IMG/VR virus record: IMGVR_UViG_3300044655_001082 | Coordinates: 1 to 31,449 of that record | Length of the DNA: 31,449 nt | Strand: one strand, 5' to 3' | Source of the DNA: a virus | Shown here: positions 1 to 31,449 of the stretch, in pieces | Layout: every line of letters starts with the position of its first letter | How positions within the stretch are numbered: the stretch's first letter is position 1 | Notes under the pieces: model-generated | The model's input: only the letters and a program-made list of their open reading frames with translations | The model's database searches: none | Told to the model about the DNA's origin: nothing | Program-made: the position numbers and the translations under genes

Positions 1-1
1 T

Positions 2-133
2 GAGAATGAACAAACAGCTGAACCTTTGAGTTATTTAGATAAACTTAGAGCTAGAGAACTTAAAGATACTCCATTGAAACAAGAGGATGATGAAAATGAC
101 GTACAAAATCGAGAAGAAGATAACGGGTTGTAA
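2..133 (+). CDS. C-terminal end of an unidentified protein (partial)
   Basis: An open frame enters from the left edge and stops at TAA 131-133, giving 43 residues. The peptide is charged and acidic towards its end, with a run rich in Glu, Asp and Asn, and has no recognisable motif. It overlaps the start of the Rep_3 gene by about 40 bases, so the two genes are probably co-transcribed and translationally coupled. A partition or accessory replication protein would fit the position, but nothing in the residues shows it. Confidence 0.5.
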   Translation, partial: ENEQTAEPLSYLDKLRARELKDTPLKQEDDENDVQNREEDNGL

Positions 134-845
134 GGAGAAGTTAGGTAATGGAGTTATCTGTGAAGCTAATCAGATAATAGAAAGTTATCATCAACTTAAT
201 GAAACTGAAATCAAGCTCTTGCAACTCTGTCTAGCTCCTATCTATCAAGTTGACGCTATAGATAGGGATAAGTACTATGAAGTTGAGCTAGATAAATATG
301 CTGAAATGTATGGTCTAAGTAAGAATGCAGCTTATAATACTCTTGTAGATGCTTGCAAAACCTTAATGACTAGAACTATAACTCTTAAAACAACTTTACT
401 AGACTCTGAAGCTCCAGAGAAAAGTAAAACTATTGTACATTGGGTACATTCTTGCAGGTATAACTCTGAAAATTCAACTGTAGAGATTAAATGGCATGAC
501 TCAATCCTACATCTACTCTGCCAGTTTAGTAAAGAGATACCTTACTCCAAGTATTGCCTCGATGATGTCAGAAAGTTAAAGAGTATTCATGCTATAAGGT
601 TATATAGAATTCTAAATAGATGGGCAAATCTAAAATCTAAAAAATATACTATAGAAGAGTTCAAAGAAGTAATGGGATTTAACGAAATGGAGTATCAGAC
701 TTTTAAAAATCTAAGAAGTAAGGTAATAGACCCAGCAGTAGAAGCTATAAACTTATATACAAACTTATTTACTTCAGTAAGTTATAAAGTAAGCGGTAAC
801 AGAAAGACTCATGTTATCTTTGAGATAGCTAAGAAAGCTAGTTAG
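96..845 (+). CDS. Rep_3-family replication initiator protein
   Basis: About 249 residues with the two winged-helix arrangement of Rep_3 (RepB/RepE/Pi-like) plasmid initiators. The first half carries an N-I-E-S-Y-H-type segment leading into a helix-rich domain. The second half has the family pattern of LYRILNRWANLKSKKYTIEE, then a G-F-N segment, then the DPAVEAINLYTNLFTSVSYK stretch and a final beta strand ending in VIFEIAKK. Such proteins bind iterons and open an origin. The frame also has ATGs at 87 and 90, but AGAGG at 82-86 is correctly spaced only for the ATG at 96. It converges on the minus-strand genes. I saw no iterons in this window, so the origin may lie to the left. Phage replication initiators of this family also exist, so it does not prove a plasmid state. 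Confidence 0.8.
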   Translation: MTYKIEKKITGCKEKLGNGVICEANQIIESYHQLNETEIKLLQLCLAPIYQVDAIDRDKYYEVELDKYAEMYGLSKNAAYNTLVDACKTLMTRTITLKTTLLDSEAPEKSKTIVHWVHSCRYNSENSTVEIKWHDSILHLLCQFSKEIPYSKYCLDDVRKLKSIHAIRLYRILNRWANLKSKKYTIEEFKEVMGFNEMEYQTFKNLRSKVIDPAVEAINLYTNLFTSVSYKVSGNRKTHVIFEIAKKAS

Positions 846-853
846 TGTTAGAA

Positions 854-900
854 TCCTCTTTCAGCTATATACTACAGTTTAATATATACCCGAAAGAGGA
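854..900. terminator. Inverted repeat between convergent genes, possible bidirectional terminator
   Basis: TCCTCTTTC (854-862) and GAAAGAGGA (892-900) form a perfect 9-bp inverted repeat with a 29-base loop, between the end of rep and the end of the minus-strand operon. No T-run follows on either strand, so a classical intrinsic terminator is not shown. The position between two convergent transcription units is the main argument. Confidence 0.4.
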
Positions 901-912
901 CTGAGGTTATAG

Positions 913-1170
913 TTAAACTACAGGAGTTTCCATAGCTTCATACATCTCATCATCTTTTGTATCTGCACTAACTTTGCCCAACTTCTTACCTAAGCTCATA
1001 GCCATACATACATAGCTATCAAGTAACTTTTCAAATTCAACCTTAGCAGCTGAGATAGCAACTGCCTGTTCTTCCATAGTACTGTAATTTGTAAGACAAG
1101 CCTTCATACTAATGTCGAAAAGTTCATTAACTTCCTCTTCGCTAGCTTCAACTATATGTTTAATTTTCAT
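913..1170 (-). CDS. Small hypothetical phage protein (85 aa)
   Basis: An 85-residue mostly helical, acidic protein with no family I recognise. Its start at 1170 overlaps the end of the preceding 127-residue gene by 11 bases, and AGAGG sits a few bases upstream, so translation is likely coupled. It is the last gene of the minus-strand set before the convergent rep gene. It contains two Cys residues but no metal-binding pattern, and has no signal peptide or membrane segment. It always reads as part of the three-gene group 913-2448, and its function is unknown. Confidence 0.7.
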   Translation of the reverse strand: MKIKHIVEASEEEVNELFDISMKACLTNYSTMEEQAVAISAAKVEFEKLLDSYVCMAMSLGKKLGKVSADTKDDEMYEAMETPVV

Positions 1171-1543
1171 ATAAACCTCTAAAATAGGCTACAAACCCTT
1201 TAACAGCTAACTTACCATCGTCAGTTTGTATATAATTAGTTAAATTTCTCTCAACTTTCTGCAAAATTTCTGGCTTAGATAGCCATTTCTGCTCTTCAAG
1301 AGTTAAACATTGACCTACAGCTTCCAACATAGTTAGTTCTTTAGCTGGAACAGTCGTAGGTTCTGGTTTAACTAGAGTTGAGTCCTTCAATAAACTCATT
1401 TCTTCCCGAATTACATCCCTAATTAAAGCTTTAAGGTCGGGCTGAGGTGTATTTACAGCTGGAACTACAGGTACAACCTGCGGACTAGCCGCTAATTGCA
1501 GTTCAGCTATACGTTTTTGTAACTCATCTATTGAAGAACTCAT
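1160..1543 (-). CDS. Hypothetical protein with N-terminal coiled coil (127 aa)
   Basis: The first 20 residues form a short heptad-like helix (S-I-D-E-L-Q-K-R-I-A-E-L-Q-L). A Pro/Val-rich linker follows at about residues 20-35, then an amphipathic helix, and then a compact C-terminal domain containing SKPEILQKVERNLTNYIQ and ending in VKGFVAYFRGLYEN. GAGGT lies just upstream of the ATG. A small protein with a similar end appears to me to recur beside a Gln/Asn-rich coiled-coil protein in other tailed phages. That is memory, not shown here. No enzymatic motif is visible. Confidence 0.7.
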   Translation of the reverse strand: MSSSIDELQKRIAELQLAASPQVVPVVPAVNTPQPDLKALIRDVIREEMSLLKDSTLVKPEPTTVPAKELTMLEAVGQCLTLEEQKWLSKPEILQKVERNLTNYIQTDDGKLAVKGFVAYFRGLYEN

Positions 1544-1587
1544 CTTTACCTCGATTTAGAACCTAAACTAACCAGACCATACCGATT

Positions 1588-2448
1588 TCAGCCATTAACT
1601 CTAGTGTTATTAGCTGTTTGCGAACCAGCTGAACCCGACATTGTTCCAAGATTGACCACAGATTGCGTGTTTCTTTGAAGTTCACTTACAACACCATTTA
1701 GAGCATTAACTACATACCCTAATTGTTGTTGCTGTTGTTGTTGAAGTTGGTTCTGGTTAATGTTATTAGTTACATTAACTCCACTATCAGCTACATGACG
1801 TTGAGTTCTCAAGTCCGCAATCTGATTGTTCAAGTCAGTAACCATATTAGCTGTAATCAATGCTCTAGTTTTATCACCATCATTAGTAATTTCTCTAGTT
1901 ACATTATTAAACCCATTAAGCATGGAGACTGTAATACCATCTAACTGATTACCAATCTGCTGAGTAGATTCATGTAGTTCATTAACTACTGCCCCAGTAG
2001 AAGTTGCAATAGCCGCCTTAATATCACTTTGACCTTGCAAGTTTGCAATCTGACTTTGTAATTGTTGAACTAAAGCTGTTTGAGCAGTTGAATTAACTGT
2101 TGCGTTAATAGCATTTTCGGAAGCATTGATAGAAGAGATAACTTCTTGCGAACTATCTTGAATATCTTTCAACAAAAGCATAGCATTGTTGTTAGCTTGA
2201 TTTGCATTAGCTAAAGCAGCTGCAACTGCGGCATCAATAGCAGCTCTATCTGCACTTTGACTTGCATTAGCTCCATCTAGCCCGTTACCATTGTTAAAAA
2301 GTAATCTACCTAGTAAAGCTCCCATTACAAAGCCACCTTCATTACCGCCACCACCAAAGATATTACCCATATTACCACCTGTAATTGCTGATTGAAAGAG
2401 AGAGTTCAAGTCAATGCCTGAACTTGGTACTGTAGAATCGACTGCCAT
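1588..2448 (-). CDS. Gly/Asn/Gln-rich coiled-coil protein, possible virion-associated protein
   Basis: 286 residues. It begins with a low-complexity Gly/Asn segment (about residues 25-60, including a short hydrophobic stretch FVMGALLGRLLF). It continues as Ala/Asn-rich helix (about 70-215) with heptad-like spacing, then a Q-rich tract (QLQQQQQQQLGY), and ends in a Thr/Asn/Ser tail. The composition is that of a fibrous structural protein. I chose the ATG at 2446-2448 because AGGAGA (2456-2461) is ideally spaced. An in-frame GTG at 2470-2472 lacks a ribosome site. It is the first gene after the promoter at 2580-2608 and heads the 294/127/85-type trio. Function not recognised; a minor head or tail component is the best guess. 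Confidence 0.7.
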   Translation of the reverse strand: MAVDSTVPSSGIDLNSLFQSAITGGNMGNIFGGGGNEGGFVMGALLGRLLFNNGNGLDGANASQSADRAAIDAAVAAALANANQANNNAMLLLKDIQDSSQEVISSINASENAINATVNSTAQTALVQQLQSQIANLQGQSDIKAAIATSTGAVVNELHESTQQIGNQLDGITVSMLNGFNNVTREITNDGDKTRALITANMVTDLNNQIADLRTQRHVADSGVNVTNNINQNQLQQQQQQQLGYVVNALNGVVSELQRNTQSVVNLGTMSGSAGSQTANNTRVNG

Positions 2449-2579
2449 AGTCAAGTCTCCTGTTCTTCCCACTGTAATGCAGTGTCATTTCTGAACAATA
2501 GTTGCTCAAAATCTGTATCAGCAAGTTAAGTTTATAACTAAAGGGTCTTAGCTATAAAGTTAAATTGCTATTTCTACCT

Positions 2580-2608
2580 AGTGTACGCTTGTTTTGTTAC
2601 AATTTCAA
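2580..2608 (-). promoter_or_regulatory. Sigma70-like promoter for the three-gene group
   Basis: On the minus strand TTGAAA (2603-2608) and TACACT (2580-2585) are separated by exactly 17 bases. The only downstream genes in that direction are the three unknown genes ending at 913. It lies in the 236-base gap after the tail chaperone gene, so the trio can be expressed apart from the tail operon. Confidence 0.5.
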
Positions 2609-2628
2609 GACATATTTATGGTTATTTT

Positions 2629-2674
2629 GCGCCAAATCTATGACTTTTAGGGAAATTAGTCACAAATTTGACGC
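2629..2674. repeat. Nested inverted repeat (stem-loop or operator)
   Basis: Outer arms GCGCCAAAT (2629-2637) and ATTTGACGC (2666-2674) pair at 8 of 9 positions. Inside them TGACT (2641-2645) pairs with AGTCA (2658-2662) around a 12-base loop, with a symmetrical 3-base bulge. On the plus strand it is followed by TTTT (2675-2678), but no plus-strand gene ends here. It lies between the end of the tail chaperone gene and the -35 at 2603-2608. It could stop or process the tail message, or bind a regulator of the promoter. Confidence 0.5.
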
Positions 2675-2684
2675 TTTTACCAGT

Positions 2685-3101
2685 TTAGTTAGGAATCTGA
2701 GGGTAACTAACCTCTAAAGGAAACCCAACTTGACTAGTTATATCCCTAAGTGCTTGTCGATAACTTCTTAAAGCTGTAGTGTCTTGCCCTAAGTCCTCAG
2801 CTTTGAAAATTAAAATATCTGCATCAGCTAATAAACTATTTCTAACTGTTCTTTGGTATTCTGCGGCTTTGGTTAGGTCATCTACCCAAACTTGAGCAAC
2901 CCAGTCCCAAGTAGAGTATATCTTTGGAGGTATATCTTTAAATTTTAACTCCCCATTATCTATATAATACCCATCTATATCTGTAAAATAAGTATCAACT
3001 TCTAAAAGAAACTCATTTTCACCTACATAAGGTATAAATTCTTCAGAAGTACTTAGATAAAGTTCTTTTATCTCACCTTTTTGGTCATATTTTAGTAACA
3101 T
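2685..3101 (-). CDS. Tail assembly chaperone-like protein (Phage_tail_APC type)
   Basis: 138 residues. The C-terminal half shows the pattern of the phage tail assembly chaperone family: a Trp-Val-...-Trp segment (about 85-92), an Arg-Asn-x-Leu-Leu-Ala-x-x-Asp helix, then TALRSYRQALRDITSQ-GFP and a final Pro-rich strand. The N-terminal half is beta-rich and acidic, and may contact the fibre. The start overlaps the J stop codon in a TAATG junction at 3099-3103, so it is coupled to J. In lambda-like phages a chaperone or Tfa-like gene commonly follows J or the side-fibre gene. It probably assists folding or attachment of J tip structures. Confidence 0.75.
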   Translation of the reverse strand: MLLKYDQKGEIKELYLSTSEEFIPYVGENEFLLEVDTYFTDIDGYYIDNGELKFKDIPPKIYSTWDWVAQVWVDDLTKAAEYQRTVRNSLLADADILIFKAEDLGQDTTALRSYRQALRDITSQVGFPLEVSYPQIPN

Positions 3102-6100
3102 TATTTTTTCACCGTTCTAGCTGAAAGTAAAGAAGCTTTATAATCTACGTTATACACTAAATATCCTGTACCAGCTGTATAGTAAATCTGTCTCTGAATC
3201 TTAATACCTGCTGGCATAGAGGAGACCTTAACTAAGAATCTAGTTCTATTAAGATAAGTATCAGAAAAAGACGCTAAAACAAGATTAGTACTAGAATCTA
3301 TGACTCTAAGACCGTAAGACACTGAAGAACCTCCTACCATAGCTGAAGTTGTTCCTGTATCTGGAAATTGTAAATCTAATATAGTAGGATAACCTACAGC
3401 ATTTGCTGGTGTGCTGTATGTATGTATATTAGTCCAAGTAGTAGCTGAAGTAGACTTAGTTACCGAGACAGAGTTAATAGCAATTACATTTTCTACTGTA
3501 ACTGCTTCGCCTTGTATATTTAAAGTTCCCACAGCTAAACTGCCAATCTGAGCTTGTCCAATAGCTGCACTAGCTATAAAAGTACTTACATTAGAGCTAT
3601 CAATCTGAGGAATTACTTTAACCCAAACTCCTCCAGTTTTAATCCACATTAACTTAGCAGTTGTATCAAAATAAGTATCGCCATTAATAGCTAAAGCTGA
3701 AACATTAGTTCCAGAAATAGGTACACCAGTTCCAGTGTAGGCTGTGCCTGCTCCTGCTGGACCTTGAGGTCCTGTAGCTCCATTTGTACCGTTAGTTCCA
3801 TTGGTGCCATCTGTACCGTTAACACCTGCTTTAGCTCTAGTTATATTAAGAACTTTACTTAAAGTAGCCCCACTATAAACTGCACTTAAAGTAAATACAG
3901 CAGTATCCGCGTTCATAGTGCCAGCTATACTGTAAGCTCCTGCCGCTGTAATAGTACAAGTAAGACCGCTGTTAGCTCCAGATGTTGAAAAAGTACATAT
4001 AGAAGTTACATCAGTAGTTCCGCTAAATACTTTAAAGTTCCCAGCTGCAGCAGCATAACTAGATACTGTACCATTACTAGCAGCAGGAAGTGTAGAAGTT
4101 TCGTTAGTCAGATAGCCATTAACTGCATTTACACCATTAGCTCCATTTGAGCCATTAGTTCCGTTAGTTCCATTAGCTCCTGGACTTCCAGCTGCCCCAT
4201 TAGCTCCATTAGAACCGTCATACAACTTTAAGATAGTTATCTCGTCATAAACACCACCAGCAGAACATCTAATTCTTATAGAATTACCTGTAAATGCAGT
4301 GTTATTATAGGCTAGAGCGTAAGTTTGGTTAGTAGTAGTACCACTAAGCGCAACCCAAGCAGCTCCACTCCAATACTCCCAAGAGTAAGTAGTCAGTCCG
4401 CCAAACAAAGAAGCAGTTAAAGTTATTGAATTAACTGTTGGTGTACTAGAACCTGCTGTAAACTTAAATGCTTGTTCTCCATTAACTACTACATAAGCCG
4501 CAGCAGTACCATCTTTAGCTAAAAGACTTACAGCCGCCCATTCAGAAGTTGTTATTACGTCTGTAGTTCCAGTACCTAACGCAGTAGCTGTAGTTACCCA
4601 TCTATAAGCTCCAGTTGTAGGTAAACTTCTTTTCCAAGGGTCTGGCTGTAATCCTGTAGATGTTACCAAAGCTCCGTTAGAAAAAGTATAAGTTAAGTCT
4701 GTACTAGGAGGTATAGGAGCAGCTGAAGTTGTTGTAGTTTGATATAGGTAGATAGTAGCTGTATTTATACCATTAGCCCCATTAACCCCATTTACCCCTG
4801 CTGTACCATTTTGAGCTAAAATAACTGGACTTGCCCATTCATTAGCTTGAATAGTATCTGTAGGAGTTCCTGCAGAAGCAGTAGCGGCACTAACATATAG
4901 AGGGTCAGTACCAGTAGGTAATAAATATGACCAACTATTATCTAAACCAGTAACTATCCCAGAATTAAAAGTATAAGTTACAGGTTGTGTAGGTAAAGCT
5001 GGAGGATTTGCTCCCGCAAGTCTTCTATAAATATAAACAGTAGCAGTGGTTAAACCTGCAGGTCCAGTTCCACCTTTAATAGTATATAATGTCCAGTAAG
5101 AGTTAGAAGTTGTAGGATATACTGGTGTTGTTACGCTACCACCAGAGGTATGTACAGTCACGCAAGACCAACCATACCCAAGTGCGTCCATAACTATATC
5201 ACCAACTACATAATTATACCCACTAGTCCAATTACCCAAGAATACATTTCGAGTAGCTCCTACTTGAGGAACTCCAGGACCTTTAGCATTGTTCCAATTA
5301 AAGTTACCACCTGCAAAGACTACATTACCATTAGTATCATAAAGTCCTAAAGAGCCGTAAGTAACAATATCTCCAGCTTTATCTATTTTCCAACCTTTAA
5401 AAGTAGTTGGGTTATAGTTAGTACTCATAATAGTATCTTTAATAGCTGCGTTAGTAATAACAGCATTAGCTATTTGAGCAGTATTTGTAATCACCGCATT
5501 TTGAGTATCTAAAAGACTGGCAACAATAGAACCAGCTTTAATCTCTGAAGCACCTACAGTTCCAGCTATAATCTGCGAGCCAGAAATGAAAGCATTACCA
5601 TCTCCGCCTTTAATATTACTAGAAGAACCTCCAGTATATGTAGCAATAGGATAGCTCCCAACACTCACAGCTATAAGTAAAGTAGTAGTTACTTGTAAGG
5701 TGGTTTGAGATACATTAGGATTAAAGTAAACATAAACATAACCTGTAGTCCAAGTTGTAGTTCCTGCCGCAATTGTATAAGTAAAACTTCCATTTCGTAT
5801 AATTGTCCCTGCAGTCCAGTTAAGCTTGTTAGGAGTTACAGAATCAACTGTAAATTGTAAACCAGTCTTAGTCCAAGTAGTCGCATCTGCGCTTAAAGGA
5901 GTAGAGTTCTGCTCTCCAGAAATGTTAAGTCCAGTTTTGCCAAAGTTATCATAAGCTGCGAGAGCGTAGTAGTAAGTTCCACCTGTAGGAACACTTAAAG
6001 TTATATAAGTATCTGCTCCGTCATAGACCAAAGTAGAAGCATTTTTAACGAAGTTAGCCGTTAAACTTCTCCAAACTTGATAACCTTTTACATCTACATC

Positions 6101-8734
6101 TGGGGTAGTTGTTATATGTAAATAAACAGAGGAAACGCCAGAAATAATATCAAAACTTTGAACTCCAGGAACTGCATTTACAGGGTTAACCTCTACATAG
6201 TTAGACAAATCACCAACTAAATCTCTACTAAATACTCTAACTATAAAGTTTCTTTGAGGAGTTCCAAAGATAGTGGAGTTTTCTGCAAAAGAAAATACAA
6301 AGTCACCGCCTTTATTAACATTAGGAGCAATTACATAAGTTCCTTTAACAGTTCTAGTAGCTGTATCAAGTACTTGCACAACATAATCTTTAAGCTTATC
6401 TAATTTTGTATCATTAGCTGCTGGGTAGCTCCAAACTAGGTTTAAATCTGGTTGAGCAAAAGCAACTCCAACTGTATTTGGAACAACCACATTTGTAGGA
6501 GGTAGAAGAGAGGAAACTGCAGCTGCAACTCTATAGTTATAAGGTTCTATACTAGTTGTAACTATAGACTTAATACCAGAAAAAGGGTTAACTGCCCAAA
6601 CGTAGACCTCATAAACACCTGGAAGTGGGTACTCAATGTCAAAGTTAGTTGTATGTAATTCTTTAATTTGTACAAACTCTTGAGCATCTCTACGATAGCT
6701 TACTTCAAATAAAGGTTTGTACTCTGTAGGAGTATTTCCTACAGTCCAGCTCCAAGAAACAGCTAACTTAGAGTACTCAACAACCCCATTTGAGACATGA
6801 ACTTGTTCAATTTGTAAATTAGTAACTGGAGGTATGCTGAAGTTGTCAAAGTTTACATAACTTCCTGTAGGTTGTACAAAAGTTCCCGTGTTGTCAACAT
6901 AAAGATACTTGTCTTCATGGTGTGTAAGACCAGTTATTGTATAGATATTAGAATCATCTTTATCTATTTTGATGACTTTAATAACTCTAGGAGTTAATGC
7001 TGTTGTTTTAAATAGTACAGTTCCGCTTATAAACGGAGTATCTGTTCCAGCGTAAGTTATAGTTGAAAAAGTTCCATTAGTTTGGTTTATAGTTTTAGAA
7101 CTAAAAGTAAGACCGTCAGTTCCTACAAACTCAAGCGCATAAGTAGCATTAGATAAAATAATTTCTCTGTCTATAACTACTGTAACCATACCACCAGCAA
7201 CCGAAGCACTTTTAACAATAGCGTGTCTGGCGTTAGAACTAACATTATCACTATCCATTACAGAGACTAGCTCACCAATCTGGTAATGCGCTCCTTGGAA
7301 CAACTGTTTAAAGGTAACTAAGTCTCCACTATAACAGTTATTGTATAGAGTCCAGCGAGCTTTTCTTAAAGCTTGATACTCACTTTTACAGCCTAAAAGA
7401 ATAACATCTGAGGTTTGTAGTCCGTACCGAGTAATTAAAGAGTCATCAAAATGAGTTACAGTATCACTGTCTCCGAAGAAGTCTTCTCTAGCATAAGTTA
7501 CATTGACAAGATTAGTTCTACCTTCTAAGTCATTAGAGGTGTAGTCAAACATACCATCAATTACAGTTGCATTAGACACAACTTTAGTAATAGGTTGATT
7601 TGCACCATCCCATACAATTTTAACTTGCCCAAACTCATTAGATGAGAAGTTAGCATTACCTAGAGTCAGTAGTTTCATTAAGAAAGTAGGTACATTTTCT
7701 CTTTCAACACACTGAAGATGAACTGTGTATCTAGGTTCAGTAGTATTTCCAATTGGAACTGGTTCATCGCAGTATTTTGCATAGGTATAGAAAGAACCTA
7801 AATCTATATCTGCAGCTGAAATACCTAAACCCCAATCATTATTTCTAAGTACCCAGTAAGTTACCCAAGCTAAGTTATCAGTATATTCTGTGTAAGATTT
7901 AAAAGAACCATTCCAAGGAGTTGATTCATTATAGTTTCTTGAAGAAGCTGTGTAATTAGTAGGTAGTAAAAACTTTATACCTTTAACTCTAAACTTTAAC
8001 TCTGGGATAGATGTTCCAAAGGTCTTAGCATCATAGATAGTAACACCTACAAGAGCTGTCTTTGGGTAAGTTAAAGACTTTTCTGTAATTGTAATAATAT
8101 TAGATAAAAAAGTTTTACTCATTTTCTTATCAGTAGAATCATCGGCAGAAGTTCTTACTATTTTAACTTCCCAAGAATCCCCAAACAGAGTTCCAGCTGG
8201 CTTATCTACCCGAACATCCCAAGCATATACATTTGTACATTTACCTTTCTTAGTAATTGTAGAAGCTAGTTGCCAATTTTCTGTAAAACCATTAGCTAAT
8301 TTTCTACGTTTGTAAACATCTAAAGAAACTTCATAACCAACTCTATCTCCTTGGTCGGTTACTTTCATAAGTCTATCTATAGATAAAGTAATCCTAGCAG
8401 CATCATACTGACCTAGAAGATTATATATTTTTTCAACATTATGTTTGAGTTCTATAGGAAAAGAACCAGCTCCAGCAATAGGAGCTTCAACTTCCGAAAA
8501 ACCTTTAATTATAGTTTGGTCTAAAGTCCCAGTTCTTGTTTCCCAAGTAACAACTTTAGATTCAAAGTTAGAGATACTTGCACTATTAACTAGAATATCA
8601 GAAACAGAATCAATCTCACCTTCGGAGAGTGCAAAAAGCAATCTCATAGTTTGTTGAGATTTTAAGGTATCTTTAGATTCAGTAGGTGTATGACCACCGC
8701 CACCTTTTTCACCATAAATATCTAACTCTTCCAT
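3101..8734 (-). CDS. J: Tail tip host-specificity protein J
   Basis: 1877 residues, much longer than lambda J (about 1130). Residues 1 to about 620 match the conserved J core (N-terminal Gly-rich segment, MRLLFALSEGEIDSVSDILV, and a WVLRNNDWGLG segment). Fibronectin type III-like modules follow at about 630-950. Next comes the DUF1983-like central region with AGTVGASEIKAGSIVA and a GWKIDKAGDI segment (about 1040-1130). The C-terminal third has two tandem 90-residue modules beginning TVYIYRR and TIYLYQ (about 1227-1305 and 1321-1410). It also has collagen-like Gly-x-Asn runs (about 1308-1320, 1506-1536, 1634-1663). J forms the tip and recognises the receptor. Its start shares a base with the stop of I (TAATG). 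The extended end is probably the host-range determinant. Confidence 0.95.
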   Translation of the reverse strand: MEELDIYGEKGGGGHTPTESKDTLKSQQTMRLLFALSEGEIDSVSDILVNSASISNFESKVVTWETRTGTLDQTIIKGFSEVEAPIAGAGSFPIELKHNVEKIYNLLGQYDAARITLSIDRLMKVTDQGDRVGYEVSLDVYKRRKLANGFTENWQLASTITKKGKCTNVYAWDVRVDKPAGTLFGDSWEVKIVRTSADDSTDKKMSKTFLSNIITITEKSLTYPKTALVGVTIYDAKTFGTSIPELKFRVKGIKFLLPTNYTASSRNYNESTPWNGSFKSYTEYTDNLAWVTYWVLRNNDWGLGISAADIDLGSFYTYAKYCDEPVPIGNTTEPRYTVHLQCVERENVPTFLMKLLTLGNANFSSNEFGQVKIVWDGANQPITKVVSNATVIDGMFDYTSNDLEGRTNLVNVTYAREDFFGDSDTVTHFDDSLITRYGLQTSDVILLGCKSEYQALRKARWTLYNNCYSGDLVTFKQLFQGAHYQIGELVSVMDSDNVSSNARHAIVKSASVAGGMVTVVIDREIILSNATYALEFVGTDGLTFSSKTINQTNGTFSTITYAGTDTPFISGTVLFKTTALTPRVIKVIKIDKDDSNIYTITGLTHHEDKYLYVDNTGTFVQPTGSYVNFDNFSIPPVTNLQIEQVHVSNGVVEYSKLAVSWSWTVGNTPTEYKPLFEVSYRRDAQEFVQIKELHTTNFDIEYPLPGVYEVYVWAVNPFSGIKSIVTTSIEPYNYRVAAAVSSLLPPTNVVVPNTVGVAFAQPDLNLVWSYPAANDTKLDKLKDYVVQVLDTATRTVKGTYVIAPNVNKGGDFVFSFAENSTIFGTPQRNFIVRVFSRDLVGDLSNYVEVNPVNAVPGVQSFDIISGVSSVYLHITTTPDVDVKGYQVWRSLTANFVKNASTLVYDGADTYITLSVPTGGTYYYALAAYDNFGKTGLNISGEQNSTPLSADATTWTKTGLQFTVDSVTPNKLNWTAGTIIRNGSFTYTIAAGTTTWTTGYVYVYFNPNVSQTTLQVTTTLLIAVSVGSYPIATYTGGSSSNIKGGDGNAFISGSQIIAGTVGASEIKAGSIVASLLDTQNAVITNTAQIANAVITNAAIKDTIMSTNYNPTTFKGWKIDKAGDIVTYGSLGLYDTNGNVVFAGGNFNWNNAKGPGVPQVGATRNVFLGNWTSGYNYVVGDIVMDALGYGWSCVTVHTSGGSVTTPVYPTTSNSYWTLYTIKGGTGPAGLTTATVYIYRRLAGANPPALPTQPVTYTFNSGIVTGLDNSWSYLLPTGTDPLYVSAATASAGTPTDTIQANEWASPVILAQNGTAGVNGVNGANGINTATIYLYQTTTTSAAPIPPSTDLTYTFSNGALVTSTGLQPDPWKRSLPTTGAYRWVTTATALGTGTTDVITTSEWAAVSLLAKDGTAAAYVVVNGEQAFKFTAGSSTPTVNSITLTASLFGGLTTYSWEYWSGAAWVALSGTTTNQTYALAYNNTAFTGNSIRIRCSAGGVYDEITILKLYDGSNGANGAAGSPGANGTNGTNGSNGANGVNAVNGYLTNETSTLPAASNGTVSSYAAAAGNFKVFSGTTDVTSICTFSTSGANSGLTCTITAAGAYSIAGTMNADTAVFTLSAVYSGATLSKVLNITRAKAGVNGTDGTNGTNGTNGATGPQGPAGAGTAYTGTGVPISGTNVSALAINGDTYFDTTAKLMWIKTGGVWVKVIPQIDSSNVSTFIASAAIGQAQIGSLAVGTLNIQGEAVTVENVIAINSVSVTKSTSATTWTNIHTYSTPANAVGYPTILDLQFPDTGTTSAMVGGSSVSYGLRVIDSSTNLVLASFSDTYLNRTRFLVKVSSMPAGIKIQRQIYYTAGTGYLVYNVDYKASLLSARTVKK

Positions 8735-9312
8735 TATATTGTTACCTCTTCTGAGAATAATCCCGATGATATAAGTACAGCACCACAGTAAGGGTTGCCA
8801 AAGATAAGTGGAACACTTCCACCTTGGTTTCTAACTAAAGGTGCACTATTAAATAAATTTGATTCTTGTTGTTGTGATGAAGGGTCTTTAGCAAATTCTG
8901 GAGTTGGAGAAAGAGCTGACATAATAGCTGATACTGCCATACTTATTGCAATACTAGTTACAATAGCTAAAACAGCCGCAGTAGCTATAACTGCTCCAGT
9001 AGATGCAGAAGTTCCTAATATCATTACAGCTGCAATCATAAAAGGTTCTTCACCTTCGACTTCAGTTTCTGGAAGAATTAGTAAGGTGTCAAATCCGTCA
9101 AACTCCGAAGTAATAATATCTGGACTTAAAGCAATCATATTCTCGTAGTCTTCTCCATTTACAAGAACATATTTATACTCTTCAGAGATTAACTTTGAGA
9201 CATACTCATTACCTTTAGTTAATTGAAGTAGAGATAATACCTCTTTTAGAGAGTTAGCATGAAACTCAAAACTTTCATCTTCCTGCATTAAAACAACTTT
9301 AATCTTTGACAT
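8734..9312 (-). CDS. I: Tail assembly protein I
   Basis: 192 residues, close to lambda I (about 223). The N-terminal 80 residues are a small alpha/beta domain. A long hydrophobic Ala/Ile/Val stretch follows at about 92-138, and the family ending APLVRNQGGSVPLIFGNPYCGAVLISSG at about 157-184 completes it. The start at 9310-9312 was chosen because it gives the family's normal N-terminus with an AAGG site 9 bases upstream. It overlaps the end of K by 14 bases. An open frame continues upstream to 9435, but that part only shadows K. It acts with L, K, M and J in tip assembly. Confidence 0.9.
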   Translation of the reverse strand: MSKIKVVLMQEDESFEFHANSLKEVLSLLQLTKGNEYVSKLISEEYKYVLVNGEDYENMIALSPDIITSEFDGFDTLLILPETEVEGEEPFMIAAVMILGTSASTGAVIATAAVLAIVTSIAISMAVSAIMSALSPTPEFAKDPSSQQQESNLFNSAPLVRNQGGSVPLIFGNPYCGAVLISSGLFSEEVTI

Positions 9313-10030
9313 ATCTAAGTACCTTTTTAATTCTTCCAATATATGTTTCAAAAGGAACACTAACACTGACAATACCTTGATGTAGGATTTGACCTTTAGT
9401 ATAAATTCCAAGATGATTACTTTGAAAACCTCCATTGTCTAAAAGAACTAGGTCATTTTCTTTCAATTCATGATAAGGAACTTCTTTAAAACCATATTCT
9501 TCTATATAAACATCGAAAATACCGTCAAAAACTCTCAATTTATCGTAATCTGGAGTTATCTTAGCTTCTGGAAGGTCAATACCTAACTCAAACCAATAGA
9601 AATCTTGAACTAAGTTGTAACAGTCGTTTAAAAACCACTGAAACCTTCTTCCAATATAAACATTTGACCTAACTCTGGGAAACTGAATAGCATCACTGAC
9701 AGTCATACCTTCACAACCAACTATAAGCCAAGGTTTTCCAGTCTTCTTTTGCCCGATATAATCCGCATAACTAGGAGTTCTTAAATCAAACAGTTCAGCT
9801 TTTCTAGTTTCTCTTGTATGTGAGTGTACAATAGCTATAGTTTTCTTATACCATTTTATATAATCAACTGAATCTATCTTAAAAGATTCTTGAGGTCTGT
9901 CTGAAATGTTAGTAACTGGGATAAAGTCTTCAGCTGTTAAGAATCCACACATCTCATTAGGGTAAGCTTGCATTGTAGCTTCTTCTATCTGAACTCTTTG
10001 AAGTTCAGTAAGTATAATCTTATCTGACAT
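9299..10030 (-). CDS. K: Tail assembly protein K: JAMM plus NlpC/P60 domains
   Basis: 243 residues. The N-terminal domain (about 1-115) is a JAB/MPN fold with Glu26, His69-x-His71 and Ser87-x-x-Asp90 as candidate zinc ligands. The C-terminal domain (about 125-243) is NlpC/P60-like with the nucleophile Cys in NDC at 137, His206 in NHLGIY and a third polar residue near His217. This is the standard lambda K architecture: a tail tip peptidase thought to help assembly or local murein cleavage. The spacing from His71 to Ser87 is longer than in the usual JAMM motif. The start is the ATG at 10028-10030; the upstream in-frame TTG at 10045 has no better ribosome site. The gene overlaps L by 11 bases. 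Confidence 0.9.
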   Translation of the reverse strand: MSDKIILTELQRVQIEEATMQAYPNEMCGFLTAEDFIPVTNISDRPQESFKIDSVDYIKWYKKTIAIVHSHTRETRKAELFDLRTPSYADYIGQKKTGKPWLIVGCEGMTVSDAIQFPRVRSNVYIGRRFQWFLNDCYNLVQDFYWFELGIDLPEAKITPDYDKLRVFDGIFDVYIEEYGFKEVPYHELKENDLVLLDNGGFQSNHLGIYTKGQILHQGIVSVSVPFETYIGRIKKVLRYVKD

Positions 10031-10556
10031 ATTTGTTAATTCCAAGTCCAGGAAAATCCTTCTTCAACATTTGTCTTCTAGGTAACATAGCTCTTTCCTT
10101 ATCCCTAAAGTCTCTAAGTTCAAAAGAAATCATATTCTTATTATGAGATAGTTTCTTAGCTACAAAGTACTTTAAAGGAGGTAAAGAAATCTTATTAGCT
10201 GTGTTTAGATAAGTAGAAAAAGTTCTAGTGTAAATTACAGTAGTTCCTACAATATCTCCGTAGCGGAAAACATATTCTCCAATAGATTTATCTATATTAG
10301 CTATAGTAATCTGAGGTCTAGGAGGTGCGCCATCTGAAGAAAAAGATATACCCGAAATTTGAATAGGAAAAGGATAGTAAGTATTGTTTCCAAACATTAC
10401 ATTATGTAAGTTAGATAAATCAGTACTATCCGTCATTGGAGTAAATCTTAGAATACTATTTACAAGGTCAGCTTCATTAGTTGAGGATAAATCTATATCA
10501 AATAGCTCTATAAAAGCTGGAACTTCATTTTTTAGAACATCTTGAGCTATTGTCAT
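10020..10556 (-). CDS. L: Minor tail protein L (short form without cysteines)
   Basis: 178 residues matching the N-terminal domain of the phage minor tail protein L family: a Phe-rich beta domain with NTYYPFPIQISGISFSSDGAPPRP near residues 58-80, then IANIDKSIGEYVF, and ending LPRRQMLKKDFPGLGINKYVR. Lambda L is about 232 residues, and its C-terminal part holds four cysteines that bind an iron-sulfur cluster. This protein stops before that domain and has no cysteine at all. Its ATG overlaps the M stop as ATGA (10553-10556). Role: part of the tail tip initiator complex. Confidence 0.9.
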   Translation of the reverse strand: MTIAQDVLKNEVPAFIELFDIDLSSTNEADLVNSILRFTPMTDSTDLSNLHNVMFGNNTYYPFPIQISGISFSSDGAPPRPQITIANIDKSIGEYVFRYGDIVGTTVIYTRTFSTYLNTANKISLPPLKYFVAKKLSHNKNMISFELRDFRDKERAMLPRRQMLKKDFPGLGINKYVR

Positions 10557-10903
10557 ACATCAAATACCTGTCTAAGAGTACAAGTTACTTTATAGAAAGT
10601 TCCTTCGCGCATACGATTAACGTCTCCAGAGATTCTAAACTTTTTCTGTACAGTCTCGTCACAAGGAGTCCAAGTAATAATACCCCAAGTACCTACTGAC
10701 TTTAAAGCAGCTATGACAGTCTGAAATTCAGCTGTAGTTAAAGCTCCCCAAGTAATATCCCAGTTATCAACTGTATTGTTCAAGCCACTAGGAGCTATTT
10801 GCTCGTAACCATCCCCAAACTTAGCAGCTATTTGGCTAAAACTTACTCTTAAAGAACTATCTAAGGTTATCTTACTAACCACTGGCATAGCTACTGTAGT
10901 CAT
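10553..10903 (-). CDS. M: Minor tail protein M
   Basis: 116 residues, similar in length to lambda M (109). It shows the family's compact beta pattern: FGDGYEQIAPSGLNNT near residues 29-44, W-D-I-T-W, a central helix with FQTVIAALKS, the GIITWTPCDE strand and the closing VTCTLRQVFDV. M acts after H in tail tip initiation. It sits two bases after the H stop and overlaps L by four bases. Confidence 0.92.
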   Translation of the reverse strand: MTTVAMPVVSKITLDSSLRVSFSQIAAKFGDGYEQIAPSGLNNTVDNWDITWGALTTAEFQTVIAALKSVGTWGIITWTPCDETVQKKFRISGDVNRMREGTFYKVTCTLRQVFDV

Positions 10904-10905
10904 TA

Positions 10906-13900
10906 TTAGTATCCGTATTTAGTTATTTGGTTAAGTCTATTTCCAGGTCTAGCTGCAGAGTTAATCTCTTGTTTAGCAATAGCTCTTATAACAGCTTCAG
11001 AAGCTTTACTAGCTATTGAGTCTGGAGTAGCATTTGAACCTGCATTAACTGTAGTGTTGATGTAGTATATATTACTGCCGCGCTGTTGTCCAGTATTATC
11101 TACACTCACGCCTAGTTTTCCTTGAGAATTTCTTTTCAAAGGAAGAATAGCTTCTGGACCTGCTTCACCCATTAAACCAACACCTTTTGCAAAAGGAAAT
11201 ACTGTAGGAGAGTTAACTATAGTTCCAGAGTGTTTTGAGATACCAGCCCCAGAGTAAATTCCACCTTTAGCATTATAGTCGATTCCTTCTTCAAAAGGAG
11301 TAGTATCAAGGTTAATAGACCCATCACCTACACTTCCTACAGAACCTAAAGATGAAGTGAATAAACCTCCTAAAGCACTAAGTCCCATTCTAAGTATAGG
11401 TCTTAAAATAGCACTTCTAACTTCTTGTGCAATAATTCTAGCAATATCTTCTACAATGCTAGTTGCAAAACTTTTGAAAGCTTGTTTAGCAGTCATAGTG
11501 TTAGTAATTAAACCTTGGAAAGACCTGTCAAAAGCATTACTTAAAGATTGTTCCATAAAGGCTGCAGTTTCATTAGCTACTAGTTTTAAACTCTCTAGTT
11601 TTTGAACAGCTAAGTCGTAACTAGCTTGACTAGCTGGTCTAGCTTCTGGTCTAGCTTCATCTAAAGCTTGTTTAGCTAAATCAACATCTTTCTGTCTAAT
11701 CTCTAAAAGTCTTTCATTAGCTTTAGTTCTAGCTATAGTAGCACTTAAACTGCCCATTTGACCTACTTGTTCAAGCTGATTAATTCTACTTACAGCGTCA
11801 GTATGAATCTTTTCCGCAGTAGCTGTCTCTTTATCATAGATAGCCATCTTAGCTTTAAGATTTCTAGCTTCTATAAGAATCTCAAGTTCTTCTTTACGGA
11901 GAGATGCAGTCTTGCCAACTTCTCCACCTTCTTTAATCTCAGCTTCAATCTGTCTATTAAGAAGCTCAAGTTTAGTTTTAGTAATTTCAGTAGAATCTCT
12001 TTCAATCCCTAAAATGTCTTGGTACTGTTGATGAATACTAGCTAGATTAGTTTCGTAGTCATTCATTCTAGCAGTTGTTTCATCTCCAGCTACTTTACTC
12101 TTAGTCTGATAGTCATCTTCAAGTCTTTTTAACTGTTCATCAGCTTTAGCTATTAAATCTTTTTTACCCGATTGTTCTGCTAAAGCTTTTTGTTTCTCAT
12201 ACCAAGATTTTTCAGCATTGTAATCTTTATCAAGTATCTCTTGTTTACGTCTTGCATACTCCTCAAAAGATAGAATCTTAGCTTTATTATCAGAGTCAAG
12301 CATAGCTATCTGATTTTTAGCATCATTAGCAGCTGTTTTCTGGTATTCTTGGAATACTCTACCTTCTTCTTTAAAGCCTTTCAAACGCTCACTAGCAGCT
12401 TTATCAGCTTCTTTTTTACCTTTTTCATTAAACTGTTTGATGTAGGCTTCTTCACCTCTAGCTACATCTTCAAGCATAACTTGTTTAGTAATTTGTAACT
12501 GCCTAAACTTTTCAGCATCAGGCATAGTAGCTATATCAAGTTCTTCTGCTCTAGTTGGTTGTCTGCCCTCTTCTTTAATCTTAGCTTGAAGTTTCTCAAG
12601 TCTAGTATAGGCGTCAATACCTTTCTCTACAGTTTGGAAATCTTTTTCCCAGACGGCAGTCTTAACTGACTTCTCACCAAAAGCTCTAGCTTCTTCAGCA
12701 GTTTTAGCATATTTACCTAAGTTAGCTGTGTACTTTTCAGTAATAGCTGAAAGACTAATCTTAGATGCAGTAGCTATTCTCTCTTTTTCAGCAAGTCTTT
12801 CAGATTCAATAGATGTTCTAGCAAATTGTTCTACAGTTTGTTTTTGAAGTTCTAAAGCTTTAATATCAACTTTACCTTTAGCTATAGCAGCTGCAGTACT
12901 AGAACGCATACTGTTTTCGCTAAAAACATCTCCTTGTTTCTTAAGATTTTCTAGCTTTTTCTTAGCATCTTCAATATCTTTATTAATCCCAACAACTAAA
13001 GGGTCTTCAGATACTTTAACTTCTAAAGGAGTTTCATCAACTTTAGATTGTTTTCTAATCTTATCAATCTCAACTTGTCTTTCAAGAACTTTATCATGTA
13101 CAGCTCTAAGGTCTTCTAAAGCATCTCTACCTTTATTAGCTTCTGATACAAAGTAAGCAAACCCACCAGCCATAGCAGCAATAGCAGCTGTTACTGGACC
13201 TCCTAATGCCATAGCAGCTACTCGAATAGCATTGATAGCCGCACTAGCTTCTAAAATCTTGAGAGCTAAAGCTGCAAACTCAATAGCTACCAAACCTACT
13301 GCAACTTTTAAACCTACTTTAAATGCTTCACTAAGTTGGTCAACTCCTGTAACAAGTCTAGTAACATGGTCTGTCATTTCTGCAACTCCTTTTACAAAAG
13401 AGTTCATAGGACCAGAACTAGAAGCATAGATAGCTTCTCCAAGTTTAGTAAAACTGTTATACATTCTACCAATGTTAGCATTTAGACCTTCAGCTGCTAT
13501 TACAAAAGCAGGAGCAAATCTATCTTTCATATATGCTATAAAGTTTTCCATAACATCTTTAGCATATACAGTCCCTTCTTTCATTCTTTTAGCTAGTTCT
13601 TCTGGAAGAATCTTCATAGAAGCTGCCATACTAGCAAAAGCTCCAGGAAGTAAGTTACCTAACTGTTTAACTAACTCTTCAGACTGTACTTTAGATTTAT
13701 TGAAAATCTGAGCCATAGCTATAAAGATACCGTTAGCTTTATCGGCACTTAGATGCAAACCTGTAATTACTGTATTTAAGTTAGTAAACATTCTCCAAGT
13801 AGACTCTAAACTTTGACCTGCAAGAGAAGTAGATGCTTGGAAGTTCTTAAAGTTTTCTCTAAGCACATTTACATTAATACCTGTACGTTGAGCTTCTGCA

Positions 13901-15210
13901 TCTAAAGCTTTAAGCGCACCTGCAGCTCCAGCAGAACTACCCATAGTAGCTTCTAAAGATGCTCTAACTGAGTCAAGTTCGATGCCAATTCTAGGTACAG
14001 AGGTAATACCTTGCCAGACTTTTGAGAATACACCTCTTAACACTTCAGCAGAAAGAATAAGCTTACCCATGTGGAGAAGCAAATTCTCGTAACTTCTTGT
14101 AACTGCTTGAGGAACTTCTCTAACAACTTCTGAAGAGCGAGGTACTTGAGGTACTGTAGGTCTAGCAGATTGAGTCATACCTCTAATCATAGCTATACCA
14201 GAATCAGAAGACGGTCTAAAGTTAGAAGAAGACATTATCTGTGTAAGAGTTCTGCTTTGTTGTTGAGCAGCTTGAGCCATTAAAGCACTTCTATCTTGTA
14301 TATCTCTTTTAAGAATAGCTAGTTCTCTTTTTCTAGCTTCTTCAGCAAAATAGATAGTATTTTCCATCATTTGTCTATTAGCAGTACTTCTAATAGTAGA
14401 TTGCTCTTCCATAGCACTTTTTAAAGCTTGCAATTCTCTCTGTCTAACTCTTGCAACTTCTGTAGCTTCCTCTTTAATTTGCTGAGTAGCATATCTAGCT
14501 CTAGCAGCTTTAGCATCTTGCGCAAGTTTCTCTGCAGCTTCTTCTTCTCTAATTTTAGCTATACGTTTATCAGTTTCTTCTGTAAGAGCTAATGTTTGTC
14601 TTTTATAACTAGTAATACTAGCATTTCTTCCCAAACTAAGTTGAGAAGAGCTAATCTCTTGGTTAATATATCTATCTTGAATAGATTTAAGTTTTGCTTT
14701 AAGGTTCTCTTCAATCTGTCTTTGTTTTTCAGCAGAAGCAGCTTTGATAGCATTTATACTATTAGCTCCTTCACGATTTAAAGATATTTGTTCAGTAATA
14801 GCTGCCCTAGTTCTAGCAACCATATCAGTTGTTTCGGCAACACTTATAGCTTTTCTACGGTCAGATTCTTCCTTAAAAGCTTTAGCTGCTTCTTCCTCCC
14901 GTCTTTTTTGAGTAGCTCTTGTTTCTCCAGTAACATCTGAAGTAGCTACATTACCACTAACTTCTAAGAAACCTTTAGAAAGTTTAGATTGAACTTGCTG
15001 AAGAGCTTCTACAGTTCTAGCAGCTATTTGAAGATAATGTGTGTACTTTTCAACTCCATCTTCTCCTAACTGCATAGAAGTTCGCAAGTCTCTAATACTA
15101 ACTGCAGTTCCTTCTACAGCTTTAGCTACAGCACTAAAAGCCGTAACTGCATCAGCAGTATTAGTTTCGATTTTAAGTTTAAGAGTCTTGAGTTCGGTTG
15201 CTGTCGCCAT
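10906..15210 (-). CDS. H: Tail tape measure protein H
   Basis: 1434 residues from the ATG at 15208-15210, with weak AAGG upstream. An in-frame TTG six codons earlier is not needed. The protein is dominated by charged coiled coil (about 100-300 and 700-1230). A conserved tape measure domain lies at about 380-600 (FKNFQASTSLAGQSLESTWR and VKQLGNLLPGAFASMAASM). A hydrophobic stretch at about 630-690 could insert in a membrane, and near the end is the family motif MGEAGPEAILPLKR (about residue 1344). It sets tail length and is probably ejected ahead of the DNA. Lambda H is about 850 residues, so a noticeably longer tail is expected here. It overlaps the T frame by 32 bases. Confidence 0.95.
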   Translation of the reverse strand: MATATELKTLKLKIETNTADAVTAFSAVAKAVEGTAVSIRDLRTSMQLGEDGVEKYTHYLQIAARTVEALQQVQSKLSKGFLEVSGNVATSDVTGETRATQKRREEEAAKAFKEESDRRKAISVAETTDMVARTRAAITEQISLNREGANSINAIKAASAEKQRQIEENLKAKLKSIQDRYINQEISSSQLSLGRNASITSYKRQTLALTEETDKRIAKIREEEAAEKLAQDAKAARARYATQQIKEEATEVARVRQRELQALKSAMEEQSTIRSTANRQMMENTIYFAEEARKRELAILKRDIQDRSALMAQAAQQQSRTLTQIMSSSNFRPSSDSGIAMIRGMTQSARPTVPQVPRSSEVVREVPQAVTRSYENLLLHMGKLILSAEVLRGVFSKVWQGITSVPRIGIELDSVRASLEATMGSSAGAAGALKALDAEAQRTGINVNVLRENFKNFQASTSLAGQSLESTWRMFTNLNTVITGLHLSADKANGIFIAMAQIFNKSKVQSEELVKQLGNLLPGAFASMAASMKILPEELAKRMKEGTVYAKDVMENFIAYMKDRFAPAFVIAAEGLNANIGRMYNSFTKLGEAIYASSSGPMNSFVKGVAEMTDHVTRLVTGVDQLSEAFKVGLKVAVGLVAIEFAALALKILEASAAINAIRVAAMALGGPVTAAIAAMAGGFAYFVSEANKGRDALEDLRAVHDKVLERQVEIDKIRKQSKVDETPLEVKVSEDPLVVGINKDIEDAKKKLENLKKQGDVFSENSMRSSTAAAIAKGKVDIKALELQKQTVEQFARTSIESERLAEKERIATASKISLSAITEKYTANLGKYAKTAEEARAFGEKSVKTAVWEKDFQTVEKGIDAYTRLEKLQAKIKEEGRQPTRAEELDIATMPDAEKFRQLQITKQVMLEDVARGEEAYIKQFNEKGKKEADKAASERLKGFKEEGRVFQEYQKTAANDAKNQIAMLDSDNKAKILSFEEYARRKQEILDKDYNAEKSWYEKQKALAEQSGKKDLIAKADEQLKRLEDDYQTKSKVAGDETTARMNDYETNLASIHQQYQDILGIERDSTEITKTKLELLNRQIEAEIKEGGEVGKTASLRKEELEILIEARNLKAKMAIYDKETATAEKIHTDAVSRINQLEQVGQMGSLSATIARTKANERLLEIRQKDVDLAKQALDEARPEARPASQASYDLAVQKLESLKLVANETAAFMEQSLSNAFDRSFQGLITNTMTAKQAFKSFATSIVEDIARIIAQEVRSAILRPILRMGLSALGGLFTSSLGSVGSVGDGSINLDTTPFEEGIDYNAKGGIYSGAGISKHSGTIVNSPTVFPFAKGVGLMGEAGPEAILPLKRNSQGKLGVSVDNTGQQRGSNIYYINTTVNAGSNATPDSIASKASEAVIRAIAKQEINSAARPGNRLNQITKYGY

Positions 15211-16011
15211 TATCTTCTGCCTTATCAACTATAATATCTAAATACCCAGAATGGATATAGGGAATTAACTGTAAAGTTCTCTCTACAGGCATACATTTAT
15301 CTTTAACTAAAGCTAAAAGAACTGAAGTATCAAGTGCGTAGTATTCGGAGAGGTAGTTAGTTAAAGTCCTATAAACACTAACTATCTCTTCCAAAGAGTC
15401 CCAAAGATAGAAATAAACTTCCTCGCCCTCTTCCACTACATCAGCTTCTTCAAAAGCGAGAGATTGAAAAGCAGCTTTAAAGTCATCTTCTTTAACCTTA
15501 GCTCTAGCTATACGGTTAGAGTTTGCACTTTCTAAAGCTGCTTTCCCTAGAAACTCTCCCGCTTCTATTAGTTTTTTAGTTCAGCTTCCTTATAGGTTAC
15601 ATTAACTAATGCGTCTCTATAAGCTTCAAAAAGGGAGTTCTTCCAAGGATTAGACCCCATATAGTGAGTTAGGAGGACGTCTAACGCATCTTTAGGAGAT
15701 TGGAAGAACTCATTTGGTTCAACTGTTCTTGTATCTGCAACTACTAAGTCCTCTAAGTAGTCGCCTTTCTCGTCATAAATCTCAAGAACAGCATTTTTAA
15801 TGTAGATAACTTCTTTAGAAATAAAGTTGAAATCAGCATTAGTATCTGTGGCAGACTCTGGAGTTTGTTCTTTGAATTTTGCTTCCAGCTGCGAAAGGTC
15901 ATATCGTTTGAAACCTACAAGTACTTCGCTAGTAGTGCCAGAAGCATCAGTAGCTTTTACTTTAAGTTCGATAGTTGGAGTTTGTAGCTTTACAAATAGT
16001 TTTTTAGCCAT
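15179..16011 (-). CDS. GT: Tail assembly chaperone GT (G-T fusion by -1 frameshift)
   Basis: G (147 residues) is followed without a break by a second open frame. Slipping back one base on A AAA AAC at 15571-15577 places reading on CTA ATA GAA at 15571 and continues through 130 further codons to the stop at 15179-15181, giving a 277-residue fusion. The T part begins LIEAGEFLGKAALES and contains VYFYLWDSLEEIVSVYRTLT. Read alone it lacks a convincing start. In lambda, G and GT are made this way and bind H and V during tail assembly; lengths here are close to lambda's (140 and about 279). An AAGGA lies 9 bases before the slip site, as in dnaX. The fusion is inferred; the slip site and frame are seen. 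Confidence 0.85.
15568..16011 (-). CDS. G: Tail assembly chaperone G
   Basis: 147 residues ending LKN-stop at 15568-15570, with an AGAGGA ribosome site upstream of the ATG at 16009-16011. It begins with a Lys-rich beta strand (MAKKLFVKLQTPTIELKVK), followed by an acidic region and then helices. The length and position between the tail tube gene V and the tape measure H match lambda G. Most ribosomes should stop at this TAA, and a minority should slip into T. It follows an intrinsic terminator at 16036-16064, which would lower its level relative to V. Confidence 0.88.
   Translation of the reverse strand: MAKKLFVKLQTPTIELKVKATDASGTTSEVLVGFKRYDLSQLEAKFKEQTPESATDTNADFNFISKEVIYIKNAVLEIYDEKGDYLEDLVVADTRTVEPNEFFQSPKDALDVLLTHYMGSNPWKNSLFEAYRDALVNVTYKEAELKN
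15571..15577 (-). promoter_or_regulatory. Programmed -1 ribosomal frameshift site A AAA AAC
   Basis: The last codons of G read CTA AAA AAC TAA, so the heptamer A AAA AAC is in the correct phase for tandem slippage. The stop codon follows directly. A Shine-Dalgarno-like AAGGA (15587-15591) lies 9 bases upstream, a known stimulator. A weak 6-bp AT-rich stem (15529-15534 with 15548-15553) lies downstream. Confidence 0.85.
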
Positions 16012-16035
16012 TTTAGTTGTCCTCTAAAGTTATAT

Positions 16036-16064
16036 AAAAAGAGGAGGAGCTATTAACTCCTCCT
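16036..16064 (-). terminator. Intrinsic terminator after the tail tube gene
   Basis: On the minus strand AGGAGGAG, a 7-base loop and CTCCTCCT form a perfect 8-bp stem (16042-16049 with 16057-16064). It is followed by C and five T (16036-16040). It lies in the 68-base gap between V and G, and probably causes partial termination because the G, H and tip genes need to be read from upstream. Confidence 0.8.
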
Positions 16065-16079
16065 TGAAGCGCACAAATC

Positions 16080-17363
16080 TTATTGGTAGAAAATAAATGA
16101 ACTACCAGTATTACGGAAGGTTACGTCTCTACCTAAATAGGTAGCAATTTTACCTTGTTTTGTATTAGCTAATTGTAGTTTATCCCACATATAGGTAATA
16201 CCTGTACCAGCAACTAAAGCACCGTTACTATCTTTCTTACCAAACTGTAATACAGCTGAGAAGAAGCTACCAGCTTTAGTGTCTGGTAAGAATACACCAG
16301 AAGCACCAGCTTGGTCTTCTAACATAGATACTGATACGTCAGTTGGAGTACCACCTTTAGCGAAACCCGTATCGCAACCAGTCATATATCTTTGGAAGTC
16401 GTAACCAAAGAAGTTAGCTGCATTTAAAGTTGAGAAACAGAATGTAGATGGAGCTACATCTGAAACTTTAATAACTGCAGTACCAGAAGCAGCTGAAGTA
16501 TTACCTTTTACATAGTAAATAGCTTTAGTTGGGCTTACAAAGTATAAAGTGTATTCGCCATTTAAAGCCGCTGGAGTTAATCCAGAGATTTTAACTCTTC
16601 TAATTTGCCCAGTAGCTACTCCAGAAGGTGCTGAAGAGAAGTTAACAGTTACTTGAGCTGAGCCAGCAGTTACTGTACTAACTGTACCGCCTAAAGATGC
16701 TGTAAAAGTATCTGAAGGAGAGATTTCTACAAGGTAAGCAGAAGTAATTGTAGAGTAAAGTACTGAAGGAGCTACTCGTGTAGTTTGTTTGCCAAAATCA
16801 GCAACTTGTTTAGCTACTGGAGTAGGGTCATCAGCATTACCTTTCAAAGAGAATTTCAAAGAAGGTACTTCACCTACAGTTGCAGTTACGTCTACAGTTC
16901 CGCGTAAATCCCAGAACTTATATAACTTGTCGTTAGTTGCATCGTCTGGAGTTGATTTACGGAAATCAGCTGTACCGTAGTCTGGTGAGTCAGTTGCGTT
17001 ATCTACAAATACTTGCTTAGTAGTTGCGTCAACAATAACATTACCACCACAAACTTGATATAGTTTCCAAAGACTTGCGTCATTAGGAACGATAGCAGTA
17101 GTCATATCAGACAATACTTGTTGGAAAGTATCAATCTGTAAGTCAATATATGTATCTTTTTCATAAGTGTACTCGTCACGAGATAGAGAGTCACCTAAGT
17201 ATTGGTAAGAACCTGTATCACGAGTAGGGTCTCCCATAATAGCTGTACAGGCAATAGCAGTTGTAGAACCTAAACTACCAGTAGCTACTTTATTTGCATT
17301 ACCAGAACCACCAGTTTGCAACGCAAAGTAAATAGCTTGGTTTTTTTCATGAAATTTAGCCAT
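16080..17363 (-). CDS. V: Major tail tube protein V
   Basis: 427 residues, with AGGAGC 8 bases before the ATG. The N-terminal 200 residues carry the tube fold, including the DPTRDTGSYQYLGDSLSRDEYTYEKD segment typical of this family. About 100 residues at positions 205-305 look like an inserted beta-sandwich with NGEYTLYFVSPTKAIYYVKG, a pattern often seen in decoration modules of tube proteins. The ending returns to the tube fold (GKIATYLGRDVTFRNTGSSFIFYQ). Lambda V is about 246 residues with a C-terminal Ig-like domain, so this version is larger and has the extra domain inside. It polymerises around the tape measure. A terminator follows, consistent with high expression. Confidence 0.88.
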   Translation of the reverse strand: MAKFHEKNQAIYFALQTGGSGNANKVATGSLGSTTAIACTAIMGDPTRDTGSYQYLGDSLSRDEYTYEKDTYIDLQIDTFQQVLSDMTTAIVPNDASLWKLYQVCGGNVIVDATTKQVFVDNATDSPDYGTADFRKSTPDDATNDKLYKFWDLRGTVDVTATVGEVPSLKFSLKGNADDPTPVAKQVADFGKQTTRVAPSVLYSTITSAYLVEISPSDTFTASLGGTVSTVTAGSAQVTVNFSSAPSGVATGQIRRVKISGLTPAALNGEYTLYFVSPTKAIYYVKGNTSAASGTAVIKVSDVAPSTFCFSTLNAANFFGYDFQRYMTGCDTGFAKGGTPTDVSVSMLEDQAGASGVFLPDTKAGSFFSAVLQFGKKDSNGALVAGTGITYMWDKLQLANTKQGKIATYLGRDVTFRNTGSSFIFYQ

Positions 17364-17367
17364 TTAG

Positions 17368-17526
17368 TTATGCTCCTTCTACTAAAGTTTGAGCTTCTTG
17401 AGCTGCAAGTAAGTCTTGAGCAGCTTGTAATTGCCCACACATACTATCCGCAGGAAGTTGATTTGTTTCTTGGGGTAAAGAAGTATCTACCACACTTCCA
17501 TCTTCTTGAATAACACTACTAGCCAT
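17368..17526 (-). CDS. Small hypothetical protein between U and V (52 aa)
   Basis: 52 residues beginning MASSVIQEDGSVVDTSLPQE and ending with an Ala/Gln-rich helix (QAAQDLLAAQEAQTLVEGA). The ATG at 17524-17526 has GAGGT five bases upstream. A longer open frame to 17583 begins at a TTG inside U and is not favoured. It stops five bases before V. The acidic, flexible front and helical end resemble a small assembly factor, but I do not recognise it. Confidence 0.6.
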   Translation of the reverse strand: MASSVIQEDGSVVDTSLPQETNQLPADSMCGQLQAAQDLLAAQEAQTLVEGA

Positions 17527-17534
17527 AAATACCT

Positions 17535-17948
17535 CTATAAAATTGAAGTTGTTGGAAAACCAATTCGCCAAACATCTACCCAATAGAACTTACTATTAGA
17601 TAGACCCATAACTCCACCTTGGGCGTATGTGAAGCTTGTATGAATACTATTAGCTGCAACTGGATTCCAACCTATAAGTTTTTTATAGATAGTTTTCCAG
17701 ATTGTACTAAAATCAGCTTGCTGACAAATCAGCTGGATAGTAAAGTTTTGTACTAAGTTCTCACCATTAAGGTCATAAGTGTCATAAGCTAATGGTTGAT
17801 TAGGGTTTCTACTATCTATATTACTATAACTAATATATACTATAGGAAGGTCAGTTAAAGCTTGCAAATCAACTTCTCGGTCTCTTGCAAACTGAATAGT
17901 ATATCCTGTAGTATCTAATCTAGTTTTTAAAGTTTCTAAAGTAATCAT
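17535..17948 (-). CDS. U: Tail terminator protein U
   Basis: 137 residues, close to lambda U (131). It has the alpha/beta terminator pattern: an N-terminal helix (LETLKTRLDTTGY), a DLPIVYISYSNID strand, a central QNFTIQLICQ strand, and the C-terminal KFYWVDVWRIGFPTTSIL. U caps the tube when it reaches the length set by H and joins the tail to the head. Its ATG overlaps the upstream stop as ATGA, and the next genes are the 52-residue protein and V, in lambda-like order. Confidence 0.75.
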   Translation of the reverse strand: MITLETLKTRLDTTGYTIQFARDREVDLQALTDLPIVYISYSNIDSRNPNQPLAYDTYDLNGENLVQNFTIQLICQQADFSTIWKTIYKKLIGWNPVAANSIHTSFTYAQGGVMGLSNSKFYWVDVWRIGFPTTSIL

Positions 17949-18256
17949 AAAAGAACCTTGGAGATGTAATCTACATAAAGTTTAGAGTAGCCAGTAAGGT
18001 CTGGAACGGGAGCTTTAGTTACACTAAAAGTATATGTATAAGCCGTGTCGTCTATTGTAAATTCATCATCAAGTTGTAGTTGATTATCGGCTATATCTAA
18101 AGTTGAAACTCTAAATGTAAAGTCTTGTTTAGTAACTTCGTAATCAGCTGTAATGATAGATTCAACTTGAAAACCAGGAATTCCATAAATCTCAAACTGG
18201 GTAAATGTAAGAAGGATTCCAGCTTTTTCAAGAACCATTTGTATGTCTTCTATCAT
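17945..18256 (-). CDS. Head-tail joining protein, FII-like
   Basis: 103 residues, mostly beta strands after a first helix (MIEDIQMVLEKAG). The QLDDEFTIDDTAYTYTFSVT segment resembles the barrel strands of small head-tail connectors of the FII type. In lambda FII (117 residues) comes before Z; here it comes after. ATGA overlaps on both sides link it to the Z-like gene and to U. The assignment rests on size, position and fold pattern rather than a clear motif. Confidence 0.6.
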   Translation of the reverse strand: MIEDIQMVLEKAGILLTFTQFEIYGIPGFQVESIITADYEVTKQDFTFRVSTLDIADNQLQLDDEFTIDDTAYTYTFSVTKAPVPDLTGYSKLYVDYISKVLL

Positions 18257-18918
18257 AAGTCCAGTTTCTCCATTACTCTGTCAGCAAAGCTATTTCTAAA
18301 ATCTATAAGATACTTATTTTCATCATAAACCTTTCCTGCCATTTCTGGTAAACTAGGTCCGTTAATTTCATAATAAGGTTCTCTCACACCTAAAAGGTCA
18401 TCTCTAGTAGGAAGTACTTGCCAAGTTTGACCACCTTCAAAGTAGTTTCCTCTTCTCATAACTCTAATCTTTGCATTAACTTTTCCTTTAAATGCGCCTT
18501 TGATTAAAGTCTGTCTATCTCTTCGTATATGAGCTATAACTGCATCTACGGGTTTCTTTCTTTTAATATGACCAGCTAAATCTGGTGTAAATATATTTGG
18601 AGCTACAAACTTACTAATTGCTCCAGTTGGCACTGTTTGGTTAGGAAAAGCAGATATAGGAAGTCTAGGACCTTCATACTCCAAACCAGAAGATATAAAA
18701 CCAGCACCTCTTCTTAAATTAGATTCAGTTGAACCTACAAGTACTGAATTTAAACTTCTATTTCCTGTCATATAGGTTTGTTTAACTTGGTTAGTTAAAA
18801 CCCTATGCAGTTCTCCAGTTACAGAACCTATGGCTTTCACTACTTTTTTCTCAAATACTTCTGTACTTAAAGCTTGTTTAAGTTCTTCAGCACCTTCAAA
18901 AGTTATAGTAAAAGCCAT
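18253..18918 (-). CDS. Z: Tail completion protein Z
   Basis: 221 residues against about 192 for lambda Z. The N-terminal helix AEELKQALSTEVFEKKVVKAIGSVTGELHRVLTNQVKQTY, the later KAFKGKVNAKIRVMRR-type strand and the basic character match the minor tail protein Z / HK97 gp10-like group. These proteins act at the head-tail junction. The gene starts 12 bases after the capsid gene and overlaps the FII-like gene by four bases. Confidence 0.75.
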   Translation of the reverse strand: MAFTITFEGAEELKQALSTEVFEKKVVKAIGSVTGELHRVLTNQVKQTYMTGNRSLNSVLVGSTESNLRRGAGFISSGLEYEGPRLPISAFPNQTVPTGAISKFVAPNIFTPDLAGHIKRKKPVDAVIAHIRRDRQTLIKGAFKGKVNAKIRVMRRGNYFEGGQTWQVLPTRDDLLGVREPYYEINGPSLPEMAGKVYDENKYLIDFRNSFADRVMEKLDL

Positions 18919-18930
18919 AGTTGTTCTACC

Positions 18931-20076
18931 TTACATTACTTTCCAAGCAACTGTTGAGTTGATTTTGGTGTGCATGAATAAAGGAGCTGATTGACCTTGT
19001 AACCAAGGAGTACCAAACTCATCTTCTACCCATGAATTCCAGAACATTTCAGTAGCTACAAAGTCAGCCGCACCATGTTGGATAGCACCATAAGCTTGTA
19101 CACCATAAGTAGCAGCTGGAACCATAACTACCCAACCGTTAGGAATGAACTTAGTTAAGCTTGTAGATGCACTTGCAGTACCTTGATAAGCTGCATTGTA
19201 TGTCCAGATAGGAATACCAGCAATAGTACCACGAAGTTTCAAACCTTCTTTAGATTGTTGACGTGGTAACAAGTCAACTAAGAAAGAAGAAGTAGTTGTG
19301 ATTAAAGTTGAAATCACAGTTGCAAAACTTGCGTCTTTAGTTACTTCTTGCCAAGCATCATCAGACATATAGATTTTGCTGATTGGTTCCCAAGCTGCAT
19401 CTAACATTTGTTGTAAGTCAGCAATAGGAGATACAGCTTTAGTACCACCTGTAGAACCCCAAGCACGTTTACCTGCGCCACCGTTATCAGTAATAACTGG
19501 TAAAGTAGAACCTGTAGGTAAGTTAACTGCAGTTGCAGTCAAGTTTGCACGGTTAGCTTTACCACCGTTTAAAGTAGCAGCGTCAGTAGCAATATTTGGT
19601 TCTAAATCTACTAATACAGAAGGATGTCTTTCTGAAGTAGCAACATAAGAACCGTAAAGTAAGATTTGTGATGCAATCCATTCAAGTAAACGGTCACGTT
19701 TAGCTTGCATTAACATCATGTTATCTTGCAATGCAGAAGCAATACGTCCAGCATTAGAAGTAGGAACAGAAATCTGCTCACCAACTCTTCTTGCACGAAT
19801 GTTTCTGAAGTCAACTGTAGTTTTATCTTTCCAGTAAGCAGGATAGAATACTTTAGTTTGGTAGCCACGAGCAACAGTTGGTTTAGCTTGTGCATCTGGA
19901 GCTACAAAGATACCAATACGCAAGTCTGGAGAAACTTTATCTAAGTTAATAGTTTCAGTTTCAAAAGGTTGCATAACACCAAAGTTAGATTGTAACTCGG
20001 TAGGAGTTGGGTATTCACGGTCAGTAAGTGTACCGTAAATCTCATTTAATTCATAAGGAGTAGCAAAACGAGCCAT
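18931..20076 (-). CDS. E: Major capsid protein E
   Basis: 381 residues (lambda E: 341). It shows the lambda E family features: an N-terminal arm (MARFATPYELNEIYGTLTDRE), the FVAPDAQAKP-type segment followed by AYWKDKTTVDFRNIRARRVGEQI (about 78-105), the central domain with IYMSDDAWQEVTKD (about 235-250), and the C-terminal FWNSWVEDEFGTPWLQGQSAPL (about 345-366). It forms the icosahedral shell with HK97 fold. GAGGT lies before the ATG, and it follows D by two bases. The codon choice near this gene is slightly richer in G and C at third positions (for example GGT and GCA), as expected for a highly expressed gene. Confidence 0.93.
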   Translation of the reverse strand: MARFATPYELNEIYGTLTDREYPTPTELQSNFGVMQPFETETINLDKVSPDLRIGIFVAPDAQAKPTVARGYQTKVFYPAYWKDKTTVDFRNIRARRVGEQISVPTSNAGRIASALQDNMMLMQAKRDRLLEWIASQILLYGSYVATSERHPSVLVDLEPNIATDAATLNGGKANRANLTATAVNLPTGSTLPVITDNGGAGKRAWGSTGGTKAVSPIADLQQMLDAAWEPISKIYMSDDAWQEVTKDASFATVISTLITTTSSFLVDLLPRQQSKEGLKLRGTIAGIPIWTYNAAYQGTASASTSLTKFIPNGWVVMVPAATYGVQAYGAIQHGAADFVATEMFWNSWVEDEFGTPWLQGQSAPLFMHTKINSTVAWKVM

Positions 20077-20078
20077 TA

Positions 20079-20435
20079 TTATACCTCACCAGTATCTAAG
20101 AATGTTAAGGCAATCATACTACCTTCAACAAGTTTTTGTTTTAACAAGTTAGTGTTGATTGCTGAAGGAAATACAAGTTGGTCAGCAAAGAAGTCACCAG
20201 CGATATAAGCTTGAGCAGGTTGGTCAGCTGAAGTAGCATCTACAGCGTTCAAAAGAATACCAGCTACTTTATTAACACCAGCGTGTACTTTCCATTTACC
20301 AGCTGTATCTGACTCTAATAGAGTGTATTGAGCTAGGTTTTGTCCTAAAAGTAAAGTACCAGTTTTAACTACTACGTCTGGGTCTGAACCAGCAATAAGT
20401 CTTTTAGGTGTATATGTAAAAGTTTCAGCAGCCAT
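20079..20435 (-). CDS. D: Head decoration protein D
   Basis: 118 residues (lambda D: 110). The strands KRLIAGSDPDVVVKTGTLLLG, QYTLLESDTAGKWKVHAG and KVAGILLNAVDAT, and the AYIAGDFFADQLVFP segment, match the lambda D / HDPD family. Trimers of this protein stabilise the expanded capsid. Its ATG shares a base with the stop of C/scaffold (TAATG, 20433-20437), so it is translationally coupled to the scaffold. Confidence 0.92.
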   Translation of the reverse strand: MAAETFTYTPKRLIAGSDPDVVVKTGTLLLGQNLAQYTLLESDTAGKWKVHAGVNKVAGILLNAVDATSADQPAQAYIAGDFFADQLVFPSAINTNLLKQKLVEGSMIALTFLDTGEV

Positions 20436-20836
20436 TATTTAACTCCTTTAGATAGAGAGTGAGCAGCGGCAACAATGTCTTTAATAGAGTAAGAAGTACC
20501 TTCAATCTCTACTTTAGTTTCAGTTGCATCAGTTGTTAAGTTTTTAGAAACAGTAGCTTCTACTGGAGCAGCTGTGTCGATTGCAGTTGAAGTACCGATA
20601 GCATCGGCAATAGCAGTAAAGATGTCAACTGCATCTTCTTTAGCTGTACCAGCTGAGATACGTTTAATAACTTGTTCAGCTGTAATTTTCAAAGACTGAC
20701 CTGCGCCTAAGATGTCAATACATCTTGCACGTTCATCAGCAATAGCTTTTGCTACAGTGTTAGTAACACTAGCTTGCAGTGTAGCTAACTCCGTATCTTT
20801 AGCACTAAGTTGAGCTTTCAACTCTTCTAGTGTCAT
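20435..20836 (-). CDS. Nu3: Internal scaffold protein (Nu3-like), nested in C
   Basis: An in-frame ATG at 20834-20836 within C is preceded by CGAGGTG (SD at 20842-20847), a better ribosome site than most genes in the window. The 133-residue product begins MTLEELKAQLSAKDTELATL, an amphipathic helix. It continues as acidic and Ala-rich helix and ends SIKDIVAAAHSLSKGVK. Lambda makes Nu3 from the 3' end of C in the same way. The internal start is inferred from the SD and from this parallel. Confidence 0.75.
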   Translation of the reverse strand: MTLEELKAQLSAKDTELATLQASVTNTVAKAIADERARCIDILGAGQSLKITAEQVIKRISAGTAKEDAVDIFTAIADAIGTSTAIDTAAPVEATVSKNLTTDATETKVEIEGTSYSIKDIVAAAHSLSKGVK

Positions 20837-21676
20837 AACATCACCTCGTTTAGTTGTTGAATTTAAATTTAAATTAATTACTTCATCCATAGAGGAAACA
20901 ATTCCATCTATAAGACCTAACTCTAGTGCCTTATTACCTAAGAAAGCATCAGCTTTCATACTAACAATAGACTCTAAGGTTAATTGTGGGCGGTTCTTCG
21001 CCACTTCTGCATTAAAGAGACTGTCTAGTTCAGCTAACATAGCCGAGTACTTATCAATAACAGCAGAAGATATTTGTTCGTGAGGATTGTATAAAGCTTT
21101 ATCCTCTTTACTACGCAAGATTGTATAGTTATAGCCGTCTTGTTTGTCTGCTTCAGTAACATCTACTAGGGACATGATGACACCAATAGAACCTACTGTT
21201 GAGCTTTCAGTTGCATATACTGTTTGAGCCGCTGAACCGATTGCATAAGCAGCTGAAGTCATAGAACCATCAGTAAATGCTACAGTTTCTACCCCGTAAA
21301 CGGATGGTAAAGAAGCTATATAGCTTGAAAGACCAAAAAGACCAGATACTTCACCGCCAGGGCTGTCAATGTAGAATAAAACCTTATCTGCGCCTTCAGC
21401 TACTGCTTCTTCTACTCTACTTTTAATACCTGCATAGGAAGTAAAGCCAGATTCACCAGCTCCTCCTTTAGAAACTAAACTATCAAACACATTAATAACT
21501 GCAGTCGAGTTTGAACTAGTTACTTGTTTTTCTGAAGGACTAGCTACTCCAGTATCTAAAGCTTGACCAGCTAAAAGCTTTAAGCTGACATTACTAGAGA
21601 TAATTTCTAACTTATCTTGACTGATAGCCAGAGGAGTGTTAATTAATCTTGTTAAAAGTCTATGATGTTTGTTCAT
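20435..21676 (-). CDS. C: Capsid maturation protease C (S49/ClpP-like) with scaffold domain
   Basis: 413 residues from the ATG at 21674-21676, preceded by AAGGTGG. An upstream in-frame TTG at 21730 lies inside the promoter region and is rejected. The protease domain (about 55-265) has DSPGG (104-108), the candidate nucleophile Ser141 in MTSAAY, GSIGVI (162-167) and Lys190 in RSKEDK as the likely general base. This is the SppA/S49 pattern used by lambda C. The remainder (about 281-413) is the helical scaffold, also made separately from an internal start. The enzyme digests the scaffold during prohead maturation. It is the first gene after the promoter at 21702-21730. Confidence 0.92.
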   Translation of the reverse strand: MNKHHRLLTRLINTPLAISQDKLEIISSNVSLKLLAGQALDTGVASPSEKQVTSSNSTAVINVFDSLVSKGGAGESGFTSYAGIKSRVEEAVAEGADKVLFYIDSPGGEVSGLFGLSSYIASLPSVYGVETVAFTDGSMTSAAYAIGSAAQTVYATESSTVGSIGVIMSLVDVTEADKQDGYNYTILRSKEDKALYNPHEQISSAVIDKYSAMLAELDSLFNAEVAKNRPQLTLESIVSMKADAFLGNKALELGLIDGIVSSMDEVINLNLNSTTKRGDVMTLEELKAQLSAKDTELATLQASVTNTVAKAIADERARCIDILGAGQSLKITAEQVIKRISAGTAKEDAVDIFTAIADAIGTSTAIDTAAPVEATVSKNLTTDATETKVEIEGTSYSIKDIVAAAHSLSKGVK

Positions 21677-21693
21677 ATACCCACCTTGAAAAT

Positions 21694-21738
21694 GATAGTC
21701 CTTTATACTCTTTCTACAAGGAAAAGTCAAGGACTATC
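21694..21738 (-). promoter_or_regulatory. Promoter for the capsid genes framed by a perfect inverted repeat
   Basis: On the minus strand TTGACT (21725-21730) and TATAAA (21702-21707) are exactly 17 bases apart, a near-consensus sigma70 promoter. The arms GATAGTCCTT (21694-21703) and AAGGACTATC (21729-21738) are perfect inverted copies overlapping the -10 and -35. They look like operator half-sites, or a stem. Expected start of transcription is near 21695, about 20 bases before the C start codon. Confidence 0.7.
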
Positions 21739-21753
21739 TGAATTTATTTACAA

Positions 21754-23199
21754 TTACATACCAGCAGAATTAGGATTTGCTTTTATGTTCTTAGATTGAG
21801 TTGTATCTTTTACAACAGGTTCAAAGCTAACTCCACTTTGTTGTTGAAGCTTTTTATCCTCTACAATTTCTTCAACAGTTAAGTTTCTTTCTTCGAGTTT
21901 ACTTTCCCAAGTTGCAAATCCACTCTGAACCTCAAGTAAATCAGCTTGAGCATCTTTCAAATCATTAACTCCATATTTTCTTGGGTACTGGAAGGTAGGA
22001 GTTAAGTTAGCAAAGCTTTTATTACTATAAATTGAAGCAAGTTCTCTAAACCGATTGCATAAAGGTTGTAAACCTAAGTTTATAATGTAAAACTTATACA
22101 TGAATTCTGCTCTTGTCTTCATATCAATAGCTACTTGCTGAAGAGCTGAGAAACTAATACCTGTAAGGTCTCCAGTAAGAACCTCATAAGTAAGCCCAGC
22201 TGTTTGGGCAATCTTATGTAGTTCAGCTTTGATTAGTTCGGGTAAGTTAGCTCCAATATCTGTACCTTGATAGAAAGCTATATCTTCACCTTTATTTAGG
22301 TATTGGACGCCCCCTCCAGAAGCTTGAGTAACCACTCTTCGCTGACCTGTAGACTTATCAATATCATTTGGGTCAATACTATTAAGAGCAGAACCGACAG
22401 AAACAGCGGCAGAAGGATTAGTATTGCGAACGACCCAACTAATAGCTTGGGCAGCTTTTTGTTTAGCAACTGTAGCATCGGTAAGGTCGTCCAATTCGTA
22501 TAAAGGTAAAAGAATAGGGGTAAGTGCAGGAATACCTCTCCACTGCCCTGGTCTATCTCGGATAAATAGATGTAAAACCTCGTCTGCAGGTACTTCAACT
22601 TTCTCAACAGAGTAAAGATTAAACAAGTTAAAGTTAGGAGTTCTTTTACTAAAGTAGTAAACACTTGGTTTACTATTCTCGAACTTAATACCATTACGGG
22701 TAGTTTGTGGAACTCCATTAGTAAAGTTAGGGTCAAGATACTCGGCTTCAATGTTTTGTAGAACTAGTGGGATAGGATGACCAGCTCTCTTCTTAATCAA
22801 CATTCGGCAAAGAGCTTCTCCAGACTCAAACATAGCTCCATTCCAAGCTTCTTGGGTATTGTCTAAAGTCCCATAACCATCTAAGTTAGGGTCAGCTGCA
22901 AAAGTATCCCAAAGAGCTTGCATCTTTTTATTAACTTTACCTTTATCGTCTTTCCATTTCACGGAAATTGCATTAAGGTTAATAAGGTTCTTTGTTTTAG
23001 CTGTCTTTGCCCAACCATTATTTCTAACAGCATGATGACTTCTTTGCCATAAAAGATTAAGTTCTCTAGCTGCAAGTAGGTCAGATTCTCCAGTAACTAA
23101 ACCTTTCTGCTCAAGTCTATAGTTAGTAACAGCACCATCAAAAGCTTGTTGAGTAGCTCTTGAGTAGTAGAATTCTTCTGAATCATAAGGTAAGGACAT
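21754..23199 (-). CDS. B: Portal protein B
   Basis: 481 residues (lambda B: 533). The lambda portal family pattern is clear: AARELNLLWQRSHHAVRNNGWAK near residues 44-66, the GYGTLDNTQEAW region, then LHLFIRDRPGQWRGIPALTPILLPLYELDDLTDATVAKQKAA near 205-245, and ISFSALQQVAIDMKTRAEF near 345-363. The ring forms the DNA entry vertex and docks terminase. It follows W by two bases and has a weak SD. A promoter for the next gene begins right after its stop. Confidence 0.93.
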   Translation of the reverse strand: MSLPYDSEEFYYSRATQQAFDGAVTNYRLEQKGLVTGESDLLAARELNLLWQRSHHAVRNNGWAKTAKTKNLINLNAISVKWKDDKGKVNKKMQALWDTFAADPNLDGYGTLDNTQEAWNGAMFESGEALCRMLIKKRAGHPIPLVLQNIEAEYLDPNFTNGVPQTTRNGIKFENSKPSVYYFSKRTPNFNLFNLYSVEKVEVPADEVLHLFIRDRPGQWRGIPALTPILLPLYELDDLTDATVAKQKAAQAISWVVRNTNPSAAVSVGSALNSIDPNDIDKSTGQRRVVTQASGGGVQYLNKGEDIAFYQGTDIGANLPELIKAELHKIAQTAGLTYEVLTGDLTGISFSALQQVAIDMKTRAEFMYKFYIINLGLQPLCNRFRELASIYSNKSFANLTPTFQYPRKYGVNDLKDAQADLLEVQSGFATWESKLEERNLTVEEIVEDKKLQQQSGVSFEPVVKDTTQSKNIKANPNSAGM

Positions 23200-23201
23200 A
23201 A

Positions 23202-23471
23202 TTAGGCTCTAAATTTAGTTACGTTAAGAGGAATGTTAGTCATAGTTCTAAACTGCATCTGAGGTTGAGTTTGAAGACTAGCTAACTCCTGCGTCAATTC
23301 AGCTTGTTCAGCTTTTAAAACCTCATAAGTTATTTCTTGATACTGGAAAAGACGAGTAAAGTCCCCAGAACCTAACCGAAGTTGGGTTAAGCGTTTCCCA
23401 GCTATTAAATCTTGCAGAGCAGCATTAACTACTGACAAATCTGCTTGCACTTCTGTTAATGTTCTAGCCAT
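23202..23471 (-). CDS. W: Head-tail joining protein W
   Basis: 89 residues (lambda W: 68). It has the helix-strand-strand-helix pattern of the gpW family: LTEVQADLSVVNAALQDLIAGKRLTQLRLGSGDFTRLFQYQEITYEVLKAEQAELTQELASL. The extra length is a C-terminal tail. It overlaps the terminase gene by eight bases. W closes the portal after packaging and prepares the site for tail attachment. Confidence 0.88.
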   Translation of the reverse strand: MARTLTEVQADLSVVNAALQDLIAGKRLTQLRLGSGDFTRLFQYQEITYEVLKAEQAELTQELASLQTQPQMQFRTMTNIPLNVTKFRA

Positions 23472-25395
23472 TAAAATCTCCAGTTTCAGTTGTAACGTGT
23501 AGGTACTGTTCTAAAGCAGCCCAGTGGAAGTTGGTGTAGTTTCTAATTTGTATAGCATAAGCAGCATGAAGAGCCATCTTTTCACAGTCAATAGCTTCTT
23601 TATGTTTACCAGAGATTAGCTTATAGCCAGCTTTAGTTGTATCTGTTTCAAATGTTTTTCTACAGGAGAGAATACCTTCTTCGTAACCTCCATACATAGT
23701 TTCGCAATGATAGTTTCTATCTCGATTGCCTTTAAGGTTAAACCTTCTGAGAACTTCCTCATGTGCGCGGTAAGCTCCCATAGGAAAGACATTTACACCC
23801 ATAGTTTGAGCTAAAGTCTTTCTTTCTTGAGTAGCTGAACCTACTTCCATAGTGTTAGGTTCATTAAATATCTCATAGTTGTTGAACTTCAACTCTCCAA
23901 TACCTTTACAAGCAAAGATATGTTGATGCTTTAAACTCATCTCTGAGACCCATCTATACACTAGTTCAGCTGTTGCACCATCACCAGAGTCAATAGAAGC
24001 AGCTGAGATAGTTAAGAACTTGCCTTTACCAGCTCCATGAGTCCATTTCTGAAGAATGTAATCAGATAATCTTTCCCAAACTGAATCACTATAGTCAAGT
24101 ACATCTCCAAAGATTTCAGTCCAGTTAACTAGCCAAGAGTTGCCATTTCTTCCCCAAGCTCTAGTTACTATAGCAAAACGATTATGCTGAACGTCAATAC
24201 CTGTGGTTAGGATTAAACCTTCATAAGGAACTACCATTTCTGGGTAATTCTGTCTTCTAGCTTTCATTTCATCTATACTTAGTCCAGCATTTAGAGGAAC
24301 ATAAGCTTCACCTTTAGAGTTATTAGTAAAACTCTTCATCAAACCTTCATGCCCATTGTCATATGCTTTCTGAGCTTTAAGTTTCTGTTTAGCTAGATTA
24401 ACAAGACTTGAAGCTTCAAAGGAACTTAACAATTCATTGAAAGCGAATCCATAAGTATCAGATACGCTAGGATTAGAGCTAACCCAACCCATATTATGAT
24501 AGTCGAGAGCAGCAATAACATTTCGTTTCTTATCGTCATTGTTCCAGATTCCTAAGCAAAAGGGACATTCATAGTAAGCTGTTTCGGGATTATATATCCC
24601 ATAGAACTCATCTATTCTTCTTTCTTGCCACTCGTCACACTTTAAGTTATCAAAACTTAGAGAATGAAACTCATTGCAAAGGTGACAAGGAACTAGGTAA
24701 ACCATCTTATTACTTTGTTCATAAGCTGAATCTACTTGACTAAAGTCTTTATCTGTAGGAGTTCCAGCATATATAAGTTTACTGTCAGAGAATGACTTCA
24801 TTCTTTGTTTAAGAATAGCCATCCCATCTCCTTGATTGTTAACGTCTTTCTTAACACCATCTGGTTCTTCGACTACTACATAAGGTATTACTGAGGACTT
24901 TCCATCTTCAGCTGTACCTGCATTTGCAAGAACTAAGAAACCTCCATCATAAGGAATATGCTTGTGAGATACTTTAGCTAAACTTCCAATCTTTTCTCTA
25001 AGTACTGGAGTATGTTTAATGTAAGGAACTAACTTTTCCTTGTAGAACTTCTGCGCTGAAGCTGCTCTAGGAAAAGCTATCATTATGTTTCTTGGGTCTA
25101 GGTCAATAGTTCGCCCTATCCAGTTATTAATAGTTTCTGTCCAAGCAATCTGAGCTGACTTCTTACCTACAATAACTCCTATCTCTGGGTTGTCTAAACA
25201 CTCCATTACATAAAGCATCCAAGGAGTTTCCATACAGTTCATCTTTCCTGGACGTGAGGATACGTCTGAGGTTAAGAACCTATTAGCTTCTGCCCACTCT
25301 CTTGTAGACATCCTGTTAGGTTTTTTAAATAACTGTAGAGCTTTACCTATAAAGAGACGTTCTCCCCAACTAGTTTCTAAGTTAAGTTCAGCCAT
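23464..25395 (-). CDS. A: Terminase large subunit A
   Basis: 643 residues, almost the same as lambda A (641). It has a Walker A-like VGKKSAQIAWTE (about 76-87), Walker B VVVEEPDG (about 173-180), two zinc-type pairs (Cys237-x-x-Cys240 and Cys277-x-x-Cys280), a nuclease motif TTGIDVQHNRFAI with Asp401, and a second acidic motif AASIDSGDG with Asp469. This is the GpA/PF05876 type, which pumps DNA and cuts the concatemer. The ATG at 25393-25395 has AAGGAG upstream; the in-frame TTG at 25404 is rejected. It overlaps the HNH gene by eight bases. Confidence 0.95.
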   Translation of the reverse strand: MAELNLETSWGERLFIGKALQLFKKPNRMSTREWAEANRFLTSDVSSRPGKMNCMETPWMLYVMECLDNPEIGVIVGKKSAQIAWTETINNWIGRTIDLDPRNIMIAFPRAASAQKFYKEKLVPYIKHTPVLREKIGSLAKVSHKHIPYDGGFLVLANAGTAEDGKSSVIPYVVVEEPDGVKKDVNNQGDGMAILKQRMKSFSDSKLIYAGTPTDKDFSQVDSAYEQSNKMVYLVPCHLCNEFHSLSFDNLKCDEWQERRIDEFYGIYNPETAYYECPFCLGIWNNDDKKRNVIAALDYHNMGWVSSNPSVSDTYGFAFNELLSSFEASSLVNLAKQKLKAQKAYDNGHEGLMKSFTNNSKGEAYVPLNAGLSIDEMKARRQNYPEMVVPYEGLILTTGIDVQHNRFAIVTRAWGRNGNSWLVNWTEIFGDVLDYSDSVWERLSDYILQKWTHGAGKGKFLTISAASIDSGDGATAELVYRWVSEMSLKHQHIFACKGIGELKFNNYEIFNEPNTMEVGSATQERKTLAQTMGVNVFPMGAYRAHEEVLRRFNLKGNRDRNYHCETMYGGYEEGILSCRKTFETDTTKAGYKLISGKHKEAIDCEKMALHAAYAIQIRNYTNFHWAALEQYLHVTTETGDFNG

Positions 25396-25900
25396 AGCAA
25401 GCAAACTCCTTATGGTGTTCAGTTCTCATGTCTGCTAGCCATTTAACCGCAGTTTGTAAAGCTTCTTCCTTAGATGAAAATTTACTAATGGTAAAACTTT
25501 TCTGAAATCTTTGTTTATCTACAGCTAATCTAGCAATGTAAGAGTTGTATCTCCAAGACCAAAGAATACCTTTATGTCCAGATTCTCCAATAGCTGTAGT
25601 ACTTCTATTAGCATTATTTTCAGCTGAAGTACATTCTCTTAGATTCTCTAATCTGTTGTCAGTTTTTACACCATTTTTATGGTCTAGTTGTTTAGGTAGA
25701 TAGCCATACTCATATAACCATGCCATTCTATGACCTTGATATTTCTGCCTATCTATTACAATAGCTATATACCCAGTAGGAGTTGTATGTTTGATAATAT
25801 CTCCAGCTTTAGCTCTTTTGCCTACATCTATTCTTCTAGTAAATATACCAGTAGTTTTATCGTAATAAAATAGCTCTTTTAAATCTGCTTGAGTAATCAT
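25388..25900 (-). CDS. HNH homing endonuclease with AP2-like DNA-binding domain
   Basis: 170 residues. The HNH core lies at about 57-98: HRMAWLYEYG, then QLDHKNGVKTDNRLENLREC with Asp73-His74, Asn82 and Asn86, and Asn95 in AENN. An AP2-type domain follows at about 105-165 (ESGHKGILWSWRYNSYIARL and KSFTISKFSSKEEALQTAVKWL). This is the common layout of free-standing phage HNH enzymes that cut alleles lacking the gene. It sits between the terminase subunits with a 4-base ATGA overlap with terS and an 8-base overlap with A, so it is fully integrated into the operon. An HNH acting in packaging is possible, but the AP2 domain favours a homing enzyme. Confidence 0.9.
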   Translation of the reverse strand: MITQADLKELFYYDKTTGIFTRRIDVGKRAKAGDIIKHTTPTGYIAIVIDRQKYQGHRMAWLYEYGYLPKQLDHKNGVKTDNRLENLRECTSAENNANRSTTAIGESGHKGILWSWRYNSYIARLAVDKQRFQKSFTISKFSSKEEALQTAVKWLADMRTEHHKEFACYG

Positions 25901-26469
25901 AGTTCTTCCTTGTTAAAAGTTTCTTCCATCTCTTCTTCAGCTTGTTCTAAAGATAAGTCTTTATCTAGCATAGTTTGTACATAATATCTGGAATCCTCAT
26001 TGGCTCTAACTGCAATCTTTTCTCCTAAAGAATACAAACTTTCTAAAGTATTATCAATAGTATCTCTTGTTTCTGGATGTTGACGCGCAATATTAACTAA
26101 AGAACTTCTTATAATTTGAAATACTGGTTCAAATAATTCTTTCATCACAAGAACATCAATAACTTCTTCTTTTAGAGTCTTAATTTCCATCCATTGTAAA
26201 TATTCTTTGGCAATCCCATTTCTAATGTCTTGAGCTAGTTTAGCTTCACCCATAGAAGTTGACCGAGTACTTACTTTCTTCTTATAATGGTAAATGTATT
26301 GTTGGATGGATTCTCTGTAACTAGCTGAGGTTCTTGAAGGTAACTTACCATCCTGCCGTCCTTGGTGAACCATAGATACAGGAATATCTAAAATACCTGC
26401 TAGAATTGCAGGACTAGCTTGAGCATCTAAATCTATAATTGCTTTATTTGTTGGGTCTAGGCTTGTCAT
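25897..26469 (-). CDS. Terminase small subunit (Nu1-like)
   Basis: 190 residues. The N-terminal region (about 14-60) looks like a helix-turn-helix: PAILAGILDIPVSMVHQGRQDGKLP, followed by a basic segment YRESIQQYIYHYKKK. Helices for oligomerisation come next (KLAQDIRNGIAKEYLQWMEIKTLKEEVIDVLVMKELF), and an acidic C-terminus (SLEQAEEEMEETFNKEEL) probably contacts the large subunit. AGAGGA lies before the ATG. It is the first gene of the minus-strand late operon and lies directly beside repeats that could be its binding sites. Confidence 0.85.
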   Translation of the reverse strand: MTSLDPTNKAIIDLDAQASPAILAGILDIPVSMVHQGRQDGKLPSRTSASYRESIQQYIYHYKKKVSTRSTSMGEAKLAQDIRNGIAKEYLQWMEIKTLKEEVIDVLVMKELFEPVFQIIRSSLVNIARQHPETRDTIDNTLESLYSLGEKIAVRANEDSRYYVQTMLDKDLSLEQAEEEMEETFNKEEL

Positions 26470-26480
26470 ATCGTCCTCTT

Positions 26481-26563
26481 TACTTTAAAATTCACTTGAA
26501 ATATACAATATTTTAAAGAAAAAAGCAAAATTTTAGATAAAATAGTTAAAATTCTTTAAAATT
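26481..26563. repeat. Three copies of a 12-bp sequence upstream of terS
   Basis: TACTTTAAAATT (26481-26492), the reverse-strand copy TTCTTTAAAATA (26509-26520) and TTCTTTAAAATT (26552-26563) match TWCTTTAAAATW. The second and third form a perfect 11-bp inverted pair whose centres are about four helical turns apart, with A/T tracts between. A weaker GTTAAAATTC lies at 26545-26554. The position next to the small terminase gene resembles a packaging-site (cosB-like) array, or an operator of the promoter it overlaps. Confidence 0.55.
26500..26528 (-). promoter_or_regulatory. Late promoter for the minus-strand structural operon
   Basis: On the minus strand TTGCTT (26523-26528) and TATATT (26500-26505) are 17 bases apart, upstream of terS. 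The start would fall near 26493, leaving a short leader with AGAGGA before the ATG at 26469. One of the 12-bp repeats (26509-26520) lies in the spacer. Confidence 0.6.
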
Positions 26564-26575
26564 AACCAAAATCGA

Positions 26576-26605
26576 TTGACTTTTAGACGGTACTTATGGT
26601 ATCAT
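26576..26605 (+). promoter_or_regulatory. Promoter for the fibre locus, extended -10
   Basis: TTGACT (26576-26581) and TATCAT (26600-26605), 18 bases apart, with TG one base before the -10 (TGG-TATCAT). GTACTT (26590-26595) and AAGTAC (26617-26622) are inverted copies around the start site, and GTACTTAT occurs twice (26590-26597, 26619-26626). Confidence 0.6.
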
Positions 26606-26626
26606 CAAGGAAAATAAAGTACTTAT

Positions 26627-26989
26627 ATGAAGTATCAAGCTTACACACTAACTGTAGAACTTAAAGACCTTTGGGAAAGAGCTTTTAATAGAGAAGTTAT
26701 TATTGTTGACTTTACAGATAAGCCCGAAGCAATTCTACAGTGTCAGGTTTTTTGGACTGCCCTCTGTAACTATAGAAGGAAAGTTAGAAACTGCAAGCTT
26801 AATCCTTTATATAAAGATGAATGGTCTAGGATTGAAAGAGCTACTCTTCGGAGAATAAACTTAACTTCATTCTGTTTGTATCGAAAAGGTAAGTATAGTT
26901 TAGATAAGAAGAGAGCAAACTACGAGAGTAGACTTCCTTGGAATGACTTAGAATTCCCTAACTCAGTTGTTACATACTTACAGGTTTAG
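26627..26989 (+). CDS. Hypothetical basic protein, first gene of the fibre locus (120 aa)
   Basis: 120 residues, basic in the middle (FWTALCNYRRKVRNCKLNPL and the SRIERATLRRINL helix), with many aromatic residues near both ends. It has no signal peptide, membrane segment or catalytic motif that I recognise. The ATG is only about 15 bases from the predicted transcription start and has no Shine-Dalgarno sequence at normal distance, so translation may start on an almost leaderless message. It ends two bases before the holin-like gene. A regulator or host-takeover protein is possible, but no function can be assigned. Confidence 0.7.
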   Translation: MKYQAYTLTVELKDLWERAFNREVIIVDFTDKPEAILQCQVFWTALCNYRRKVRNCKLNPLYKDEWSRIERATLRRINLTSFCLYRKGKYSLDKKRANYESRLPWNDLEFPNSVVTYLQV

Positions 26990-26991
26990 AT

Positions 26992-27225
26992 ATGCCAGAC
27001 TTACCTTGCAGAGTTACTAGACTTGAAGTCAAGTTAGATAATGAAGCTGAAGACAGTAAAGAGTTTAGAACAGAGATTAGACACGCTCTGTTAGAAATAT
27101 CTGACTCTGTTCAAGCTATGAAAATGCAAAGAGAAAAGCAAGTTGGTTTTATAGCTGGAGTTTCTGCAGTGATTGGTGTTATAGTAACTACCGCTGGCTA
27201 CATATTTAATAAATTTTATCAATAG
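26992..27225 (+). CDS. Small membrane protein, holin-like (XhlA type)
   Basis: 77 residues with a charged helix that could form a coiled coil (about 8-48: RVTRLEVKLDNEAEDSKEFRTEIRHALLEI) and one hydrophobic segment at about 52-73 (VGFIAGVSAVIGVIVTTAGYIF), ending NKFYQ. One C-terminal membrane helix after a soluble helix is the layout of haemolysin XhlA-like and class III-type holins. No endolysin is adjacent, so a lysis role is not proved. A tail or membrane anchor protein is the alternative. Confidence 0.65.
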   Translation: MPDLPCRVTRLEVKLDNEAEDSKEFRTEIRHALLEISDSVQAMKMQREKQVGFIAGVSAVIGVIVTTAGYIFNKFYQ

Positions 27226-27233
27226 AAGGTTTT

Positions 27234-27593
27234 ATGACAGCTGTTAAACTTAATCTTCCTACCATAGAAAAAGGTGCTACTTACAATCATACTGTGTACT
27301 GGAGAGCAGCTGATAAAACTACGCCTATTGATATTACAAACTGCACAGCTAAAATGCAAATCCGTCCTACAGTTGACAGTTCAGTTCTTCTTGGAGAACT
27401 AAGTACTGCAAATGGAAGGTTAATTCTTACTGGAACTACAGGGAAAATTGAACTAGCTATTGCATCTACAGATACAGGCGGACTTGTAGCTACTAAAGAT
27501 GCAGTTTACGACTTAGAGATTTACTTCCCTGCAAAAACAATTAGACTTATCGAAGGTAAAGTAACTATTAAAGAGGAGGTTACTCGTGGCTGA
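27234..27593 (+). CDS. BppU-like beta-sandwich protein ahead of the tail fibre
   Basis: 119 residues almost all in beta strands: the N-terminal IEKGATYNHTVYWRAADKTT, the core PIDITNCTAKMQIRPTVDSS, TGKIELAIASTDTGGL and the closing VYDLEIYFPAKTIRLIEGKVTI. This pattern belongs to a common small phage protein found just before fibre genes, similar to the N-terminal domain of baseplate proteins of the BppU type. It overlaps the fibre gene by eight bases. It is probably an adaptor or fibre base, inferred from position and fold. Confidence 0.7.
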   Translation: MTAVKLNLPTIEKGATYNHTVYWRAADKTTPIDITNCTAKMQIRPTVDSSVLLGELSTANGRLILTGTTGKIELAIASTDTGGLVATKDAVYDLEIYFPAKTIRLIEGKVTIKEEVTRG

Positions 27594-29619
27594 TACTATA
27601 GTAGTTAATGAGGTTGTTGATACCATAGTTATAGCTGTTGGTGGTGAACAAGGACCTCCAGGAATTACTGACTTTAATCCTACTCTTAGCTTTGTAGGAG
27701 ATGTAACTGGTTCTGGTACTACAGGACAAGCTGTTACTACTTCGTTAGCAAATACTCAAGTTGTTTCTGGAAGCTACGGCTCTCCTAGTAAAACTACTAC
27801 ATTTACAGTAGATTCTAAAGGCAGATTACAAGCTGCGGGCGAAACTAACATCCTAATAGATGCTAATGCGGTTATAGCTGGTATCTTTAACTCTTCTCGA
27901 ATGCCATCTTTCTCTGGGGATATATCTACTCCAGCAGGTAGTACCGTGACTACACTTGCAAGCACAGGTGTTAATGCTGGTGACTATACTAAAGTAACTG
28001 TTGATGAAAAAGGTCGAGTTACAGGTGGAACTAACCCATCTACTATTGGAACTTACGGCATTATTGATGCTTATACGAAGGTGGAAGTTGACGCTGCTGT
28101 TGCAAGTGCTACTCCAAGTTTTGATACCTTAACGGGCAAACCAAATACGCTTGCAGGTTACGGGATTATTGACGGAGTTAGTGGAACTCAGCTTGGAGTT
28201 TCTATTGCAACTTTAGGAAATAACTCTAAAGTACCTCCAAGTCAACTACCTTCTTACGTTGATGAGATTATAGAGTATCCAACTGTTTCTAATTTTCCAG
28301 TTACTGGAGCTAGTGGGATTATTTATATAGATGCAAGTACATCCTCTAGTTATAGATGGTCTGGCTCTGCTTATATCAATGTTGGACAAGCTGGCGGCTC
28401 AGTTACTGTAAACTTTACAGATGTTCTTGGCAAACCAACTACTCTTTCTGGTTATGGAATCCTTGACGGGGTTAATTCAGCTCTTGTAGGTGTAGATTCT
28501 GGTCTAGCTACTCTAGGACCTAATGGAAAGCTAACAACTTCCCAAATGCCAGCTGCAGTTGACCAGATTCAAGAGATTGGTACTTTTGCGGACCTTCCTG
28601 TAAATGGTTTAACTAGTGTTATCTATTTAGTCCTAGATACTAATCAAATTTATAGATTCTCTGGTTCAGCTTATGTAGAGATTAGCTCTGCAGGTACAGC
28701 TGATACTGCTTTAAAGCTCTATACGGCTAGAACTATCTCAATGACGGGAGATGTTGAATGGTCTTCTGGGGTTTTTGACGGTTCAGCTAATGCTACTGGG
28801 GTTGCAAGTTTAAAAACTTCTGGAGTTACTGCAGGAACTTATACTAAGGTTAGCGTTAATGCTAAAGGTATCGTAACTTCAGCAACAACTCCTACAACTT
28901 TAAATGCGCTAGGCATAACTGATGGGGTTATAACTTCGGATATAGGCGTAAGTGTAGCTCCTTTAGTTTCTGGTAAAGTTCCTTCTGTAAACTTACCTTC
29001 TTATGTAGATGATGTTCTTGAGTTTGCAAGTTTAGCCGACTTTCCTAATCTTGGGGAAACTGGAAAGATTTATATTGCAATAGATACAAATTTAAGTTAT
29101 CGCTGGGCAACTTCTGTATATGTTCAGATAAGTTCAGCTGGTGGTGTTGTATCTGTAGCTGCTTTAAACATAACAACTAACGGCAATGATGTAAGTTCTA
29201 CAGTTCTTAACGGAACCACAGCTCCAGTAATTACATTAAACTTACCTACAGCTAACTCCACTTCTCGTGGTGCTTTAAGCGCAACTGACTGGAGTATCTT
29301 TAATAACAAGCAAGCTGCTTTAGTTAGTGGAACTACAATCAAAACAATCAATGGAGCTTCTGTACTTGGTTCTGGTGATATTGTAGTAGCTAGTTCTTAC
29401 ACACTTCCTCCAGCAACTCCAACTACTCTTGGCGGTGTTAAAGTTGACGGAACTACAATTACTGTTGACGGGGCAGGTAAGATTACAGCTGTAGGCGGTG
29501 GCGGAGGGACTGGGGCATTTGCTTCCTTCTCTGTCGTAGATGGAGAACTTGTTGTAGAACATTCATCCTCTTTCACTCTATCTATAGTAGATGGTGAATT
29601 CATTTCGGAGTATAATTAA
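27586..29619 (+). CDS. Tail fibre protein with repeated modules (677 aa)
   Basis: GTG start at 27586 with AGGAGG six bases upstream, the strongest ribosome site on this strand. It begins with a collagen-like GGEQGPPG. Shorter repeats of the SGSYGSPSKTTTFTVDSKGR type follow. There are three copies of an 80-95 residue module (about 188-275, 286-370 and 438-515). Each has TLxGYGIxDGV, then a proline/serine turn (PSQLPSYVDEI), then IYIAxDTxxxYRWSGSAYV. The tip (about 590-677) is Gly-rich followed by VVDGELVVEH and SIVDGEFISEYN, two similar strands. Such modules form trimeric beta-fibres. The stop overlaps the next ATG as TAATG. Confidence 0.85.
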   Translation: MADTIVVNEVVDTIVIAVGGEQGPPGITDFNPTLSFVGDVTGSGTTGQAVTTSLANTQVVSGSYGSPSKTTTFTVDSKGRLQAAGETNILIDANAVIAGIFNSSRMPSFSGDISTPAGSTVTTLASTGVNAGDYTKVTVDEKGRVTGGTNPSTIGTYGIIDAYTKVEVDAAVASATPSFDTLTGKPNTLAGYGIIDGVSGTQLGVSIATLGNNSKVPPSQLPSYVDEIIEYPTVSNFPVTGASGIIYIDASTSSSYRWSGSAYINVGQAGGSVTVNFTDVLGKPTTLSGYGILDGVNSALVGVDSGLATLGPNGKLTTSQMPAAVDQIQEIGTFADLPVNGLTSVIYLVLDTNQIYRFSGSAYVEISSAGTADTALKLYTARTISMTGDVEWSSGVFDGSANATGVASLKTSGVTAGTYTKVSVNAKGIVTSATTPTTLNALGITDGVITSDIGVSVAPLVSGKVPSVNLPSYVDDVLEFASLADFPNLGETGKIYIAIDTNLSYRWATSVYVQISSAGGVVSVAALNITTNGNDVSSTVLNGTTAPVITLNLPTANSTSRGALSATDWSIFNNKQAALVSGTTIKTINGASVLGSGDIVVASSYTLPPATPTTLGGVKVDGTTITVDGAGKITAVGGGGGTGAFASFSVVDGELVVEHSSSFTLSIVDGEFISEYN

Positions 29620-30911
29620 TGACGACTACAAACTTAGGTAGGGTTGCTATAGTACCTAAAGGAACTTATACAGCTGGTCCTAATAAACCTTTGGATTTAG
29701 TTAGGTATCAAGGTGCAAGTTATTTAGCTAAAACAACTACCAGTGCTTTGCCAACTGTAACTACAGACTGGGACTTGATTGCTAATGATGGAGCTTCTTT
29801 ATATACATGGATAAAATACGCAGACGATTCTACAGGCACAGGACTTTCTGACTCTCCAGTTGATAAGTTATTTATAGGTATTGCAGTAAATAAGGCTTCA
29901 GCTACTGAATCTACAACTGCAACTGACTATACTTGGTCGCGGATTAAAGGTAATGATGGTAGTCCAACTTATACTTGGATTAAATATGCCGATGATGCTA
30001 TTGGGACGGGGTTAAGTAATACCTCAGCTGGTAAGAGTTATATCGGTATTGCAGTCAATAAGACTTCTACTACAGAATCTACTACAGCTGGTGATTATGA
30101 GTGGACTCTTATTAAAGGTGAAAAAGGTGATACAGGTACAGCGGGAACTAATGGTACTAACGGAACTGGAACTGTAAACTCAATTACAGCAGGTACTGGT
30201 CTTTCTGGTGGAACTATAACAACTACTGGGACTATTGCTCTTGCAGATACAGCAGTAATAGCAGGAAGTTATACAACTGCTAATATTACTGTAGATGCTC
30301 AAGGTAGAATTACAGCAGCGGCTAATGGAACTGCAGGAAGTACTGGAACTGTAACTTCAGTTGCTATGACTGTGCCAAGTTTTCTTTCTATAACTGGCTC
30401 GCCTATTACATCAAGCGGTACTTTAGATGTTAGTTTATCTGGAACTGCATTACCTGTAGCAAATGGCGGGACGGGATTAACTGCTTTAGGTACTGGCGTA
30501 ACTACTTTCTTAGCAACACCTTCAAGTGCAAATTTATTAGCCGCTGTTACAGATGAAACTGGAACTGGTTCTTTAGTATTCAACACTACTCCAACTTTTG
30601 TAGGTTTAAGAGAAACTAAAGTTGCAATGGCAGCTAATGATATAGCTCTTGCAACTGGTAACTACTTTACTAAAACAATATCTGGAGCTGCTACTTTAAC
30701 TGTAAGTGGGACTCCCTCAGCAGGAACTACAGCTAGTTTTATTCTTGATTTAACCAATGGCGGAAGTGCAACTATTACTTGGTGGACAGTTAAATGGGTT
30801 GGTGGTACTGCTCCTACTTTAACTACTGCTGGCAGAGATACTCTTGGTTTCTTTACCCATGATGGTGGTACTACTTGGACTGGTTTAGTTCTTGGAAAGG
30901 ATATTAAATAA
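29619..30911 (+). CDS. Second tail fibre / receptor-binding protein (430 aa)
   Basis: The N-terminus (about 10-55) resembles a carbohydrate-binding-type module: KGTYTAGPNKPLDLVRYQGASYLAKTTT. Two 50-residue copies of YTWIKYADD...IGIAVNK...STTATDYTWSRIKG follow (about 61-110 and 117-166). A short collagen-like GEKGDTGTAGTNGTNGTG comes at about 167-184. Long beta repeats of fibre type then follow, including GTGTVNSITAGTGLSG, VDAQGRITAAANG and VANGGTGLTALGTG. The tip (about 350-430) ends in WWTVKWVGGTAPTLTTAGRD and HDGGTTWTGLVLGKDIK. Starts and ends in TAATG overlaps. Likely the receptor-binding partner of the 677-residue fibre. Confidence 0.8.
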   Translation: MTTTNLGRVAIVPKGTYTAGPNKPLDLVRYQGASYLAKTTTSALPTVTTDWDLIANDGASLYTWIKYADDSTGTGLSDSPVDKLFIGIAVNKASATESTTATDYTWSRIKGNDGSPTYTWIKYADDAIGTGLSNTSAGKSYIGIAVNKTSTTESTTAGDYEWTLIKGEKGDTGTAGTNGTNGTGTVNSITAGTGLSGGTITTTGTIALADTAVIAGSYTTANITVDAQGRITAAANGTAGSTGTVTSVAMTVPSFLSITGSPITSSGTLDVSLSGTALPVANGGTGLTALGTGVTTFLATPSSANLLAAVTDETGTGSLVFNTTPTFVGLRETKVAMAANDIALATGNYFTKTISGAATLTVSGTPSAGTTASFILDLTNGGSATITWWTVKWVGGTAPTLTTAGRDTLGFFTHDGGTTWTGLVLGKDIK

Positions 30912-31449
30912 TGAGTACTAGAGATATTATAATGGTAACACAGTCATCTGCTAGTACTCCTGCTTGGATGAATAAGCTAGTAGGAGCAGCAGCTGATGTA
31001 GGTAATGGAATTACCGTAGATAGTGTTGGAAATACATATATAACTGGACAAATTCAAACTGGAACAGAATATGATGCTATTTTAGTTAAATATAACTCTA
31101 GTGGGGCTTTACAGTGGCAGGTTACTATTGGAGCAGCTTCTGTAGTTGATGTTAGTTATTGTATAACTGTGGATAGCTCTTCTAATGTATATATAGGCGG
31201 TCAAACTGGACCTACTTGTATATTAGCTAAATATAATACTTCAGGTACTTTAATCTGGCAAAAAAAGTATGGATTAAATTTTAGCGATAAAATTACAGCC
31301 ATTACTATTGATAGTTCTGGGTATATTTATACTACAGGCACTATGGAAGGTACTTTTCTCTTACCCACTAGTGCTGGATTTGTAACTAAGTATGATTCTG
31401 ATGGAATTATTAAGCTTAGTACTGCTATTTATCATGATACTGCTAACCC
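30911..31449 (+). CDS. SBBP-repeat beta-propeller protein (partial, runs off the window)
   Basis: The ATG overlaps the previous stop (TAATG) with AAAGGA nine bases upstream. The open frame continues to the edge (179 codons). After an N-terminal MSTRDIIMVTQSS come three blade-like repeats, each with a G-I-T-V-D-S-x-G-N-x-Y-I-T-G-type strand pair: about residues 26-42, then SYCITVDSSSNVYIGGQ, then ITAITIDSSGYIYTTGT. Between them lie DAILVKYNSSGALQWQ-type linkers. This is the seven-bladed propeller SBBP pattern. Its position after two fibres suggests a distal host-binding domain. It is cut by the window edge, so the full architecture is not visible. Confidence 0.8.
   Translation, partial: MSTRDIIMVTQSSASTPAWMNKLVGAAADVGNGITVDSVGNTYITGQIQTGTEYDAILVKYNSSGALQWQVTIGAASVVDVSYCITVDSSSNVYIGGQTGPTCILAKYNTSGTLIWQKKYGLNFSDKITAITIDSSGYIYTTGTMEGTFLLPTSAGFVTKYDSDGIIKLSTAIYHDTAN

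Follow-up and report, generated by a model that had tools for sequence, protein, structure and literature searches.

A conserved promoter-like sequence between the portal and protease genes of an uncultured lambda-type phage, enclosed by a putative RNA stem in one clade

The window, a stretch of 31,449 nucleotides of viral DNA (positions 1 to 31,449 of IMG/VR record IMGVR_UViG_3300044655_001082), carries a sigma70-like promoter sequence within a perfect inverted repeat between its portal and protease genes. In the joint reading proposed here, which is considered fairly probable, this host-type promoter and a downstream terminator delimit a separate capsid transcription unit, to which the clade of the window has added a stem, most likely one that acts in read-through mRNA.

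The window has a lambda-type head module on its minus strand, in the order TerL, a small gene, portal, S49 protease, gpD-like decoration protein and gpE-like capsid protein. The portal/protease gap extends from the portal stop (21754) to the protease ATG (21676), 77 nt on the minus strand, and contains GATAGTCCTTGACT-N17-TATAAAGGACTATC and GATAGTCCTTGACTTTTCCTTGTAGAAAGAGTATAAAGGACTATC. The arms of the repeat (21694-21703 and 21729-21738) are perfect complements over 10 bp, separated by 25 nt and with centres 35 bp apart, and each promoter hexamer shares 2 nt with one arm. This arrangement around TTGACT-17-TATAAA, first described in an earlier note on this DNA, is confirmed in the sequence. The hexamers are TTGACA-like and TATAAT-like, and their spacer of 17 nt falls within the 16-18 nt of sigma70-type promoters; the match to the consensus is 10/12, and the TATAAA -10 is without the conserved final T. 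The features of the gap and its neighbours are as follows:

21754..23199, minus strand: portal gene (PF05136), the upstream neighbour
21729..21738, minus strand: stem 5' arm, GATAGTCCTT, whose changes match the 3' arm in three groups
21725..21730, minus strand (read 21730-21725): -35 hexamer TTGACT, its TTGAC conserved in close and distant relatives
21707..21727, minus strand: inner helix ACUUUU/AAGAGU and loop, from the predicted fold, one pair changed on both sides
21702..21707, minus strand (read 21707-21702): -10 hexamer TATAAA, spacer 17, identical in close relatives and L092, with GATAAT or TATGAT in this position in distant ones
21694..21703, minus strand: stem 3' arm, AAGGACTATC, whose changes match the 5' arm in three groups
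21694..21696, minus strand: predicted transcript start within the 3' arm, 6-8 nt downstream of the -10
21680..21687, minus strand: AAGGTGGG, the probable ribosome site of the protease
20435..21676, minus strand: S49 head maturation protease (PF01343, phrog_53)

Neither the 10-bp repeat alone nor the 10/12 promoter alone is exceptional, and the case therefore rests on comparison with relatives. The window contains 4 perfect repeats of at least 10 bp with a loop of at most 40 nt, against 2.3 in Markov shuffles. A sigma70 matrix places the promoter of the element 11th among those in the window, and sites this good occur elsewhere about once per 3-9 kb. For seven related gaps taken one by one, a promoter of at least 10/12 at spacer 17 has p ≤0.017. 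In all close relatives, the 47-nt hairpin folds with a z-score of -4.5 to -6.5, and the element had no match to a known RNA family in Rfam. A terminator at this position was rejected; the 25-nt loop is followed by AUUUUC, the combination of GC-rich stem, short loop and U-run that marks an intrinsic terminator is not present, and the terminator scan did not report the element. An element common to unrelated phages was likewise rejected, given that among 50 viral stretches with the exact core, full arms were found only in relatives of the window.

The close relatives, all of them metagenomic contigs, are 17 in number and were obtained from a portal scan (portal identity 85-98%); they fall into three groups. 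TTGAC, the length of the 17-nt spacer and TATAAAGG are identical across all 17, and the arms differ between groups in step: AGTCC/GGACT in the window and L002, AACCC/GGGTT in the L003 group, and AGCCC/GGGCT in the L011 group. Among the eight distinct rows, 92% of cells are paired (38-55% in slid controls), and two-sided changes are seen in three pairs, one-sided changes in none. The paired changes represent about three events; no G-U intermediates were seen in the outer stem of these rows. The outermost stem pair is broken in L014, and the L011 group does not preserve the register of the inner helix. Identity at fourfold sites of the portal and protease genes is just 51-60% when the window is compared with the L011 group, and the element has therefore been kept against a strongly diverged background. 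By our own arithmetic, which assumes one random change per arm in each lineage, a matched pair in both of two lineages would arise by chance roughly 1 time in 200 to 1 in 900. This comparison indicates maintained pairing through two-sided changes, as is expected of a structured RNA, with few independent events and with DNA-level causes possible.

More distant relatives, found by a protease profile scan, are AT-rich phages with 43-57% identity and gaps of 60-76 nt. Four of these lineages have a promoter in the gap, TTGACA-17-GATAAT in L126, TTGACT-17-GATAAT in both L128 and L147, and TTGACA-17-TATGAT in L130, and when each gap is shuffled, 0 to 1.7% of the shuffles attain such a score with a spacer of 17. 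The window's clade and the four distant lineages thus have in common TTGAC[A/T], 17 nt and a -10 hexamer, with 23-29 nt from the end of the -10 to the protease ATG, at protease identities down to 43%, while the remainder of the gap differs between them. Both hexamers align in a multiple alignment with no gaps in between. The promoter match is 10-11/12 in six related gaps and just 8/12 in L092 (protease 60%), which keeps TATAAAGG and has a poor -35 (TTGCAT, p 0.26) and no stem. L092 carries an exact insertion of an M15 peptidase (lysin-like) gene (4131-4556) between its portal and protease genes; the insertion lies upstream of the promoter. Portal and protease overlap or abut, and the gap is absent, in GC-rich relatives (e.g., L133-L145) and in annotated phages and phage-plasmids; in the annotated relatives WO, pHm21 and a Halomonas plasmid the two genes overlap or sit 2 bp apart.

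Among the relatives compared, the inverted repeat is present only in the clade of the window. Arms flanking both hexamers were not found in L126, L128, L130 or L147; in the last of these, an unrelated 8-bp repeat overlaps the -35 alone. Since the promoter occurs in relatives without the stem, it is the older feature, and the stem was probably added later, in one clade, rather than lost in the others.

Beyond the protease gene, the bracketed region comprises:

20079..20435, minus strand: gpD-like head decoration protein (PF02924, phrog_49)
18931..20076, minus strand: gpE-like major capsid protein (PF03864, phrog_29)
16080..17363, minus strand: major tail-tube protein (427 aa), by predicted fold
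16042..16064, minus strand: intrinsic terminator that closes the unit, from the terminator scan, with one in the same place in relatives

No family match was found for the 427-aa protein, and its predicted fold (mean pLDDT 70), which matches the DT57C, P74-26 and T5 tail tubes (E 1e-6 to 1e-7), identifies it as a tail tube. The terminator sits 5.6 kb downstream of the promoter. A hairpin terminator follows the tail-tube gene in most lineages, its position kept and its sequence different, although in L152 none was found after the tube gene. Promoter and terminator together bracket the protease, decoration protein, capsid, neck and tail-tube genes, and the decoration, capsid and tube genes, which encode high-copy virion proteins, are thus enclosed; with the exception of L152, this layout is conserved in relatives. 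Hence the suggestion in the earlier note that an extra promoter expresses the protease, D and E independently of the distant late promoter is well supported at the level of sequence, by a promoter conserved in divergent relatives and by the conserved terminator downstream. In L150 (5803-5861), a promoter that matches the consensus at 12/12 (TTGACA-17-TATAAT) comes immediately after the terminator behind the tail-tube gene, and the late region of that phage therefore appears to be divided into units.

The proposed working of the element is as follows. The internal, host-type promoter would start transcription just upstream of the protease gene and, with the terminator after the tube gene, would give the proteins needed in most copies per virion (decoration protein, major capsid and tail tube) a transcription unit of their own, in which the protease and neck proteins are included. 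In the clade of the window, the promoter would be surrounded by a stem that has 10 bp and, in addition, the inner helix. Because promoter-born transcripts are predicted to begin inside the 3' arm, formation of this stem would be limited to transcripts that come through from the terminase and portal genes. There, just upstream of the ribosome site of the protease, it would most likely serve as a processing, stabilising or insulating hairpin. Pairing of the 3' arm with the ribosome site was considered and rejected, as in the window it is weak and consists mainly of G-U pairs, and promoter-born transcripts lack it. A more specific proposal, that one 45-bp element has two roles, serving the capsid unit as a DNA promoter and marking upstream-derived messages as an RNA stem, is put forward tentatively. 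If true, two mRNA populations with the same capsid genes would be distinguished by their 5' structure and could be processed or translated differently.

The earlier note had described the promoter as operator-bearing. In an operator reading, a phage or host regulator would bind the half-sites flanking the -35 and -10 and control the promoter. Operators are often symmetric sites at promoters, both hexamers are overlapped by the arms, close phages can differ in specificity, and in the distant L126 the promoter spacer itself is a palindrome (CCTATAA-A-TTATAGG, 3944-3972) that could be an operator in that relative. A repressor should normally have additional sites, yet a search of six genomes found the half-site only as the two arms of the element in each, with near-matches at chance level and no copy at other regulated promoters of the phage. 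Where the arms vary, they always do so together, as pairing demands but an operator that tolerates variation would not; the 35-bp spacing corresponds to 3.3 turns, so that the half-sites would lie on different faces; the main divergent promoters are without such a conserved repeat; and the arms are absent from distant relatives, where the promoter stands without them. An operator is therefore unlikely, and the matched arm changes and restriction of the half-site to this element favour base pairing, in line with the alternative of the earlier note, a stem in read-through RNA. Two related candidates were also rejected: the same repeat at the divergent main promoters, where no conserved repeat occurs, and an iteron or Rep_3 operator, as no iterons were seen near rep in the window and the half-site is not repeated.

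Somewhat less likely still is that the promoter is real and the repeat functionless, the arms being kept matched by template switching between them during replication. Homogenisation of the arms of short inverted repeats by this process is documented (PMC8604942) and would give exactly matched changes, and relatives manage without the repeat. On the other hand, the orientation of the spacer is constant in all relatives, and a pair within the imperfect inner helix has also changed on both sides. It is highly improbable that there is no promoter and that TTGAC and TATAAA, which overlap the stem and its internal loop in the close clade, are conserved only as parts of an RNA stem-loop, since stemless relatives keep the promoter, the spacer of 17 and an equal distance to the ATG, and a conserved terminator ends the unit.

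With regard to the genome as a whole, the window contains a Rep_3 plasmid initiator gene (87-842, plus strand), and its phage is therefore probably a phage-plasmid. No relatives were found in bacterial genomes, and no DNA match among phages. A hairpin between the converging rep gene and late-gene end (854-900; 21-nt arms, 86% complementary, 5-nt loop) is the strongest fold of the late strand and probably a two-way terminator. An HNH endonuclease gene upstream of terL (25391-25900) is missing from that place in IMGVR 3300042882_000356 (35,318 bp). The latter record has an exact 127-bp terminal inverted repeat (L075:1-127 and L076:17293-17419) that includes the start of a Rep_3 gene and is either an assembly effect or a real terminal structure.

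In gene order and protein families, the window is the same as the head operon of lambda (B, C, Nu3, D, E). The late genes of lambda are read from one distant antiterminated promoter; the window, in contrast, has a portal/protease gap that carries a promoter. Processing hairpins of the RNase III type in phage late messages have an intergenic stem, interrupted by an internal loop, beside a promoter. The element would resemble these hairpins in its predicted stem shape, and differs in that the promoter hexamers lie in the stem. Literature searches for promoters inside late operons yielded little. In T7-like phages, a local promoter and terminator flank the capsid gene (LUZ100, PMC10134795), and the likeness to T7 and LUZ100 lies in the placing of highly expressed virion genes of the late region directly between a promoter and a terminator. 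In T7-like phages, however, the promoter is specific for the phage polymerase and the unit surrounds the capsid gene, whereas the window has a host-type promoter and a unit from protease to tail tube; a promoter inside a stem, as in the one clade here, is a further difference. These comparisons indicate a rewiring of a lambda-like head module in uncultured phages, in which bracketed units, with a promoter and terminator of their own, have replaced a single long late operon, a solution known from T7-like phages for a capsid protein needed in excess. The clade-specific stem around the promoter is a modest case, open to experiment, in which DNA and RNA signals overlap.
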